DNA of 64,000 nt from assembly GCA_017402995.1 (NCBI GenBank), contig JAFQOV010000022.1, positions 1 to 64,000 on the forward strand, given 5' to 3'. Source of the stretch: Candidatus Gastranaerophilales bacterium. Its GTDB lineage: Bacteria; Cyanobacteriota; Vampirovibrionia; Gastranaerophilales; Gastranaerophilaceae. Shown here piece by piece: positions 1 through 64,000 of this stretch (the first letter of the stretch is position 1; the number at the start of each line of letters is the position of its first letter). A program made the position numbers and the translations under genes. The notes beneath the pieces are model-generated. The model worked only from the letters and a program-made list of their open reading frames with translations. It did no database searches and was not told the origin of the DNA.

Positions 1-211
1 AATTAAGTAAAACTTTCGGAACGACAGGACTAGGCGAGCTTGCGAAGCCTTAAAAAATACCGAGGTTCAAATCCTGTAATTGACAAAATGCAAATTAAAA
101 TTAAGTAAAACTTTCGGAACGACAGGACTAGGCGAGCTTGCAGAGTCTTAAAAAATACCGAGGTTCAAATCCCGTATTTGACAAAATGCAAATTAAAATT
201 AAGTAAAATTT

Positions 212-225
<14 letters not shown>
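1..225. repeat. 98-bp tandem repeat carrying tRNA-Pro 3'-end fragments
   Basis: Two nearly identical 98-bp units (1-98 and 99-196) are followed by the start of a third (197-225) that runs into the tRNA-Pro gene. Each unit begins AATTAAGTAAAA and then has CGGAACGACAGGA, which is the reverse complement of the last 13 bases of the tRNA-Pro acceptor/T-arm side. Next comes a GC-richer core (AGGCGAGCTTGC) and a plus-strand T-arm-like string (GGTTCAAATCC). The units differ at only a few bases. The array touches the left edge and may continue outside. It looks like repeated duplication at a tRNA 3' end, perhaps old attachment sites, but no integrase is in the window. Confidence 0.85.
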
Positions 226-285
<60 letters not shown>

Positions 286-381
286 AAAATTAAATAAATT
301 AATAAAAAAATCTTAGCACAAACTAACAAAAAATTAAATTTAGAAGTTTTATAAATCTAAACAAAAAATTCTCGAGGAAAA

Positions 382-1839
382 ATGAAAATTAACAACATCA
401 CATCAAGACCAAATTTTGGCTATAATGCAGAATATCATAAAAAATATCAAGAAACTTTAAGCAAAAGAAAATCCAACCAACAGCTTGCAAAAACATTAAT
501 CGAGCTAGATAAGACCTCTTTAATGATTGAAGACGAGATTGTCGCAATGGAAAACGGCAAAACAAATTGCTTAAAAAACGAACAATACAACAGCTTGACC
601 GAGTTTTTAATCGAAATCAAAAATATAATTGGCTATTTTAGCGCGCTCGGATTTAATTCGCTTAAATATAATGAAAATGTAATTGACCAATATTATATCG
701 AATCTGTTCAAAAGAAAGATATGCACATTCCTGATTGGCGAAGCAAGCTTTGCGCAAAATTAGCAACATATACAGTCGATTATTATGGCAAAGATTTTGC
801 AATTAAAAAAGAAAAAACAAAAGCACCAATCACAGAAAAAGATTTCCAACCAGAAGAAACAAAAGAGGAAAAAGAGGCTGAACTTGAAGCACAAAAAAGC
901 CAAACTCTTGGCGAAGTGGCTCAACAAGCAGTAGATGACTATATTAACAAAGTTGGCGAAAAACTTTTAACGCTATATAAACCAACAGAATCAAGCCCTC
1001 GCGGTTTTAATGATGTTGTTGGCATGGACAAATTAAAAGAAGAGTTAAACGAAGAAATAATTAACTACATCATAGACCCTGATTTGTTAATTCAAGACTA
1101 TGTTGAATATGGCATTCGCCCGCCAAGAGGGTTTTTGTTCTGGGGTCCTCCAGGTTGCGGAAAAACCTTTATTGCACAAGCTCTTGCCCAAGAAAGCGGA
1201 ATGGACATGTATCGATTAGATGTGTCAAAAATTGGCTCAAAATATGTTAACCAATCTGCAAATAATCTTGAAGGCGCGTTTGAGTTTTTAAAATATAAAG
1301 CTAGCAAACAAGATAAACCGATTTTGCTATTTATGGATGAAGTTGATTCATTAGCAAAAAACAGAAGTAACTTTGCGGGCGACTCATCAGAAGATTTAAA
1401 AGTTGTGACAACTCTTTTGAAACATGTTGAACAAGCAAGAGATAATAACATCATTACAATTGCTGCAACCAATAAGCACAATTTGCTTGATGAAGCTTTT
1501 GTTTCAAGGTTTGACGGTCAAAAATATATTGGTTTGCCAGAAAAAGAGCAAATTATTAATTTAATTAAGAAAAACCTTTCAACCAAAGAAAAAGGGGCAG
1601 AGCTTGCGCTAAATGAAGACGAATTAAATTCATTAGCAGACGAAATGATTGGCTATTCAAATCGCTCAATTGTCTTTATTTTAGATAACGCTGCAAAAAT
1701 TGCAAGAAAAGATTCGCGCTCTGATATTAGCGCAAAACATATTAAACAAGCACTAGATGAATGTGATTTTGATAAAATTGACGAAAGTAAATATGAAAAA
1801 AATCGCAAAAAATCAAATAAAATCGGTTTTAATATTTAA
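382..1839 (+). CDS. AAA+ ATPase with lineage-specific N-terminal region
   Basis: This is a 485-residue protein. Residues 1-200 are unrecognised, charged and probably helical. An AAA+ module of the CDC48/SpoVK/FtsH type follows from about 205. Walker A is GPPGCGKT at 255-262, Walker B ends in the DEVD at about 319-322, a sensor-1 N lies in IAATN near 362, and an arginine-finger-like SRFD follows. The C-terminal lid ends in a lysine-rich tail. There are no membrane segments and no protease domain, so it is probably a soluble remodelling or unfolding ATPase with an unknown substrate. The start follows a CGAGGAAAA ribosome site. A strong terminator separates it from rpsG, so it looks monocistronic. 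Family assignment is firm; the cellular role is not known. Confidence 0.85.
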   Translation: MKINNITSRPNFGYNAEYHKKYQETLSKRKSNQQLAKTLIELDKTSLMIEDEIVAMENGKTNCLKNEQYNSLTEFLIEIKNIIGYFSALGFNSLKYNENVIDQYYIESVQKKDMHIPDWRSKLCAKLATYTVDYYGKDFAIKKEKTKAPITEKDFQPEETKEEKEAELEAQKSQTLGEVAQQAVDDYINKVGEKLLTLYKPTESSPRGFNDVVGMDKLKEELNEEIINYIIDPDLLIQDYVEYGIRPPRGFLFWGPPGCGKTFIAQALAQESGMDMYRLDVSKIGSKYVNQSANNLEGAFEFLKYKASKQDKPILLFMDEVDSLAKNRSNFAGDSSEDLKVVTTLLKHVEQARDNNIITIAATNKHNLLDEAFVSRFDGQKYIGLPEKEQIINLIKKNLSTKEKGAELALNEDELNSLADEMIGYSNRSIVFILDNAAKIARKDSRSDISAKHIKQALDECDFDKIDESKYEKNRKKSNKIGFNI

Positions 1840-1856
1840 TCATTAAATTTCGACAT

Positions 1857-1889
1857 AAAAAAATCCCTCTCGGTTGAGAGGGATTTTTT
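1857..1889. terminator. Bidirectional intrinsic terminator
   Basis: An 11-bp stem, AAATCCCTCTC/GAGAGGGATTT, with a GGTT loop is flanked by A and T runs. It can stop both the AAA+ ATPase gene (plus) and rpsG (minus). Confidence 0.9.
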
Positions 1890-1901
1890 ATTTGTTTAAA
1901 A

Positions 1902-2372
1902 TTAATATCTGTAATGAACAAATGCTTTATTAGCTTCTGCCATTTTATGTGTGTCTTCTTTTTTCTTAACAGCTGCGCCCATTGAATTTGAAGCGTCTAA
2001 GATTTCATTTGTCAATTTTTCAATCATAGATTTTCCGCCTCTTTTTCTAGCAGCTTCAATCAACCATTGAGAAGCAAGAGCTTGACCTCTGTCTGGTTTA
2101 ACATCAATAGGAACTTGATATGTTGAACCACCGATACGACGAGCTTTAACTTCGATTAATGGAGTAGCGTTTGTTAATGCTTTTTTAAAAGTTTCAATTG
2201 GTTCAGCATTAGCTTTTTGTTGAACTTGTTCCATAGTTGTATAGAAAATTCTTTGAGCTACTGATTTTTTACCTTTTTTCATTAATCTGTTGATAAATTT
2301 AGCAATATCAACACTGTTATATATTGGATCCGGAGCTGGAATTCTTTTTGCTGGTTTAGATCTTCTTGACAT
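1902..2372 (-). CDS. rpsG: 30S ribosomal protein S7
   Basis: This 156-residue protein has the standard S7 length and family signatures: MSRRSKPAKRIPAPDPIYNS at the N-terminus, then VARRIGG-like and PIDVKPDR-like blocks. It initiates assembly of the 30S head by binding 16S rRNA. It lies 19 bases downstream of rpsL in the usual str-operon order, but a terminator and a tRNA-Pro follow instead of fusA and tuf. The operon is therefore cut short here compared with most bacteria. Confidence 0.98.
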   Translation of the reverse strand: MSRRSKPAKRIPAPDPIYNSVDIAKFINRLMKKGKKSVAQRIFYTTMEQVQQKANAEPIETFKKALTNATPLIEVKARRIGGSTYQVPIDVKPDRGQALASQWLIEAARKRGGKSMIEKLTNEILDASNSMGAAVKKKEDTHKMAEANKAFVHYRY

Positions 2373-2391
2373 TTTTAAATATTAACCTTTC

Positions 2392-2772
2392 TTACTTTTT
2401 AGCTTTAGCTTTTTTAGCACCGTATTTAGATCTTGATTGTGTTCTGTTTGCAACACCTTGAGTATCTAATGTGCCTCTGATGATATGATATCTAACACCA
2501 GGAAGGTCTTTAACCCTGCCACCTCTGATCAGCACAACAGAGTGCTCTTGCAAGTTGTGTCCAATACCTGGGATATATGAAGTTACTTCAAATCCATTTG
2601 TAAGACGTACACGAGCAACTTTTCTCATTGCTGAGTTTGGTTTTTTAGGAGTTGTTGTATAAACTCTTGTGCAAACACCACGTCTTTGTGGACAGCTAGT
2701 AAGAGCTGGTGATTTTGTTTTATCTATTTGTTTTTGTCTTTCGCGTTTAATTAATTGATTAATTGTAGGCAT
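2392..2772 (-). CDS. rpsL: 30S ribosomal protein S12
   Basis: This 126-residue protein has the decoding-site loop [21 protein letters not shown] and the [26 protein letters not shown] block typical of S12, and a lysine-rich tail. It acts in the A-site decoding centre. The ribosome site AAGGGGAAAAT precedes the ATG. It is the first gene of a two-gene rpsL-rpsG operon with a recognisable upstream promoter. Confidence 0.98.
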
Positions 2773-2805
2773 ATTTTCCCCTTAAATGTAGTTACTGTAT
2801 TAACT

Positions 2806-2834
2806 ATTTCACAATAAACAAGGTATGAAGTCAA
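2806..2834 (-). promoter_or_regulatory. Predicted rpsL promoter
   Basis: On the minus strand TTGACT (2829-2834) lies 17 bases from TGAAAT (2806-2811), about 35 bases before the rpsL start codon. The -35 box is good and the -10 box is weak. Confidence 0.5.
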
Positions 2835-2863
2835 CATCTTTTTGCTTTTTAAATATTTTTTTA

Positions 2864-2892
2864 TTAACTTTTGTAAAAAAAGTTGCTATAAT
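2864..2892 (+). promoter_or_regulatory. Promoter for a predicted leaderless mRNA
   Basis: TTAACT (2864-2869), a 17-base spacer, then TATAAT (2887-2892) with an upstream TG extension. Only 6 bases separate the -10 box from the ATG at 2899, so transcription should start at or within a base or two of the start codon. Confidence 0.65.
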
Positions 2893-2898
2893 TTTGAT

Positions 2899-4863
<1,965 letters not shown>

Positions 4864-4969
4864 AATTACCTCTAAAAAATAAACATACAAATCTATTAGA
4901 CCACGCTTTAATTTTTTTTGCAAATTTAAAAATCCATCTACTTCATTATGAGTAAATTTTTGTTAATGT

Positions 4970-4999
4970 TTGCATTTAATTTTTCTTTTCCTATATAAT
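4970..4999 (+). promoter_or_regulatory. Predicted promoter
   Basis: TTGCAT (4970-4975), an 18-base spacer, then TATAAT (4994-4999), about 30 bases before the start at 5029. A GGGGAG ribosome site lies between, in contrast to the leaderless genes nearby. Confidence 0.6.
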
Positions 5000-5028
5000 A
5001 AATACAGAAGTTCTATGGGGAGTTATTA

Positions 5029-5484
5029 ATGTTTAAAGGAGACGTTTTAAATCATACTCAGTCAAGCGCTAAAAAAGCGAATAATGACTATTATTCAAAC
5101 ATTAATACTGCTGTTGCACTTGGAAAATTGAACGTTCCAATCAAACACAAACAGCTTGCTTCAAGCTATGTTTTAATTAAAAAAATCTTTGGTTACGCTG
5201 CAGCTTCAATCCCAATCACAAACGCAGATAGAGCTACTTTATCAAGAAACGGTTTTTCAACATTAGAAAATACTTCAATTGCTCAAGTAAATAGACAAAT
5301 TGAACAATTGAAAGCTTGGTCAAATGGCGGAGATATCTTGTTATCTGCATATGCTAGCGAATTATTTGAAATCAGAATTAAAGAATTAAAATATTTAAGA
5401 TTAACTATGCTTTCTGAAAGAAGCGTCGAATTTAAAGACGGCTGGAAAGCTTTTGAAAAATATGTCGAATATATTGCAGGCTAA
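5029..5484 (+). CDS. Hypothetical protein, soluble, unknown family
   Basis: This 151-residue protein has no signal peptide, membrane segment or recognised motif. It looks mainly alpha-helical (many A, L, K, E stretches; QVNRQIEQLKAW and ELFEIRIKELKYLRL helices). GGGGAG eight bases before the ATG and a consensus promoter upstream support the start. It stands alone between ndk and the exported protein at 5577. Function unknown. Confidence 0.75.
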   Translation: MFKGDVLNHTQSSAKKANNDYYSNINTAVALGKLNVPIKHKQLASSYVLIKKIFGYAAASIPITNADRATLSRNGFSTLENTSIAQVNRQIEQLKAWSNGGDILLSAYASELFEIRIKELKYLRLTMLSERSVEFKDGWKAFEKYVEYIAG

Positions 5485-5510
5485 AATTTTAAACCATTAA
5501 AAAATGTTAA

Positions 5511-5526
5511 GTCGGATAGTAGCCTT
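5511..5526 (+). promoter_or_regulatory. GTCGGnTAGTnGCCTT motif (copy 1)
   Basis: GTCGGATAGTAGCCTT lies 50 bases before the exported-protein gene at 5577. It matches a site upstream of flagellin (23501-23516) at 14 of 16 positions. It sits between an inverted pair ACCATTAAA/TTTAATGGT. It could be a special sigma-factor box or an RNA element; the mechanism is not known. Confidence 0.4.
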
Positions 5527-5576
5527 AATATTGAATTTTTGCAATTTAATGGTATTTTTTAGTTAAGGAGGCTGAA

Positions 5577-5870
5577 ATGACAAAACTATTTTCAATCTTA
5601 TTTTTAGGCTTATTATTTTTAAACACACAATTAACATTTGCAGCAGAAACTGCTGAAAATAAAGCAAAAAACATACAAGAATATTCAGAAGAAGATTTTG
5701 ACTTTACAAGCAAATCAAACTATATCACAGACGAACAACTTCAAGCAGCACAAGAAATAGATGAAATTGAAGAAAAATCAACATTTGGCACTAAAATTAT
5801 CAACTCTAGCCATTTTTCTTCTAGCACCGCTACAAAAACATATATCCCAATCAACAAAGTTGGCAAATAA
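5577..5870 (+). CDS. Small exported protein of unknown function
   Basis: This 97-residue protein starts with a clear signal peptide (positive MTK, hydrophobic core, TFAA-E cleavage near residue 23). An acidic, probably disordered mature part follows, with a polar tail. The ribosome site AAGGAGG is near-perfect. Its stop ends one base before the convergent HD-GYP gene. An upstream motif shared with flagellin hints at joint regulation with motility, which is inference. I do not recognise the family. Confidence 0.75.
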   Translation: MTKLFSILFLGLLFLNTQLTFAAETAENKAKNIQEYSEEDFDFTSKSNYITDEQLQAAQEIDEIEEKSTFGTKIINSSHFSSSTATKTYIPINKVGK

Positions 5871-6875
5871 TTATTCTTGCTGTGCTTCGTATTCTTGAAT
5901 TTCTTCAATTGCCTGTGGCAAAATATTGGCAAAAATCTGCACCAATCCTGGATCAAATTGTTTGCCTGCACCTTGCTGGATAACTTCAAGAGCTTCTTGA
6001 GGGCTCAGGCTTTGTCTATATGCGCGATTTGAAACCAAAGAATCATACGCGTCAGCAATTGCGATAATTCTTGCGCCAAGCGGGATTTCTTCGCCTTTTA
6101 AGCCATATGGATAACCGCAACCGTTATAGTATTCATGGTGATATTTAATAATTTCTGTGATTTCATAAAGTTGTTTAATATCAGCTAAAATTTTCACACT
6201 GTAATGTACGTGCATTTTGATTTTTTCATATTCTTCATCTGTTAATTTTTGTGTTTTATTCAAAATCTCTTCCGCAACACCAATCATACCGATATCATGC
6301 AACAAACCAGCAAGCTCGATTTGGCTAACCTCAGAAGGTTTTAAAGCTAATTTGTTGACGATTTTCATAGTATAAAAAGCAACGCGTCTTGAACGACCGA
6401 GCGTGAAGGAATCTTTTGCGTCAAGCGCTTCAATAATCGCTTTAACGGTACCCGAAAACAAATCTTTCAAGTCGCCAATAAGGTTTTCATTATCATTTTT
6501 TAATTGGTAAGTCTCAAGAGCTGATTCAACAATCATTTGCAATTCATCTGGCGAATATGGTTTTTTGATATAGCGATAAATTTTTGCGTAATTAATCGCG
6601 TCAATTAAAATTTTAACGTCAGAATATGCTGTCACCAACAAACGCATTGTTTTTGGCTTAATGTCGTAAACTCTTTTTAAAAATTCAACGCCGTCCATCA
6701 TTGGCATTTTATGATCTGAAAGAATGCAGTCAAAATCTTCATTTTTTAAAATTTCCAATGCCTCAATTGCGCTGTGCGCTTTAGTAATTTCGTATTTTGT
6801 GCGCAAAGTGCGATATAATAATGCCAAATTATCTTCTTCGTCATCAACGATAAGTAGTTTATATTTTTTATCCAT
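5871..6875 (-). CDS. Response regulator with HD-GYP output (predicted c-di-GMP phosphodiesterase)
   Basis: This 334-residue protein has a receiver domain at residues 1-120 with acidic pocket D11-D12, phospho-acceptor D54 and lysine in YIKKPYS. An HD-GYP domain spans about 140-320. The metal-binding HD is at 193-194, and HHEYYNGCGYP at 246-256 holds the GYP triplet. HD-GYP proteins of this kind hydrolyse c-di-GMP to pGpG or GMP; activity here is inferred from intact motifs. The ATG overlaps the end of the sensor kinase gene by 8 bases, so the two form a probable cognate pair at the end of the flagellar run. Confidence 0.93.
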   Translation of the reverse strand: MDKKYKLLIVDDEEDNLALLYRTLRTKYEITKAHSAIEALEILKNEDFDCILSDHKMPMMDGVEFLKRVYDIKPKTMRLLVTAYSDVKILIDAINYAKIYRYIKKPYSPDELQMIVESALETYQLKNDNENLIGDLKDLFSGTVKAIIEALDAKDSFTLGRSRRVAFYTMKIVNKLALKPSEVSQIELAGLLHDIGMIGVAEEILNKTQKLTDEEYEKIKMHVHYSVKILADIKQLYEITEIIKYHHEYYNGCGYPYGLKGEEIPLGARIIAIADAYDSLVSNRAYRQSLSPQEALEVIQQGAGKQFDPGLVQIFANILPQAIEEIQEYEAQQE

Positions 6876-8493
6876 TTTGGACTCCGTTTTCTTCGCGTAA
6901 ATCTTGGATTATTTCTTCTTCTAGGGTCATTTCTTTTGCGTCATGGTTGATTGGCAAGGTGATAATGAATTTGGTTCCTTTTCCAACTTCAGATTCAACT
7001 TCAATTGTACCGTTATGGTCGTTTATGACTCTATATGAAATCGACATTCCAAGCCCTGTACCTTCGCCTGGGGCTTTTGTTGTGAAAAATGGGTCAAAGA
7101 CTTTTTTCAAATTTTCAGGTGCGATACCGCAACCAGTGTCAATAAATTCTATTTTAACTTTGCTCGTTTCTTTATAGGCGTTGATTGTTAATGTGCCAGT
7201 TTCTTTCATAGCACCTTGCGCATTATCTAAAATATTCATAAATACTTGATTTAATTGACCACCATAGGCTTCAATTTTTGGCAGATTTTGCGCATAGTTT
7301 TTAACAACTGTAATTCTATTTTTATATTTGTTATTTAAAATATTCAAAGTTGTATCGATTTCTTTTGGAATATCAAACTGAGTTAAAATCATTTCTTCCA
7401 TTCTTGAGAAATTTTTCAAATCAAGAACAATGTTTTTTGTTCTTTGCGTGCCTTCAATACAACTTTTGATTAAGTCTTTAATATCATCTTTAAGAAAATC
7501 AACATCAATTTCTTCTCTTAATGATTTAATTTTAGATTTGATTTCATCAGGCAAAGTTTGAGAACTTTCGTCATATAATTCAATCAATCTCATTAAATCA
7601 TCAGCATAATTTTGCAAAATCATAATATTGCCATGGATAAAATTAACAGGATTATTAATCTCATGGGCAATACCAGCAGTTAATTCGCCAAGAGAGCGCA
7701 TTTTTTCTGAATGCACCATCATTGCTTGAGTTTCTTGAAGTTTATAGTTTGCTGCTTCTAGCGCCATAGTACGCTCTTGAACCTTTAATTCCAATGAATT
7801 ATAAAGTTCGTTTAATTGAAAGCCCATTTCATTATAAGAATAGATTAAGTCGTTGATTTCTGTAAAATTGGTGTTTTCAATTTTAACGTCAAAATTCCCA
7901 TCTGTGATTTCTTTTGCTGCTTGTAAAAGCTTTTCAAGAGGTTTTGAAACAAGGCTAGACATAAAAACACTTGCAACAATACCAAGAACGATAAACAAAG
8001 TTAAAATATTTACAATCATTTCAAAGAAATTATTGTAGTAGATATCTAGATTGTCTTTAATTGGAATACCGATATAAACGGTATAGTCACCAATTGTTTT
8101 AGTAATTGTTTTGATTTGATGACTTGAATCAAACTTAACTTGATCATATTGAACATTGTAATCGTCTTGCCCAATAATTATTTTGTTTAATTTATTATCT
8201 TTTACATAAACATAAGACAATAAATTGTCTTTTTTCATTATGTCGACAATATTTAAAGTCGCTTCGTAATCCTTTTTCTTGTTATCAACTAAAAATGTTT
8301 TAACCAACATTGTTGAAATTGAATATCTTAATTTATAGTTATCAGATTCATATTCGCTTGCAAGGTTTTTGATATTAAACATTGTATAGAAAGCAAATAA
8401 AGTTGTTGTGATGATAATTACCAAACTCATCAACACAGCGAAATAAAAGCTTAGGCGTACAGATTTAAAAAACTGCATATTTAAAAATTTCAT
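6868..8493 (-). CDS. Membrane-bound sensor histidine kinase
   Basis: This 541-residue protein has TM1 at about 14-38, a periplasmic sensor loop of about 120 residues, and TM2 at about 159-180. A HAMP segment runs to about 232, followed by a coiled stretch. The HisKA-type phospho-site is GIAHEINNPVNF (H277), and a HATPase_c domain follows with N box (MNILDNAQGA), G1 (DTGCGI) and G2 (GTGLGMS). It should autophosphorylate and pass phosphate to the adjacent HD-GYP regulator. The start overlaps the stop of the preceding gene (ATGA) and has an AGGAG site. Confidence 0.95.
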   Translation of the reverse strand: MKFLNMQFFKSVRLSFYFAVLMSLVIIITTTLFAFYTMFNIKNLASEYESDNYKLRYSISTMLVKTFLVDNKKKDYEATLNIVDIMKKDNLLSYVYVKDNKLNKIIIGQDDYNVQYDQVKFDSSHQIKTITKTIGDYTVYIGIPIKDNLDIYYNNFFEMIVNILTLFIVLGIVASVFMSSLVSKPLEKLLQAAKEITDGNFDVKIENTNFTEINDLIYSYNEMGFQLNELYNSLELKVQERTMALEAANYKLQETQAMMVHSEKMRSLGELTAGIAHEINNPVNFIHGNIMILQNYADDLMRLIELYDESSQTLPDEIKSKIKSLREEIDVDFLKDDIKDLIKSCIEGTQRTKNIVLDLKNFSRMEEMILTQFDIPKEIDTTLNILNNKYKNRITVVKNYAQNLPKIEAYGGQLNQVFMNILDNAQGAMKETGTLTINAYKETSKVKIEFIDTGCGIAPENLKKVFDPFFTTKAPGEGTGLGMSISYRVINDHNGTIEVESEVGKGTKFIITLPINHDAKEMTLEEEIIQDLREENGVQNG

Positions 8494-8822
8494 AATACTC
8501 CTATATCGTTACTATCATCTAAACCGTCAGATACATTGAACATGCTTGGAATTTCATATGCTTTGTCATCTGAGCCAAATTCGTGTGTATCTACTTTTCC
8601 TTCAAGAGAATCTAGAATTTTACCAATTGTAAACCCTAAAAACCAAAAACAAAAAGAAGCTGGCAAGACGACCTTTAAAAGCACTGTCATTGAATAAAAA
8701 TCCAAAGATAAACTGTTTAATAAACACAAAATTGACAACGACAAAATCGACATTGAACAAAATAATGATGATAATGTCTTTGAATATGTAAATTGTTCGT
8801 TTTGTGCGTTATTTTTAGTCAT
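8490..8822 (-). CDS. Small membrane protein in flagellar/c-di-GMP run
   Basis: This 110-residue protein has two hydrophobic segments (about residues 20-42 and 46-70) and an acidic cytoplasmic-type tail rich in D. A TTG seven codons upstream also opens the frame, but the ATG at 8822 overlaps the PilZ gene end by 8 bases, the same coupling style as its neighbours. It sits between PilZ and the kinase, so a role in signalling or motility is plausible by context only. No family recognised. Confidence 0.7.
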   Translation of the reverse strand: MTKNNAQNEQFTYSKTLSSLFCSMSILSLSILCLLNSLSLDFYSMTVLLKVVLPASFCFWFLGFTIGKILDSLEGKVDTHEFGSDDKAYEIPSMFNVSDGLDDSNDIGVL

Positions 8823-9426
8823 TTTCTTTGTTTTGCTCTTCAATTTTCACCTTGAACGCATATTGAACAAGGACTATTCTATCAGAGTTATCTAAGTCCA
8901 CGAATTTACCAGAAATCACAAATTTTCCATCTTCTTCGCTAATTCTGATTGGCGCAAGCGCACACTCAATTTTCATGTTGTTAGATAGTGAAATTAAAAT
9001 CTCATAGTGTTTGTCTATTTCAAGTGGTTCTTTTGTTATTAACTTAATACCACCAGCAGAGATATCACAAACATTTACTACAAAATTATCTGCTTTATCT
9101 TTAAAGATAATATTGCCTTGATTTAGTTCAACACGTGAATATTCCCTTCTTTGAATAACGCTATAATCTTGCGTCATTTCAAGAGTGATTTTATTATTTT
9201 CTTTATCTAAAATTCTTGTTTCAAAATAGACTAAACCAATATTGTTAACGCCAAAAATTTCAACAACAGAGCCGATTGAATAATCAGAAATCTCTTTGTC
9301 ATCAATTAAATTCAACTCTGCACAAAAACTTTTTTCATTCACTTCTAAAAGATTAAAAGTAGCAGAACTTTTAAAATTATTTGGAATTATTTTGAAATCC
9401 TTAACGTTTTTTATAACTTCTTGCAT
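8815..9426 (-). CDS. PilZ-domain protein, YcgR-like
   Basis: This 203-residue protein has an N-terminal flagellar-brake-like beta domain (about 1-95) and a PilZ domain. The PilZ domain carries the c-di-GMP-binding RxxxR (QRREYSRV) and, about 30 residues on, DISAGGI, matching D/NxSxxG. Such proteins bind c-di-GMP and slow flagellar rotation in other bacteria; that role here is inferred. The ATG at 9426 is preferred over a GTG three codons upstream because GAGG lies eight bases before it. It directly follows flhA. Confidence 0.88.
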   Translation of the reverse strand: MQEVIKNVKDFKIIPNNFKSSATFNLLEVNEKSFCAELNLIDDKEISDYSIGSVVEIFGVNNIGLVYFETRILDKENNKITLEMTQDYSVIQRREYSRVELNQGNIIFKDKADNFVVNVCDISAGGIKLITKEPLEIDKHYEILISLSNNMKIECALAPIRISEEDGKFVISGKFVDLDNSDRIVLVQYAFKVKIEEQNKEND

Positions 9427-9443
9427 TCTTAGCACCTCGCGTT

Positions 9444-11540
9444 TTAAGAAACTCGTGTATTAACTTTTATCACTCCGACGGATTTCGCCTTGATATTATT
9501 TGTAATTTCATTATAAGACATAATCGCAATTTGTGGATAAGTTCGCTCGATTAAGCGCCTAAAAATCAACCTTATGGGTGAAGAACACAAGATTACAGGT
9601 TGATTATTTGTGGATTGTATTGCTTTTTCAAATTCAAAATTCAAACTATCCATCATTTTTTTAACGAAATCTGGTTTTAGAGTTAAACTTTCGCCGTCTG
9701 GGTTAATTCCTTTTTGAATTTCTTGTTCAACTTCTTGGCTCATTGTAATGACGAGTAATTCACCAGTATCTGAAAGATTTTGCTTGCAAATGTTTCTTGC
9801 AAGTGCAAGCCTGCATTGTTCAGTTAAGTAATTATAATTTTTATTGATTTTATATTGCAAACTCATTGTTTCAAGAATTGTTTTTAAATCTCTAATCGAA
9901 ACACGTTCTTTTAAAAGATTTTGAATAACTTGTTGAACGTCTGCAGTGGTCATTTCCTTCATCAAATCTTGAACATATGCGTCATTTACTTCTTTTTTAA
10001 GGTTATCAATTAATTGTTGAACATCACTTCTTGTTAAAATTTCAGAAGCATTTTTCTTAATAATCTCTGTTAAGTGTGTTGAAATAACGGCACTTGGGCT
10101 AACAACAGTATATCCAACAGATTCGGCATATTCTTTATCTTTTTCTAGTATCCAAGTAGCTTTCAAGTGAAATGCTGGTTCAATTGCAGAAATTCCGACA
10201 ACATTAGGGTCGTCTTCTCCCCCCATAGAATTCATTGCAAGGTTTCTATCTGGATAAACTTCACCTGTTTCAACAGTCACACCTTTTAGCTTAATTTGAT
10301 AAGTATTTGGAGGAAGTTGAAGATTGTCTCTCACGCGAATTGAAGGCAAAACAATCCCTAAATCAAGAGCGGTTTGTCTTCTGATTTGAGAAATTCTATC
10401 TAATAAATCGCCACCTTTTTCAATATCTAACAAACTTACAAGCCTGTAACCAATCTCAATTTCAAGAGTTTCAACAGCCAAAAGCTCAAGAACACTTTCT
10501 CTTGTTGCCTTTTTCTTTTTCTTGCCAATTTTTTCGGCTTTTTTGGCTTCAAGCTCTTGCTCTTTGGTTAATTTTTCTTTTTCTAAATTATCTTTATATT
10601 TTTTAAAACTAAAACCGCCCGATAAAAGCGCAACTGTTAAAAATGGAACTGTTGGCATGCCAGGAACAATACCCATTGCAAATAACAAGCCACTAATAAT
10701 TCCAAGAACCTTTGGACTTTGGAACATTTCAAGTCTAATATCTTCAGACAATGAATTATCTGACCCAGAAGCACGAGAAATAATCAAACCTGTTGCAGTT
10801 GAGATAATCAAAGCAGGAATTTGAGAAACCAAACCGTCACCAACTGTTAAAATTGTATATGTTGATAAGGCTGTCATCGGCGTCATTTTCATTTGAATTA
10901 TACCAATAATCAAACCACCAACAATATTTACAACAGTGATGATGATACCAGCAGTGGCGTCACCTTTAACAAACTTCGAAGCACCATCCATAGTTCCATA
11001 AAAATCTGCTTCTCTTAAAAGATTTTTTCTTCTTCTTTTTGCTTCGTTTTCATCAATCAAGCCAGAGTTTAAATCGGCGTCAATTGAAAGTTGTTTACCA
11101 GGCATGGCGTCTAATGTGAAACGAGCGCTTACTTCAGCAACACGCCCAGCACCACCTGTAATTACCATAAAGTTAATAATTACAAGGATTACAAAAATAA
11201 CGGCGCCGACAACATAATTACCACCGACAACAAATTGCCCAAACGACTCAATAACAGAACCAGCGTCAGCCTCTAATAAAATCAAACGCGTTGATGTGAC
11301 ATTCAGACCGAGCCTAAACAATGTTGCAATCAAAAGTATTGTTGGAAAACTTGAATATTCTAGCGGTTCTTTTGTATATAAACAGATTAATAAAATTAAA
11401 ACAGAAAGAGAAATATTCAAAGTTAAAAGCAAGTCCAATAATTGCGCAGGAATAGGAATTACCATCATCAAAACAATGGTAACAACACCAATAGCAAGTG
11501 CTATATCGTTATTTTTTAATATATCCTTAAGCTTTAACAA
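9444..11540 (-). CDS. flhA: Flagellar biosynthesis protein FlhA
   Basis: This 698-residue protein has about eight N-terminal membrane helices (to about 310), then a basic linker and a large cytoplasmic domain. Family blocks are RVAEVSARFTLDAMPGKQ, DADLNSG and ADFYGTMDGASKFVKGDA. It forms the nonameric ring of the flagellar export gate that docks chaperone-substrate complexes. The start is a TTG with AGGGGAG unusually close to it, so the exact start is less sure. Order with flhB and fliPQR is a complete export-gate cluster. Confidence 0.97.
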   Translation of the reverse strand: MLKLKDILKNNDIALAIGVVTIVLMMVIPIPAQLLDLLLTLNISLSVLILLICLYTKEPLEYSSFPTILLIATLFRLGLNVTSTRLILLEADAGSVIESFGQFVVGGNYVVGAVIFVILVIINFMVITGGAGRVAEVSARFTLDAMPGKQLSIDADLNSGLIDENEAKRRRKNLLREADFYGTMDGASKFVKGDATAGIIITVVNIVGGLIIGIIQMKMTPMTALSTYTILTVGDGLVSQIPALIISTATGLIISRASGSDNSLSEDIRLEMFQSPKVLGIISGLLFAMGIVPGMPTVPFLTVALLSGGFSFKKYKDNLEKEKLTKEQELEAKKAEKIGKKKKKATRESVLELLAVETLEIEIGYRLVSLLDIEKGGDLLDRISQIRRQTALDLGIVLPSIRVRDNLQLPPNTYQIKLKGVTVETGEVYPDRNLAMNSMGGEDDPNVVGISAIEPAFHLKATWILEKDKEYAESVGYTVVSPSAVISTHLTEIIKKNASEILTRSDVQQLIDNLKKEVNDAYVQDLMKEMTTADVQQVIQNLLKERVSIRDLKTILETMSLQYKINKNYNYLTEQCRLALARNICKQNLSDTGELLVITMSQEVEQEIQKGINPDGESLTLKPDFVKKMMDSLNFEFEKAIQSTNNQPVILCSSPIRLIFRRLIERTYPQIAIMSYNEITNNIKAKSVGVIKVNTRVS

Positions 11541-11558
11541 ACTCCCCTAATTCTTTCC

Positions 11559-12635
11559 TTATTTCCCTTTTTGCTTATATACGTATTGTAAAATTTCGGC
11601 AACCGCTACGTATAGTTCTTGTGGTATTATACCATCAATTTCAACTAATTTGTATAGGCTTCGTGCAAGTGGTTTATTTTCCACTATCGGTATTCCGTTA
11701 TTTTTTGCAATTTCTCTAATTTTAAACGCTACAAAATCCACCCCTTTTGCTAAAACAACAGGAGCAGGAACTTTAAGAGGGTCATACATTAAAGCAACAG
11801 CGTAGTGCGTTGGGTTAACAACGACAACATCTGCCTCTTTAACTTTTGCCATCATTTTTTGTTGCATAATTTTCATTTGGAAAGAACGAATTTTGCCCTT
11901 AATTTTTGGGTCCCCTTCAATATTTTTAAATTCGTCTTTGACCTCTTGTTTTGTCATTTTAATTGATTTATTGTATTCCCAATCTTGATATTTTTTATCT
12001 ATAATCCCAATAATAATCAGCAACACGCAAATTGAAGCCAATAATTCAAAGGCAACTGAACCAATAACAGAAAAACCAGTCGCTGGATCTGCCCCTAAAA
12101 GCGCAAATAAATCTGCTTTTCTTTTAACAATAACATTCACCCCAACAACTGCAACAATTGTTGTTTTAATTAATGATTTTAAAAATTCAACCATTTGTCT
12201 TGGTTTAAAAAAGTTAATTCTATCTATTAATGCTTTAAAAGCTGCAGCAGGTGAAAGTTTTTTGAAATTTGGCTTCATCACTTCTTTTGCAAATAAAGCA
12301 CCTGTTTGAAACCTTAAAATTATAATCGCACCAATACACAAAAGTGCAAAAAACAAAGCAACAATTGAGATATAGCTATTAAAATATGGTGTCATAATCG
12401 AAACAAAATCATCAGGAATTTGTTTCGGATTTAAAGAAGTCAAAGAGTCATGGATAATATCTTGGATTTTTTGAAGCATACTTGGTCCCATCACAAAAAG
12501 CAAACCAAGACCGCAAGACAAAACTAGCGAAGATGTAAAATCTTGGCTTTTTGCAATATGTCCCCTGTCGCGCTCTTTCTCTCGTCGCTTGGGGGTCGCT
12601 TCTTCGGTTCTTTCGTTTAATTCCTCATTCGCCAT
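11559..12635 (-). CDS. flhB: Flagellar export switch protein FlhB
   Basis: This 358-residue protein has four membrane helices and a cytoplasmic autocleavage domain. The cleavage motif NPTH lies at 274-277 (cut between N274 and P275), followed by YAVAL. It switches export from rod/hook to filament substrates. The N-terminus EERTEEATPKRREKERDRG matches the family. It starts 4 bases after the fliR stop. Confidence 0.97.
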   Translation of the reverse strand: MANEELNERTEEATPKRREKERDRGHIAKSQDFTSSLVLSCGLGLLFVMGPSMLQKIQDIIHDSLTSLNPKQIPDDFVSIMTPYFNSYISIVALFFALLCIGAIIILRFQTGALFAKEVMKPNFKKLSPAAAFKALIDRINFFKPRQMVEFLKSLIKTTIVAVVGVNVIVKRKADLFALLGADPATGFSVIGSVAFELLASICVLLIIIGIIDKKYQDWEYNKSIKMTKQEVKDEFKNIEGDPKIKGKIRSFQMKIMQQKMMAKVKEADVVVVNPTHYAVALMYDPLKVPAPVVLAKGVDFVAFKIREIAKNNGIPIVENKPLARSLYKLVEIDGIIPQELYVAVAEILQYVYKQKGK

Positions 12636-12639
12636 TTAT

Positions 12640-13431
12640 CTATGTAAAAATCCTCACTATCGCATCAAAATAATTTTGAATTACACCTTGCAAATATGAA
12701 CTTGTTCCAGACAAGAAAACCATCATCAAAAACAAACCAATATATATTTTTACAGGCAAGGCAACCATATATATGTTCATATGTGGCATCATTTTACTCA
12801 TGACCCCAAGCAAAACATCACTTATTAACAAAACAGAAAAAATCGGCAAACTAACTCCAAAAGCAATTTTAAACAATTGCGCAAACATTGTCAGCATTGA
12901 ACCAATTATGTGGCTATCAAAAAGCGGGAAAATCCCCATTGGGAGCGCTTGAAAACTATTAAAAACAGAAGCAAACAAGATTTGGTGCGCCCCAGTTGCA
13001 AGAAAAATCAAAGTAACCAAATAAATATAAAACTTGGAAATTTCCGTTGAATTCATGCCTGTTGCAGGGTCAAGCGCTTCAGACATTGAAAGCCCCATTT
13101 GGATAGCCAATATACTTCCTGTCATTCTAACACCCTCTAAAATCAAATTTGCAACAAAACCAATTAAGTATCCAACCAAAAATTCAATTGCAAGCAAAAT
13201 AATAAATTCGCCCATATTATGTGGCAAAAGATATTTTCCCATTCCTTGAACAAGCGGATAAAAGATAAATGAAACTGTTGCACAAAGCCATAGTTTAGGC
13301 ATTAAAGGCATTCTAACAGTAGAGAAAAATGGCGCTGTTTGCACAAGTCCCGTTAATCTTGTAAAAACGAGCATAAATAAAACTATATTGTTTGCACTTA
13401 GCAAATTTGTTAAAGAAGGAACTTGTGTCAT
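12640..13431 (-). CDS. fliR: Flagellar export gate protein FliR
   Basis: This 263-residue integral membrane protein has six or so hydrophobic segments and the family pattern around LAIQMGLSMSEALDPATG. Together with FliP and FliQ it builds the helical export channel. It begins one base after fliQ ends, indicating translational coupling. Confidence 0.95.
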   Translation of the reverse strand: MTQVPSLTNLLSANNIVLFMLVFTRLTGLVQTAPFFSTVRMPLMPKLWLCATVSFIFYPLVQGMGKYLLPHNMGEFIILLAIEFLVGYLIGFVANLILEGVRMTGSILAIQMGLSMSEALDPATGMNSTEISKFYIYLVTLIFLATGAHQILFASVFNSFQALPMGIFPLFDSHIIGSMLTMFAQLFKIAFGVSLPIFSVLLISDVLLGVMSKMMPHMNIYMVALPVKIYIGLFLMMVFLSGTSSYLQGVIQNYFDAIVRIFT

Positions 13432-13432
13432 T

Positions 13433-13705
13433 TTATGAAATAAATACTTTTATATAGTCAAATAATTCTCTTGTTGTTTCCGTGAATACATCTATAATCC
13501 AAGGTGCAGACACAATTAAAACCAAAAGCGCTGCAAAAATTTTAGGAACAAACGTTAAAGTTTGCTCTTGAATTTGAGTAACAGATTGGACAATACTTAT
13601 CGCAAGACCTACAACGATTGCCGACAACAAAATTGGCGCCGAAACAATCATAATTAGTAAAAGTGCTTTTTGAAATACTGTTAAAAATAAAGCTTGATCC
13701 ATCAT
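13433..13705 (-). CDS. fliQ: Flagellar export gate protein FliQ
   Basis: This 90-residue protein has two membrane hairpin helices and the conserved SIVQSVTQIQEQTLTFVPKI segment. It is four copies per export gate in characterised systems. It is packed between fliP (6-base gap) and fliR. Confidence 0.96.
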   Translation of the reverse strand: MMDQALFLTVFQKALLLIMIVSAPILLSAIVVGLAISIVQSVTQIQEQTLTFVPKIFAALLVLIVSAPWIIDVFTETTRELFDYIKVFIS

Positions 13706-13711
13706 TTACTC

Positions 13712-14470
13712 CTATGGCACAAAGCCTTCAATGAGCGATTTTGTAACCAAAAACCACCCATCAACTAAAACAAACATAATTAACTTAAACGGCATTGCAA
13801 TGGTTGTCGGAGGCAAAAACATCATACCCATTGAAACCAAAACCGAAGCCACAATTAAGTCGATAACCAAAAATGGTAAAAATATAATAAAACCAATTTT
13901 AAATGCAGTTTTTAACTCTGACAAAACAAAAGAAGGTATTAAAACGTACGTTGGCACGTCATCTTTTGTTTTTGGTTTTTGAATTTTTGATAATTTTACA
14001 AACAAAGCAAGTTCATTTTCGTGCGTTTGCTTAAACATAAAATCTCTCAAAGGAACAATAGCATTGTCTAGTGCTTGTTGTTGAGTAATTTGATTTTTCA
14101 TATATGGCTGATAAGCTGTATCATTGATTTTAGATAATGTTGGAGACATTACAAAAAAAGTTAAAATCAAAGCTAAACCAATCAAAACCTGATTTGGTGG
14201 CAGAGTTGCCGTACCAATTGCTTGACGCGTTAGTGACAAAACCATGACAATTCTTATAAAAGCTGTTGTCATGATAATTATGCTTGGTGCAAGAGTTAAA
14301 ATTGTAATCAAAATAAGAATTTGAATACCTTGTGAAAACTCTTGCGGAGTATTTGCGCCTTGCATACTTATATTAACGCTTGGAAAATTAATTGCTGCAC
14401 TTGCAATTGCATTTGTACAAAAATACAATCCTAGCGCCATCAATAATCTTTTAATTTTTATACTCAACAT
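13712..14470 (-). CDS. fliP: Flagellar export gate protein FliP
   Basis: This 252-residue protein begins with a cleavable-type signal segment (to about residue 24). The FliP blocks follow: SFIRIVMVLS-like TAFIRIVMVLSLTRQAIG, PPNQVLIGLAL, PSFVLSELKTAFKIGF and MMFLPPTTIAMPFKLIMFVLVDGW. It forms the pentameric core of the export channel. It is the first flagellar gene of the run, 31 bases after accA, with GGAAGAAGG before the ATG. No FliO gene is visible. Confidence 0.97.
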   Translation of the reverse strand: MLSIKIKRLLMALGLYFCTNAIASAAINFPSVNISMQGANTPQEFSQGIQILILITILTLAPSIIIMTTAFIRIVMVLSLTRQAIGTATLPPNQVLIGLALILTFFVMSPTLSKINDTAYQPYMKNQITQQQALDNAIVPLRDFMFKQTHENELALFVKLSKIQKPKTKDDVPTYVLIPSFVLSELKTAFKIGFIIFLPFLVIDLIVASVLVSMGMMFLPPTTIAMPFKLIMFVLVDGWFLVTKSLIEGFVP

Positions 14471-14501
14471 AACCTTCTTCCATCCATCTTAAAAAATATT
14501 T

Positions 14502-15470
14502 TTATTGAATAAAAACTCCCATACCCCTAAATTTAGAATATCTTTGTTCTTTCAATTGTTTTTTAGACATTTTTGAAAATTCTTTTAATGATTTAACAAG
14601 CGCTTCTTTTAAGTTTTGCGCCATTTTTTCAATGTCATAGTGCGCACCGCCTAATGGCTCTTTAACAATTTCATCAACAATGCCATATTTTAATAAATCT
14701 TCGCCTGTGATTTTAAGCGCATCTGTTGCAACTTTCGCCATAGAAGCATCTTTCCATAAGATTGAAGCGCAACCCTCAGGAGAAATTACAGTGTAATAAG
14801 CATGTTCTAAAATCATTACTTTGTTTGCAACTGCTAAACCTAGCGCACCACCAGAACAGCCTTCACCAGTAATTGTTGCAATAATTGGAACTTCCATTTT
14901 TGCCATTTCTCTTAAATTCATTGCGATTGCTTCACCTTGACCTGTTTCTTCGGCTAACATGCCAGGATAAGCACCCATTGTATCAACAAGAGTAATAATT
15001 GGCATATTAAAGCGGTTTGCATGGTTAAATAATCTTAAAGCTTTTCTATATCCTTGAGGTTGCGGCATGCCAAAATTGCATTCAAGGTTTTCTTTTGTGG
15101 TTTTGCCTTTCATTGTGCCAATCAACATCACAGGAGTACCATCAATTTTTCCTACTCCACCAACAATAGCTTTATCATCTGCGCCATGTCTATCGCCGTG
15201 GAGTTCAATAAAATCTTCACAAATCAACTGCGCAAAATCCATAAAGTTAGGTCTTTGAGGGTGACGAGCAATTTGGAGCTTTTGATATGGCTCTAATTTT
15301 TCATATAATTCTTTTTGATATATTTTAGTTTGTTCTTCCAATTTTTTAATCTCGTCTTTGTAATCTATATTTGTATCTTGGCTTGTTTTTTTAAGCTCTT
15401 CTATCTTTTCTTTCATTGTATATATGGGTTTTTCAAACTCTAAAACTTGAACCCTTTTATCATTACTCAT
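14502..15470 (-). CDS. accA: Acetyl-CoA carboxylase carboxyltransferase alpha subunit
   Basis: This 322-residue protein has a coiled N-terminal part (15-60) and the crotonase-fold carboxyltransferase domain (RHPQRPNFMDF, GDRHGADDKAIVGG, PIITLVDTMGAYPG, GEGCSGGALGLA). With AccD it moves CO2 from carboxybiotin to acetyl-CoA, giving malonyl-CoA. It sits 9 bases after accD. Biotin carrier and carboxylase (accB, accC) are about 5 kb away on the other strand. Confidence 0.98.
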   Translation of the reverse strand: MSNDKRVQVLEFEKPIYTMKEKIEELKKTSQDTNIDYKDEIKKLEEQTKIYQKELYEKLEPYQKLQIARHPQRPNFMDFAQLICEDFIELHGDRHGADDKAIVGGVGKIDGTPVMLIGTMKGKTTKENLECNFGMPQPQGYRKALRLFNHANRFNMPIITLVDTMGAYPGMLAEETGQGEAIAMNLREMAKMEVPIIATITGEGCSGGALGLAVANKVMILEHAYYTVISPEGCASILWKDASMAKVATDALKITGEDLLKYGIVDEIVKEPLGGAHYDIEKMAQNLKEALVKSLKEFSKMSKKQLKEQRYSKFRGMGVFIQ

Positions 15471-15479
15471 AATAAAATC

Positions 15480-16346
15480 CTATTTTTTTGTATGTAGATT
15501 AATTAATTTTGAAAGCTTTTCTTTCATATCTTTTCTTTCAACTATAAAGTCAATTTGACCGCATTTTAAAAGATATTCTGCGGTTTGAAAATCCGCAGGA
15601 AGTTTTTGTCTGATTGTTTGTTCAATTACACGTCTTCCCGCAAAACCAATTCTTGCGCCTTTTTCGGCAATAATTATATCGCCAATCGTACCAAAAGAAG
15701 CAGTAACGCCACCAAAAGTAGGTTCGCACAAAACTGTAATATATAACAATCCTGCTTCATTTAATTTTGCAACAGCACAAGATGTCTTTGCCATTTGCAT
15801 TAAGCTTAAAGCGCTTTCTTGCATTCTAGCACCACCAGATGAAGTGAAAACAACTGAAGGCAATTTTGTATCATGTGCATATTCTAAAATTCTTGTAATT
15901 CTTTCACCAACAACAGAGCCCATTGAACCGCCCATATATTCAAAATCCATGACCGCGATTGCTGTTTTTTGCCCATCAATTTCGCATGTACCAACAATAA
16001 CAGCCTCGTCTAGTCCTGATTTTTCATGTGCAGAAACTTGACGCATTGTATAGCTTTGAGTGTCAAAAAAATCTAGTGGGTCAGTTGGCTTGATATTTGA
16101 AAACATTTCTTCAAATGTATCTTCATCAGCGATTAGTTTAATTCTATCATATGCGCCAATTCTAAAGTGATAATCACAATTTGGGCAAACGTTTAAATTT
16201 GAATCTAGGTCTTTTTTTGGTAGTTGACTATTACAGTTATAACAAAGTGTCCATAATTTACCAATTGAATCATCTATATATACGTCATTATCACGAGCAG
16301 CAATTTGCTGAATTTTTCTCTTATTAAACCAATCGGTCAAAGTCAT
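15480..16346 (-). CDS. accD: Acetyl-CoA carboxylase carboxyltransferase beta subunit
   Basis: This 288-residue protein starts with a four-cysteine zinc ribbon (CYNC near 35-38 and CPNC near 53-56), then the carboxyltransferase fold (GGSMGSVVGERITR, FTSSGGARMQES, PTFGGVTASFGTIGD, GFAGRRVIEQT). It pairs with AccA. The ATG has a GAGGATAAG ribosome site. It is the first gene of the long minus-strand run that continues into the flagellar genes. Confidence 0.98.
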   Translation of the reverse strand: MTLTDWFNKRKIQQIAARDNDVYIDDSIGKLWTLCYNCNSQLPKKDLDSNLNVCPNCDYHFRIGAYDRIKLIADEDTFEEMFSNIKPTDPLDFFDTQSYTMRQVSAHEKSGLDEAVIVGTCEIDGQKTAIAVMDFEYMGGSMGSVVGERITRILEYAHDTKLPSVVFTSSGGARMQESALSLMQMAKTSCAVAKLNEAGLLYITVLCEPTFGGVTASFGTIGDIIIAEKGARIGFAGRRVIEQTIRQKLPADFQTAEYLLKCGQIDFIVERKDMKEKLSKLINLHTKK

Positions 16347-16410
16347 AAACTTATCCTCATCAAGTTAGTTATCAACATTATATTATAAAATAAAAAAACT
16401 ACACAAAACA

Positions 16411-16439
16411 TTGCCCTATGTTAATTTTTTATCTACAAT
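16411..16439 (+). promoter_or_regulatory. Promoter for predicted leaderless rsgA mRNA
   Basis: TTGCCC (16411-16416), a 17-base spacer, TACAAT (16434-16439), then 6 bases to the ATG. No purine-rich ribosome site fits between. Confidence 0.65.
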
Positions 16440-16445
16440 TAAACT

Positions 16446-17444
16446 ATGCAAGCGCAAGTATATAAAATACATTCAGATTTTTATTATGTTAAGAATTCTA
16501 AACATGAAGAATTCGTTTGCAAACTGAGAGATGTTTTAAAAAAACAAAAAACACAAATAATTGTGGGTGATTTTGTTGAATTGAGTGATGATAATAATTT
16601 CATTTCAAAATTAATTAAAAGAGAAAATTTTCTTAATCGCCCAAAAGCTTCAAATATCGATTGCGTCTTGATTGTTTGTTCACTTGACGAACCAAAACTT
16701 GATCATATCCAGCTTAATCGCTATTTGACATATTTAAAATATTTAAATATTAATTGCGCAATTTGTTTTAACAAAGAAGATTTAATTCAAGATTTAAACA
16801 AAGAAAAAGAAGATATCAAAAAAATATACGAACCGCTTGGCTATAAAACATTTTTTATTAGCGCAAAAAATAAACTAGATTTAGAAGAACTAACAAAATA
16901 TATTCAAAACAAAACAATTGCCCTTTGTGGCATGTCAGGCGTTGGTAAATCTACACTTTTAAACAGTCTAAATCCAAATTTTGAAATTAAAACAGGAGAA
17001 GTTTCGCAAAAAACAAAAAGGGGCACGCACACAACTCGCCATTGCGAAATCATAGACTTTGATAATTTTAAAATTATAGACACTCCAGGGTTTTCTTGTT
17101 TAAAATTTGATTTTATTTTACCAAATGATTTAATTAATCTTTTTGATGATTTAAATATCTATGCAAAAAATTGCAAATATACAAATTGTTTGCACAATGC
17201 AAAAGAAGAAGGGGTTTGTTCTGTTGTAGATAATTTAGATAAAATTAACAATTATCGCTATGAAAGCTACCTTTGCTTTTTAGAAGAAGCAAAAGAATAT
17301 AAAGAAAAAATATCCAAAAGAAGTATAAAAGAAGAAGGCTTCACAAAAACAACAGGCTCAAGAAATGCTGTTAAAATTTCAAAAAGAAAAAGAATGTCAT
17401 CAAGAAACACACAAAAACAAAATATAAGGGAAGATAATGTTTAA
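16446..17444 (+). CDS. rsgA: Small ribosomal subunit biogenesis GTPase RsgA
   Basis: This 332-residue protein has an N-terminal OB fold and a circularly permuted GTPase. The G4 region NKED comes first, then G1 GMSGVGKS at 162-169 and G3 DTPG near 214. A C-terminal zinc region follows (C-x4-C-x-H with a later C: CKYTNCLHNAKEEGVC), then a lysine/arginine-rich tail. It helps late 30S maturation. It is predicted leaderless and heads a chain with the prenyl synthase, which it overlaps by 8 bases. Confidence 0.95.
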   Translation: MQAQVYKIHSDFYYVKNSKHEEFVCKLRDVLKKQKTQIIVGDFVELSDDNNFISKLIKRENFLNRPKASNIDCVLIVCSLDEPKLDHIQLNRYLTYLKYLNINCAICFNKEDLIQDLNKEKEDIKKIYEPLGYKTFFISAKNKLDLEELTKYIQNKTIALCGMSGVGKSTLLNSLNPNFEIKTGEVSQKTKRGTHTTRHCEIIDFDNFKIIDTPGFSCLKFDFILPNDLINLFDDLNIYAKNCKYTNCLHNAKEEGVCSVVDNLDKINNYRYESYLCFLEEAKEYKEKISKRSIKEEGFTKTTGSRNAVKISKRKRMSSRNTQKQNIREDNV

Positions 17445-18321
17445 AGAATATAAAATTTTAATAAACGAAACATTAAAAAAATATTTTGATGAATACAAGC
17501 AAAATTCTTCATATTCTTCTAAAATTTGGGATTCAATGGCCTATACCACATTATTAGATGGAAAAAGATTAAGAGCTGTGATGTGTCTTGAAATTGCAAG
17601 ACTATTAGGCGGCAAAACAAGCTATGCCCTACCTTTAGCGTGTTCATTAGAGATGATGCATGCTTACAGTTTAATCCATGACGACCTTCCGTCAATGGAT
17701 AATGACGATTTAAGGCGCGGAAAACCAACAAACCACAAGGTTTATGGGGAAGCGATTGCAATTTTAGCAGGCGACTCGTTAATTTCTTTTGGTTCCCAAA
17801 TAATTATTGATAAACTAAAAGATTTAGTTGAGCCAAAAAAACTTTTAGATATAGTAAATGACTACAACAAAACCGCCGGAGCTCTTGGTATTGTTGCGGG
17901 GCAAGTCGCAGATATCGAAGCAGAAGGCAAAGAAATTGATATTGAAAACTTAAAATATATTCACAAATACAAAACAGGTGCTCTTTTTAAATGTTCAATG
18001 TTAATGGGTGCAAAAATTGCAAACGCAACCGCTGATATAGTTGAAAAAATCGGCGAATATGCAGATAATTTTGGAGTATTGTTTCAGGTTTATGATGATA
18101 TTATTGACTATACTCTAACAACAGATGAACTAGGCAAAACAGCAGGCAAAGACAAGCTTAACAAGAAATTAACATATGTTAGTGCTTGGGGTTTAGAAAA
18201 AGCAAAAAATATTTTTTATAGCCTAATTGATAAAAATCGTGCTATACTGACTGAGTTGAATATAAAATCAAAAGTATTTGACGACATTTACGACATGTTA
18301 ATTAAAAAGGTAGAAAAGTAG
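17437..18321 (+). CDS. Polyprenyl diphosphate synthase (FPP/GGPP class)
   Basis: This 294-residue protein has a first Asp-rich motif DDLPSMD (D82, D83, D88) followed by NDDLRRGKPT, and a second Asp-rich motif YDDIIDYT (D220, D221, D224). The four-residue insert after the first DD is the usual form of bacterial short-chain synthases (ispA/crtE). It condenses IPP with allylic diphosphates; chain length (C15 or C20) cannot be set by eye. Overlaps link it to rsgA and to the PAP2-like gene. The link to PAP2 recalls the crtE neighbourhood of cyanobacteria. Confidence 0.93.
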   Translation: MFKEYKILINETLKKYFDEYKQNSSYSSKIWDSMAYTTLLDGKRLRAVMCLEIARLLGGKTSYALPLACSLEMMHAYSLIHDDLPSMDNDDLRRGKPTNHKVYGEAIAILAGDSLISFGSQIIIDKLKDLVEPKKLLDIVNDYNKTAGALGIVAGQVADIEAEGKEIDIENLKYIHKYKTGALFKCSMLMGAKIANATADIVEKIGEYADNFGVLFQVYDDIIDYTLTTDELGKTAGKDKLNKKLTYVSAWGLEKAKNIFYSLIDKNRAILTELNIKSKVFDDIYDMLIKKVEK

Positions 18322-18791
18322 TGGGAGAAATTCAATTTTACAACACAGGCTATGAAGCAATCTTTTGTGGAATTATGGGCGCTGTGATTGCACAAGTCAT
18401 TAAAGTTATCACATATATTTTTATTCACAAAAGAATTAACTTTAAAATCTTTACAACAACTGGTGGCATGCCATCTTCTCACACTGCTGGCGTAATAGCA
18501 TTGTCTACTTCTATTGGTCTTATTGACGGTTTTGATTCGTTAATTTTTGCAGTATCTTTAGGTTTTTCTTTGATTGTAATGCAAGACGCATCTGGTGTTA
18601 GAAGAGCGGCTGGCAAAACCGCAGCAACGCTGAACCGACTTGTTGATGAATTTGTTCAAAAAAATCATGAAGTAAAACCATATGCAACATTAAAAGAGTT
18701 GCTTGGACATACTCCACTAGAAGTTTTTTGCGGAATGATTCTTGGAATAATTATCCCATTAGTTGTACATTTTTGGGATAAATTAATCTAA
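18321..18791 (+). CDS. Divergent PAP2 family membrane protein (DUF212)
   Basis: This 156-residue protein has about four membrane helices and the family signatures TTGGMPSSHTAGVIAL, MQDASGVRRAAGKTA and LKELLGHTPLEVFCGMILG. The family is annotated as acid phosphatase/vanadium haloperoxidase-related; a role in prenyl-phosphate metabolism is possible by context but unproven. The GTG start overlaps the stop of the prenyl synthase by one base. Confidence 0.9.
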   Translation: MGEIQFYNTGYEAIFCGIMGAVIAQVIKVITYIFIHKRINFKIFTTTGGMPSSHTAGVIALSTSIGLIDGFDSLIFAVSLGFSLIVMQDASGVRRAAGKTAATLNRLVDEFVQKNHEVKPYATLKELLGHTPLEVFCGMILGIIIPLVVHFWDKLI

Positions 18792-18955
18792 AAATCTTTT
18801 TTAAGCATATCAGTTATTGTGGCACTTTTTTTAAGTTGCCTTTTAACTTCTTGTTTTGTTTCTTGTTGGCGATTAAAAGTATCGTTAAATTTGCACAATC
18901 CAATTGCCATTTTGTCATCATCATTAAAAGAAAAAAGTTTTTTAATAATATCCAT
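18788..18955 (-). CDS. Short basic protein (55 residues), convergent with PAP2 gene
   Basis: The open frame encodes MDIIKKLFSFNDDDKMAIGL and continues with a helical, Q/K-rich C-terminal half ending KKDF. A GGGGTAAAT ribosome site sits just before the ATG. The stop overlaps the end of the PAP2-like gene by 4 bases. The good ribosome site and tight packing support a real gene; the function is unknown and no family is recognised. Confidence 0.6.
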   Translation of the reverse strand: MDIIKKLFSFNDDDKMAIGLCKFNDTFNRQQETKQEVKRQLKKSATITDMLKKDF

Positions 18956-19064
18956 ATTTACCCCTTTTTAAACTATTTAATTATTAATTTTTAAAAGTCT
19001 AATTTATTATAAAGAGGTTTTATTGTTTTTTACTTACCATTTTGCTTATGGTTAAATTATATTT

Positions 19065-19811
19065 ATGGATAACATAAAAAAAGAAAAATATACTTCAAAA
19101 GAGCTTTTAGAGCTGAATTTTGAACCGACATATGAAGAAATTTTTGAAATTTTAAAAAATGAGCAAAAAGAAGATTTTGCTAAAATTTTTGCAATTTTAA
19201 ATCTTGAAAAAATAAATTCACAAAAAGATGCCGATATTTTCATTAATCTTTTAACAAATCAGCCAAACCCAATCAGAGAAATTGTCGCAATTAAACTAGA
19301 AGAATTAAACGAAACAGCCTTCTTTTTAAATAATTTTGCAATAAATAAAATTCTTAACGCGATTATTGATATTAACCCAAATGTTTGCCGTGCAATTTGT
19401 AATTTTATTGGAAAAAACAAGGAAATTGCTGAGTTAATCGAGGAAAAATTGATTGAAAACATTAGCGAAATAACAGAAAAAATTAAAAAATACGAAGAAG
19501 ATAACAAAGATTTTTTTGATAACAAAATTAAAAACAGAAAAAATCACGCAAAAAACAAGCTTCTTTTCTCGCTATATTGGTCACTTGAGGCAATTTCAAT
19601 TTGCATGAGTGAAAAAAGTCATGATAAATTAATAAAAATTATAAAATATTTAATAAATTTTAGTGATTACACAATCAGAGAACAAGCAGTGAAAATCCTT
19701 GCTAAAATACCGTCTTCGCCATCTGAATTGTTACAAAAAGCGCAAAATGATGTAAATTTTTATGTAAAAAATCATATTTATGATAAAATGACAAAAGAAA
19801 TAGTTAAATAG
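19065..19811 (+). CDS. HEAT-like helical repeat protein
   Basis: This 248-residue protein is almost all alpha-helical, with repeated 30-40 residue helix pairs (for example NPIREIVAIKLEEL, INPNVCRAICNFI, DYTIREQAVKILAKI) typical of HEAT-type scaffolds. It has no signal peptide. A weak promoter (TAAATT) ends 6 bases before the ATG, so the mRNA may be leaderless. It lies 10 bases before efp and probably heads the efp-accB-accC-cca run. The function is unknown. Confidence 0.75.
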   Translation: MDNIKKEKYTSKELLELNFEPTYEEIFEILKNEQKEDFAKIFAILNLEKINSQKDADIFINLLTNQPNPIREIVAIKLEELNETAFFLNNFAINKILNAIIDINPNVCRAICNFIGKNKEIAELIEEKLIENISEITEKIKKYEEDNKDFFDNKIKNRKNHAKNKLLFSLYWSLEAISICMSEKSHDKLIKIIKYLINFSDYTIREQAVKILAKIPSSPSELLQKAQNDVNFYVKNHIYDKMTKEIVK

Positions 19812-19821
19812 GAATTATTTT

Positions 19822-20379
19822 ATGATTTCAGTAAATGATTTGAAAACAGGATTAACACTAGATATCGACCATGGTTTATGGTCAGTTGTTGAGTTTTTAC
19901 ATGTTAAACCAGGTAAAGGCGCAGCATTCGTTAGAACAAAATTAAAAAACGTTGAAACAGGTCAAGTTGTTGAAAAAACTTTCAGAGCTGGCGAAAAAGT
20001 TGCAAAAGCAATGTTAGATAGACGCGAAATGCAATATCTATACAGAGAAGGTAACGACTTAATCATGATGGATTTAGAATCATATGAACAATTGCCAGTT
20101 CCATCTGATAGAGTTGGCGACGGCGTTAAATATTTAAAAGAAAATATGAACGTTCAAATTTTATTACACGACGCCAAAATTATCGGTATTGATTTACCAA
20201 ACTTTGTCGAACTAGAAGTTGTTGACACACCACCAGCTGAAAAGGGCAACACTGCTCAAGGTGGTACAAAACCAGCTACTCTTGAAGGTGGTGCTGTTGT
20301 TAACGTTCCATTCCATATTCAAAATGGTGATTTATTAAAAATCGACACCAGAACAAATGAATATCTAGGTAAAGCATAA
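19822..20379 (+). CDS. efp: Translation elongation factor P
   Basis: This 185-residue, three-barrel protein rescues ribosomes stalled at proline runs. The modified lysine tip is K32 in [10 protein letters not shown]. The C-terminal signature ([12 protein letters not shown]) is intact. No EpmA-type modifying enzyme is visible nearby. It is followed 10 bases later by accB, the order seen in cyanobacteria and many Firmicutes. Confidence 0.98.
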
Positions 20380-20389
20380 GGACATACTT

Positions 20390-20860
20390 ATGAAATACGA
20401 TTTAGAATATATCGAAAAAATTGCCAAAATCATAGATGATAACAAATTAAGCGAAATTATCCTAGAAGATGGCGATAAAGCTATCACTGTGAGAAAAGAA
20501 ATCGCTTATTCTGCTGCGGTTTGCGACAATGCTCCTATAACAGTTCAAACAGTTACTCCACAAAAAGAAGCAACAAATGAACCAGCACAAACAGTGCAAG
20601 AAGAAGCACCAGCAACAAAACCAACAGCAATGGCAATTACTTCTCCAATGGTTGGCGCTTTTTATGCTGCACCAGCACCTGGAGCAAAACCATTTGTAAA
20701 AGTTGGCGACACAGTTAGCGTTGGTCAAATTGTTTGTATCGTTGAAGCAATGAAATTGATGAACGAAATTGAATCAGAGGTTTCTGGTAAAGTTACTCAA
20801 ATTCTTGTTGAAGACGGTCAAAGCGTTGAATATGGCCAAGTATTAATGTATGTCGAATAA
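20390..20860 (+). CDS. accB: Acetyl-CoA carboxylase biotin carrier protein
   Basis: This 156-residue protein has an N-terminal helical/acidic part, an Ala/Pro/Gln/Glu-rich linker (about 48-80) and a C-terminal biotinyl domain with the biotin attachment lysine K122 in EAMKLMNE. It shuttles carboxybiotin between AccC and AccAD. It is in an operon with efp and accC. Confidence 0.98.
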
Positions 20861-20873
20861 TTAGGTATTTACT

Positions 20874-22241
20874 ATGTTTAAAAAAGTATTAATTGCGAAT
20901 CGCGGTGAGATTGCGGTGCGCATAATCAGAGCATGTAGAGAACTTGGCATTGCAACAGTTGCAGTCTATTCTCAAGCAGACGCTAATAGCTTACATGTAT
21001 CTTTAGCAGATGAGGCATATTGCATTGGACCTGCACAAAGCGCAAAAAGTTACTTACATATTCCAGCATTAATTTCCGTTGCACTAACTTCAGGAGCAGA
21101 TGCAATTCACCCAGGATATGGCTTTTTATCAGAAAGAGCAGATTTTGTTGAAATTTGCGACCAACACAGAATTAAATTCATTGGTCCTTCGGCTGACGCA
21201 ATGATGAAAATGGGCGATAAAGCAACTGCTCGAGCAACAATGGAAAGCTCTGGTGTTCCAATTACTCCGGGTCTTGGAATTGTTCAAGATACTGAAACAA
21301 TTCGCGCTTTTGTTAAAAAAGTTGGCTATCCAATCATCATCAAAGCAACTGCTGGTGGTGGCGGAAAAGGCATGAGAATTGTTAGAACAGATGAAGAGCT
21401 TGATGACGCATTTAATTTGTGCCGATCAGAAGCGCAAAACGCTTTTGCTAATGGTGATGTATATGTCGAAAAGTTTATCGAAAACCCTCGCCATATTGAA
21501 GTACAGATTTTAGCTGATAGCTATGGAAATGTTATTCACCTTGGCGAAAGAGATTGTTCAATTCAAAGAAGAAACCAAAAGCTTCTTGAAGAAGCTCCAT
21601 CAATTGCAATAACAGATGAAATCAGAAAGCAAATGGGCACAGCTGCCGTCAATGCCGCAAAAGCAATCGGTTACGAAGGCACAGGCACATTAGAATTTTT
21701 ATTAGATGAAACAGATAAGAAAAATAAAAAATTCTATTTCATGGAAATGAACACGCGCGTTCAAGTGGAACATTGCGTTACAGAGATGATTTCAAATGTT
21801 GATATCGTCAAAGAACAAATCAGAGTTGCTCAAGGCGAAAAATTGTCTTATAAACAAGAAGATGTCAAATTGATGGGTCATGCGATTGAATGTCGAATTA
21901 ACGCAGAAGACTATGAAAAATGTTTCATGCCTTCTCCTGGACAAATCGAGGGCTATATTGCCCCAGGCGGTTTTGGCACAAGAGTAGATTCACACGTTTA
22001 CACAGGATATACAATCCCGCCATATTACGATTCTTTGGTTGGAAAAGTAATTTGCTGGGGCAGAAACCGTGAAGAAGCAAGAAAAAGGATGCTTCGCGCA
22101 TTAAATGACTATATCATTACAGGCGTCAAAACAACAATCGGTTTCCATAAAAAAATCTTAAAAAATAGCAATTTCATTTCAGGCGACTTGAACACAAGTT
22201 TCATTGAAACAAATTTTCCAGAGGTTTTAATTAAAAAATAA
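20874..22241 (+). CDS. accC: Acetyl-CoA carboxylase, biotin carboxylase subunit
   Basis: This 455-residue ATP-grasp enzyme carboxylates biotin on AccB. Signatures are MFKKVLIANRGEIAVRIIRACRELGI at the start of the preATP-grasp domain (quoted in part: NRGEIAVRIIRAC), KATAGGGGKGMR nucleotide loop, FMEMNTRVQVEH, and ECRINAEDY in the C-terminal domain. The length is standard. It starts 13 bases after accB and overlaps the CCA transferase start by one base. Confidence 0.98.
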   Translation: MFKKVLIANRGEIAVRIIRACRELGIATVAVYSQADANSLHVSLADEAYCIGPAQSAKSYLHIPALISVALTSGADAIHPGYGFLSERADFVEICDQHRIKFIGPSADAMMKMGDKATARATMESSGVPITPGLGIVQDTETIRAFVKKVGYPIIIKATAGGGGKGMRIVRTDEELDDAFNLCRSEAQNAFANGDVYVEKFIENPRHIEVQILADSYGNVIHLGERDCSIQRRNQKLLEEAPSIAITDEIRKQMGTAAVNAAKAIGYEGTGTLEFLLDETDKKNKKFYFMEMNTRVQVEHCVTEMISNVDIVKEQIRVAQGEKLSYKQEDVKLMGHAIECRINAEDYEKCFMPSPGQIEGYIAPGGFGTRVDSHVYTGYTIPPYYDSLVGKVICWGRNREEARKRMLRALNDYIITGVKTTIGFHKKILKNSNFISGDLNTSFIETNFPEVLIKK

Positions 22242-23389
22242 TGAATTTCATTTTTGACAATAATTTAGATTGTTTTTTGAAAATCATTTTAAAAACCGCG
22301 CAAAATCAAAATTTAAAACTATATTTTGTCGGTGGCATTGTGAGAGATTATTTCTTGCGCAAAAAAACCACCGACATTGATTTGTTAATTGTCGGAAATG
22401 CAATTGATTTTGCTAAAAGTTTGCCAAAAGAAATCACTCTAAAATCAATACACGAGGATTTTTGCACAGCAAAAGTCGAATATAAAAATCTTCAGATAGA
22501 TATTGCTTCAACAAGAATTGAAAACTATCCATATAGTGGCTGTTTACCTGTTGTCACAAAAACAGGGGTAGAGCTTAGAGAAGATGTCTCAAGGAGGGAT
22601 TTTAAAATTAATTCAATGTATTTTGAGCTTGGTTTAAAAAATGACAAAATTACATATGAATTAATTGATTTGGTTAATGGGCAAAAAGACCTTAAAGACA
22701 AGCTTTTAAGCGTCTTGCACAAAAAAAGCTATATTGATGATCCAACAAGAATTTTAAGAGGGCTTGGATTTAAATATCGATTTGGATTTGATTTTTCACA
22801 AGAAGATAAAACCTTGATTGAAGAATATTTGAATAATATCGATTACTCAAATATGAGCTTTGATAGGTGTTTTCAGGTTTTTAAAAAGACTCTATTAAAT
22901 GAATATTCTAATGAAATTTTTAAAGAAATCATTGAAAAAAAATATTATAAAATTTTATTCAATCACAATTTGGATATAGATTTTAAAAAAATAGATGAAA
23001 TTATAAACAAATTTAATTTAAAAAACGAAAATTTAGTTAATTTCTATCTAAAAATTTTAGAAAATAAAAACGTCGAAAAGCAAAACCCAACAACATATTA
23101 CGAAATATCTAAAACATTTGAAAACTATTCAAATGAAGACTTAGCATATTATTTTTACAAAACAAATGATGAAAATATTGAAACATATTTAAAATTTGAA
23201 AACCAAAAGCTTTTAATTTCAGGTGAAGATTTGATTAATTTAAATTATCCAAAAGGGAAACTTTTTGGTGAAATAATGAGTAATCTTTTAAATGAAAAAC
23301 TAAAAAATAAAATTCAAAACAATAAGATATTAAGCAAAGAAGAAGAAATTAATTGGGTTTTAAACCAATTTCCACAAAAAGAAAAATAA
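22241..23389 (+). CDS. cca: CCA tRNA nucleotidyltransferase / poly(A) polymerase family
   Basis: This 382-residue class II nucleotidyltransferase has a head domain with VGGIVRDYFLRKKTTDIDLLI (GG, RD, and catalytic DxD), then RRDFKINSMYFEL and RILRGLGFKYRFGF. The C-terminal half is divergent and Asn/Lys-rich. It adds CCA to tRNAs that lack it, such as the tRNA-Pro at 212-285. A poly(A) polymerase role cannot be excluded. It is the last gene of the efp run, followed by a terminator. Confidence 0.9.
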   Translation: MNFIFDNNLDCFLKIILKTAQNQNLKLYFVGGIVRDYFLRKKTTDIDLLIVGNAIDFAKSLPKEITLKSIHEDFCTAKVEYKNLQIDIASTRIENYPYSGCLPVVTKTGVELREDVSRRDFKINSMYFELGLKNDKITYELIDLVNGQKDLKDKLLSVLHKKSYIDDPTRILRGLGFKYRFGFDFSQEDKTLIEEYLNNIDYSNMSFDRCFQVFKKTLLNEYSNEIFKEIIEKKYYKILFNHNLDIDFKKIDEIINKFNLKNENLVNFYLKILENKNVEKQNPTTYYEISKTFENYSNEDLAYYFYKTNDENIETYLKFENQKLLISGEDLINLNYPKGKLFGEIMSNLLNEKLKNKIQNNKILSKEEEINWVLNQFPQKEK

Positions 23390-23435
23390 TAACATTTTTT
23401 CAATTGTTTACATAACTTAATATCAAAAAAATTTC

Positions 23436-23474
23436 AAAAACCCTTGATAATAAAAGCTATCAAGGGTTTTTTAT
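23436..23474 (+). terminator. Intrinsic terminator after the efp-acc-cca run
   Basis: The stem AAAACCCTTGATA/TATCAAGGGTTTT has an 8-base loop and a T-rich tail. It isolates the upstream run from flagellin. Confidence 0.9.
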
Positions 23475-23500
23475 TGTTAACATTGTAACACTTTCAAAAA

Positions 23501-23516
23501 GTCGGTTAGTTGCCTT
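23501..23516 (+). promoter_or_regulatory. GTCGGnTAGTnGCCTT motif (copy 2, upstream of flagellin)
   Basis: GTCGGTTAGTTGCCTT lies 87 bases before the flagellin ATG and is nearly identical to 5511-5526. There is no clear vegetative -35/-10 pair in this region, so the motif may be part of a flagellar-type promoter or an RNA control element. It does not match the usual sigma-28 consensus well. Confidence 0.45.
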
Positions 23517-23603
23517 TGTTTTTTGTGAATTGAACTCATACGCGACTATTTTTTTGTAAACACAACGGATTGTATTGCACGGCTTAATGAAAGGAGCTCA
23601 TTT

Positions 23604-24482
23604 ATGTCAGTAGTCATCAACACCAATGTGGATGCCATCAAAATCCAAAATTGTTTGACATCTTCAACATCTCGCATGTCAGCATCTATGGAAAGAATGT
23701 CTACGGGGTTAAAAGTAAACTCTGCAAAAGACGATGCTGCGGGAACTGTAATTTCTGCGCGTATGGAAGTACAACTTAATGGGAACAAAATTGCACAAAA
23801 CAACATCCAAAACGGAAGTTCATTGTTGCAAACAGCAGAAGGAAACTTAGATGTAATTGAAGACAACTTGCAAAGAATTCGCGACCTTGTATTGCAAGCA
23901 AAAAACGGCACTTATTCAGCTGATGAAATCAAGGCTATGCAAGACGAGGTAGAAGAACGTATCGCGGAAGTTAACCGTGTATCTACTTCTTCAAAATATT
24001 CTGATTTGTCTTTGTTTGAAGACACATCTCTTCAAGCAAATGGTGTCACTTTCCAAGTTGGCGCAAACAGCTCAGAAGACAACACTATTAGCGCAAGCAA
24101 AGAAATTTTTGCAAGCGTATCTTTCTCTGGCTTAACAGGAGTTAGCGACGATAGCTTCACTCTTGTTTCAACCACCGGAGGAGGAACAACAGTTCAATCT
24201 CAAGATACTTACAAAGGTTATCTTGACGCACTTGATGAAGCACTAGACGACGTTACATCAAGAAAATCTAAAATCGGTTCAGCGCAAAACCGTTTAGAAT
24301 CAGCATTGCAAACATTAACGATACAATACGAAAACTTATCAAGCGCAAAATCAATCATCACAGATGCGGATATCGCAGCAGAAGCAGCAGAATATACTCA
24401 ACAATCAATTCTGCAACAAGTTTCAACTGCACTATTGGCGCAAGCAAACCAAGCGCCCTCGATCGCATTAAGCTTGGTATAG
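23604..24482 (+). CDS. fliC: Flagellin
   Basis: This 292-residue protein has the conserved flagellin N-terminal coiled coil (VINTNVDAIKIQNCL, STGLKVNSAKDDAAGTVIS), a short variable D2/D3 part (about 130-190), and the C-terminal coil (RLESALQTL, ENLSSAKSIITDADIAAEAAE, ALLAQANQ). The short length implies a thin, simple filament. It is exported through the FlhA/B-FliPQR gate encoded upstream in the window. AAAGGAG precedes the ATG. It is monocistronic, between two terminators. The symbol is by homology class. Confidence 0.96.
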   Translation: MSVVINTNVDAIKIQNCLTSSTSRMSASMERMSTGLKVNSAKDDAAGTVISARMEVQLNGNKIAQNNIQNGSSLLQTAEGNLDVIEDNLQRIRDLVLQAKNGTYSADEIKAMQDEVEERIAEVNRVSTSSKYSDLSLFEDTSLQANGVTFQVGANSSEDNTISASKEIFASVSFSGLTGVSDDSFTLVSTTGGGTTVQSQDTYKGYLDALDEALDDVTSRKSKIGSAQNRLESALQTLTIQYENLSSAKSIITDADIAAEAAEYTQQSILQQVSTALLAQANQAPSIALSLV

Positions 24483-25178
24483 TTAAAATTTTAACAATAA
24501 TTGCCCCTGAGTTTCTTGGGGGCTTTTTATTATGTTTTTTAAAAATGATTTTCTGTGATACTCGCAAATTCCAAACTCTTGGATTGCTTGAATATGTTTT
24601 TTAGTTAAATATCCTTTGTTGGATTCCCAATCATAATTTGGAAATTTTTTTGCCAATTCGTCCATGTATCTATCTCTTGATACTTTTGCCAAAATGCTAG
24701 CTGCGGCAATGCTTGCAGAAGTCGCATCTCCTTTTATGACGTTTTTTTGTTTAAAAGAAACATTTTTAATTTTTTGATTTCCATCAATTAAAACCAAGAC
24801 ATCATTTGAATTCATTTGCTTGCAAACCGCCTCAATTGCACATTTCATAGCATATAAAGAAGCTTGCAAAATGTTAATTTCTTCAATTTTTTCAACGTCA
24901 ACGTATTTAATTGCACAATAAGCATTTTGTCTAATGACATCATATAAAACTTCTCTTCTTTTTGCTGATAGTTTTTTAGAGTCATTTAAAGTTTCAAACA
25001 AATTTATATCAACATTATCAAAAAAACTAACTGCAGCAGCAAAAACTCCGCCAGCCGCAGGACCACGCCCAGCCTCATCTGCACCTATGATTATATCAAT
25101 ATTATTTTCTTTTTTTTCACTTTCATCATATTTAAACAAGTGAATATTCTTCTGCTCTATCAAGCGTGAATTTTCCAA
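24483..25178 (-). CDS. rnhB: Ribonuclease HII
   Basis: This 231-residue protein removes RNA primers and single ribonucleotides from DNA. The active-site DEAGRGPAAGG (D34, E35) is present, with a further Asp in LVLIDGNQ and in VSRDRYMDELA. The start is a TTG with AGAGAGGG five bases before it; this makes the gene overlap rbgA by 47 bases. The last residues run through the flagellin terminator hairpin. Confidence 0.95.
   Translation of the reverse strand: MENSRLIEQKNIHLFKYDESEKKENNIDIIIGADEAGRGPAAGGVFAAAVSFFDNVDINLFETLNDSKKLSAKRREVLYDVIRQNAYCAIKYVDVEKIEEINILQASLYAMKCAIEAVCKQMNSNDVLVLIDGNQKIKNVSFKQKNVIKGDATSASIAAASILAKVSRDRYMDELAKKFPNYDWESNKGYLTKKHIQAIQEFGICEYHRKSFLKNIIKSPQETQGQLLLKF
24503..24530 (+). 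terminator. Flagellin terminator, embedded in rnhB coding sequence
   Basis: GCCCC (24503-24507) pairs with GGGGC (24519-24523), followed by TTTTT. The same DNA, read on the minus strand, encodes the last residues of RNase HII. Confidence 0.85.
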
Positions 25179-25989
25179 TTTTTCCCTCTCTGAAAGTTGA
25201 TAAAACGATTTGAGATGTTCTTTTAATGTCAGGTGTTTCGCCTTTTAAAATCCACCTTCTTTTAATTGCAACATTTTCTAAGCTTAACTCTTCATTTTCG
25301 TCAAATTCATAATATTTTCTGACTTCTTTTAAATATAATTTATCTAAAATTGCCAATAATTCTCTTGCAACATACTCGCTATCATATGCGTTTTCGCCAA
25401 TAGAATTAACCATTGCAAGCTTAAGAGCTTGTGCTTGGTCTGGTTGAACTGTTGGGATTATACCTGGGGTATCTAAAAGTTCGATTTTATCATTAATTCT
25501 AACCCATTGCTGTTGACGCGTTACACCAGCTTTTGCGCCTGTTTTAGTTTTTGCGCGTTTAACGAGTCGGTTAATCGTGCTTGACTTACCAACGTTCGGC
25601 ATTCCAATAACCATTGTTCTTGTGGGTCGTGGCAAAAGCCCTTTTTCAACTCTTTTTTTCATAATTTCATCAGAAAGAGAAATTACTTTATTTATGATTA
25701 TATTAATATCATTTTTATTGTCTAAATTTGTAATTAAAACATCACATTTTGAAAGTTTTTCAAGAGTTTTTTTCCAAAGCTTGTTATATTCCTCATCAGA
25801 TACATCTGATTTGTTCATCAATATCAAACGAGGTTTATTTGGACATAATTCATTAGTATTTTTATACCAACTTGCATACGGAATACGCGCGTCGACAACT
25901 TCAATGATTACATCTACAAGATTTAGCTTTTCTTTTAATTGTCTTTGCGCTTTTGCAATATGTCCAGGATACCAATGGATATGACTCAT
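25132..25989 (-). CDS. rbgA: Ribosome biogenesis GTPase RbgA/YlqF family
   Basis: This 285-residue circularly permuted GTPase opens with HIHWYPGHIAKAQRQLKEKL-type residues and VVDARIPYAS. G4 is NKSD, G1 GMPNVGKSSTINRL, and G3 DTPGI. It acts in late 50S assembly. AAAAGGTGAATT precedes the ATG. It is co-transcribed with rnhB and lies beside rplS, whose product belongs to the same subunit. Confidence 0.95.
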   Translation of the reverse strand: MSHIHWYPGHIAKAQRQLKEKLNLVDVIIEVVDARIPYASWYKNTNELCPNKPRLILMNKSDVSDEEYNKLWKKTLEKLSKCDVLITNLDNKNDINIIINKVISLSDEIMKKRVEKGLLPRPTRTMVIGMPNVGKSSTINRLVKRAKTKTGAKAGVTRQQQWVRINDKIELLDTPGIIPTVQPDQAQALKLAMVNSIGENAYDSEYVARELLAILDKLYLKEVRKYYEFDENEELSLENVAIKRRWILKGETPDIKRTSQIVLSTFREGKIGKFTLDRAEEYSLV

Positions 25990-26007
25990 AATTCACCTTT
26001 TAATAAT

Positions 26008-26043
26008 AATGCCTTGAACTTAAATAAAAATTCAAGGCATTTT
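26008..26043 (-). terminator. Intrinsic terminator between rplS and rbgA
   Basis: AATGCCTTGAA/TTCAAGGCATT has a 12-base loop. The T-tract is weak on the minus strand (ATTATTATT) and short on the plus strand, so termination may be partial. Confidence 0.7.
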
Positions 26044-26064
26044 GTAAATTTAATTTAAAAAAAT

Positions 26065-26418
26065 TTATCTTTTTTCCATTTTTTCTCTGATACGAGTAGC
26101 TTTACCAGAGCGTTCTCTTAAGTAGTATAATTTTGCTCTTCTAACGTCACCACGTCTTAAAACTTGGATTTTCTCAATACGTGGAGAGTAGATTGCAAAT
26201 ACTCTTTCAACGCCAATACCTTGGAAAACTTTTCTTACGGTAATTGTTTTGTTGATTGAGCTACCGCGTTTTTTAATAACAGTGCCTTCGAAAGCTTGAG
26301 TTCTTTCTTTGTTGCCTTCGATAATTCTAACGAAAACTTTAACAGTATCGCCAGGATTGATTTCAGGCATTTCACGACCTGTATATTCTTTTTCTAATTC
26401 ATCAATAATCGGATTCAT
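26065..26418 (-). CDS. rplS: 50S ribosomal protein L19
   Basis: This 117-residue protein matches L19 throughout ([82 protein letters not shown]). An upstream in-frame start would add 13 residues not found in the family; the chosen ATG is preceded by AAAAGGGA. L19 sits at the 30S-50S interface. Confidence 0.97.
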
Positions 26419-26504
26419 TTTTTTGTCCCTTTTACATGTTGTTCTAGCATAAAACATAATATATTAAACATAATTACAAAACAAGCCCTATAAGTAAAGA
26501 TTTA

Positions 26505-26532
26505 TTAACAAACAATATTTTTATCAGATAAT
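26505..26532 (+). promoter_or_regulatory. Promoter for a predicted leaderless mRNA
   Basis: TTAACA (26505-26510), a 16-base spacer, GATAAT (26527-26532), then 7 bases to the ATG at 26540. No ribosome site. Confidence 0.55.
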
Positions 26533-26539
26533 AAATTAT

Positions 26540-28348
26540 ATGAAGAACAAAAACGATATTTTAACTCTTTTTATTTTGGTTTTAATTTTTGCGCTTTTTA
26601 TTTTTAATTTTGAAAAAAGCCAAGAAATTAAAAGCTTTAAAATCATTGATATTACGGAAACAAACGACTTTTATATCGATTTTAATAACGACAAAATTCC
26701 ACAAAAAGAAGAACTTACAAAGCTCAAAGATATAAAAATTTATTCACCAATTAAAAATAATCAAATCGAAAAAGAAGCGCAAGACCTTAATCTTGAAATA
26801 ATGGATTATCTAAAAAACGGCTTTTTGGCACAGGAATTTTTAAAAGAATATTTTTTAAATAAAAATGTAAAAGTTACATACAAATATTTTAACAAAAACA
26901 AAAATTACAATATTGTACAAATAAAAGATGAAAATGGCGATATAGCAATTCAACTTTTAAAAAACGGGCTTGCCTATCTTGATATTAATTCAAAAAATGC
27001 AAGCTATTTTCAACATCTCAACCAAAAGCAAACAAAATTAAATTCAAAAGAAACGCAAAAAGTCGAATTTTATATTATAAATTTGAAAAACAAAATTTTG
27101 CACAAGCTTAATTGCGAATATGCAAAATTAATTAATAATGGAATTTTAACAACATCTGAAGAAGAAGCAATCCCTTGTAAAATCTGTCTTAAAGAGCTAA
27201 AAGAAAAACAAGAAAGAGAAAAGTTATTTTTATCTCAAAAAGAATATAGAAAATCTCAAAGCAAAGTTTTTGATGAAATTGAAATATTTTTATTAAACCC
27301 ACTTGAACATAAATCACCAAATAAAAAATGTTCAAATGAGCTCTGCAAAGCAATTTTAAGAGAAATAAATAATGCGCAAAAAACAATCGATATTGCTATT
27401 TATGGTTTTGGAGAACAAGAAGAACTTATAGATGCACTTAAACGTGCAAAGGAAAGAAACGTCGAAATTAAAGTTGTGACAGATGAAAGCAAAAACACGC
27501 AAACAATTTATCCAAACACATATATTTTAAGAAAAGAATTTTTATCTTCAAAAGATGGGTTTGAGAGCTTAATGCACAACAAATTTTTCATATTTGACGA
27601 TAAAAAAGTTTTAACAGGTTCGGCGAATATCTCTTCAACAGATAGTGGCGGATATAGCGCAAATATAATGACATTAATAAATTCACCAAAACTTGCAAGC
27701 TATTATAAAGAAGAATTTAACCAGATGTTTAAAGGAAAATATTCAAAAAATAAACATCAAATTAAAAAAGAAAAAGTAGTTCTTAAAAATTCAACAATTG
27801 AAGCGTTTTTCACACCAAAAGATGATATTTTAAACGAAAAGGTTTTGCCAATGGTTAAAAATAGCAAAAAAGAAATTTTCGTTTCAATATTTTATTTAAC
27901 AAACAAACCGTTAATTGAAGAATTAATCAAAGCAAGACAAAGAGGGGTTAATGTTGTAATAGTCATTGACGCACTTGGCGCAGGCAATTTCAAAGAAAGA
28001 ATTGAACCCTTAAGAAAAGCGGGCATTCCCACAAAAGTTGAAAATTGGGGCGGAAAAAACCACGAAAAAACAATGTTGATTGATAATGAATTTTTAATTA
28101 TTGGAAGCTCAAATTTTTCAAAAAATGCCTTTAATAAAAATGACGAAAACGTTTTAATAATTGAAAACAAGCAAATAGCAAGTTTTTATCGTGATTATTT
28201 TATTTATCTATTTAATTCAATTGACAATAAATTTTTAAATTTATATCCAAAAGCAGAAGGAAAAGAATCGATTAATTCTTGCCATGACGGAATAGACAAC
28301 GATTTTGATGGCAAAATTGACGCCCAAGACAGCGCTTGCCAAATATAA
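26540..28348 (+). CDS. Membrane-anchored phospholipase-D-superfamily protein, predicted surface nuclease
   Basis: This 602-residue protein has an N-terminal anchor (about 7-24), then a region up to about 230. That region resembles thermonuclease-linked parts and contains a small Cys/His metal-site pattern (HKLNCEYAKLI...EEAIPCKICL). Two PLD domains follow, with motifs HNKFFIFDDKKVLTGSANIS (H346, K348) and NHEKTMLIDNEFLIIGSSNF (H508, K510). The C-terminus has a DGIDNDFDGKIDAQD calcium-type motif between two cysteines. PLD nucleases (Nuc type) cut DNA and RNA; phospholipid activity cannot be excluded. It is predicted leaderless and monocistronic. The domain stack is unusual. Confidence 0.85.
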   Translation: MKNKNDILTLFILVLIFALFIFNFEKSQEIKSFKIIDITETNDFYIDFNNDKIPQKEELTKLKDIKIYSPIKNNQIEKEAQDLNLEIMDYLKNGFLAQEFLKEYFLNKNVKVTYKYFNKNKNYNIVQIKDENGDIAIQLLKNGLAYLDINSKNASYFQHLNQKQTKLNSKETQKVEFYIINLKNKILHKLNCEYAKLINNGILTTSEEEAIPCKICLKELKEKQEREKLFLSQKEYRKSQSKVFDEIEIFLLNPLEHKSPNKKCSNELCKAILREINNAQKTIDIAIYGFGEQEELIDALKRAKERNVEIKVVTDESKNTQTIYPNTYILRKEFLSSKDGFESLMHNKFFIFDDKKVLTGSANISSTDSGGYSANIMTLINSPKLASYYKEEFNQMFKGKYSKNKHQIKKEKVVLKNSTIEAFFTPKDDILNEKVLPMVKNSKKEIFVSIFYLTNKPLIEELIKARQRGVNVVIVIDALGAGNFKERIEPLRKAGIPTKVENWGGKNHEKTMLIDNEFLIIGSSNFSKNAFNKNDENVLIIENKQIASFYRDYFIYLFNSIDNKFLNLYPKAEGKESINSCHDGIDNDFDGKIDAQDSACQI

Positions 28349-28426
28349 CAAAGATGTAAATAAATTTGCAAATTAGGGCTTCTTTTTGGTATGATATTAG
28401 AAAGAGACAAAAAGAGAAGTTAATAA

Positions 28427-28531
28427 ATGGAATTTTTTAGAAAACACCGGAAGATAATTGTTATATTTTTAACTATATTTTTAGTCGCTTGGATGGTTGG
28501 CATTGGAGCACTTCTTAGCGTTTTATTTTAG
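28427..28531 (+). CDS. 34-residue single-pass membrane microprotein
   Basis: The sequence is MEFFRKHRKI followed by a hydrophobic helix (IVIFLTIFLVAW and on to LLSVLF) and a stop. An AGAGAAG ribosome site and an upstream TTGCAA/TATGAT promoter support it. Only three bases separate it from the M23 hydrolase start, so it is the first gene of that operon. The positive N-terminus predicts a cytoplasmic N-end. It is possibly a partner or anchor of the hydrolase; no family is recognised. Confidence 0.65.
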   Translation: MEFFRKHRKIIVIFLTIFLVAWMVGIGALLSVLF

Positions 28532-28534
28532 CTT

Positions 28535-29686
28535 ATGAACTACTTGAAAACCAAAAAATTAATCGTAATATTTTTTGTTTTAATAGGGCTATTTTTTTGC
28601 TCTAGCGCTTTTGCTGAGGAAAAATTGAACACCAAACAAAGCGAAATTGAAGCAGAACGAGGCAAAGTTAAAAAAGAAATTCATAAACTTAAGCTTTTAG
28701 AAAAAATCGAAACAAATAAATTATATAAAAACCAACAAAAGCTTGAATATACCCAAAACAGTTTGCAAAGAAACCAAAAAGAATATCAAGGCGCAACCCT
28801 TGAAGTAATTAGCTTAGAGCGCAAATTAGATGCTTTATTAACCGAACACAAAAAACATAAAGCATATACAGAAAAAAGAATTGTACAAATTTTCAAACAC
28901 AAACGAAACAAATATATCGATTTTCTTTTAAACTCTGAAGATATTAATTCGTTTTTAGATAGACTTTATTTTGAAAATATTGTAATTCAATACGATAGAA
29001 AAAAATTAAGAGAAACTTCTCAATGCGCGCGTGATATTTTAGCTTTAAAATCAAGAATTGAAATGCAAAAAAGAAATCTTGAAGTTTCTATGGCAAACAT
29101 AAATAAACAACAAGCAGATATCAAGGTAGCAATATCTAAAAATGAAAAATTAATTGAAAAATTAAAAACAGATAGAGCAACTTGGGAAAAAGCAGAAAAA
29201 GACTTAGCAAGACAATCAAAAGCCATTTCTCAAATGATTAACCAAGAAACCAAAAAACAAAGCGCTCAAGGCGCGTCTGTTACAATTACGGGCGGATTTA
29301 TCAAACCAGTTCCTGGCAGGGTTACATCACCTTTCGGATACAGAATGCACCCGATTTTCAAAAGAAAAATATTCCACTCTGGTATAGACATTGGCGCACC
29401 ATATGGAACACCAATTAAAGCTGCAAACTCTGGTAGAGTCATCTTTGTAGGCTGGTATAGCGGATATGGAAAAGTTGTCATCATTGACCATGGAAATATA
29501 AACGGAGTGCCAACTACAACACTTTATGCGCACATGTCTGTCACAATTGCAAAACAAGGTAGCTCTGTTGCAAAAGGCGCAACAATTGGTAAAATCGGAA
29601 CAACAGGCTATTCAACAGGACCTCATTTACACTTTGAAGTCCGTCAAAAAGGTAATCCTGTAAATCCATTAAACTTCATCAAATAG
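28535..29686 (+). CDS. M23-family murein hydrolase / EnvC-like factor
   Basis: This 383-residue protein has a signal peptide (cut near AFAEE, about residue 28), a long coiled coil (about 30-245), and a C-terminal LytM/M23 domain. Zinc ligands are intact: HSGIDIG, and HLHFE near the end, with YAHMS in between. It may therefore be an active peptidoglycan endopeptidase rather than only an amidase activator. The architecture matches EnvC/NlpD-type division factors. The coiled coil would connect to an FtsEX-like complex, which is not in view. Confidence 0.92.
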   Translation: MNYLKTKKLIVIFFVLIGLFFCSSAFAEEKLNTKQSEIEAERGKVKKEIHKLKLLEKIETNKLYKNQQKLEYTQNSLQRNQKEYQGATLEVISLERKLDALLTEHKKHKAYTEKRIVQIFKHKRNKYIDFLLNSEDINSFLDRLYFENIVIQYDRKKLRETSQCARDILALKSRIEMQKRNLEVSMANINKQQADIKVAISKNEKLIEKLKTDRATWEKAEKDLARQSKAISQMINQETKKQSAQGASVTITGGFIKPVPGRVTSPFGYRMHPIFKRKIFHSGIDIGAPYGTPIKAANSGRVIFVGWYSGYGKVVIIDHGNINGVPTTTLYAHMSVTIAKQGSSVAKGATIGKIGTTGYSTGPHLHFEVRQKGNPVNPLNFIK

Positions 29687-29745
29687 TTTGAATTGGAACT
29701 TTATTTGATGTAAATTAATTATGTTAGACTACGCAAGGGATTTAA

Positions 29746-31773
29746 TTGTTAAAGTTAGATAAAAAAATAATCATTTCACTTTTTATCGCAAGCATTCTCT
29801 ATTGTAATGCTTCCTTTGCGCAATACGACACAGTTAAGGCAAAAACAATCCCAACACCAAGCAACGAACTGCAAGAAAAAACAACAAAAATGTTGAAATA
29901 TGGGGTTGATAACGTCGAAGAAGAATTTTTAGAAGAAGAATATCATTACCACAAAGATGGTTTAGAAGAAAAAACCTTCAAACTCTTTAACAAATTCAAG
30001 AAAAACAAAGCACAAACAGACACCCAAATTGAAGAAGAAACCCCATTTGATGATGAAAATGGTAGCATAGAAAAAAGTGAAACTGTAAAACCAAAACCAT
30101 ATAAAGCTATTGAGATTGATGAAAAAAACAAATTCAAAATTAATGCAGATAAAATTTCTTACAGCGAAGAAGATGGCAATATTTACGCCATTGGGAACGT
30201 AGAAATAATTTCAAACAAAAATAACACGACAATAAAAGCAGATACAGCTGTATTAGATAAAAACTCGCAAACTTTAAAATTACACAACAACGTTAGGGTT
30301 TTAAGAAACGGCGCGGAATTGACCGGAGAGTATCTACTTGTTGATTTTAACGAGGAAAATGTTTTAATAGAAAACCCTAAATATAGCGCTTATATGTTTG
30401 AAATTACAGCACAAGAAGGGTTTTTATTATCAAATAATGTTGAATTGATTAATGGTGTTGTTAAAATTGCACAAAACGAAGAGTTTTCTTTAGAATCAAG
30501 ATCGTTCCAAAGATATGAAAACGTTGCAGTTGACCGCATTCGCCATAAAAACTACAAAAGAACTTCTGACGGAACAAACCCAGATAGAGCATATTTAATC
30601 AAAACAAAAAATATGGTCCTAACAAGCTACAAAGATCACAATAGCCTTGTTTTAAAGGATAGCGACATCTATTACAACAATCATAGAGTTGCTAAAAAAA
30701 CAGACATTGAATTTGTGACCGATAAACAAAAAGAAGTCATGGAATTTAGCGCGCCAGAAATGGGTACCTTTAAAGGTTTTGGTACATACGTTGCCTATGG
30801 ATTTGTTAACAAACTTCCAAAAGGACATACTCTAAAACTCGCTCCAGCTTTAACATATGGTGACAGTAATCTTGGTGTTGGTCTTATTGGTCGCTATCGC
30901 ACACAAAGAGGTTATTTAGACGCTGGTTATTCAACTTCAACAACAAACCTCGTTGCAAGAGGTAGATACGACTTCGGCAATGGTTTAAATTTAAAATATG
31001 GTCGTAACGCATATATTCCAGAAGGCTTTTTAGGCGCAAGACGTTCTGGTTATTCTGCACAATTGCAAAAAACAAAAGCTTATTACAACACTGACTTAAA
31101 AATCAGATATTATCATGGTCTCTATGCTGGCATTATGAGCGACTATCAAAAACATGACCAAGAAGACGCATATTCAACAACAAGATTTAGATATATGGCA
31201 GAAATTCGAAAAAATATTTTTGCTATACAAAATAAAGAACAAAACACAAGCATGAGCTTGAATTTGATGGCACAAGGAGCTGCAACTTTATATGGTGATG
31301 GCTCTACAACAGGCATAGCCAGATTTGGTCCTTTTGTGACAACAAGATTTAAAAGGTGGGAGTCAAGCCTTGGCTATATGTTATCTGGTGTCCATGGCGA
31401 TAGCCCATTTTGGTTTGATAAATATCGCTACGGTAAATCTACAATTATGTTAAACGAAAAAATTAATTTTAACGATAAATTTGCCATAGGTTATCGCGCA
31501 ACTATCACGCCAATGAAAGACAATTTCCAAGAAGATTTAATTACAGAATCGCGCCTTTATGCAATGATGGGACCACAAGATTTAAAACTTGTTCTTTCAT
31601 ATGACGCCGTTCGCTCTATTGCACACGTAGACTTTATGTTCATTGTTGGTTCGGATAATTCAAGAATTGAATTTGAAAAATTCACAACAGAAAATATCGA
31701 CGAAAGCAAAAACAAACGCGATTTTTACAAAAGCCGAAAATCTGTTAAAATTGACCCTTCAGAAACGCTTTAA
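29746..31773 (+). CDS. LptD/OstA-like LPS transport outer-membrane protein
   Basis: This 675-residue protein has a signal peptide (to about residue 26), an acidic linker, and an OstA/LptA-type beta-jellyroll (about 128-220: NADKISYSEEDGNIYAIGNVEI, AELTGEYLLVDF). A long beta-rich barrel region follows (about 300-650). LptD inserts LPS in the outer leaflet. The kdsB gene converges on it, in line with Kdo-containing LPS. The start is TTG after AAGGG. It overlaps kdsB by 4 bases at the 3' end. Divergence from proteobacterial LptD is large, so I leave the symbol blank. Confidence 0.82.
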   Translation: MLKLDKKIIISLFIASILYCNASFAQYDTVKAKTIPTPSNELQEKTTKMLKYGVDNVEEEFLEEEYHYHKDGLEEKTFKLFNKFKKNKAQTDTQIEEETPFDDENGSIEKSETVKPKPYKAIEIDEKNKFKINADKISYSEEDGNIYAIGNVEIISNKNNTTIKADTAVLDKNSQTLKLHNNVRVLRNGAELTGEYLLVDFNEENVLIENPKYSAYMFEITAQEGFLLSNNVELINGVVKIAQNEEFSLESRSFQRYENVAVDRIRHKNYKRTSDGTNPDRAYLIKTKNMVLTSYKDHNSLVLKDSDIYYNNHRVAKKTDIEFVTDKQKEVMEFSAPEMGTFKGFGTYVAYGFVNKLPKGHTLKLAPALTYGDSNLGVGLIGRYRTQRGYLDAGYSTSTTNLVARGRYDFGNGLNLKYGRNAYIPEGFLGARRSGYSAQLQKTKAYYNTDLKIRYYHGLYAGIMSDYQKHDQEDAYSTTRFRYMAEIRKNIFAIQNKEQNTSMSLNLMAQGAATLYGDGSTTGIARFGPFVTTRFKRWESSLGYMLSGVHGDSPFWFDKYRYGKSTIMLNEKINFNDKFAIGYRATITPMKDNFQEDLITESRLYAMMGPQDLKLVLSYDAVRSIAHVDFMFIVGSDNSRIEFEKFTTENIDESKNKRDFYKSRKSVKIDPSETL

Positions 31774-32498
31774 CCTTCAATTAATTTTTTAAATTTTTCG
31801 TAATCTTCGATTGTATCAATCCCTGTTGGGTTAAGAGTTGTGATTGCAACTTTAATCTTCATTCCATTTTCAAGCGCTCTTAATTGTTCAAGACTTTCTT
31901 GTTTTTCTAATGGAGTTTGGTTTAATTGTGTCATTTTAATCAACGAAGATTTTTTATAGCCATAAATTCCAATATGAGCGTAATAATCCGCTTCATTTGC
32001 ATTTCTTTCATATGGAATAGGACAACGAGAAAAATATAGCGCATTAAAGTTTTTATCAAAAACACATTTTACACAATTCGGGTTTTCAATTTGTTCTTTT
32101 GATGTAATTTTGCGCACCAAAGTTGAAATATCAACAGCTTCATCATCAATCAATGCTTTGATTGCCATATCTATTACTTCAGGTGTAATTTGAGGTTCAT
32201 CACCTTGCAAATTTAAAATATAATCAAAATCATTGTGTCTGTTAGCAACTTCGGCAATTCTATCTGAACCACATTTGTGATCCTCTCTTGTCATTTCGCA
32301 TTTGCCACCAAAAGCCTCAACTACTGATTTAATTCTTTCATCATCTGTTGCAACGATAACATCTTGAGCTAATGTTGATTTTTTAGCAGCTTCATAAACA
32401 TATTGAATAATTGGTTTACCTTTTACCTCAAGTAATGGTTTTGCGGGTAATCTTGTTGAAGCGTAACGTGCTGGAATAACAATTGCGATTTTTTTCAT
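31770..32498 (-). CDS. kdsB: 3-deoxy-manno-octulosonate cytidylyltransferase
   Basis: This 242-residue enzyme makes CMP-Kdo for lipid A core synthesis. Signatures are IVIPARYASTRLPAKPL, VATDDERI, GKCEMTREDHKCGSDRIAEV, NLQGDEPQI and HIGIYGYKKSSL. The ATG at 32498 starts MKKIAIVIPARY and follows GAGAGAAAAAG; a start 11 codons upstream would lie inside the TPR gene end. It is 13 bases downstream of the TPR gene. Confidence 0.96.
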   Translation of the reverse strand: MKKIAIVIPARYASTRLPAKPLLEVKGKPIIQYVYEAAKKSTLAQDVIVATDDERIKSVVEAFGGKCEMTREDHKCGSDRIAEVANRHNDFDYILNLQGDEPQITPEVIDMAIKALIDDEAVDISTLVRKITSKEQIENPNCVKCVFDKNFNALYFSRCPIPYERNANEADYYAHIGIYGYKKSSLIKMTQLNQTPLEKQESLEQLRALENGMKIKVAITTLNPTGIDTIEDYEKFKKLIEG

Positions 32499-32511
32499 CT
32501 TTTTCTCTCTT

Positions 32512-34461
32512 TTAATAATATTTTTCACCAAGTGACAAAACTTTCTTTTGCACTTCAGAAGTTAAATCTTTTTCATCTGGCTCTATGGATAAAAATCTTT
32601 CATATGAAACCAAAGCGCTTTTTTCGTCTTTTATTTTTTCATATGTCTTGCCAAGTTGATAATAAGCCATATAATTTCCATAGTCAAGCTCTACCGCTTT
32701 TTGCAGGTCGATAATTGCACCTGCGTTTCTGTTCATTGCAATATAAATCAAAGCGCGGTAATAATATAGTTGCGAATTTTTAGGATACTGTTTAATTGCT
32801 TTATCTAAGATATTCAAACCATCAATATATTCCTTTTTTTCGTATTTTGCATATGCAAGATTGATTTTTTCGGTAACAATTTTTTGATTTACGAAGTTCA
32901 AAAGATTCTTAGCTTTTAAATTATCACCAGAGCTTAAATTAATCGATTTTTCAAGAAATTCCTTTGCTTTTTGAGTGTTATTATTTTCTAAATTTATCAA
33001 ACCAATGTGGTAATAAATATCTGGGTTTGTTGGGTTCATTTTTTTAGCTTCTTCAAAATATTTCATAGCTAAATTATTTTCCCCAGCAAGCTTATATGTA
33101 TTTGCAATTGCAATATAAATTTCTGGGGTTTTTGGTTCAATATTAAAATAGTTATCAAGAGTTTTTTGATATTTTTCTTTTCCAGATTTCAGCGCAACAG
33201 GTTTTTCCTCTTTTTTTGTTTGTTTTTCTTGCTGAGGTTTTAAGGTTTCTTTTGACGTTGCTTTTTCTTTTTGGCTTTCTTTTTGCACAGGCTTTTGAAT
33301 TTGTTTTTTAGGTTGTTCTTTTTTTAAGGCAACTTTTTCATTTTCTTTTTTTGAAATCGTTGGAGGGTTTTGTTTTTTGGCAAGTTTATCGGCACAATCT
33401 TTGAAAAATTTTGCGCCTTCAATATCTTCCATGTCTTCTAAAAATTTTGCAAATGAAAGATAGTCCTCTTTTGTTAATTTCAAATTTTTCTTTTCTGGAT
33501 AAACTTTCAAAATGATTTCATCTGCGCTTAATTTATTTTGATAAATTTTATACAAACCATATCTTGCCTGAAGAGAGTTTGGAACAACCTCTAACACTTG
33601 CAAATATTCTTTTTTTGCACTTGCCAAATTTCCATCTGCAATAAATGCTTTTGCTTTTGAATTTCTAATTTGCGTGTCATATGGAATATCAGCCAAAATT
33701 GAATCATAAACCAAAAGTGCATTTTTATTGTCTTGATTTTGCAAAAACAAATCGCCCAACCAATATTTTAAAAATGTATCTGTCGGATTTAAATTAAGCG
33801 CTCTATCAAGCGCAAAATAGGTTTGGTCAATTTTCCCTTGCTTTGTATAGATAATAGCTAAAATTTCATATAAAATATTTGCCTCAAATCTATTTAAAGG
33901 CTTAATTTTTGAAGAAACAATTTGTTCAATTTCATTAATCAAATTTTCATCATCTGTTTTTTGTGCAATCTCTTTTAAAAGCTCTATTGCTAAAAGATTT
34001 CTATTTTGGCTAATATATAATTTTGCATGTTTATACATTGCCGAAATGTTATCTTCATCATGTTGTTTTGAAATTTTATAGTATCTTGAAGCTTCTTTAT
34101 AGTTTTGTTTTTTAAAATAAATATCGCCCAAAAGTTCATAGCACCTACTTGTTTGAATATCAAATTCAATCAAATCAAAAAGTTCATATTCAGCAGCAGA
34201 AAACTTTTGTTCTAAAATCAATCTTTCAATGTCATCAAAACGAGCATTAAGGGAGTAATTAACCTTGTTTTGATTAATATATTTATCTAGTTTCTTTTTT
34301 GTTTTTTGATAAACAGGAGAATTTTTATCTTTAATTAAATATAATTCTGCTCTAATTGTATCGAAGTCTGCTAACACACTTTGAGAAAAAGCGCATTGAA
34401 ACAGAAAGAAAAAAAGCGCGAGAAAAACATAAAAAGATTTAAATTTTAATGTAATACTCAA
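32512..34461 (-). CDS. Exported TPR-repeat protein
   Basis: This 649-residue protein has a signal peptide (about 1-31) and a first set of TPR helices (about 90-340). A Lys/Gln/Glu-rich low-complexity linker follows (about 375-425), then a second TPR set (about 440-640: YIAIANTYKLAGENNLAMKYF, IYYHIGLINLENNN, AYYQLGKTYEKIKDEKSAL). It is a periplasmic scaffold, perhaps in envelope assembly given kdsB next to it. TTG start with AGAGG six bases before. Divergent from another TPR gene. Confidence 0.85.
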   Translation of the reverse strand: MSITLKFKSFYVFLALFFFLFQCAFSQSVLADFDTIRAELYLIKDKNSPVYQKTKKKLDKYINQNKVNYSLNARFDDIERLILEQKFSAAEYELFDLIEFDIQTSRCYELLGDIYFKKQNYKEASRYYKISKQHDEDNISAMYKHAKLYISQNRNLLAIELLKEIAQKTDDENLINEIEQIVSSKIKPLNRFEANILYEILAIIYTKQGKIDQTYFALDRALNLNPTDTFLKYWLGDLFLQNQDNKNALLVYDSILADIPYDTQIRNSKAKAFIADGNLASAKKEYLQVLEVVPNSLQARYGLYKIYQNKLSADEIILKVYPEKKNLKLTKEDYLSFAKFLEDMEDIEGAKFFKDCADKLAKKQNPPTISKKENEKVALKKEQPKKQIQKPVQKESQKEKATSKETLKPQQEKQTKKEEKPVALKSGKEKYQKTLDNYFNIEPKTPEIYIAIANTYKLAGENNLAMKYFEEAKKMNPTNPDIYYHIGLINLENNNTQKAKEFLEKSINLSSGDNLKAKNLLNFVNQKIVTEKINLAYAKYEKKEYIDGLNILDKAIKQYPKNSQLYYYRALIYIAMNRNAGAIIDLQKAVELDYGNYMAYYQLGKTYEKIKDEKSALVSYERFLSIEPDEKDLTSEVQKKVLSLGEKYY

Positions 34462-34547
34462 ATTCTACCTCTTATAGTCTAGAAATATTTTAATATAAAA
34501 CAATTTGAAAATAAATAAACATAAAGGTATTGTTAAAATTTTTATAG

Positions 34548-34576
34548 TTGCGTTTTTTATATAGTCTGCTTAAAAT
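34548..34576 (+). promoter_or_regulatory. Promoter for a predicted leaderless mRNA
   Basis: TTGCGT (34548-34553), a 17-base spacer, TAAAAT (34571-34576), then 6 bases to the ATG at 34583. Confidence 0.65.
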
Positions 34577-34582
34577 GTTGTT

Positions 34583-36397
34583 ATGAAAAAGAAAGTAATA
34601 ATCACCTGCGCATTATTGGGTTTGCTTGCAAATTGCGCAGATGCAAAAATGAGTTTACAATCAAGCAAATACTACAATAGTGCCATTGCCCACGAACAAG
34701 AAGGCAATTTTGAATATGCTCTTAATTACATTTTAAAAGCAATTCAATACTCTCCAGATGACGCAGTTTTAAACATTAAACTAGCTGGCTTATACGCTCA
34801 ATTAGGCAAATACGAAGAAGCAACTTTGGCATATAAAAAAGCTTTGTCTTTGAGAAATGATGACGGATTTTTATATATTAGCCTTGCGAATTTATATATG
34901 CAACAATATGACTATAAAAACGCTCTTTTGGCATATGAAAATGCACAAAAATTATTGCCAGATTATAAATATAACTATTTAAACATTGCAAATGCAAAAA
35001 ATCTGTTAAATGATTATGACGGCGCAATTGTAGCATATAGCGAATTTTTAAAAGCATATCCAGATAATTTAGAAGGTCAAAGCGCAATAGCAAACATTTA
35101 CCTTGAAAAAAAAGAATATAAAAATGCTATTGAAAATTTTGCCCTAGCTTTAAGAAGCAACCCAAAAGATTTTAGAGACTATCCAAACTATGGGCTTGCT
35201 CTTTTAAGAAACAACGAATTTGAAAAAGCAAAATATGCCTTTGAAGCTGCATTAAAAGTGAACAAAAATGATTCAATGAGTTGGGCAAATTTAGCTTCTG
35301 TTCAAAACAAGCTTAATGATAAATCATCTGCCCTAAATTCATACAAGCAAGCACTTGCTCTTGATAACGAATTACATTGCGTTCGTGTAGATTATGCGCA
35401 AGTTTTAGAAGAAGAAGGCAAATACCTTGAAGCATTAGAGCAATACAAAATATTTATTGAAAATTTCCCACAAAATGCTTCTGCATATGTAAAATTGTCA
35501 CAATTATATGAAAAATGTGACGAAAAAACGCTTGCTCTTGAAACTTTAGAAAATGCTCTAGAGAAAAATCCAGACAATATGGATTTAAAACTTGAACTAG
35601 CAAGAGCTTACCAAAACAATTCACGCTTCAGTGACGCAATTAAATATTATAACAATATAATTTCAAAAGATAAATCAAACACGGTTGCGCTATATAACAA
35701 AGCGGTTGTAGATTCAAAGCTTGGCAACTTCCAAGAAGCTTCAAATATCTATAATTCATTGTTAAAATTTGATGATGAAACATTGGCTAAAAATGAAATT
35801 CAAAAATCAGATATCGAAACAGATATTTTAGACAACCAAATCGCGCAAGCGCAAGATTATCTTCGCACGGGCGATTATAAAAAAGCGCGCGCCATGTTTT
35901 TAAAATTATCTGAGCAAAATCAAGAAGATGTGAGAATTTATCTTGGACTTGCAAATAGCAGTTTTTACCTTGGAATGAACACCTATGCAAAAGATTATTT
36001 TGAAAAAGCAATCCAACTAGACAACACAAACTATGATGTTCTTTTGAAATATTCTCAAGTTTTATATGAACTAAAAGAGTTTGATATCGCACTTGATGTT
36101 ATTGATAGAGCAATCGACACAACAAAAAATGACGATAAATTATATTACAACAAGTCATTAATTAATTTTAATATTGAAAAATATGAGCTTGCGCTAAATG
36201 ATATCAAAAAAGCAATCTCTATCAACCCAGAAGTTGCAGATTACTTCTATTTACAAGGAATGATTTTAGAAAAATCGCAAAAATTAAAAGACGCGATATA
36301 TTCATACGAGCAATTTCTTGAAATGGCGCAAGATGAAGAAACAAAAGCATATATTCAATTGAAAATAAAATTATTATATGATGATGTTGTAAAATGA
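34583..36397 (+). CDS. Exported TPR-repeat protein
   Basis: This 604-residue protein has a short signal peptide ending near NCADA (about residue 21); the Cys in NCAD could be a lipobox-like feature but does not fit well. At least a dozen TPR units fill the rest (AIAHEQEGNFEYALNYILKA, ATLAYKKALSLRNDDGFLYISLANLY, YYNKSLINFNIEKYELALNDI). It is a scaffold of unknown partner. It is followed with a 4-base overlap by a small exported protein and then a Cys-cluster protein, so the three genes form an operon. Confidence 0.85.
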   Translation: MKKKVIITCALLGLLANCADAKMSLQSSKYYNSAIAHEQEGNFEYALNYILKAIQYSPDDAVLNIKLAGLYAQLGKYEEATLAYKKALSLRNDDGFLYISLANLYMQQYDYKNALLAYENAQKLLPDYKYNYLNIANAKNLLNDYDGAIVAYSEFLKAYPDNLEGQSAIANIYLEKKEYKNAIENFALALRSNPKDFRDYPNYGLALLRNNEFEKAKYAFEAALKVNKNDSMSWANLASVQNKLNDKSSALNSYKQALALDNELHCVRVDYAQVLEEEGKYLEALEQYKIFIENFPQNASAYVKLSQLYEKCDEKTLALETLENALEKNPDNMDLKLELARAYQNNSRFSDAIKYYNNIISKDKSNTVALYNKAVVDSKLGNFQEASNIYNSLLKFDDETLAKNEIQKSDIETDILDNQIAQAQDYLRTGDYKKARAMFLKLSEQNQEDVRIYLGLANSSFYLGMNTYAKDYFEKAIQLDNTNYDVLLKYSQVLYELKEFDIALDVIDRAIDTTKNDDKLYYNKSLINFNIEKYELALNDIKKAISINPEVADYFYLQGMILEKSQKLKDAIYSYEQFLEMAQDEETKAYIQLKIKLLYDDVVK

Positions 36398-36819
36398 AAA
36401 AAATAATCTCAATTTTAATAATTTTAACCTTTTTGCAAGCAAATGCTTTTATTTTTAAGAAAAAAGAAAAGCCTGTTTTGATTTTGTCGGCAAAAAATCC
36501 TTTGGTAACAGAAAATTTTGACGAAAAAATCACAGAAAATTCAGTCTTTAAGATAAATTCAAGAATATATTTTCTTGTATATTTGCCTGATGGCTTTAAA
36601 TCAAACTACATAAGATATCAAATTGTAAAACAAGACGATAATGCGCACGAGGGCGGATATTCGCGCGTCAGAGCAAAAAATGTGCGAATAAAAAATAAGC
36701 ACACATATTCAGATTATTTTACTCTATCGCAAACAGGCAAATATTATATTCAAATTTTTGACATTGAAAACTTGCACCAGTGGCGCGCTTTTGGAGGTTT
36801 CAGAGTAGTTGAAGAATAA
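36394..36819 (+). CDS. Small exported protein, unknown function
   Basis: This 141-residue protein has a signal peptide (MKKIISILIILTFLQANA) and a beta-rich mature part (RIYFLVYLPDGFKSNYIRYQIVKQ, KYYIQIFDIENLHQW). The ATGA overlap with the TPR gene means translational coupling. It may be a periplasmic partner of the TPR protein. Family not recognised. Confidence 0.75.
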   Translation: MKKIISILIILTFLQANAFIFKKKEKPVLILSAKNPLVTENFDEKITENSVFKINSRIYFLVYLPDGFKSNYIRYQIVKQDDNAHEGGYSRVRAKNVRIKNKHTYSDYFTLSQTGKYYIQIFDIENLHQWRAFGGFRVVEE

Positions 36820-37246
36820 TCTTAAAAACTTTTTTGAAGATATAATTTTAGAAATCAAAAACAAGCTTTTTTCTTCAAAATATGTCTTAAAAGGAAAATG
36901 CAAACGTTGCGGAAGATGTTGCCGAAATATTCTTTTTTCGACAAAAGAAGGCTATATCAAAGACGAAAACATTTTTAAAGACATGCAGAAAAAATATCGT
37001 TATTACAAAAATTTCAGAATTTCAGGCAAAATTGAAAATAAACAAGATTTTCAAAATGGCGCATTAACTTTTGAATGCAAATTTATTTCAAAAAACAATA
37101 AATGTTTGATTTATCCAATCAGACCAATTTTTTGCAGAGATTACCCAAACATTAACCCCGAACTTATTTATAACGGGGTTAAAATGCTTGATGAATGCGG
37201 ATTTTATTTTGACGTGAATAAAAAATTTGAAGAATATTTAAACTAA
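36809..37246 (+). CDS. YkgJ-type cysteine-cluster protein (metal-chelating domain)
   Basis: This 145-residue protein has GKCKRCGRCCRN near residue 30, then CKF, CLIYPIRPIFCRDYP and a late Cys. This is the Cx2CxxCC...C...CxxYxxRPxxCRxYP pattern of the YkgJ zinc/iron-chelating family. It probably binds iron-sulphur or zinc; role unknown. The start is TTG with GGAGG 11 bases upstream, inside the preceding gene (11-base overlap). Confidence 0.85.
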   Translation: MKNNLKNFFEDIILEIKNKLFSSKYVLKGKCKRCGRCCRNILFSTKEGYIKDENIFKDMQKKYRYYKNFRISGKIENKQDFQNGALTFECKFISKNNKCLIYPIRPIFCRDYPNINPELIYNGVKMLDECGFYFDVNKKFEEYLN

Positions 37247-37254
37247 TTCAAACC

Positions 37255-38439
37255 CTATTCGTATCTAATCCCCGCTTTTTTAAATCTTTCAAATACTTCT
37301 TGTATTCTTTCGTTCGGCTGAACCAACGAAACTCTAAAATGGTCATCACTCAACGCACCAAAAGCACTACCAGGTGTGATAATGACACCGGTTTTATCTA
37401 AAACATATTTACAAAATTCCATGGAAGATTTGAATTTTGATGGGATTTTAATCCAAAAATACATTGTTGCATCACTTCTTGGAGCGTAGAAACCAAGTTC
37501 TGTAAATCCTTTTGCCATAACTTCTCTGCGCTCATGATAAATATCCATAATGCCTTTGACATAATCCATTGGCATTGTTAAAGCTTCAATACAGGCGTCT
37601 TGAACGATTGTAGAGGTGCCATAATCAACATTTGATTTCATTGCATATAAATTTGAGATAAATTCCTCTTTGCCAATTGCAAAGCCACAGCGCCAGCCTG
37701 CCATGTTGAATGTTTTTGTGAATGAATGAAATTCCATCGCAATATCTTTCGCGCCATCAATATTAAAAATTGAATATGGGCGATAATCACCAAAACAAAC
37801 TTCGCCATATGCTAAATCAGAAATTAAAAGAATATTATATTCCTTGCAATATTGGACAACATCAGTCAAAAAGCTCTTTGGTGCAATTGCGCCAGTTGGA
37901 TTGTTTGGGTAATTTATAAAAAACATTTTTGCTTTTTTTGCTACATCAATTGGAATATCATTTAAGTCAATTAAAAATTTATTTTCTTCTTTTAAATTAA
38001 CAAAAAATGGATTTCCGCCCGCAATTAATGTGCCACGACACAAAACAGGGTAATATGGGTCAGGAATGATATTTACATCACCTGGGTTAGTATATGCAAG
38101 CGCAATGTTTGCCAAACCTTCTTTTTCGCCAATCAATGTTTGGACTTCATTTTCAGGGTTAATATCGATATCGTATCTTCTTTTAACCCAATCAGCAATT
38201 GCTTGCCTTAGTTCTGGTTTGCCTCTAAAATTTGGGTAGCCATGGTTAGCTTTATCTTGAATAGCATTAATTGCAACGTCAACCACAGGTTTTGGAGTTG
38301 CGCCATCAGGATTTCCGATTGAAATATCAATTACATCAACGCCGTTATTTATCGCTTGTTGTTTTAATTCTGCCAATTGAGCAAAAATATATTTTGGCAA
38401 ATTCAAAAGTCTATCCGCAGGTTGAATTGTTGGTGTCAT
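37255..38439 (-). CDS. Class I/II PLP aminotransferase (LL-diaminopimelate or alanine/aspartate type)
   Basis: This 394-residue fold-type I enzyme has DISIGNPDGATPKPVVD, the YPNNPTGAIAP block, SDLAYGEVCF, PLP lysine in HSFTKTFNMAGWRCGF and a FRVSLVQPNERI C-terminal arginine region. Similar to the group of LL-DAP aminotransferases used by cyanobacteria and relatives, and to AlaA-like transaminases; substrate cannot be set by eye. It has its own AGAGAGG ribosome site after the rpsP terminator. Confidence 0.85.
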   Translation of the reverse strand: MTPTIQPADRLLNLPKYIFAQLAELKQQAINNGVDVIDISIGNPDGATPKPVVDVAINAIQDKANHGYPNFRGKPELRQAIADWVKRRYDIDINPENEVQTLIGEKEGLANIALAYTNPGDVNIIPDPYYPVLCRGTLIAGGNPFFVNLKEENKFLIDLNDIPIDVAKKAKMFFINYPNNPTGAIAPKSFLTDVVQYCKEYNILLISDLAYGEVCFGDYRPYSIFNIDGAKDIAMEFHSFTKTFNMAGWRCGFAIGKEEFISNLYAMKSNVDYGTSTIVQDACIEALTMPMDYVKGIMDIYHERREVMAKGFTELGFYAPRSDATMYFWIKIPSKFKSSMEFCKYVLDKTGVIITPGSAFGALSDDHFRVSLVQPNERIQEVFERFKKAGIRYE

Positions 38440-38454
38440 CTTTTTACCTCTCTA

Positions 38455-38485
38455 ATAAAAAAGAGCCTCGAAAATTCGAGGCTCT
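38455..38485 (-). terminator. Intrinsic terminator after rpsP
   Basis: AGAGCCTCGAA/TTCGAGGCTCT is followed on the minus strand by TTTTTTATT. It lies between rpsP and the aminotransferase start. Confidence 0.9.
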
Positions 38486-38506
38486 AAACTTGTTTTATCT
38501 AAAAAA

Positions 38507-38869
38507 CTATGCCTCAACTTCAGCAGGTGCTTCCGCTTCTGCCGCCGCTGCTGCTTGTGCTGCTTTTTCTTCTTCTAATTTAGCTTGAGCTTTTTTAGAT
38601 AATTTAACTTTTTCAGATTTTTTATAGTTTAAGCTACCATCTTCGTTTGCATTGTTAATTAAATACATAACTGTTTCAGTAGCTTGAGCGCCTTGAGCAA
38701 TTCTTTCTTTTGCTCTTGCAACATTTAATTTCATTTCTTTTGATTTTGGGTTATAGAAACCTAATTCTTCAATAGGAGCGCCTTCGCGTTTGCAACGGCT
38801 GTCTATAACGATTATTCTGTAGCTAGGATTTTTCTTATAACCTAATCTTTTTAGTCTAATTTTAACCAC
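38507..38869 (-). CDS. rpsP: 30S ribosomal protein S16
   Basis: This 120-residue protein has VKIRLKRLGYKKNPSYRIIV, SRCKREGAPIEELGFYNP and an Ala/Glu-rich C-terminal tail longer than usual. The start is GTG at 38869, matching the family's MVKIRL start and preceded by AAGGA; the open frame further upstream is not S16-like. It is monocistronic here; the common rimM-trmD-rplS partners do not follow, and rplS is alone at 26065. Confidence 0.95.
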   Translation of the reverse strand: MVKIRLKRLGYKKNPSYRIIVIDSRCKREGAPIEELGFYNPKSKEMKLNVARAKERIAQGAQATETVMYLINNANEDGSLNYKKSEKVKLSKKAQAKLEEEKAAQAAAAAEAEAPAEVEA

Positions 38870-38983
38870 TTTAATAAATTCCTTTTTAGTGTACTGTCTT
38901 AATTCTATCAAACAATAAACATATTTATTTTGCAAGTGTATAAGCAATTTATTTGTTAAAAATTTTAATAAAAACCAAATATA

Positions 38984-38992
38984 TGCTATCAT
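38984..38992 (+). promoter_or_regulatory. Extended -10 for a predicted leaderless mRNA
   Basis: TGC-TATCAT (38984-38992) is 6 bases before the ATG at 38999. The -35 box is weak, consistent with an extended -10 promoter. No Shine-Dalgarno sequence. Confidence 0.5.
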
Positions 38993-38998
38993 TAAACA

Positions 38999-40012
38999 AT
39001 GATTTCAGAATTAATTGAAAAATTTTCAAACAACGAAGAAGTGACATCAACAGAACTTAAAGAAGGTTTTGACGAGATTTTTTCAGGGCTTGCACAAGAG
39101 TCTTTATCTTCTTCTTTTTTAACAGCTCTAAAAGTTAAAAAAGAAAATGAAGAAGATATTTTTTGCGCAATAACAAGCGCAAAAAATGCAATTTCTAAGA
39201 AAACATTATCTAAAAATTACGAAGAACTAGTTGAATATTTTACATTGGCTGATAGCAAAAATTATTTCGATATTCAATTTGCTTCAGATATTATCTCTAG
39301 CGCAAACAACCTTGGTGCTTTAAGATATTGTTTTTCTTCCCCTTTTTATAAAACTCAACCTTTTGAAACAGCTAAAGTTTTTAATTTAAATTTTGATATC
39401 GAAAAAGAAAATTTAACAGATAAATTTGAGCAAACAAACTTTGCCTATATCAAATTAGACACTCAAGAGCCCTATTTTAAATATACCAACGCCTTAAAAA
39501 GACAATTAAATTTTGACAATATTTTAAATATTACGGATAAATTTTTAAACCCATATAACGCTAAAAACCAGATTATTGGAGTAAAAAACAAAGAAACTGT
39601 CGAAAAAATCGCCTCATTATGTTTAAAATTAAACAATTCAAATTCATTAATTTTGTCATCAGAAAGCTCTCTTCCATTTGTTTGCCCAGAAGGCAACACC
39701 TTCGTTGCGGAAGCTTGGAAAGATAAAATATTTACATATAATTTAAATCTTGAACTTTTAGGTCTTAAAAAACATTCTCTTGAAGAAATCAAAATTTCAT
39801 CTAATGAAGAAACAAAAGACTTAATTTTTGAAGTTTTTAAAGATAAAAAACAAAACGCGATTTTTGATTTTATTGTTGCAAATTCAGGCTTAAATTTATA
39901 TATTTGCAAAAAAGCAAATTCAATCATAGAAGGGGTTGAGCTTGCCAAAAAGACAATTCTTGACAACACAGCTCAAGAAAAGCTTGAACAAATTATTAAA
40001 ATATTTTCTTAA
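38999..40012 (+). CDS. Degenerate anthranilate phosphoribosyltransferase (TrpD)-like protein
   Basis: This 337-residue protein keeps the TrpD fold pattern: an N-terminal helical ELKEGFDEIFSGLAQESLSSSFLTALKVKKENEED, and YTNALKRQLNFDNILNITDKFLNPYNAKNQIIGV where true TrpD has the R..LG..T..N..GPL.NP...Q..GV block. The glycine-rich PRPP loop (GTGGD) and the KHG block are missing. Catalysis is therefore unlikely; it may bind a nucleotide-like ligand or be regulatory. Predicted leaderless. It could also be in a nucleoside-phosphorylase branch; confidence in the fold is moderate. Confidence 0.6.
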   Translation: MISELIEKFSNNEEVTSTELKEGFDEIFSGLAQESLSSSFLTALKVKKENEEDIFCAITSAKNAISKKTLSKNYEELVEYFTLADSKNYFDIQFASDIISSANNLGALRYCFSSPFYKTQPFETAKVFNLNFDIEKENLTDKFEQTNFAYIKLDTQEPYFKYTNALKRQLNFDNILNITDKFLNPYNAKNQIIGVKNKETVEKIASLCLKLNNSNSLILSSESSLPFVCPEGNTFVAEAWKDKIFTYNLNLELLGLKKHSLEEIKISSNEETKDLIFEVFKDKKQNAIFDFIVANSGLNLYICKKANSIIEGVELAKKTILDNTAQEKLEQIIKIFS

Positions 40013-40021
40013 AAAATTTTA

Positions 40022-40050
40022 TTGAAATAAGTTAAATTTAAATTTATAAT
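40022..40050 (+). promoter_or_regulatory. Predicted promoter with very short leader
   Basis: TTGAAA (40022-40027), a 17-base spacer, TATAAT (40045-40050), then 11 bases to the ATG at 40062. The leader would be about 4-5 bases. Confidence 0.65.
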
Positions 40051-40061
40051 GTTTATCTGAT

Positions 40062-40790
40062 ATGGATAAAATAATTAAAACATTTGTTATATTTTTTCTG
40101 CTTATAGGTCTGAATCTTCCCGCTTTTTCAAAAACCGAAACCCAAGGGAACGATTTTTTATATTCTCAAGAATATTTTGACTATTTAATTGAGTGCGCAA
40201 GCATTGAGAAAAACGAAGCGCAAGAGCAGGAAAAAGAAGAAGAATTTGAAGAATTAAATTACGCAGAAATCATGCAACAAGATGACATGATTACAGGTGA
40301 TTATGAGCCATTTAAGCTTCGCATCCAAGAAAATTCAAGAGTAAATCCATATGGTGAAACATTTAAAAAAGAAGACAGCAAAACAATAATCATGCTGACT
40401 GATAAATTTAGCGTTATTCAAGATGTCAATAAAATTAAGAACAAATACAGCAGTACAGACTATCGCGTTTTAGCAGGTGTTGAATATTCTCCATTTAAAT
40501 TTTTCAAAATCGCAACAGGTCTTGAAACAAACTATCGCGGACAAGACCAAAACCCAAATTCAAGAAAAATATATTTTACACCAAGCGTCTATTTCACAGA
40601 TAAAATTTCTCTGACTTTTTATAACAAATTGAACGTCTTAACAAAATCAACAGATTTCGATATCGGTTTAAATGTGTCTCCGTTTAAATCAAAATTTATG
40701 GACTTCGGAGTTTACGCAGGAACAACGCGCTATCAAACAGGCACGCACAGCGAAAGCGTTAACTTCAGAACAAATTGGTATCTTTTTTAA
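40062..40790 (+). CDS. Outer-membrane beta-barrel candidate
   Basis: This 242-residue protein has a signal peptide (cut near AFSKTE, residue 22-23), an acidic stretch (about 45-70), and alternating amphipathic strands in the C-terminal half (KFFKIATGLETNYRG, KIYFTPSVYFTDKISLTFYNK, MDFGVYAGTTRYQ). It ends in Phe (TNWYLF), the usual barrel C-terminal signature. The function is unknown. Its stop abuts the next convergent gene directly. Confidence 0.75.
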   Translation: MDKIIKTFVIFFLLIGLNLPAFSKTETQGNDFLYSQEYFDYLIECASIEKNEAQEQEKEEEFEELNYAEIMQQDDMITGDYEPFKLRIQENSRVNPYGETFKKEDSKTIIMLTDKFSVIQDVNKIKNKYSSTDYRVLAGVEYSPFKFFKIATGLETNYRGQDQNPNSRKIYFTPSVYFTDKISLTFYNKLNVLTKSTDFDIGLNVSPFKSKFMDFGVYAGTTRYQTGTHSESVNFRTNWYLF

Positions 40791-41294
40791 TTATTTGTTC
40801 AAGAAATTTTTATTGTATTCGCTAAGCATTTCTAAAGACATCATTAATGCTTGATTTGTATTGTCATATCCGCTTGAACCATTGCTTTGTGCTTGAATAT
40901 TTGCTAACTCTTGGCTCAAACCGTTTAGTTTTTGAAGCATAATCGGATTATTTTTGTGCATTTCGATTTTTTGCTCTAAAACCATTTCAATTTTAGACAA
41001 AATGCTTTTAAACTCTTCCCCTTGTTCAACATTAATTCCGAGCTGTTTTGCCAAAGCTTCAGCGCGTTTGTAAAGGTCAGAAGACGATTGGTTTTGGTTA
41101 AAACTATTTTCATTATTGTTGCTTTTTGAAGCTTCATAAGCTTGTAAAAGCTTTTTGCCTTGCGATTCTGTTGTATTATTATCAAACGGAATATTAAGCT
41201 CTTCGAGCTTTTGTCTTGTTTGATTTGTTAATTTTTGAGTATATGCCCCAATTGAAGAAGCACCCATCGCAATGTTAATTGAACCAATAGCCAT
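40791..41294 (-). CDS. Hypothetical Asn/Gln/Ser-rich protein
   Basis: This 167-residue protein lacks a classical signal peptide. The N-terminus MAIGSINIAMGASSIGAYTQK is Ala/Ser/Ile-rich, followed by an Asn/Ser-rich disordered part and helices (YKRAEALAKQLGI, EFKSILSKIEMVLEQKIEM). AAAGGTG precedes the ATG. The style is similar to the next protein (41460-43292), so the two may share an export route. Function unknown. Confidence 0.7.
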   Translation of the reverse strand: MAIGSINIAMGASSIGAYTQKLTNQTRQKLEELNIPFDNNTTESQGKKLLQAYEASKSNNNENSFNQNQSSSDLYKRAEALAKQLGINVEQGEEFKSILSKIEMVLEQKIEMHKNNPIMLQKLNGLSQELANIQAQSNGSSGYDNTNQALMMSLEMLSEYNKNFLNK

Positions 41295-41417
41295 AATACA
41301 CCTTTACTCTCTTTTCCTTAATAATTTTTTCCTATCCGTCAACCTTCTTGATATGTTTTTCGGCATATTTATGAAAAAAATTAGGTTTTTTAAGGCTTTT
41401 TTTACAAATGTTTACAA

Positions 41418-41455
41418 ATAAAAAATCCAAAAAAGAAACTTTTTTGGATTTTTTG
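41418..41455 (-). terminator. Intrinsic terminator
   Basis: AAAAAATCCAAAAAA/TTTTTTGGATTTTTT with a 5-base loop lies just past the stop of the 610-residue gene and ends in a T run on the minus strand. Confidence 0.8.
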
Positions 41456-41459
41456 GCTA

Positions 41460-43292
41460 TTAATGTTTATATTTTTGCATTATCTTTTCCATTCGAGATA
41501 ATGATTTTTCGCCGTTTAGCGTTTCAGATGAAAAATCAGTATCGATTTTTGAATCATCATCAACTTGCGGTGTTTGATTAATTAAATCGTTTACATAAGA
41601 TGTGTCATAGTCTTCAACGTCAAAATTTTGCATAGATGAAGGGCTTGCAACAGTGCCTTCATCTTGTTTTTTATGCCAAATATCAGCATATTCGCGTTCT
41701 TGACCATTAATTTTAAAAGTCGCACCTTCTTGGGTCATTAAATCATTGCCTTTGCCGTCATAATTTTTATTCATAACAGTTTCTGAGCCAGACAAGTTAA
41801 TCTCTGTAATTCCAAGGTCGATTAACGACTCAATATTTGAATTATAGCCATCTGTTTTAATATAAAGCCCATATTTTTCTTGTAATTGTTTTAAATCATC
41901 TTCGTCAAGTTTTGTATCAGCCCCGCCAACAAGACCTTCTTTTTTAGCTAGCGCATTAAGCGCCTCAAAACCATCTTTAAAGCCATCTTTTTTGCCATCA
42001 CCATCTAAGTCAGTATTGTTTCCGAAACATTCTGAGCCATCTTCGCCCGAAATTCCATCACCATCTTTGTCAAAAACTAATACTGCGTCAGCCGAATCAT
42101 TGATTTTATCTAGTTTTCCATCACCATCAATATCGTAATCGATAATTTTATCAGATGTTTTAACGCCGTCTCCATTCAAATCAAAAGATAATGGCGAACA
42201 TGTGCAATATGTTGCAGTGTCAGAAGAGAAATTACCGCAATCGTCCATATAGAAAATTGTTTCAGCACCTTCTTCGCTTGAACCTGGCTTGTAATTGTTC
42301 ATGTAACCATTTCCAGATTCAATGATATCAAACCCACCATTGCAACCAAATTGACGCGCTAAAGTCGCACCGCCATTGCCCATATCGTAGATGTGATATT
42401 TGCCGTCTTGCTTGCCTGGCGCGAAGATATATCTTGGCGAACCATCTGGCAATTTTTCTGATAAATTGACATTATTTTCTTCCGCTAATGCCCATTCTTC
42501 TTCTGAAACTAAGTCATGTTTTGCTTCTTCTAGCGCGGTTTGTGCCTGTGTTAAAGAAACCTCTGTTGCAGATTTTGTTTCGTTAAGAGATGTCAGTTTT
42601 GTTGTTAAATTTGAAATATTAGAATTAATTGATTTAATTTCTGAATCTTTATTTGCTAATTTTGTTTTTAAAACGCCAAGCTCAGAAGCAACAGACGAAG
42701 ATTGTCCTTTAAGGTTTTCAATTGCAGCCAATGCAGAACCGCCAAATTCCATACCTTCTAACTTAGAGCTTAAATATTCGCCCCAATCACCATCTTCTTC
42801 TTCGTTATAATCAGCCATAGCCTGATAAATGACACCTTGTTGTTCATCTTTAGCTTCGGCTTCTAAATTACTTGTAGCTTTTTCAATATCTTCAATAATT
42901 GAAGAATATTTATTGTTATTTTGAGTAAATTGATTTTCAATTGCCTTTCTTTCGCTATCAGCATTAGCTAACTTGTTTTGCTCTTGCTCTAGTTCTTTTG
43001 CAATTTGTTCAATTTCTTTTGCTAAATCAACAATTTGTTGCTGATACAGTGCAATGTCTTGTTGCGCTTGCATAATTTTTTGCACAACTTCTTCAGCTGA
43101 TGGTGCGTTTGGATCTTCACCATCTAATCTATCCGCTGATTTTTCAAACCCATCAAGATTGCTGTTTTCATCTTGAACATATTCATAAAGTTTTGTAGAT
43201 TTCGCTGCCAAATTTGCAACAGAAGAATCGTTTGTCAACGCAGATAAATCAACGTTACTCAAAGCTGAATTTGTAACCGAATTTGCACCCAT
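41460..43292 (-). CDS. Large coiled-coil protein with EF-hand-like calcium loops
   Basis: This 610-residue protein has no signal peptide or membrane segment. The N-terminus is polar (MGANSVTNSALSNVDLS). Coiled coils run from about 60 to 280. A Cys-containing central domain is followed (about 385-450) by four Asp-rich loops: DLNGDGV, DIDGDGKLD, DKDGDGIS and DLDGDGKKD. These match the DxDxDG calcium-binding pattern. The tail is acidic. An upstream start 14 codons earlier exists, but AGGAAAG before ATG 43292 is better. It is probably an extracellular or surface protein exported by a non-Sec route; this is inference. Confidence 0.75.
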   Translation of the reverse strand: MGANSVTNSALSNVDLSALTNDSSVANLAAKSTKLYEYVQDENSNLDGFEKSADRLDGEDPNAPSAEEVVQKIMQAQQDIALYQQQIVDLAKEIEQIAKELEQEQNKLANADSERKAIENQFTQNNNKYSSIIEDIEKATSNLEAEAKDEQQGVIYQAMADYNEEEDGDWGEYLSSKLEGMEFGGSALAAIENLKGQSSSVASELGVLKTKLANKDSEIKSINSNISNLTTKLTSLNETKSATEVSLTQAQTALEEAKHDLVSEEEWALAEENNVNLSEKLPDGSPRYIFAPGKQDGKYHIYDMGNGGATLARQFGCNGGFDIIESGNGYMNNYKPGSSEEGAETIFYMDDCGNFSSDTATYCTCSPLSFDLNGDGVKTSDKIIDYDIDGDGKLDKINDSADAVLVFDKDGDGISGEDGSECFGNNTDLDGDGKKDGFKDGFEALNALAKKEGLVGGADTKLDEDDLKQLQEKYGLYIKTDGYNSNIESLIDLGITEINLSGSETVMNKNYDGKGNDLMTQEGATFKINGQEREYADIWHKKQDEGTVASPSSMQNFDVEDYDTSYVNDLINQTPQVDDDSKIDTDFSSETLNGEKSLSRMEKIMQKYKH

Positions 43293-43378
43293 TTTTTGTC
43301 TTTCCTTAATCTGATATAAGATAAAAGACGACAAAATGCGCGCAAACTTTAGGAAAAACGAGAAATTGTTAACATATG

Positions 43379-43804
43379 TTAACTTAATCTTTTGATGATT
43401 TGAATATTGTTGTTATCAGAATCTGCCCAAACAGAATTTCCTAATTTATGTTTTGAATAGATTATTTGACTATCAGAGTTTAAATCTTGCGCTATAAGCA
43501 AATCATACCCATCTAACCATGGGTTTTCATAGACAAAAGAAAAATCCCCTTGCCCAATTTTGTGACCTTTTGAAAGCCCAAGCGCAACAAATTCCATCTC
43601 TTTAAACATATCTATTGCATCTTTTGGGTTAAGAATTTTTTTGATTTCTTCGGGCAAAGTAACATATTTGCGCATATATTGTGCATTAGATGAAAAAGAA
43701 ACACAATCATGTTTTGTGGGGGACAAAGAACTTTGTGCGCACTTTTTCTTTGCACAATTTCGTACCCCAAAATAACCCAAACAATTAATTTGTGGAACTT
43801 TCAT
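43379..43804 (-). CDS. Hypothetical small protein with Cys-rich N-terminus
   Basis: This 141-residue protein starts MKVPQINCLGYFGVRNCAKK, followed by two more cysteines and CVSFSSNAQ; the rest is mixed alpha/beta. No signal peptide or known domain. GGAAGAGAAAC precedes the ATG. It lies upstream of the calcium-loop protein in the same direction, 86 bases apart. The function is unknown. Confidence 0.65.
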   Translation of the reverse strand: MKVPQINCLGYFGVRNCAKKKCAQSSLSPTKHDCVSFSSNAQYMRKYVTLPEEIKKILNPKDAIDMFKEMEFVALGLSKGHKIGQGDFSFVYENPWLDGYDLLIAQDLNSDSQIIYSKHKLGNSVWADSDNNNIQIIKRLS

Positions 43805-44013
43805 GTTTCTCTTCCTATCAACACATTATCTATTATTATTTTAGCAAATTTTCATGCAAATTTCTATAATATATTTAAAGTATTACAAAACTAAATATGG
43901 TATTAAATACACTTTTTATGCGGTTTTTGGCGGTTAAGGAAAAGCCAAGACTAGCAAATATTCTAATGCAATTTTTCTATTTTTAAGATAAAATAATTCA
44001 CAAAGGAGTTAAG

Positions 44014-45222
44014 ATGCAAAACACTAAAAAACTAACAAATGACTTATTTTATATTGGCGTAAACGATAGAAAAATCGCACTTTTTGAAAGTGTATATCCT
44101 GTATCGGATGGGATTTCATATAATTCATATTTTCTAAATGACGAAAAGACAGTTCTTTTTGACACTGTCGATAAAGACTATTCTATTCAATTTTTTGAAA
44201 ATCTTGATTATTTGCTAAATAAAAAAGCTCTAGATTACTTAATTATCAATCACCTTGAGCCAGATCACAGCGCTTTAATTAAAGAGGTTGTTAAGAAATT
44301 TCCAAACATAAAAATCGTTTTAAATCAAAAAGCAAAACAAATGCTTTTGCAATTTTTTGAATTTGATTTCGATATCGAAAAAAATATTCAAATTGTAAAA
44401 GAAGGCGATATCCTTGAAACAGGCAAACACAAACTTACTTTTGTTATGGCTCCAATGGTACATTGGCCAGAAGTTATGGTCACATACGATTTAGTAGATA
44501 AAATTTTATTTTCTGCTGACGCTTTTGGTGCTTTTGGTGCGCTAGATGGTAATATTTTTGATACAGAAGTCGATTTTGACAAAAAAATTGATGAATACAG
44601 AAGATATTACACAAATATTGTTGGAAAATATGGCGCTCAAACGCAAATGCTTTTAAACAAAGCAAGTGCTCTTGAAATCAAGATGATATGCCCATTGCAC
44701 GGTTTAATTATTAAAGAAAATATTCAAAAATTAATCGATTTACACATTAATTGGGCAAATTACACACCAGAAAAAAAATCTGTTTTGCTTTTGTATTCAA
44801 GCGTTTATGGAAATACTCAAAATGCGGTTGAAGTTTTAGCAAACAAACTTGCTCAAAAAAGCATAAAAGATATTAAAATATTTGATGTTTCAAGAGTTCA
44901 TCATTCATTTATCTTGTCAAAATGTTTTGAATATTCACACATTGTTTTAGCGACAACAACCTATAACAATGATATTTTCATCAATATGAAACATTTTATT
45001 GACGATTTAGTTTCTCATAATCTTCAAAATAGAACCTATGCAATTATCCAAAATGGCTCTTGGGCGCCAACTTGCGCTTTAAAAATTAAAGAAGAATTAG
45101 AAAAATTAAAAGGTTCAAGTTTCATTGAAAAGCAAATCTGCATTAAATCAACACTAAAACAAGAACAAGACAAAGAACTCGACGAACTTGCAGATGAAAT
45201 TAATAAAAATTTAAAAGGTTAA
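44014..45222 (+). CDS. Flavodiiron protein (A-type flavoprotein, FprA/NorV family)
   Basis: This 402-residue protein has an N-terminal metallo-beta-lactamase-like diiron domain with HLEPDH (H80, E82, D84, H85), a further His in MAPMVHWPE, Asp in SADAFG, and His in CPLHGLI. A C-terminal flavodoxin domain binds FMN (LLYSSVYGNTQNAV). It reduces O2 or NO to protect anaerobes. No rubredoxin or reductase is fused. AAAGGAG ribosome site. A shared terminator follows. Confidence 0.95.
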   Translation: MQNTKKLTNDLFYIGVNDRKIALFESVYPVSDGISYNSYFLNDEKTVLFDTVDKDYSIQFFENLDYLLNKKALDYLIINHLEPDHSALIKEVVKKFPNIKIVLNQKAKQMLLQFFEFDFDIEKNIQIVKEGDILETGKHKLTFVMAPMVHWPEVMVTYDLVDKILFSADAFGAFGALDGNIFDTEVDFDKKIDEYRRYYTNIVGKYGAQTQMLLNKASALEIKMICPLHGLIIKENIQKLIDLHINWANYTPEKKSVLLLYSSVYGNTQNAVEVLANKLAQKSIKDIKIFDVSRVHHSFILSKCFEYSHIVLATTTYNNDIFINMKHFIDDLVSHNLQNRTYAIIQNGSWAPTCALKIKEELEKLKGSSFIEKQICIKSTLKQEQDKELDELADEINKNLKG

Positions 45223-45242
45223 CTTAAGCGTTAACCTTTTTT
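45213..45242. terminator. Bidirectional terminator spanning two stop codons
   Basis: AAAAGGTTAAC/GTTAACCTTTT with loop TTAAGC. The stop codons of the flavodiiron gene and the convergent acyl-CoA synthetase gene both lie in the hairpin. Confidence 0.88.
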
Positions 45243-46867
45243 CTTGATATTTTTGAAATTCCAGTTCTTGGCAAAGGCTCTGTAACGACAAGAATGTTTG
45301 TTGGTCGTTTATATGAAGATAATTCATTTGATAATTTTTTAACTTCTTTAACAACCATTTCTTGAAGCTCGTCAACATTATGTTTTTCAACAAGTTCTTT
45401 ACCAGGATAGATTTTTGCGAAAATTTCTTCTGTCCCTTGCTTAAAGCCCGCCTTTTTAACTTCAGAACAAACTAAAACTTCTTCTACAATAGGGCTTTTA
45501 GACAAAACTGCCTCAACTTCTTCTGGAAACACCTTTTTACCACCAGATAAAACAATCATGTTTTTAATTCTTCCAGTGATATAGATAAAGCCTTGTTTTG
45601 AAATGCGCGCAATGTCTCCTGTTTTAAGCCAACCATCTTCTGTCATAACCGTTTTTGTTAATTCAGGGTTGTTATAATACCCTTTCATGACATTATCGCC
45701 TTTGACTTGTAGTTCTTGGGTTTGGGAGTCTAGTCTAACTTTAACGCCAGGCAAGGCCTTACCAACTGAACCAAGACGTTTTGCGCCAAATCTATTAGCC
45801 GAAACAACGGGACTAGCCTCAGATAAGCCATATGCTTCATAAATTTGAACACCGATTGTTTCAAAGAATTTTCCAACTTCAAAATCCATTGGCGCACCGC
45901 CAGACATAAAGCCTTTAAATTTTGGTCCAAACTTTCTGCCAATCTCTTTGAAAAGCAATTTTGAAACAAGTGGATTTTTAATCATGCTTGCAAGACTATA
46001 TTTGAATTTAAAAAATCTGCTCTTAAATGGTCCATATTGCCTTATTTCTGTCTCTAAAGTTGATTTTAACAGCTTCAAAAATGAAGGAACTGTTGCCATA
46101 AACGAGATATTTTTAATGTTCATAATTTCTAAAATATCTTTTGGTTTTAAGCTATGCGAATAATAAATCGACGCACCTTGGTTAAGAAAAGACATAAAAC
46201 CAACAGAAATCTCATATAAGTGATTCATTGGCAAGAAAGAAAGCATACAATCTTTTGGCCCAAAATTAAAACATTGGCTAACTGCCATTACTTGACTAAA
46301 CATATTCCTAAAAGTAATCTCAACCCCTTTAGGATTACCTGTTGTGCCAGATGTATAGCAAATTATAGCTGTTTTATCAAGCCTTTGATGGCGCCATTTA
46401 ACATTTGCGTTTGTTTCAATGGCATATAAATTTGTGTGCTCCTTGCTTTGACCTTTGCCGTCAATAACAACAATTGACTCAATTGAAGGAATAATTTCTT
46501 TTAGTTTTTCTGCTGTTTCTAAATAAGTTTTAGATGTGAAAATTACTCTTGGCAAACAATCTGAAAGAATATGGGTATATTCATGGATTGTTAATTTAAC
46601 ATCAAGCGGAACAATTGTTAACCCCGCCATGACTGTTCCAAAAATAACCGCGCCAAATTCAGGCATAGATTCAGATAAAATCGCAACTCTATCGCCTTTA
46701 TTCATACCAGAAGCGATTAAATAGCTGCCAACTTTTCTTGATAAAATACCTAATCCTTTATATGTTAACTCTGCCCAGCCAAGTTTTGTTCTTATGCCTA
46801 AAGCAACATTATTTTCTACCTCTCTCGTTCTTTGTTCAAGAAACGATAATATATTTTGATTTTTCAT
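45224..46867 (-). CDS. Long-chain acyl-CoA / acyl-ACP synthetase (AMP-binding)
   Basis: This 547-residue ANL-family enzyme has the P-loop YTSGTTGNPKGVEI, the A5 block YEAYGLSEASPV, the TGD motif (GWLKTGDIARI) and the C-terminal lysine region (PRTGISKISRKKV). It activates fatty acids with ATP, then transfers to CoA or ACP. It is a single gene after a GAGGAG site. The exact acceptor cannot be set. Confidence 0.93.
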   Translation of the reverse strand: MKNQNILSFLEQRTREVENNVALGIRTKLGWAELTYKGLGILSRKVGSYLIASGMNKGDRVAILSESMPEFGAVIFGTVMAGLTIVPLDVKLTIHEYTHILSDCLPRVIFTSKTYLETAEKLKEIIPSIESIVVIDGKGQSKEHTNLYAIETNANVKWRHQRLDKTAIICYTSGTTGNPKGVEITFRNMFSQVMAVSQCFNFGPKDCMLSFLPMNHLYEISVGFMSFLNQGASIYYSHSLKPKDILEIMNIKNISFMATVPSFLKLLKSTLETEIRQYGPFKSRFFKFKYSLASMIKNPLVSKLLFKEIGRKFGPKFKGFMSGGAPMDFEVGKFFETIGVQIYEAYGLSEASPVVSANRFGAKRLGSVGKALPGVKVRLDSQTQELQVKGDNVMKGYYNNPELTKTVMTEDGWLKTGDIARISKQGFIYITGRIKNMIVLSGGKKVFPEEVEAVLSKSPIVEEVLVCSEVKKAGFKQGTEEIFAKIYPGKELVEKHNVDELQEMVVKEVKKLSNELSSYKRPTNILVVTEPLPRTGISKISRKKVNA

Positions 46868-46980
46868 AAAATCTCCTCTACGTCATTTTATATTATATTA
46901 TAATTTTTAAAAAACAATCCAAAAATTTATAAAATTATAATTTATTTAATGATATAATTAAATTAATTAGGAGTAACAAA

Positions 46981-47493
46981 ATGATTGAAATGAGAGTAAT
47001 GGGCATAGCTTTAGACACTCGTACAGGCTCACCCATTGTAGTATTAAACGACAAAGAAAACAGAAAAGCTTTGCCAATTTGGATTGGTTCAGCAGAAGCA
47101 AGCGCAATAATCAGAAAAATCGAAAATATCCCATCTACAAGACCTTTAACGCACGATTTATTTATTGATATTGCAAAACAAACAGAGTTTAAAATTACTA
47201 AAATTGAAATAAACGACGTTGACGACCAAACATATTTTGCAACTGTATTTATGTATAATGAAAAATTGCAAAAAGAAGTTCAAATCGATTCTCGTCCATC
47301 AGACGCGATTGCAATTGCACTTCGAGCTGATGTTCCAATTTATGTAACAGTCAATGTTTTGGCAACAGGACTTGTTTCAACAGACGTTGAAAAAGACGAG
47401 CAAGAAGCCGCAGAATTTAAAGATTTCATTCAAGACATCAAACCTTCAGATTTTGAAAAATTACTGAAAAAGAATTTTGAGTCCGATCAATAA
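46981..47493 (+). CDS. Bifunctional nuclease family protein (DUF151)
   Basis: This 170-residue protein has the family pattern MRVMGIALD, SPIVVLND, ALPIWIGSAEASAI, RPLTHDLF and DSRPSDAIAIALRADVPIYV. Plant and bacterial members are reported as DNase/RNase or stress proteins; the activity here is inferred. TTAGGAG precedes the ATG. The acidic C-terminal tail is longer than the core. Confidence 0.93.
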   Translation: MIEMRVMGIALDTRTGSPIVVLNDKENRKALPIWIGSAEASAIIRKIENIPSTRPLTHDLFIDIAKQTEFKITKIEINDVDDQTYFATVFMYNEKLQKEVQIDSRPSDAIAIALRADVPIYVTVNVLATGLVSTDVEKDEQEAAEFKDFIQDIKPSDFEKLLKKNFESDQ

Positions 47494-47544
47494 AGCTCTG
47501 CAATCCTTGTTGAAAGTCAGTTTGTTTTTAAGATATTTTTTTCG

Positions 47545-47601
47545 AATACCATTCAAACCGATAAAATTTGTTGTTGTATAATTTTTGTTTTCCATGGTAT
47601 T
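47545..47601 (+). promoter_or_regulatory. Promoter region of the DUF1858 gene with flanking inverted repeat
   Basis: AATACCAT (47545-47552) and ATGGTATT (47594-47601) flank a TATAAT (47577-47582). It could be an operator pair, or chance in AT-rich DNA. Confidence 0.3.
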
Positions 47602-47635
47602 TTATTAATGTAAATTATAAAAAAGGCAAGAAAAA

Positions 47636-47848
47636 ATGAGCAAAATTACAAAAGACATGGGAATTATGGACATTGTGACACAATACCCTGAAACACTAGA
47701 AGTTTTCGCAGGCTATGGCATGGGTTGCATTGGTTGCGCAGCAGCAAGATTTGAAAATCTTGAAGCAGGTGCAAAAGTGCACGGTATCGACGTTGACGCT
47801 ATGGTTGACGCAATGAACGAAATCGTTGAAAAAAACGCTGGACAATAA
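47636..47848 (+). CDS. DUF1858 domain protein
   Basis: This 70-residue protein has the DUF1858 pattern: KDMGIMDIVTQYPETLEVF, then GMGCIGCAAARFENLEAGAKVHGID with a CxxC pair. Family members occur in anaerobes, often beside hybrid cluster or redox enzymes, and may undergo thiol redox changes. AAAAGGC precedes the ATG. It stands alone before tRNA-Leu. Confidence 0.9.
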   Translation: MSKITKDMGIMDIVTQYPETLEVFAGYGMGCIGCAAARFENLEAGAKVHGIDVDAMVDAMNEIVEKNAGQ

Positions 47849-47901
47849 ATTTTTTTTATAGTATTATTTTTGAGCACCTTATGGTGTGTTGAAAATTAAA
47901 T

Positions 47902-47991
47902 GCCCTGGTGGTGGAATCGGTAGACACGTCGGACTTAAAATCCGATGAAGCTAATACCTTCGTGCCAGTTCAAGTCTGGCCCAGGGCACCA
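47902..47991 (+). tRNA. tRNA-Leu (anticodon TAA), CCA encoded
   Basis: The acceptor stem GCCCTGG pairs with CCAGGGC, followed by ACCA, so CCA is genomic. The anticodon stem TCGGA/TCCGA has loop CTTAAAA, giving TAA. A long variable arm (GATGAAGCTAATACCTTCGT) marks it as class II. A terminator follows at once. The 3' flank is the repeat-rich accessory spot. Confidence 0.95.
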
Positions 47992-47994
47992 TTT

Positions 47995-48019
47995 AAAACT
48001 CCCGAATGGGAGTTTTTTT
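47995..48019 (+). terminator. tRNA-Leu terminator
   Basis: AAAACTCCC/GGGAGTTTT with a GAAT loop and a run of seven T. Confidence 0.88.
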
Positions 48020-48221
48020 ATTGATTATTATTTGAATTTTATACTTCAAGGATTTTGGACTTCTTTAGTTTCTTTTTTATAAAAGACTTCACCCTTGCTT
48101 GTTTTTATTTTCAAGTCTTCCAGACTTCTTCGTTTTTCTTTTTATCTACAAAGGGCTTTCGCCCTTGAATATTTTTTTAAAAGCTAAAACTTTTGTTCAA
48201 TTTTTCAAGTCTTTCAGACTT
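48020..48221. repeat. Noncoding repeat-rich stretch with hairpins
   Basis: No supported gene. A 32-base string beginning TCAAGTCTTCCAGACTTCTT occurs at 48111-48142 and again at 48205-48236 (one difference, 94-base spacing). Each copy holds the hairpin AAGTCT-TCC-AGACTT. Between them lies AAGGGC-TTTC-GCCCTT (48151-48166). The DNA is strongly T-biased on the plus strand. Confidence 0.75.
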
Positions 48222-48672
48222 CTTCGTTTTTCTTTTCTTTTTTCAATCGCCGATCAAAGAAAAGAAAAACGAAGCAAAAAGAAAAGAAAACACGGCTCGG
48301 TTTCATGTAGGTTTCTAGTAACGCACTAAATTCAACGTCAATGCTTACGGGAACTCGCTAGCGCTCAGACAACCCTCACGCATTGCCGTTTCATTAAGTG
48401 CGGGTGCTTTTCCATAAGCGAGAAACTTAACGACATACAAAATTAAAAACAATATAACCTTTTTTAAATTTAAAATCGCAATCAAGGTGAACGTGAGCGA
48501 TTTTGAGTACGAGCGATAGCGAGAAATGGCTCTCAAAATCGCGAGGTGTGAACAACTTGGAGATTTTAAATTTAAAAAAGAAGAAACTAAGAATTTAGCC
48601 AAGCCGTGTTTTCTCTTTTCGGTTCACTTTTCTCTTTTTCGTCGGCGTTTGAGAAAAAAGAGAAAAGTGAAC
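48222..48672. mobile_element. Nested inverted-repeat element bounded by two inverted hairpins (MITE-like candidate)
   Basis: The left hairpin is a perfect 19-bp stem, CTTCGTTTTTCTTTTCTTT and its complement (48222-48240/48256-48274). The right hairpin is GTTCACTTTTCTCTTTTT(T)C and its complement (48622-48640/48653-48672). Their loops contain CGCCGA and TCGGCG, which are reverse complements. Inside are GAAAACACGGCT/AGCCGTGTTTTC (to 48297 and from 48602), a 23-base imperfect pair around 48322-48401, a perfect 19-bp pair (48459-48477/48562-48580) and an 11-bp pair (48497-48507/48532-48542). It contains no convincing gene. It is a non-autonomous element or a large structured RNA; I cannot tell which. 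Confidence 0.5.
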
Positions 48673-48718
48673 AAAAATGTTTAAATATAAAAAATGACTA
48701 TTTTTTTCAAACTTGCGC

Positions 48719-48746
48719 TTGCAAAAAAAAAAAAAAACGATATAAT
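48719..48746 (+). promoter_or_regulatory. Promoter with poly-A spacer, predicted phase-variable
   Basis: TTGCAA (48719-48724) and TATAAT (48741-48746) are 16 bases apart. The spacer is nearly all one homopolymer: 15 A at 48723-48737. Slipped-strand gain or loss of A would change the -35/-10 spacing. AAAGGA and the ATG of the prepilin-collar gene follow. Confidence 0.6.
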
Positions 48747-48788
48747 CTTTTCGAAACACAAAAAACATTACTAAACACAAAGGATAAT

Positions 48789-49145
48789 ATGAAAAAAATA
48801 GTTTATTTGAGAGCATTCTCATTAGTTGAGATGCTAATTACGCTTGTCGTGGTTTCGGTACTTTTATCTGCTTTTGTACCTGTGATTACAAAGAAAATGA
48901 CCAAAAACATTGAAGTTAAATCTTCTGTTGTTTCTGGTTCAGTTCCTGTTGGCACAGTTGTGATGTGGCTTGAGGATAGCGCACCTGAGGGGTGGTTACT
49001 TTGTAATGGCGCAACAATTCCAAGCGGAAGTCAATATGACGAACTTAGAGCATTTTTAGATGATACTAAGACGCCTGATATGAGAGGACTTATTGTCAAA
49101 GGTGCGACAGCAACAGAAAACACAAACGGAAGGGTTAGGGATTAA
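48789..49145 (+). CDS. Type IV prepilin-like protein fused to phage tail-collar domain
   Basis: This 118-residue protein starts as a class III (type IV pilin) signal: positive MKKIVYLRA, cut before F10, then SLVEML with E14 at the +5 position and a hydrophobic helix to about 35. Residues 50-105 match the phage tail-collar pattern: VPVGTVVMWLEDSAPEGWLLCNG, then TPDMRGLIVKG. It ends soon after, shorter than typical collar domains. It is probably a minor pilin or tip adhesin; no other pilus gene is in the window. AAAGGA precedes ATG 48789; the frame is open upstream but that part is repeat-derived. The following gene lies one base on. Confidence 0.8.
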   Translation: MKKIVYLRAFSLVEMLITLVVVSVLLSAFVPVITKKMTKNIEVKSSVVSGSVPVGTVVMWLEDSAPEGWLLCNGATIPSGSQYDELRAFLDDTKTPDMRGLIVKGATATENTNGRVRD

Positions 49146-49146
49146 G

Positions 49147-49596
49147 ATGAAAAAAATATTAATATTATTTGTGGGGTTAATTTTAGGGTGTAATTTGGCA
49201 AGTGCTAGGAGTGTGAATTGTTGGGAAGAATATACCACTTACAATACAGCACATGATTCATCATTCATGGCAACTGCGCTTGGAAGTGATGTAACGATTG
49301 TTAATACAGGGATTGAATATAACGGAATCGCAGAACTATATGAACGTGTTAGTAGTGATTTTTACGTAGGAGCACTAACAGACTACAGGGTTACTACTCC
49401 ACCATATATAAGGAATGGGAACTATTACTTGGGAGTTCCGTACTCTAGCATAGACAATTACAGTTATACATCTGGTACAACCTTGTATAGTGCCGGTAAA
49501 GTCTACCACTACTGCATAGTTGATGAAGGCTCTTCTGGCGGAGGTGGTGGTGGTGCAACAGGCTCTGTCAATTTCATCATCAAAGCAACATCATAA
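49147..49596 (+). CDS. Secreted partner protein with tail-fibre-like C-terminus
   Basis: This 149-residue protein has a signal peptide (MKKILILFVGLILGCNLASA), a Tyr/Ser/Thr-rich beta-type body with two Cys, a Gly run (SSGGGGGG) and the end SVNFIIKATS. That end resembles the terminal strand of phage tail-collar proteins (family recall: NYIIKA-type ends). One interpretation is that the collar C-terminus moved to a second secreted protein. It is co-transcribed with the prepilin-collar gene (GGGATTAAG site, one-base gap). Confidence 0.7.
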   Translation: MKKILILFVGLILGCNLASARSVNCWEEYTTYNTAHDSSFMATALGSDVTIVNTGIEYNGIAELYERVSSDFYVGALTDYRVTTPPYIRNGNYYLGVPYSSIDNYSYTSGTTLYSAGKVYHYCIVDEGSSGGGGGGATGSVNFIIKATS

Positions 49597-49649
49597 AGAG
49601 ATTATTTAAACACAAAAAAATTTTTTATCATATTATTTTATGTTTTAGT

Positions 49650-49675
49650 GGGGGCATTGCCCCCTTTTCTTTTTA
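49650..49675 (+). terminator. Terminator of the prepilin-collar cassette
   Basis: GGGGGCATTGCCCCC (49650-49664) is followed by TTTTCTTTTT. Confidence 0.9.
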
Positions 49676-49676
49676 A

Positions 49677-49860
49677 CCCGAGCAAAGCGAAGCGTAGTGC
49701 GACGCACTAGCTAAGCAAAGCGAGGGCAGAAGGATATGGAAAACTGGGTCGGAATGTTAAATTCTGACCCAGTTTGAAATTGGACTATGGCGACGTGGGC
49801 GCTTGCGCCCTCAGGAGCAAACCCGAAAGATAAGGAACTGACGAAGGTTATTATCTTTTG
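49677..49860. repeat. GC-rich, hairpin-rich intergenic stretch (possible ncRNA or element)
   Basis: No gene is supported. It contains GCAAAGCGAAGC-type short repeats and three hairpins: TAGTGCG-A-CGCACTA (49695-49709), a 14-bp stem starting AAACTGGGTC (49741-49775), and GGGCGC-TT-GCGCCC (49797-49810). It is clearly GC-richer than the flanks. It could be a small RNA or an old insertion. Confidence 0.5.
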
Positions 49861-49868
49861 TAACAAAA

Positions 49869-49897
49869 TTGATTTCATCACAAAACCGCAATAAAAT
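49869..49897 (+). promoter_or_regulatory. Promoter for a predicted leaderless mRNA
   Basis: TTGATT (49869-49874), a 17-base spacer, TAAAAT (49892-49897), then 6 bases to the ATG at 49904. Confidence 0.65.
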
Positions 49898-49903
49898 TAT
49901 ATT

Positions 49904-50254
49904 ATGGAAAAGAATTATAATTATAAAAGATGGTATGACGCAAAACCCTATACAGACGAAGTCTTAGGGATTTTAAAAAGCCTATCTTTACAATCACACT
50001 ACGACATTGCACGCGAAGTTTTAAAAGTCATTGAAACAATTAAAGTGACTTCAAGAGACTTAATCGAACCACCGCTAAGCATTGGAGTAGACAGGGTTAT
50101 GGGTTTATTAAACCAAAACTATAACCGCAGATGGTACGATAAAAATCTTCCAATTAATCGAATTTTTAAAAGTGCTTCAAGCTTGCAAGACGAAGATTTT
50201 CAAAATATAATGCAAGGTATGTTTACAAGTTTGAAAGATGAAAATGGAAAATAA
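49904..50254 (+). CDS. Hypothetical protein with two RWYD-type repeats
   Basis: This 116-residue soluble protein carries NYKRWYDAKPYTDEV at the start and NRRWYDKNLPINRIF near residue 75, an internal duplication. No known domain. It is predicted leaderless. It overlaps the zinc-ribbon-like gene by 17 bases and heads the operon leading to dxr. The function is unknown. Confidence 0.7.
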   Translation: MEKNYNYKRWYDAKPYTDEVLGILKSLSLQSHYDIAREVLKVIETIKVTSRDLIEPPLSIGVDRVMGLLNQNYNRRWYDKNLPINRIFKSASSLQDEDFQNIMQGMFTSLKDENGK

Positions 50255-50561
50255 TTACGAACAAATCGCACAAGACATGCAAGCAGTTATTCATCAAATG
50301 AAAATTGATGACATTGAAGAAAATCCAGACTCCGAGTTTGAGCTTTTTAATTGTTCAGCTTGCGCAAAAGATGAAGCATTAGCAGGCTCTATTCAATATT
50401 CAAATTACAGATTGTGCAACAATTGCGTTTTAATGTATGAATTGAGTTTAAAACTTGGAAAAGTAAAAAATATTGACGAATTTATGCAAAAAATGGAAGA
50501 CAATAGACTTTCAAACATTTGCGATTTTATTAAAAAAGATAGTCTTGGAGAAAAAAATTAA
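50238..50561 (+). CDS. Small protein with four-cysteine zinc-ribbon-like site
   Basis: This 107-residue protein has CSAC near 39-42 and CNNC near 61-64, the spacing of a treble-clef or ribbon zinc site, with acidic helices on both sides. Two ATGs (50238, 50244) are possible; the first is given. Its stop overlaps the dxr start (TAATG). Function unknown. Confidence 0.7.
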   Translation: MKMENNYEQIAQDMQAVIHQMKIDDIEENPDSEFELFNCSACAKDEALAGSIQYSNYRLCNNCVLMYELSLKLGKVKNIDEFMQKMEDNRLSNICDFIKKDSLGEKN

Positions 50562-51688
50562 TGCAAAAAGTTTTAATCCTAGGCTCCACAGGTTCTATTG
50601 GCACGCAAACTCTAGAAGTCATTGATAAACTCAATAATTTTGAAGTTTTCGCTCTGGCATGTGGTAAAAATATTGAACTTTTAAAAAAACAAATTGCAAA
50701 ATACAACCCAAGCTTTGTTTGCGTGCAAGAAGAAAATGACGCAAAAACAATCAAAAATGATTTTCCAAAATTAAATGTTTTATCTGGAAACAATGGGTTA
50801 ATTGAGCTTGCAAAATGCGAAAATTATGACATATTAGTTGCTGCAACAAGCGGTATTGTCGGCGTTAGAGCGGTTTTAGAAGCTATTAAAAACAAGAAAA
50901 AAATTGCATTGGCAAACAAAGAAACTCTTGTTATGGCAGGCGATATTGTCACAAAAGAAGCTCAAAAACATGGGGTTTCAATTTTGCCAATCGATTCAGA
51001 ACATTCTGCAATTTTGCAATGCTTAGGAACAATCGACAACAAAAGCGCAAAACGCCTTTGGATAACAGCTTCTGGTGGCCCATTTTTGAATAATACACGC
51101 GAAGAAATGAAAAATTTTAGCGCTAAAGAAGCGCTCAACCACCCAAGATGGGCAATGGGCAAAAAGATAACCGTCGATTGTGCAACATTAGTCAACAAAG
51201 GTCTAGAAGTCATTGAAGCGCACCACCTTTATGATTTTAATTATGAAAATATTAAGGTTGTTATCCACCCACAAAGCATTGTACATTCTTTTGTTGAATT
51301 TGTTGATGGTTCGTTTTTAGCACAAATGGGTGTGCCTTCTATGCACATACCAATTCAATATGCACTTTGTTATCCAAACAGATTTGAAGGCATTAAAACA
51401 GATAGCTTTAATATTTTTAATCAAAATCTGCAATTTTTAGAACCAAATTACAAAAAATTTCCATTGTTAAAATTAACAATTGAATGCGGAAAACAAGGTG
51501 GTATCATGCCAGCAGTTTTAAACGCTGCAAACGAAGTTGCGGTTTATAAATTTTTAAATAATGAAATCAATTTCTTAGATATCGAAAAACTTGTTTTTGA
51601 TTGCATTGAAAAAACAGACAATTTCAAAAACCCAAGTCTTGAAGAGATTTTTGAAATTGATAATTCAATTAGAAAATCTTTAGTTTAG
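50561..51688 (+). CDS. dxr: 1-deoxy-D-xylulose-5-phosphate reductoisomerase
   Basis: This 375-residue protein catalyses the committed step of the MEP isoprenoid pathway (DXP to MEP with NADPH). It has GSTGSIGTQTLEV, NKETLVMAG, PIDSEHSAI, ASGGPF, NHPRWAMGKKITVDCATLVNKGLEVIEAH (quoted in part: MGKKITVDCATLVNKGLE) and PNRF. It supplies IPP for the prenyl synthase at 17437. It ends with a 4-base convergent overlap with secA. Confidence 0.97.
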   Translation: MQKVLILGSTGSIGTQTLEVIDKLNNFEVFALACGKNIELLKKQIAKYNPSFVCVQEENDAKTIKNDFPKLNVLSGNNGLIELAKCENYDILVAATSGIVGVRAVLEAIKNKKKIALANKETLVMAGDIVTKEAQKHGVSILPIDSEHSAILQCLGTIDNKSAKRLWITASGGPFLNNTREEMKNFSAKEALNHPRWAMGKKITVDCATLVNKGLEVIEAHHLYDFNYENIKVVIHPQSIVHSFVEFVDGSFLAQMGVPSMHIPIQYALCYPNRFEGIKTDSFNIFNQNLQFLEPNYKKFPLLKLTIECGKQGGIMPAVLNAANEVAVYKFLNNEINFLDIEKLVFDCIEKTDNFKNPSLEEIFEIDNSIRKSLV

Positions 51689-54312
51689 CCTTCAACAACT
51701 TGAACGCCAAATTTTGCTCTAAAGATATGTCTAACTGTTTCGCCTTGGATTTCTGCCATTAAAGCGTTAAACAAATTATAGGCTTCTTTTTTGTATTCAA
51801 TCAATGGATCCTTTTGACCATATGCAACTAAACCAATTGAATCTTTTAGCATATCGATATTTCCAAGGTGATCAATCCATTTCGCATCAACTACTTGCAA
51901 TAAAATATCGCGTTCTAAATTACGAACAATGTTATCGTTTCTAAATGCCTCTTGGCGAACAAAATCATTGCCATAATATTTTTCCATTACTTCATTAAAG
52001 CTGTTAACTGTTTCAAGCTCAAAATCGTGATATGCTTTTTTAGTTTCATCTTTAAGCATTGAAAGAATTTCACCCGCACGCATGTCTTTAATTTTTTCAG
52101 GTGTAATTTTTTCTTTTAATTGTGGGAATACAGAAGAAAATTCTTTTGTAAACATAACCAAATCATCCCAAACATATTCTTGTGGAGACATATCTTTGCT
52201 TATATATTGACCTAAAATTCTTTCTGTTTCTTTTTCAATCATAAATTTAATGTCTGATGAAACATCTTGTTGTTCTAATACTCTTTTTCTTTGATGATAG
52301 AATTTTTCACGTTGAATATTCATAACATCATCATATTCTAAGACATTTTTTCTAATGTCGAAGTGATATGTTTCAACTTTTTTCTGCGCAGATTCAATTT
52401 GACGAGTAATTAAAACGTTTTCAATCGCTGTATCATCATCAACATTTAACATTGTCATCAACTGGGCAATTTTTTCGCCGCCAAAAATTCTCATCAAATC
52501 ATCTTCTAAAGATAAGAAAAATTTAGTTGAACCAGGGTCACCTTGGCGAGCTGCACGACCGCGAAGTTGGTTGTCGATACGACGAGACTCGTGGCGCTCT
52601 GTGCCAATAACATGTAAACCACCAAGTTTTACAACTTCATCATGTTCTTTTTGGGTAATTTCGCGCGCTTTTTCAAGAGCTTCGTTTTTTAATTTTTCAT
52701 AATCTGGATTATCTTTTGTGATTTTCTTTTTGTCTAGTTCTTCTTTCGCCAAATATTCAGCATTTCCACCCAAAAGAATGTCTGTACCACGACCAGCCAT
52801 GTTTGTAGCGATTGTAACAGCGCCAACACGACCAGCTTGGGCAATAATATAGGCTTCTTTTTCATGGTGCTTAGCGTTCAAGATGTTGTGTTTAACGCCC
52901 ATTTTTTTAAGCAAAGCAGATAAATATTCTGATTTTTCAATAGAAATCGTACCAACCAAAACAGGGCGTCCTGTTTTTGCCATTTGCGCAATTTCTTGAG
53001 CAACAAATTGATATTTCTTTTCTCTAGTTTTATAAATTACATCAGAATGATTAATTCTTATGTCTTCTTTATTTGTAGGAATTTGCGTTACTTGAAGATT
53101 ATAAATCTTTCCAAACTCTGCTTCTTCAGTCATTGCAGTACCAGTCATGCCAGAAAGTTTTGGATACAATCTAAATAAATTTTGGAATGTTATTGAAGCT
53201 AATGTTTGAGTTTCATCTTGAATTTTGACACCCTCTTTTGCTTCGATTGCTTGGTGCAAGCCATCAGACCAACGACGACCTTCCATGATACGACCAGTAA
53301 ACTCATCAACAATCATGACCTGATTGTTTTTAATTACGTAATCAGTATCTTTAATGAATAACTCTTTTGCTTTTAGGGCTTGTAAAAGGTGGTGGGCATA
53401 TTGAGTTTTCATGTCGAATAATTCTTCAACATTTAAGAGTTTTTCTGCTTCAATTACACCTTTTTCTGTGAAAATTATGTTTTTATTTTTTTCATCAACT
53501 TCATAGTGCTCATCTTTTTTCAATTTTGGAGCGATTTTTGACATTAATTGGTAGGTTTTTGTTGATTGTTCAAGTCTACCAGAAATGATTAAAGGAGTTC
53601 TTGCTTCGTCAATTAAAATTGAGTCGACTTCGTCAATAATAGCGTAATTGTATTGTCTTTGAACACGAGAATTGATATCTTGTGCCATATTATCTCTTAG
53701 ATAATCAAAACCAAATTCGTTATTTGTACCATAAGTAATATCGCAAGCATATGCTTTTTTCTTACTTTCATAGCTATTAAATTCGCCGCTTGATAAAATT
53801 ACACCAACAGAAAGGCCGAGGAATTCATATATTTTTCCCATCCAGTCTCTGTCGCGCTTTGCAAGATAATCATTTACAGTTACGACATGGACACCTTTTC
53901 CAGTTAAAGCATTTAAATACGCGGGCAATGTTGCAACAAGCGTTTTACCTTCGCCTGTGCGCATTTCAGCGATATGTCCATTGTGCAAGAAAATCCCACC
54001 AATTAATTGAACATCAAAATGACGAAGATTTAAAACCCTTTTTCCTGCCTCCCTGACGGTTGCAAAGGCTTCTGGTAAAATTTCGTCTAATGCTTGTTTT
54101 TCTAAAATTCTATCTTGTTTAATATCATTTGAAGTTGGGCGAGACGCAAGGATTTCTTTAAATTCAACAGTTTTTGCCTTCAATTGCTCGTCTGTTAATT
54201 TTGAAAATTCCTCTTCAAGTTCGTTAATTCTATCAACATATGGCATGATTTTGTTGATTTTACGAACGTTAGGGTCCTTAAAAACTTTCAGCAAAATATC
54301 TATTAAACTCAT
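51685..54312 (-). CDS. secA: Preprotein translocase ATPase SecA
   Basis: This 875-residue motor protein drives Sec export. It has EMRTGEGKTLVATLPAYLNAL-type Walker A, VDSILIDEARTPLIISG (DEAD), GRRWSDGLHQAIEAKEGV, ATNMAGRGTDI and RGRAARQGDPGSTKFFLSLEDDL (each seen in part). The C-terminus stops at FGVQVVEG without the CxCx8CH zinc tail of E. coli SecA, as in several other lineages. GAGGATATT precedes the ATG. Many signal-peptide proteins in the window depend on it. Confidence 0.98.
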   Translation of the reverse strand: MSLIDILLKVFKDPNVRKINKIMPYVDRINELEEEFSKLTDEQLKAKTVEFKEILASRPTSNDIKQDRILEKQALDEILPEAFATVREAGKRVLNLRHFDVQLIGGIFLHNGHIAEMRTGEGKTLVATLPAYLNALTGKGVHVVTVNDYLAKRDRDWMGKIYEFLGLSVGVILSSGEFNSYESKKKAYACDITYGTNNEFGFDYLRDNMAQDINSRVQRQYNYAIIDEVDSILIDEARTPLIISGRLEQSTKTYQLMSKIAPKLKKDEHYEVDEKNKNIIFTEKGVIEAEKLLNVEELFDMKTQYAHHLLQALKAKELFIKDTDYVIKNNQVMIVDEFTGRIMEGRRWSDGLHQAIEAKEGVKIQDETQTLASITFQNLFRLYPKLSGMTGTAMTEEAEFGKIYNLQVTQIPTNKEDIRINHSDVIYKTREKKYQFVAQEIAQMAKTGRPVLVGTISIEKSEYLSALLKKMGVKHNILNAKHHEKEAYIIAQAGRVGAVTIATNMAGRGTDILLGGNAEYLAKEELDKKKITKDNPDYEKLKNEALEKAREITQKEHDEVVKLGGLHVIGTERHESRRIDNQLRGRAARQGDPGSTKFFLSLEDDLMRIFGGEKIAQLMTMLNVDDDTAIENVLITRQIESAQKKVETYHFDIRKNVLEYDDVMNIQREKFYHQRKRVLEQQDVSSDIKFMIEKETERILGQYISKDMSPQEYVWDDLVMFTKEFSSVFPQLKEKITPEKIKDMRAGEILSMLKDETKKAYHDFELETVNSFNEVMEKYYGNDFVRQEAFRNDNIVRNLERDILLQVVDAKWIDHLGNIDMLKDSIGLVAYGQKDPLIEYKKEAYNLFNALMAEIQGETVRHIFRAKFGVQVVEG

Positions 54313-54409
54313 AATATCCTCAAATCTAGAAATAATTAAACTGATTTTAACATAAAAAATTTTTATAGTATAATTTTTTCATATAAATACAAACATACGA
54401 GGGTTTAAA

Positions 54410-57223
54410 ATGATAGAAGAAAAACAATTGAAAGATACTTTAAACTTGCCAAACACAACACTCGCCATGAGAGCTAATGCGGCTATACGCGAGGTTGAGA
54501 TACAAAAATTTTGGGAAGAAAACAACATTTACCAAAAAATGTTAGAAAAAAATAAAGCAAATCAAAGCTTTATTTTACATGACGGCCCTCCATATTTAAG
54601 CTCTGATAAAATCCATATCGGGCATGCTTTAAATAAAATTTTAAAAGATATCGTTTTAAAATATAAAACTCAGCTTGGATACTACACAAACTATGTTCCA
54701 GGATATGACGCGCATGGTTTGCCAATTGAAAACGCTGTTGTAAAAAACATTAAAGGTGGAAAAAGCGCTCTAACTCCGCTTGAATTAAGACAAAAATGCA
54801 GAGAGTTTGCTGCAAAAAATCTTAAAGGACAAGAGGAAAACTTCAAACGCATGGGTATTTTAGGCGATTGGGACCACCCATATGTGACTATTGCTGGCGA
54901 TTTTGAAGCACATCAAGTTGAGCTATTTTGGCAAATGTATCAAAAAGGATATATTCAAAAAGGCTTAAAACCAGTTTACTGGTGTGCAGATTGCGAAACT
55001 GCGCTAGCAGAAGCAGAAGTTGAATATGCAGATATTTCTTCTGATTCAATTTATGTAAAATTTGCTGTTGAAAACGAACAAGAATTATATAAAAAAGCAG
55101 GAATTGCAAGCTCAAACAAATTAAATTCTATCATTTGGACAACAACCCCTTGGACAATTCCTTCAAACGTTGCAATCTGCTTAAATTCTCGTTTTGACTA
55201 TACAATTTTTGAATACAAAAACGAAAATTATTTCGTTGCAACAGACTTATTAGAAACCTTCACAAAAGACGTAGAATGGTCAGAAATTAAGGTCTTAGGC
55301 AACTTATCAGGTGCAGAATTTGAAAATTTTGAAGCAAAACACCCGCTATATGACAAAAAATCACTTTTGATTTTAGGCGACCACGTTACACTAGACGCTG
55401 GTACGGGTGCTGTTCATACCGCTCCAGGTCATGGTCTTGAAGACTGGGAGGCAGGACAAAAATATGGACTTGAAACTTTCTCTCCATTTGATTCAAAAGG
55501 TTGCTGGACAGCAGAAGTCCCAGATTTAGAAGGCGTTCCATACTATAAAGGTAATGCAATGGTTATTGAAAAATTAAAAGCCATTGGCGCCTTAATTAAA
55601 TCTCAGGAAATCATGCACTCATATCCACATTGCTGGAGATGTAAACACCCTGTTATGTACCGTAGCACTCCTCAATGGTTTGTTAAAGTTTCAATGTTTA
55701 AAGATATTGCACTAGAAAACATTAAAAACGTAACTTGGTATCCTGCAAGTGGCGAAAAAAGAATTTCAAACATGGTTGAAAACCGCTCTGAATGGTGTAT
55801 TTCAAGACAACGCGCTTGGGGTGTTCCAATTCCAATTTTATATTGCAAAGATTGCGGAAAACCAATCATTACGCAAGATACAATCAAAATTATCTCAGAC
55901 AAATTTAAAGCAGAAACATCTGACGCTTGGGTGAAATATGAAGCAAAAGATTTTATCCCAAGTGGCTTCAAATGTGAATGCGGCTGCGCTGAATTTGAAA
56001 AAGAAAACGATATTATGGACGTTTGGTTTGACTCAGGTTCTTCTTGGTCTGCTGTTGTTGCGCAACGCGCAGACGAATTTATGTCTGCTCAAACAAAAGA
56101 TGTTATCCCTGTTGATATGTATTTAGAAGGCTCAGACCAACACAGAGGCTGGTTCCAATCTTCTTTATTAATTTCATCAGCAACAAAAGAATGTGCTCCA
56201 TATAAATCTGTTTTAACTCATGGTTTTGTTCTTGATGGCGAAGGTCGCAAGATGTCTAAATCATTAGGAAACATTGTTACTCCGCAAGAAATTATTAAAG
56301 TATACGGGGTTGATGTTTTAAGATTATGGGCGGCAAGCGTTGATTATAGAAATGACGTTAAAATCGGCGATAACTTAATTAAACAACTTGTTGAAGTATT
56401 CAAAAAAACAAGAAACACTATAAGATTTTTAATGGGTAATTTATTTGATTTTGACCCTAAAAACGACTATGTAAAATATGAAGAATTAGAAGAAATCGAC
56501 AAATTTGCGCTTTCAAGATTAGCTCAATTAATCAAAAACGTTAACGCTTCTTTTGAAACATATGAATTTTACAAATATTTCCAACACTTGCAAAACTTTG
56601 CAAGCACAGATTTGTCATCTTTTTATCTTGATATTGTAAAAGACAGATTATATACCCAAGGCAAAAAATCTCTTTCAAGACGTGCTTGCCAAACTGTAAT
56701 GTTTGAAATTTTGATGACATTAGTCAAAATTCTTGTTCCTGTAATGCCTCATCAAGCAGAAGACATTTGGCAAAACATGCAAGAAAATCAAAAAGATGTT
56801 GAATCTGCATTGTTGTTAGATTGGGCAAGCGCAAAAGATGAATGGATTAACGAAAAATTAGACGAAGAATTTACGCAACTTTTAAAAACAAGAGAAATTG
56901 TTTCAAAAGCAATTGAACCATTGCGTTCTTCTGAAGAAAAAGTTGTTGGTTCATCATTAGAAGTTGATATTTTAATCAACTCAGAAAGCAAAGCAAAAGC
57001 CGAATTATTAGAAAAATATTCTAAACTTTTAGGCGATTTATATATCGTATCTCACGTATATACTCAAAAAGCAGATTTTGAAGCATTAAACGACTATTCA
57101 CAAGATGAATACAGTGTTAAAGTTGCAAAAGCAAAAGGCGAAAAATGTGCTCGTTGTTGGAAATATCGTGAATTAAACATAAATGGCATTTGCCAAGACT
57201 GTGAAAAAGCTATAAAGGAGTAA
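54410..57223 (+). CDS. ileS: Isoleucyl-tRNA synthetase
   Basis: This 937-residue class I synthetase has the HIGH motif at 69-72, the editing domain block TTTPWTIPSNVA, and KMSKS at 614-618. The C-terminal zinc finger is CARCW...CQDC. GAGGGTTTAAA precedes the ATG. No T-box leader is visible upstream. It is followed 3 bases later by rubrerythrin. Confidence 0.98.
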   Translation: MIEEKQLKDTLNLPNTTLAMRANAAIREVEIQKFWEENNIYQKMLEKNKANQSFILHDGPPYLSSDKIHIGHALNKILKDIVLKYKTQLGYYTNYVPGYDAHGLPIENAVVKNIKGGKSALTPLELRQKCREFAAKNLKGQEENFKRMGILGDWDHPYVTIAGDFEAHQVELFWQMYQKGYIQKGLKPVYWCADCETALAEAEVEYADISSDSIYVKFAVENEQELYKKAGIASSNKLNSIIWTTTPWTIPSNVAICLNSRFDYTIFEYKNENYFVATDLLETFTKDVEWSEIKVLGNLSGAEFENFEAKHPLYDKKSLLILGDHVTLDAGTGAVHTAPGHGLEDWEAGQKYGLETFSPFDSKGCWTAEVPDLEGVPYYKGNAMVIEKLKAIGALIKSQEIMHSYPHCWRCKHPVMYRSTPQWFVKVSMFKDIALENIKNVTWYPASGEKRISNMVENRSEWCISRQRAWGVPIPILYCKDCGKPIITQDTIKIISDKFKAETSDAWVKYEAKDFIPSGFKCECGCAEFEKENDIMDVWFDSGSSWSAVVAQRADEFMSAQTKDVIPVDMYLEGSDQHRGWFQSSLLISSATKECAPYKSVLTHGFVLDGEGRKMSKSLGNIVTPQEIIKVYGVDVLRLWAASVDYRNDVKIGDNLIKQLVEVFKKTRNTIRFLMGNLFDFDPKNDYVKYEELEEIDKFALSRLAQLIKNVNASFETYEFYKYFQHLQNFASTDLSSFYLDIVKDRLYTQGKKSLSRRACQTVMFEILMTLVKILVPVMPHQAEDIWQNMQENQKDVESALLLDWASAKDEWINEKLDEEFTQLLKTREIVSKAIEPLRSSEEKVVGSSLEVDILINSESKAKAELLEKYSKLLGDLYIVSHVYTQKADFEALNDYSQDEYSVKVAKAKGEKCARCWKYRELNINGICQDCEKAIKE

Positions 57224-57226
57224 ATT

Positions 57227-57766
57227 ATGGATTTAAAAGGTTCTCAAACAGAAAAATGTTTACAAGAAGCATTTGCAGGCGAATCGCAAGCAAGAAATAA
57301 ATATACATATTATGCTTCAAAAGCTAAAAAAGATGGTTATGTTCAAATTGCGAAATATTTTGAAGAAACCGCAAACAATGAAAAAGAACATGCTAAAATC
57401 TGGTTTAAATTGCTTCATAATGGCTCTATTGCGGATACAATTACAAATCTAAAAGACGCAGCAGATGGCGAAAACTATGAACATACTTCAATGTATCCAG
57501 AGTTTGCGCGCATTGCACAAGAAGAAGGCTTTGATGAAATCGCAAGACTTTTCAGAGGCGTTGCACAAATTGAAAAAACTCACGAAGAAAGATACAAAAA
57601 ACTTTTAGCAAATATTCAAGAAGGAAAAGTTTTTGAAAGACAAGAGTGCAAAACTTGGAAATGCGACAATTGCGGTTTTGAAGTGGAAAGCAAACAAGCA
57701 CCAGAACTTTGCCCAATTTGCGCACACCCAAAAGCTTATTTCCATATTGAAGTAGAAAACTATTAA
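57227..57766 (+). CDS. Rubrerythrin
   Basis: This 179-residue protein has a ferritin-like diiron domain ([51 protein letters not shown]), then a rubredoxin domain with CDNC and CPIC near the C-terminus. It reduces hydrogen peroxide in anaerobes. It is probably translated from the ileS mRNA (AAAGGAG site, 3-base gap). It complements the flavodiiron protein at 44014. Confidence 0.97.
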
Positions 57767-57779
57767 TAATTTATTTTTC

Positions 57780-57816
57780 AAAAAAGGGTATCCTTAACAA
57801 ATGGATACCCTTTTTT
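57780..57816 (+). terminator. Intrinsic terminator after rubrerythrin
   Basis: AAAAAAGGGTATCC/GGATACCCTTTTTT with a 9-base loop. Confidence 0.92.
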
Positions 57817-57936
57817 CGCTAATGTAAACGATTTGGAATGGAATGTAAACATAAGTTTTTATAATCATAATGCAAATATAGCTCTTTAAATATCTGTTTT
57901 CACCCCTTTAAAGATACTTTTTAGAATAGTTACAAT

Positions 57937-57966
57937 TTGCCCAACAATCAGAGTATAAGTTATATT
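57937..57966 (+). promoter_or_regulatory. Promoter with very short leader
   Basis: TTGCCC (57937-57942), an 18-base spacer, TATATT (57961-57966), then 9 bases to the ATG at 57976. The leader would be about 2-3 bases. Confidence 0.55.
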
Positions 57967-57975
57967 AGAAATAAT

Positions 57976-59949
57976 ATGAATAATAAGAATTTTTTAATCG
58001 CAATTTCAATATTTGTTTTTGGTTTTATAATTACTGGTTTTTGTCATTTAGAAAACAACAAAAACTCTAATCAATATTACCGACAAGGCGTTTTCTTTTT
58101 TAACCAAGGAAAATATCAAGACGCTTATTACAATTTTAAACAGATAAAAAGATTTTCAAAGCTATATGAGGTTGCTCTTTTAAAACAATTTCAATGTGCT
58201 CAAAGATTAGAGGACAAAAAAACAGCGCAAATTAAATTAAGAGATTTAATCAGGGCAACAAAAAATGATAACATTTTGCCATATGCTCTATATCAAGAGG
58301 CTCTTTTATCAGAAGAAAATAAGCAAAATGAAAATCAGTTAATTAAAAAATTTCGCTTCATAAACAAAAAATATCCAACATCAGACTTTGGAATTGCAAG
58401 CGGATTTAAACTCGCAAATTTAATTGAAACAAAAGACCCAAAAAACGCATATAAACAATATATTGAATATTTAAAATATGCACCAATTGGCAAATTTTCG
58501 CTTAAAGCAGCAAATTCTTTAGCAAATTACGACAAATTTCTTCTTATTGAAGATTATGAAACAATCGCAAATTCATATTTTCAAAACCAAAAATACCACG
58601 ACGCACTTAAATATTATCAAAAAGCAAAATTTGGCTCTAATTGGGATAATATCGCAAAATGTTACCAAAAATTGAATAACAAGGAGCTTGAAAAAACAAC
58701 AATTTTAAAAGGGCTAAATCTTGAAACATCACAAGTTGAAGAAAAGTCAATCTCCGCTCAAATTGACAGATTAGTTTTAATAACCAAATCAAACAAATTA
58801 CAAACACTACAAGACCTCTATACAAAATATCCAAATTCATATATCACGCCAACTGTGATGTTTAAATTAGCGCAACAATCATCTTCTGTTAGAGCTTTAA
58901 AGCTCTATGAGGCACTATCGAACGATTATCCAAATTCTATTTGGGCATCAAATTCTTTATGGGAAGTTTTTTGGAAAAATTACTCCCTAAAAAGATACAA
59001 AACCTGTGAAGCGCTCGCAAAAAAACATATCGCGCTATATCCACATACCCAAGACGCTCCAAGGGTTTTATATTGGTATGGAAAAGTTTTATTATACGAA
59101 AGAAAAAATCAAGAAGCGAAAAATACTTTCTATAAAGTCATTAACAATTATCCTTTAGATTTTTATTCTTTCTTATCGGCACGCCAATTGAAAATGTCAA
59201 AAGCTAAAAAATTCATCATTAAAAAGCCAATCGCTTCGTTTGACATAAATTCGCTAAATAAAATTCTTTTCAAAGACAAAATTCTTTTGTTCTTAGCAAA
59301 AAATAACGACTTTGAAACAATTGAAGATTTAAAAATCAATGATGAATATATTAAATCTTTGTGTTTATACAAAAAAGAACAATATACTCAAGCAATCAAT
59401 ATCGCAAAAACAGAATTTGAAAACGAAAAAGAAAACAACATTGAAAAAAATCAAAAGCCAGATTTTGTAGCATATGAACTTAAATTTATTTATCCTATTT
59501 TATTTGAAAATATCATAAACCCAAACGCAAAAGCTCTGAAACAAAGTCCTTATTTGTTTCTTAGCTTAATCAGAGAAGAAAGTCACTTTAATAAATATGC
59601 TAAAAGCCAAGCGGGAGCTGTTGGTTTGTCTCAGCTTTTAAAATCAACCGCCGAGTTTATTGAGAAAAAGCCAATTTCCGAGCAAACTTTATTAAACGAA
59701 GAGGAAAATATTAAAATTGGTCTAAAATATTTTAATTATCTATATGAAATTTACAACAGTGAATATTTGGCAATATTAGCCTATAATGCAGGACCTGGCA
59801 ACATCAACAAATGGTTAAAAGATTCACAAACTTCAGAAATTGATGTTTTTATTGAAAATATTCCGTTTTTAGAAACAAAAAATTATATCAAAAAAATCCT
59901 TCGCTCATATTGGATATATATCAATATTTATTCCAACAAACACAATTAA
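57976..59949 (+). CDS. Soluble-type lytic murein transglycosylase (Slt-like)
   Basis: This 657-residue protein has an N-terminal signal or anchor (about 4-24), a long alpha-superhelical TPR-like body (about 30-500), and a C-terminal SLT domain. Catalytic Glu is E535 in IREESHF, followed by SQAGAVGLSQLL and ILAYNAGPGNINKWL. It cuts glycan strands to 1,6-anhydro-MurNAc ends. A TTG 13 codons upstream also opens the frame, but it overlaps the -35 box, so ATG 57976 is preferred. Confidence 0.92.
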   Translation: MNNKNFLIAISIFVFGFIITGFCHLENNKNSNQYYRQGVFFFNQGKYQDAYYNFKQIKRFSKLYEVALLKQFQCAQRLEDKKTAQIKLRDLIRATKNDNILPYALYQEALLSEENKQNENQLIKKFRFINKKYPTSDFGIASGFKLANLIETKDPKNAYKQYIEYLKYAPIGKFSLKAANSLANYDKFLLIEDYETIANSYFQNQKYHDALKYYQKAKFGSNWDNIAKCYQKLNNKELEKTTILKGLNLETSQVEEKSISAQIDRLVLITKSNKLQTLQDLYTKYPNSYITPTVMFKLAQQSSSVRALKLYEALSNDYPNSIWASNSLWEVFWKNYSLKRYKTCEALAKKHIALYPHTQDAPRVLYWYGKVLLYERKNQEAKNTFYKVINNYPLDFYSFLSARQLKMSKAKKFIIKKPIASFDINSLNKILFKDKILLFLAKNNDFETIEDLKINDEYIKSLCLYKKEQYTQAINIAKTEFENEKENNIEKNQKPDFVAYELKFIYPILFENIINPNAKALKQSPYLFLSLIREESHFNKYAKSQAGAVGLSQLLKSTAEFIEKKPISEQTLLNEEENIKIGLKYFNYLYEIYNSEYLAILAYNAGPGNINKWLKDSQTSEIDVFIENIPFLETKNYIKKILRSYWIYINIYSNKHN

Positions 59950-59971
59950 AGAGCTATTTTCATAGCTCTTT
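59948..59971. terminator. Terminator-like hairpin between convergent genes
   Basis: AAAGAGCTA/TAGCTCTTT with loop TTTTCA. The T-tract is short on both strands. Confidence 0.65.
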
Positions 59972-59998
59972 AACGTTTATTTATATATGAATAAGTTT

Positions 59999-61006
59999 TT
60001 ACGCTGCAAATTTTGCCATTAATTCGTCTGCTGCAGCTTTAATTGCAGGATCTTGAGAAGCTAATGCTTCAGTTAATGCGCCTTCAATTGTAGCTTTGTC
60101 TTCAGCTGTTGCAACGTGTTGCAATGCTTGAATAGCAGCAACTTTAACTTCTGGTCTTTGATCGTTTTTAAGAACATTAACGATATCATTATAACCCATT
60201 AAATCTTCGATTTTTAAAGGAGCAATAGCTTGTTCGCCATTAGCTTTTTGAGTTTCGATATATTCGTTTAGTTCATCTCTTTGTAATTTTTGAACCATTG
60301 CTAAAGTATAAAGAGCAAAAATTCTGTTTTTATTTGCTTTATCTCGTGGAGATAATTGTTCAGATAACGCTTCTTCTTCAGGAGTCAATTGTTCGCCTTT
60401 TGCAATTTTTTGTGCAACTTGAATTTGTTGTTCTGATGGACCTTCAAGAGCAGTTGTGTCTTCGTTGATTACTTCAACCAAAGATTGCATAATTGGTTCA
60501 GAAACTACTTGCAAAGCCGTTTCCGGTTCGCTTTGTGCGCAAAATGCAATTTTGTTAATTGCTTCTGCTTTTAAATCTAAATCTGTATTTTTCAAACCTT
60601 GGATTAATTCATCAGTATTTACAGTTTGAGCTTGAGGTGCTTGTTCAACCACTTCAGGTGTAACAGGTTGTTCCGCTGCAACTTGTGGTTGAGCTTGCAT
60701 TGGATCTTGTTGCACAGCTGGCGTTAAAACACTTTGTGGCATCATTTGAGGCGCTGGAGCGTTCAATTGTGGAACAGCTACTTGAGGTGTTTGAACTGGC
60801 ATATATTGTTGGTAGCAATCATTTTGAACTGGTTGATTATACATTGAAGCATTAGGCATTTGATACAATGAATTTGTATATGCGTAAGGTACTTGTTGAG
60901 GTTGAGCACCTGCTCCATATGCTTGAGGATTGTAGATATTTATGCTAACAGCATTAGCGCCGCCCGCTTGAGGATATAATTGCTGTGCATTTGTTGGTTG
61001 AATCAT
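59999..61006 (-). CDS. HEAT-repeat protein with Gln/Pro-rich N-terminus (paralogue A)
   Basis: This 335-residue protein starts MIQPTNAQQLYPQAGGANAV, followed by SINIYNPQAYG. A long Gln/Pro/Ala/Tyr-rich low-complexity part continues to about 125, and HEAT-like helices fill the rest (IQGLKNTDLDLKAEAINKIA-type, RPEVKVAAIQALQHVA). It has no signal peptide. An AAAAGGAGAAACAG site supports ATG 61006 over a start 15 codons upstream. It shares its N-terminal motif with the gene at 61585. Function unknown. Confidence 0.78.
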   Translation of the reverse strand: MIQPTNAQQLYPQAGGANAVSINIYNPQAYGAGAQPQQVPYAYTNSLYQMPNASMYNQPVQNDCYQQYMPVQTPQVAVPQLNAPAPQMMPQSVLTPAVQQDPMQAQPQVAAEQPVTPEVVEQAPQAQTVNTDELIQGLKNTDLDLKAEAINKIAFCAQSEPETALQVVSEPIMQSLVEVINEDTTALEGPSEQQIQVAQKIAKGEQLTPEEEALSEQLSPRDKANKNRIFALYTLAMVQKLQRDELNEYIETQKANGEQAIAPLKIEDLMGYNDIVNVLKNDQRPEVKVAAIQALQHVATAEDKATIEGALTEALASQDPAIKAAADELMAKFAA

Positions 61007-61156
61007 CTGTTTCTCCTTTTGTGTATTCTCCACACGTCCTATATAAAACATGTGAATAAATTTAATTGCTTATTTTTTTCTATACTATTTAATTTTATTT
61101 GAAACACTGCTAAAAATCACGCTTGGCGGATTTTTCGCCTTTTACATTTTGTTACA

Positions 61157-61588
61157 TTACTTCAGATAGTCAGTTCTTTGGAAAATGCTAGTTGAATTTT
61201 TAAGAAAATCCCATGCTTCCATTATACCCAAACCAAGTGCAGAAATATTTGCCAATTTTTTATTTTTAGACAAAATTGCAACTCCGCCCAAAGCAAAGTT
61301 TGGAAGATATCTTAAAATTCCCATGCCAACACCTTTTAAATATCCGCCAACTTTAGCAAAAGGTTCTTTGATTGCGCCAAGGAAATTGTGTTTTAATAAC
61401 CAATTTTTTCTTGACGCGTCTTTAGCGGAAATTCTGTTTGCTTTTTGTGCACCAATTGCACAAGAAAGAAAGCTGTCGCTTGATGTTTTTGCATATTGAT
61501 TATTTGAATATATTACAGCTGTTTTGTGAATATCTCTGATACAGGAAACAAGGCTTAAACCACCGGTTGCTTTTGAAATTATTGTCAT
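61157..61588 (-). CDS. Hypothetical protein with a glycine/alanine hydrophobic region
   Basis: This 143-residue protein starts MTIISKATGGLSLVSCIRDI and has a hydrophobic Gly-rich stretch (YLPNFALGGVAIL, LANISALGLGIMEAW) that may associate with membrane. ATGA overlap couples it to the HEAT paralogue B upstream. No family recognised. Confidence 0.65.
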   Translation of the reverse strand: MTIISKATGGLSLVSCIRDIHKTAVIYSNNQYAKTSSDSFLSCAIGAQKANRISAKDASRKNWLLKHNFLGAIKEPFAKVGGYLKGVGMGILRYLPNFALGGVAILSKNKKLANISALGLGIMEAWDFLKNSTSIFQRTDYLK

Positions 61589-62298
61589 TTTTTAACCTCA
61601 ACTTCTACCTTTTGAGGATTTGGTGCTGCCATTTTTAACAAAATTTCTGAAGCTAAAAGTGAATCTTCGCCATATTTATCAGGATTTGTTTGCTGAATTT
61701 GTTTTAAGATTTGAACAGTTTCATCATTACCATTACAATAGCCCAATTGAAGAGTCGTTAAAGCCAAGAAACGAACGGCAGAATTTGTATCTTTCAAAGT
61801 TTTGTTTAAAAGAGGAATCAAACTTGCGTTATCTTTTCTGTTGTCGTCTTCTTTAAATCTTTCCATCAACTCTTTTGCCCCAATTAAGCGAACTTTTGGG
61901 TTATTGTTGTTCAAATAATTTTCTAAAGATTGAACATATTCATCTGTTAATGGAGTAATCGATTTTTCTTCTGTTTTTTTGTCTTTATTTTCTTCAGGTG
62001 AATCTGTTTTTTCTTTTAAATTTGTATTATTTGTCGCATTTAAATCATTATTCACAGGTGCTTGTTTTTGTATTTGATTGCTAATCAAATTGTTATAATT
62101 TGCAGGATACAAAGGCAAATTAGGATTAGCATTTTGCCCATACATTGAATAAAAACCGTTTGGATTTTGCACACAATTTGGATTTGTAGCATACGCTTGA
62201 GGAGTAAAAATATTAATTGCAACCGCATTTGGATTAGCCCCTTGAACAATTGGGGGCGGATTTTGCATATATGAATTATTTAAAATATTTTGTTGCAT
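61585..62298 (-). CDS. HEAT-repeat protein with Asn/Pro-rich N-terminus (paralogue B)
   Basis: This 237-residue protein has NAVAINIFTPQAYA near residue 24, matching NAVSINIYNPQAYG of paralogue A. An Asn/Gln/Pro-rich linker (to about 110) and a short HEAT domain follow (NNPKVRLIGAKELMERF, NSAVRFLALTTLQ). AAGGAGT precedes the ATG. The conserved motif before disordered sequence looks like a docking or targeting peptide. Function unknown. Confidence 0.75.
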   Translation of the reverse strand: MQQNILNNSYMQNPPPIVQGANPNAVAINIFTPQAYATNPNCVQNPNGFYSMYGQNANPNLPLYPANYNNLISNQIQKQAPVNNDLNATNNTNLKEKTDSPEENKDKKTEEKSITPLTDEYVQSLENYLNNNNPKVRLIGAKELMERFKEDDNRKDNASLIPLLNKTLKDTNSAVRFLALTTLQLGYCNGNDETVQILKQIQQTNPDKYGEDSLLASEILLKMAAPNPQKVEVEVKK

Positions 62299-62423
62299 AA
62301 TACTCCTTCATATAAAATAAAAACAAAATAACAAAAAAATTGCCCTGCTTTTAAAATTTATTAAGCATTATTAAATCAAAAAAAGTGTTTGTGGTAAAAT
62401 TAAAGAAAAACTAAGGAGTAAAA

Positions 62424-63869
62424 ATGTCAGATTACAAAGATAAATATGAGATGGTTATCGGTTTAGAAGTCCATGCTCAACTTAAAACAAACACTAAAAT
62501 TTTTGCAAGAGAAGGCTGTGAATTTGGCAAAAATCCAAATACAGAAACTTCTACTGTTACTTTGGGCATGCCTGGTGTTTTACCTGTTTTAAACAAAGAA
62601 TGTGTCAACATGGCTATTTTGACAGGTTTAGCGCTAAATTCTGAAATTCCAAATCGTTGTAAATTTGACAGAAAACAATATTTTTACCCAGACCTTCCAA
62701 AAGGATATCAAATTTCTCAATATGACGAACCTATTTGCCAAGGTGGTTGGGTGCAAATTTCAAACAAAAAAGTTGGCGTCACAAGAGCACACTTAGAAGA
62801 AGACGCTGGCAAATTAGTTCATGCTGGCGCTGCTGGTTTGTACGGTTCAAGCTATTCTTTAGTTGACCTAAACAGAGCAGGCACGCCATTATTAGAAATC
62901 GTATCAGAACCTGATATGCGCTCTAGCCAAGAAGCAAGAGAATATGTTGAAAACTTAAGAAATATCTTAAAATATATCGGTGTTTGTGATGGCAACCTTG
63001 AAGAAGGCTCTATGAGAGCAGATTGCAACATCTCAATTCGCCCAATCGGACAAAAAGAATTTGGAACACGTGCAGAAATTAAAAACGTAAACAGCTTCCG
63101 TTCATTAGTCCGTGCTATTGAATATGAATTTGTTCGCCAAGCAGAAATCCTTGAAGATGGCGGCAAAGTTATCCAAGAAACAAGACTTTGGGACGATAAT
63201 GCGGGAATTACTTCTTCTATGAGAGGAAAAGAAGACGCGCATGACTATCGTTATTTCCCAGAGCCAGATTTAATGCCTCTTGAAATTTCAAGAGAATGGG
63301 TTGAAAAAATCAGAGCTACAATGCCAGAACTACCTGCTCAAAAAGCTCAAAGATATATCGACGCTGGCTTAAGCGAATATGACGCTAATGTATTAGTAAA
63401 TCAAATTGAAATGGCAATGTATTACGATAAACTTCTTGAAAAAGGAGCTGACGCAAAAACTGCTTCTAATTTCTTGATGGGTGAAGTTGCAGCATTTTTA
63501 AAAGAAGAAAAAATTTCAATTGAAGAATCAAAACTAACAGTTGAAAACTTTGTCAAATTGTTGGACTTATTAAAAAAAGGCACAATTTCAAACAATATTG
63601 CAAAAGCGCTAATTGTTGATATTTTAAATACAGGAAAAGACGCACAAGCTCTTGTTGAAGAAAAAGGCTTGTCAGTAATTTCTGACGAAAGCTCAATTTT
63701 GCCAATTATTCAAAAAATCATTGCAGATAACCAAGAACAAGTTGCTGCATATAAAGGCGGAAAAGACAAATTGTTTGGCTTCTTTGTTGGTCAAGCAATG
63801 AAGGAAACAAAAGGAAGAGCTAATCCGCAATTGTTAAATAAATTATTAAAAGAAGAGTTGGACAAATAA
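62424..63869 (+). CDS. gatB: Aspartyl/glutamyl-tRNA(Asn/Gln) amidotransferase subunit B
   Basis: This 481-residue protein has EMVIGLEVHAQLKTNTKIFA, GMPGVLPVLN, DRKQYFYPDLPKGYQISQ, EEDAGKLVH and EGSMRADCNISIRP, then a C-terminal YqeY-like tail domain. With GatA and GatC it amidates Glu-tRNA(Gln) or Asp-tRNA(Asn). GatA and GatC are not in the window. AAGGAG site. It is followed by tRNA-Leu. Confidence 0.98.
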   Translation: MSDYKDKYEMVIGLEVHAQLKTNTKIFAREGCEFGKNPNTETSTVTLGMPGVLPVLNKECVNMAILTGLALNSEIPNRCKFDRKQYFYPDLPKGYQISQYDEPICQGGWVQISNKKVGVTRAHLEEDAGKLVHAGAAGLYGSSYSLVDLNRAGTPLLEIVSEPDMRSSQEAREYVENLRNILKYIGVCDGNLEEGSMRADCNISIRPIGQKEFGTRAEIKNVNSFRSLVRAIEYEFVRQAEILEDGGKVIQETRLWDDNAGITSSMRGKEDAHDYRYFPEPDLMPLEISREWVEKIRATMPELPAQKAQRYIDAGLSEYDANVLVNQIEMAMYYDKLLEKGADAKTASNFLMGEVAAFLKEEKISIEESKLTVENFVKLLDLLKKGTISNNIAKALIVDILNTGKDAQALVEEKGLSVISDESSILPIIQKIIADNQEQVAAYKGGKDKLFGFFVGQAMKETKGRANPQLLNKLLKEELDK

Positions 63870-63915
63870 TTTTTTTAATTATAAAATAAAATAACAAATT
63901 GAAAATATAATATTT

Positions 63916-64000
63916 GCCGATGTGGCGAAATTGGTAGACGCACCAGACTCAAAATCTGGCGTGGTTCACCCCACGTGCCGGTTCGACTCCGGCCATCGGC
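63916..64000 (+). tRNA. tRNA-Leu (anticodon CAA), cut at window edge
   Basis: Acceptor GCCGATG pairs with CATCGGC at the very end of the window. The anticodon stem CCAGA/TCTGG has loop CTCAAAA, giving CAA. A long variable arm is present. The discriminator base and any CCA lie outside the window. Confidence 0.94.

Follow-up and report, generated by a model that had tools for sequence, protein, structure and literature searches.

Introduction

Repeat tracts in promoter spacers are known from the hif fimbriae of Haemophilus influenzae, which carry TA repeats, and from Neisseria porA and opc, which carry poly-G/poly-C. The closest described system to the one presented here is found in Mycoplasma hyorhinis, where, as summarized in two articles, every vlp gene has a poly-A tract in its promoter and indels in this tract switch its transcription (PMC10502178, with reference to Citti and Wise 1995; PMC2268961). 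The same articles relate that promoter-spacer indels also switch transcription of the surface-protein genes vmm in Mycoplasma mycoides and maa2 in M. arthritidis (PMC2268961, PMC10502178). For vpma of M. agalactiae, the account in PMC2268961 gives the T-tract at the promoter no role in variation, and this case warns against inferring function from a tract alone. In our literature search, Gastranaerophilales and phase variation were not found together; Melainabacteria and phase variation co-occur in a flagellin survey.

Here we describe a poly-A promoter in a 64-kb stretch of DNA (hereafter, the window) from a Candidatus Gastranaerophilales genome of about 1.7 Mb with a G+C content of 32%. Such a genome size and low G+C, in a very species-rich family of an order that comprises at least seven families, agree with gut Gastranaerophilales; a 16S rRNA gene was not found in the assembly. 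The pattern is real and far beyond chance, and comparison of sequences suggests, with high probability, that this promoter belongs to a ten-locus combinatorial phase-variation family that would act through promoter-spacer slippage. Such a family would be new for the lineage and for these genes; the mechanism is a known one.

Results

A poly-A tract in a promoter spacer

The features of the promoter and of the operon behind it are collected in Table 1. A preliminary description of this DNA had reported a TTGCAA-16-TATAAT promoter at 48719-48746, with a 16-nt spacer of which 13 bases belong to an A15 run that also takes in two bases of the -35 box; when the sequence was re-read, positions and counts proved exact, with CGA as the remaining three bases of the spacer. 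Its statement that A15 is the longest homopolymer in the window also holds, and the run is in fact the sole one of at least 9 of any base in the 64 kb. Among A/T runs, the window contains 274 of length 6, 80 of length 7 and 6 of length 8, none of length 9-14, and then the single run of 15. An order-5 Markov model expects about 0.014 A/T runs of at least 15 per 64 kb, and the real spectrum of run lengths is steeper than that of the model. The TTGCAA/TATAAT hexamer pair by itself is unremarkable, as promoter-like pairs occur in this AT-rich DNA at chance density (4 found in the window versus 3.6 expected). What goes beyond chance is the tract, together with its recurrence in ten homologous promoters.

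Table 1. Positions in the window of the poly-A promoter, its two genes and the terminator
Feature	Position	Strand	Remarks
-35 box TTGCAA	48719..48724	+	overlaps the tract by two bases (AA)
A15 tract, uninterrupted, candidate variable spacer	48723..48737	+	
-10 box TATAAT	48741..48746	+	inside CGATATAATC, which is the same in 10/10 copies
5' leader with AAAGGA Shine-Dalgarno-like site (48779-48784)	48747..48788	+	homologous in 10/10 copies
Gene 1, 118-aa prepilin-like protein with phage tail-collar domain	48789..49145	+	Pfam, PHROGs, TIGR02532
Gene 2, 149-aa secreted protein, Gly-rich C-terminus GGGGGGATGSVNFIIKATS	49147..49596	+	signal-peptide-like start
Intrinsic terminator GGGGGCATTGCCCCC with T-rich tail, operon end	49650..49674	+	

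The same promoter before ten paralogous operons

Genome-wide, in surveys by pattern search and by reading of selected stretches, there are only 11 A/T runs of at least 10, and 10 of them lie in the same core promoter in paralogous copies; the eleventh (C26:17554) has another context. The core promoter is composed of TTGTC or TTGC, the A(n) run and CGATATAATC, in this order. In all ten copies, the TTG of the -35 box is unchanged (TTGCAA in 4, TTGTCA in 6), the -10 region is invariant, and the repeat tract lies between the two boxes, so that indels alter their spacing. A two-gene operon follows each of the ten promoters, and the cassettes are spread over at least nine contigs. By protein search, the genome holds 14 copies of gene 1, and the poly-A promoter precedes 10 of these; no decayed tract was seen among the gene 1 copies. 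Because many cassettes lie near contig ends of this draft assembly, their true number may exceed ten. The preliminary description was exact about the promoter; it missed the ten-copy family, the second, hypervariable gene and the terminator, and the precedents that it named were weaker ones. A tract alone proves nothing, and it is the tenfold recurrence with differing lengths that carries the case. The idea of a chance homopolymer without consequence, for which the AT-rich DNA and the chance density of hexamer pairs might speak, is already refuted by the finding that ten of the eleven long runs sit in homologous promoters, and we give it practically no weight.

Tract length in relation to sequence change

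The tract has 15 A in the window and 10, 14, 18, 15, 13, 14, 13, 17 and 21 in the other nine copies, each of these being a length that a draft assembly may have wrong by at least one base. When paralogs of this one assembly were compared, near-identical promoters were found to differ in tract length. The leaders of L050 and L055 match at 53/53 nt, yet the tracts are A10 and A14; those of L051 and L054 match at 52/52 nt, yet the tracts are A14 and A13; and L052 and L056, with one leader difference, have A18 and A13. On this comparison, tract length appears to move faster than substitutions. Ten uninterrupted tracts, lengths from 10 to 21, and identical leaders with different lengths together support the earlier prediction of a phase-variable spacer.

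The differences in length might be artefacts of sequencing or assembly in a repeat family that is in truth uniform, given the draft state of the assembly and the many copies near contig ends. However, three copies well inside long contigs (one on C21, two on C23) read 15, 18 and 13, respectively, a spread from 10 to 21 goes beyond what miscalls usually produce, and the existence of ten tracts cannot itself be an error; we therefore regard this explanation as highly improbable.

No interruption was found in the 150 tract bases of the ten copies, and 15% of leader sites past the -10 region are off consensus. Under the assumption of substitution rates equal to those of the leader, the absence of interruptions has a P of about 2e-11, a value that is weakened because slippage may itself purge interruptions. 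The count of 0/150 hence tells that the tract is kept pure, and not by which force.

Spacer lengths and tract-free homologues

Between TTGTCA or TTGCAA and TATAAT, the ten copies have spacers of 11, 15, 15, 16, 16, 16, 16, 19, 20 and 22 bp. A yardstick for these values is provided by gene 1 copies that have no tract. In the same genome there are four (C7:199, C8:203, C10:922 and C21:98341), and all have a divergent HTH_3/HTH_19 (Cro/C1-type) regulator upstream. The tract-free promoter on C8 reads TTGACA-18-TATAAT, and those of the sister species G015 read TTGACA-17-TATAAT and TTGACA-17-TATAAG. Weaker matches are TTGACT-17-TAGAAT (C21b) and TTGACA-17-CATGAT (C10); at C7b, no clear promoter was picked. 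The 17-18 bp of the tract-free homologues with clear boxes calibrates the expected optimum. By this yardstick, copies with 15-16 bp should be near the working range, one or two slips off the optimum, and copies with 11, 19, 20 or 22 bp should be weak or silent. The invariant -10 region and TTG, together with these homologues at 17-18 bp, favour the earlier proposal of a spacer-length switch.

In the proposed mechanism, replication slippage would add or remove A's in the tract. The first A's of the tract belong to the -35 box and any A can stand in for another, so that the box would be kept and only its distance from the -10 box would change. A spacing near 17 bp would leave a cassette on and other spacings would silence it, and a population would therefore hold many on/off combinations of surface variants. 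We infer that such slippage takes place in live populations and that transcription depends on tract length. MutS is present in the genome, and slippage thus need not be extreme.

A different account would treat the A-tract as a constitutive promoter feature (bent DNA or an UP-like element) that was carried along when the cassettes were copied and that drifts in length with little change in expression. The cassettes have clearly been copied and recombined, the T-tract of M. agalactiae vpma is inert in the account of PMC2268961, and in another species the promoter of an apparent HU gene has A16 as part of its spacer. On the other hand, spacers of 11-22 bp exceed sigma-70-type tolerance, so that length should matter, and tract-free homologues with clear boxes hold to 17-18 bp. 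Moreover, runs of at least 9 in the window and of at least 10 in the genome are otherwise almost absent, and the retention of ten pure tracts against this background argues for their use. A constitutive role is accordingly unlikely, and slippage in the spacer is the reading that we prefer.

Gene 1, gene 2 and the reading frame

Gene 1 of the window scores 21.3 bits against PF07963 (N-terminal methylation motif; cut-off 21.2), 22.7 against TIGR02532 (cut-off 16.3) and 36.7 bits against PF07484 (Collar; cut-off 24), and it matches PHROG tail collar fibre families. Behind the ten poly-A promoters, gene 1 measures 118-133 aa; 14 paralogs were aligned, and a scan of genome contigs with this alignment yielded a single, distant prepilin. 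The predicted structure of gene 1 is poor (pLDDT 50). The fusion of a tail-collar domain to a prepilin start suggests a little-known form of pilus-linked surface display. Three large proteins of the same genome (552-837-aa frames at C1:125096, C13:11742 and C22:36094) have only the prepilin start in common with gene 1.

The ten copies of gene 2 measure 149-217 aa; CWEE near the N-terminus and the Gly-rich end are common to them, and the middle hardly aligns. No family was found for gene 2 in Pfam, PHROGs or NCBIfam. Its predicted structure is of middling confidence (pLDDT 68), and this model gave no significant match against the PDB. A search for gene 2 across the bacterial family returned matches only in the source genome; the search is insensitive, as it missed both the window copy and a clear homologue in G015 (L134), and it is given no weight as a sign of absence elsewhere. 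In the window, the terminator after gene 2 is strong.

The prepilin start of gene 1, the signal-peptide-like start of gene 2, and a prepilin peptidase encoded in the genome (PF01478 above cut-off at C19:7074) make it likely that the products of the cassettes are displayed on, and thus exposed at, the surface. An adhesive role would be guesswork, prompted by the collar domain and by the variability of the partner protein; an antigenic role is likewise conceivable.

In the window, a frame that starts at GTG 48606 is open through the tract, which might be taken to mean that the poly-A switches translation by frame, with read-through into gene 1. However, gene 1 comes with an ATG and a ribosome site of its own, and because 8 of the 10 copies have an in-frame stop between tract and ATG, translational phase variation was rejected as the general mechanism; we consider it scarcely credible.

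Mosaic structure, origin and distribution

The cassettes are mosaic. Pairs with identical leaders (L050/L055 and L051/L054) are only 65-67% identical in the collar part of gene 1, and the segments upstream pair otherwise (L051/L056, 95%; L050/L057, 92%), which points to recombination among cassettes. In the sister species G015, gene 1 homologues are present, one of them (L134) with a recognisable gene 2; no poly-A promoter was found before these homologues, and their apparent divergent regulator was recognised by visual inspection of the sequence upstream. Since the homologues of G015 appear to be of the regulated type, the regulated operon is probably the older form, and the poly-A promoter would have replaced its promoter later and spread as cassettes were copied, a direction taken from few species.

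It is quite possible, and we propose it tentatively, that a slippery poly-A spacer replaced the operator in ten cassettes, turning deterministic control into random combinatorial switching, with mosaic exchange among the cassettes in addition. One surface-gene family would then be under two modes of control, in Cro/C1-type-regulated operons of the ancestral type and in the ten poly-A cassettes. Regulated and slippery promoters before homologous operons in one cell would offer a natural before/after pair. If this takeover of promoters is true, a vlp-like system has arisen in an uncultured lineage that has no described phase variation.

When the genomes were searched for A9-N(1-5)-TATAAT, the source genome yielded its ten promoters and one unrelated place, and among the 28 members of the genus it alone had more than three places. 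The pattern A10-N(1-5)-TATAAT has a match in 56 of the 383 genomes of the order; among the matches listed, no other genome had more than three distinct places, and by this pattern no other of the 383 genomes showed the cassette family behind a poly-A promoter. Because the pattern is strict (TATAAT only), other -10 variants would be missed. No match to the promoter pattern was found in viral contigs.

Several other repeats were seen. Upstream of the promoter in the window, an interspersed repeat at 48600-48690 contains a 23-nt inverted repeat (48617-48639 / 48655-48677); the same genome has further copies at C4:76174 and C6:81335, and many genomes of the genus have them too, often at contig ends. 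In G017, of the same genus, intergenic tracts of A10-A26 ending in ACGA or ACGG (L141-L147) lie upstream of other genes, two of which are paralogous MKLSPVSFNL-type genes, possibly a second poly-A system. These tracts were rejected as a second case of the TATAAT promoter, as no TATAAT follows the tract and the downstream genes are others. Before the start of an HU-like gene (L182; G341:C61:16508), an apparently single-copy and apparent housekeeping gene, stands a promoter with a poly-A spacer, TTG-A16-TGCTATAAT. Five runs of at least 10 A occur within about 130 bp at G007:C2:367041-367174. In other species of the family (L173, L174, L184 and L185), A10-CATATAAT precedes the same 215-aa frame; with exactly ten A in several species, it forms a conserved-length, non-variable contrast.

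Discussion

The cassettes constitute a candidate system of ten loci, in an uncultured lineage that is distant from the mycoplasmas. Like hif and porA/opc, they carry a repeat in the spacer between -35 and -10 boxes, where a change would alter promoter strength; those systems differ in that each comprises just one or two loci, with a different repeat unit and unrelated genes. The genes vmm and maa2 are single genes, and vmm has a dinucleotide repeat. The vpma genes, which encode surface proteins, resemble the cassettes, whose products are probable surface proteins, in having a homopolymer next to the -10 box; in the account of PMC2268961, the switch there is the Xer1 recombinase and not the tract.

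The likeness to vlp of M. hyorhinis is closer, as both are multicopy families for surface proteins, here probable ones, with poly-A in the promoter spacer of every vlp gene and of each of the ten cassettes and with variable coding regions, and the random combinatorial expression of vlp would be expected here as well. Vlp proteins are lipoproteins encoded at one locus, whereas here a prepilin/collar protein and a secreted partner are encoded in two-gene operons over at least nine contigs. Unlike in vlp, part of the family here adjoins divergent Cro/C1-type regulators, and switching is demonstrated in vlp and predicted here. Judged from domain matches alone, membership of the Vlp family by descent is not indicated, with gene 1 being of prepilin/collar type and gene 2 of no family. 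The best reading of this comparison is that the cassettes would work like vlp and are unrelated to it by descent.

Follow-up and report, generated by a model that had tools for sequence, protein, structure and literature searches.

The window analysed here, a stretch of 64,000 nucleotides (64 kb), is part of contig C21 of a draft genome of 1.7 Mb in 26 contigs, with a G+C content of 32%. It holds two open reading frames on the forward strand, A and B, which lie one base apart, as first described, and are probably co-transcribed as a two-gene unit (Table 1). The neighbours of the pair are housekeeping genes, and the surroundings of a phage tail gene are absent. On the 5′ side, intergenic repeats run from 48099 to 48680 (CTTCAAGTCTT.CAGACTTCTTCGTTTTTCTTTT plus inverted copies), and similar repeats lie near other copies of the unit, which we refer to as cassettes. 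These repeats were considered as part of the cassette and rejected, since the DNA common to the cassettes starts only at ∼48713.

Table 1. Features of the A–B cassette, in positions of the window
Feature	Position	Strand	Basis or remark
−35 element TTGCAA; its last two A's open the poly(A) tract	48719–48724	+	TTGCAA or TTGTCA likewise placed in 10 poly(A) cassettes
Poly(A)15 in the −35/−10 spacer (16 bp), proposed slipped-strand switch	48723–48737	+	
−10 element TATAAT (in CGATATAATC)	48741–48746	+	Sequence
AAGGA ribosome-binding site of A	48780–48784	+	Sequence; conserved in paralogues
Protein A, minor-pilin-like, collar domain without last strand	48789–49145	+	118 aa; dN/dS 0.06–0.27 among paralogues
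Prepilin leader (MKKIVYLRA↓) and hydrophobic N-terminal helix, E at +5	48789–48893	+	Pfam N_methyl, TIGR02532, AF2
Phage tail-collar domain (PF07484), ending in KTPDMRG	48951–49091	+	Pfam/profile matches
Protein B, secreted partner, constant ends, hypervariable middle	49147–49596	+	149 aa; paralogue comparison
Sec signal peptide of B (ends ASA)	49147–49206	+	Sequence; shape conserved across all B paralogues
CWEE motif, opens the constant N-terminal part of B	49219–49230	+	Conserved in paralogues
Hypervariable region of B, presumed ligand-binding; approximate boundaries	49282–49497	+	Mean paralogue identity 0.19
Gly6 linker	49537–49554	+	Four Gly positions constant across 12 paralogues
SVNFIIKA, proposed donated last strand of A's collar	49564–49587	+	Phage-collar PSSM; tail/collar co-variation
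Rho-independent terminator GGGGGCATTGCCCCC-TTTTCTTTTT, closes the A–B unit	49650–49674	+	Sequence

Protein A joins a pilin head to an incomplete phage collar. Its N-terminus displays the class III signal of type IV pilins and pseudopilins, comprising a short basic leader, a G/A↓F site, Glu at +5 and a hydrophobic helix, with the cleavage site reading LRA↓FSLVE (Ala, not Gly, at −1). The head matched Pfam N_methyl at 21.3 bits (cut-off 21.2) and TIGR02532 at 22.7 bits (cut-off 16.3), and AF2 modelled A alone, from a phage-collar alignment, with a helix spanning residues 3–35 (pLDDT 83–96 over residues 1–30). The prepilin peptidase site, the +5 Glu and the N-terminal helix of the original prediction were thereby recovered. 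Against Pfam Collar (PF07484), A scored 36.7 bits (cut-off 24), a cut-off exceeded by all 14 copies in the genome, and the collar profile matched gp12, gp37 and other short-tail-fibre chains in the PDB. The collar had been described as stopping soon after PDMRG, and the match indeed ends at residue 101 of 118, in KTPDMRG, with 17 residues following. Among the C-termini of the A proteins themselves, we found no copy of the [LV]N[YF]IIK strand motif that is a feature of gp12-type proteins. In the AF2 model, the collar is ill-defined and not complete (pTM 0.31); a whole collar fold in A, originally named as evidence against a split collar, did not appear, although this was a weak test. A Foldseek search with this model gave no significant match, the top one being T4 gp37 with an E-value of 0.26.

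Protein B is built from constant ends around a variable middle. From the N-terminus, it comprises a Sec-type leader (MKKILILFVGLILGCNLASA), CWEE, the variable middle, an invariant Cys, Gly6 and the terminal SVNFIIKATS (ATGSVNFIIKATS), in agreement with the signal peptide, Gly run and NFIIKATS end that were first reported. Cys25, Trp26 and Glu28 are invariant among 12 paralogues, and both CWEE and CWQE are found in a second species of the genus (G015). The middle has a mean identity of just 19% across all paralogue pairs, and conservation within the protein peaks in the tail. Searches of Pfam, PHROG and NCBIfam returned no family match for B, and a PDB search using the B alignment gave chance matches only. 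As a single sequence, B was modelled poorly by AF2 (pLDDT 42), although a terminal strand was drawn at residues 141–148. A lipobox-like LGC in the leader was considered as a lipoprotein signal and set aside, as the Cys is missing in most paralogues.

The genome contains 14 collar domains, every one of them fused to a prepilin head, on a total of 11 contigs, which argues that the pilin–collar fusion of A is not a chance event and bears out the expectation of several paralogous cassettes in one genome. Wherever the contig continues, B follows A (12 of 12 cases) on the same strand, with a gap of 0–18 bases. Two A genes, at the starts of contigs C7 and C8, stop at the contig edge, and a 13th B opens contig C17, with the expected position of its A beyond the contig edge. 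A scan of genome contigs returned generic prepilin heads only. Many contigs stop 200–430 bases short of a cassette, and a check for a tRNA-linked insertion site of the cassettes revealed no pattern.

Among the 383 genomes of the family that were surveyed, the split A–B form is confined to this genome (G000) and to G015, which has two A–B units of the same design. Pilin–collar genes are present in 19 other genomes of the 383, and here they are single-gene homologues of the kind that was originally predicted: 18 are compact and one is long. The compact proteins (loci L039, L210–L224, L226 and L227) are single chains of ∼115 aa that complete their own collar and end in ...LPDLNQIFQxTDTNLKWIIKVKK (...YLPDLNQIFQNTDTNLKWIIKVKK). 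The long one, from G061, is a single chain with a phage-like insert and the end IAMNYIIKY, its N-terminus being cut by the contig end. In two genomes of genus g52, the compact gene (L233:6591–6932 and L234:6533–6880) sits in the same neighbourhood, flanked by a gene for 140–163 aa and a pair of genes for ∼290 aa, which is not a pilus operon.

The C-termini of single-chain phage collar proteins collected from IMG/VR take the form [VTAS][LIV]NYIIK followed by one or two further residues, and those of T4-like gp12 proteins read ISLNYIIKIHY and SLNYIIKVHY. In the structure of T4 gp12, the last strand reportedly packs on the protein's own collar. A position-specific scoring matrix (PSSM) made from 24 phage collar C-termini, excluding any B sequence, was used to rank 345 ORF C-termini, and the top 11 were 11 of the 12 B tails, at 16.2–19.5 bits, with the next ORF at 7.3. 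In those 11 proteins, the best site of the whole protein was the tail, 2–3 residues from the end, while the twelfth tail (c23b, PVVFLIK) scored only 1.3 bits. A matrix built from the compact pilin-collars was less specific than the phage-collar matrix, placing B tails at ranks 2–8 and 10–13 of the 345, and two non-B ORFs ranked among them. The likeness of the B C-terminus to the last strand of collar proteins, proposed at the outset, is thus upheld by the phage-collar ranking. A viral contig collection searched with the A and B alignments contained no relatives, so no phage or prophage of that collection was found with the A–B pair. The collar may have been recruited from phage to pilus, as originally proposed, rather than the reverse.

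Tail and collar also vary together. The collars of the 12 complete units sort into four classes, the B tails sort into the same four, and pairwise identities of collar and tail correlate with r = 0.80 (Mantel p = 0.0002), although with only four collar classes the 12 cassettes are not 12 independent cases. The B N-terminus, which lies between collar and tail on the DNA, correlates with the collar at r = 0.40, or 0.15 (not significant) given the tail, whereas the collar–tail partial correlation is 0.77 when the B N-terminus and the stretch preceding the Gly run are both controlled for. Inside the collar classes, selection on A is purifying (dN/dS 0.06–0.27), while the adjacent B proteins are only 23–51% identical. 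The co-variation is what a tail physically matched to its collar would be expected to show; a neutral alternative, in which recombination swaps only the middle of B between fixed A and tail frames, could also account for the data.

Sequence and co-variation together make a well-supported case that the B tail corresponds to the missing last strand of A's collar, and the division of the collar between the two proteins, as originally predicted, stands to that extent. A quite improbable alternative is that B functions independently of A, with no contact between them, and that its tail is left over from the splitting of a single-chain ancestor gene. The single-chain forms in relatives make a split gene with drifting halves conceivable. 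Against it, B is best conserved in its tail, which keeps to the collar class of A although the intervening sequence recombines, and in two species B follows A in every visible case.

The A–B unit has a good sigma-70-type promoter (TTGCAA, 16 bp, TATAAT), and its spacer holds a run of 15 A's that was absent from the earlier observations. Ten of the 14 units have this promoter in common, as CTTG[TC]C or CTTGC - A(10–21) - CGATATAATC, and four cassettes are without a poly(A) promoter. The spacers of the ten are 16, 20, 16, 11, 15, 16, 15, 19, 16 and 22 bp, the tract lengths being taken from one assembly and differing among paralogues. The genome has exactly ten copies of the string A10CGATATAATC, all in cassette promoters, and the nine runs of 12 or more A's in the 1.7 Mb are all cassette promoter tracts. 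Within the window, the poly(A)15 is the single A/T run of at least nine, compared with 36 expected from dinucleotide composition. In a set of 28 genomes from the genus, one further case of poly(A)10 beside TATAAT was found, in G022, ahead of an unrelated gene.

With a homopolymer between −35 and −10, these ten cassettes have the architecture of promoter-spacer phase variation, and slipped-strand changes in tract length would then switch each unit independently. In the vlp family of Mycoplasma hyorhinis, the same poly(A)-promoter arrangement is a documented on/off switch (PMC10502178). The Vlps resemble the A–B cassettes in being a divergent surface protein family with a homopolymeric A tract in each promoter (PMC10502178), but they are lipoproteins and structurally unrelated, whereas the A–B tract is the proposed switch of a two-protein pilus-tip unit. 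Rather unlikely, in our estimate, is that the tracts are a fixed feature of a duplicated promoter whose length differences reflect drift or assembly error. The cassettes do share upstream DNA, as expected if a common promoter was copied, and in Neisseria the poly(A) promoter tract of nspA tunes expression with no detectable phase variation (PMC6389960). Against a fixed promoter, all runs of 12 or more A's in the 1.7 Mb lie in cassette promoters, the rest of the window is depleted of long runs, and lengths of 13–21 straddle the 16–18 bp optimum in a range of frequent slippage.

The machine that would assemble these pilins lies elsewhere. No pilus ATPase gene was found in the 64 kb window, in line with the original remark that the pair lacks other pilus genes nearby; contig C22 has a cluster of PilB, PilC and secretin-like genes, and contigs C25 and C1 have PilT-like genes, all named from PF00437 matches and from length, order and the ends of the sequences. 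There is a small chance that A and B instead serve another type IV filament machine, such as a T2SS-like pseudopilus or competence pilus, with the collar capturing DNA or a substrate. The prepilin head matches are generic, with ComG-type pilins included below the cut-offs, and the genome has several matches to GspE/PilT-type ATPases, both of which would suit such a filament. Hypervariability such as that of B, and switchable promoters across a family, would however be unusual for uptake or secretion and are typical of surface-exposed recognition proteins.

Our preferred explanation, which we consider probable, is that the cassettes encode phase-variable minor-pilin tips, to which B, a hypervariable adhesin, attaches by supplying A with the last strand of its collar. 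In this scheme, A would enter the membrane like a minor pilin, be cleaved by prepilin peptidase and present a phage-type collar that is without its C-terminal strand. B would be exported by Sec, and its C-terminal strand VN[YF]IIKA, behind the flexible Gly linker, would dock into the collar of A, comparable to the way in which a single-chain collar protein, beyond its receptor-binding insert, brings its C-terminal segment back to the collar. The periplasm, before extrusion, is a more plausible place for this docking than the cell exterior, where the original prediction had the two proteins reassemble. The pilus machine, with its genes elsewhere in the genome, would bring the A–B complex to the surface, where the hypervariable region of B would stay exposed at the tip and bind its target.

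Several known systems come close to this arrangement. T4 gp12 and other phage tail-collar (PF07484) proteins have the collar sequence and the C-terminal strand motif LNYIIK, but both are in one chain on a tail fibre, whereas in A–B the collar is on a prepilin and the last strand is on B. The compact pilin-collars of related genera share the prepilin head, the collar and an end motif, [LI]KWIIK; they differ in being one chain with no insert and no B, present in one copy per genome among the matches found, and the one inspected for its promoter (in G027) has no poly(A) tract there. Strand donation is familiar from chaperone-usher pili, in which donor-strand complementation completes a fold missing one strand with the terminal segment of another protein. 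Those pili have another fold and another export route, and in A–B the strand completion is a proposed one.

The nearest mechanistic parallel is provided by CofB–CofJ of the ETEC CFA/III pilus and TcpB–TcpF of the Vibrio cholerae TCP, in which a trimer of the minor pilin binds its secreted partner through a short terminal peptide (PMC9565799). As in A–B, a minor pilin with an added domain is paired with a separate Sec-exported partner. The added domain of CofB and TcpB is H-type-lectin-like and the partner docks by its N-terminus, whereas A has a collar and the conserved collar-like segment of B is C-terminal. Their genes also occur once, in a type IVb pilus operon, in contrast with 14 dispersed stand-alone cassettes whose machine is on other contigs and for which phase-variable promoters are proposed. 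These systems raise the alternative that the A–B pair is functional but that B is released cargo of the pilus tip rather than a permanent adhesin, with its tail acting as a docking or secretion signal. We regard this as unlikely: the precedent set by CofJ and TcpF, each secreted and retained through a short terminal segment (PMC9565799), and the long Gly linker with its short tail would suit a detachable plug, yet CofJ and TcpF dock by the N-terminus, while the segment of B is C-terminal and has the sequence of a structural collar strand. Hypervariability and switchable promoters, though compatible with a shared cargo, better fit an exposed ligand-binder.

For tips that change their target, the PilV shufflon of IncI plasmids offers a precedent, as its minor-pilin adhesins vary their distal part (PMC9045228). 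There, one gene at one locus has invertible 3′ segments and a recombinase; here, there are 14 complete genes with their own promoters on 11 contigs, and the variable part is on a separate protein. With 14 units, ten of them with putatively switchable promoters, a cell carrying A–B cassettes may have a wardrobe of interchangeable pilus tips. More tentatively, and as something possible rather than probable, the last strand of the split collar could be a universal plug that fits any B with the right tail onto an A of the matching collar class, giving at least 13 hypervariable B tips as independently phase-variable, combinatorial, strand-donated type IV tips. If the preferred explanation is right, the cassettes would link three usually separate things, namely a phage adhesion fold on a pilus, cross-protein strand completion in a type IV filament and random switching of an adhesin family, and such switching of a large adhesin family would be taking place in an uncultured, probably gut-living lineage. 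The conserved tail–collar code makes the interaction testable with two small proteins, and poly(A) switching is testable in existing deep metagenome reads.

The genome has a second route for diversifying pilin-headed proteins. Contig C22 carries a complete diversity-generating retroelement at L258:2080–5638 (G000:C22:36079–39637), with a template repeat at L258:4240–4456, a reverse transcriptase at 4433–5638 on the reverse strand, and a variable region at 2916–3132 inside a pilin-headed gene with an Lcl_C-like segment (WxLPT motif). Template and variable region differ at 20 positions, 19 of them at an A of the template. A retroelement origin for the variability of B was rejected, because the one template repeat found matches the pilin–Lcl_C gene and no B gene. 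A second reverse-transcriptase match (PF00078, 46.8 bits) lies at G000:C1:31955–32461 (L257, L259), with no A-biased repeat pair as clear as that on C22. Large pilin-headed proteins of 400–1000 aa, with Lcl_C and ephrin-receptor-like cysteine-rich domains, are numerous in the genus and distributed chromosome-wide (for example L083, L085, L088, L034 and L035), with 38 matches at E ≤ 1e-8 in G009.
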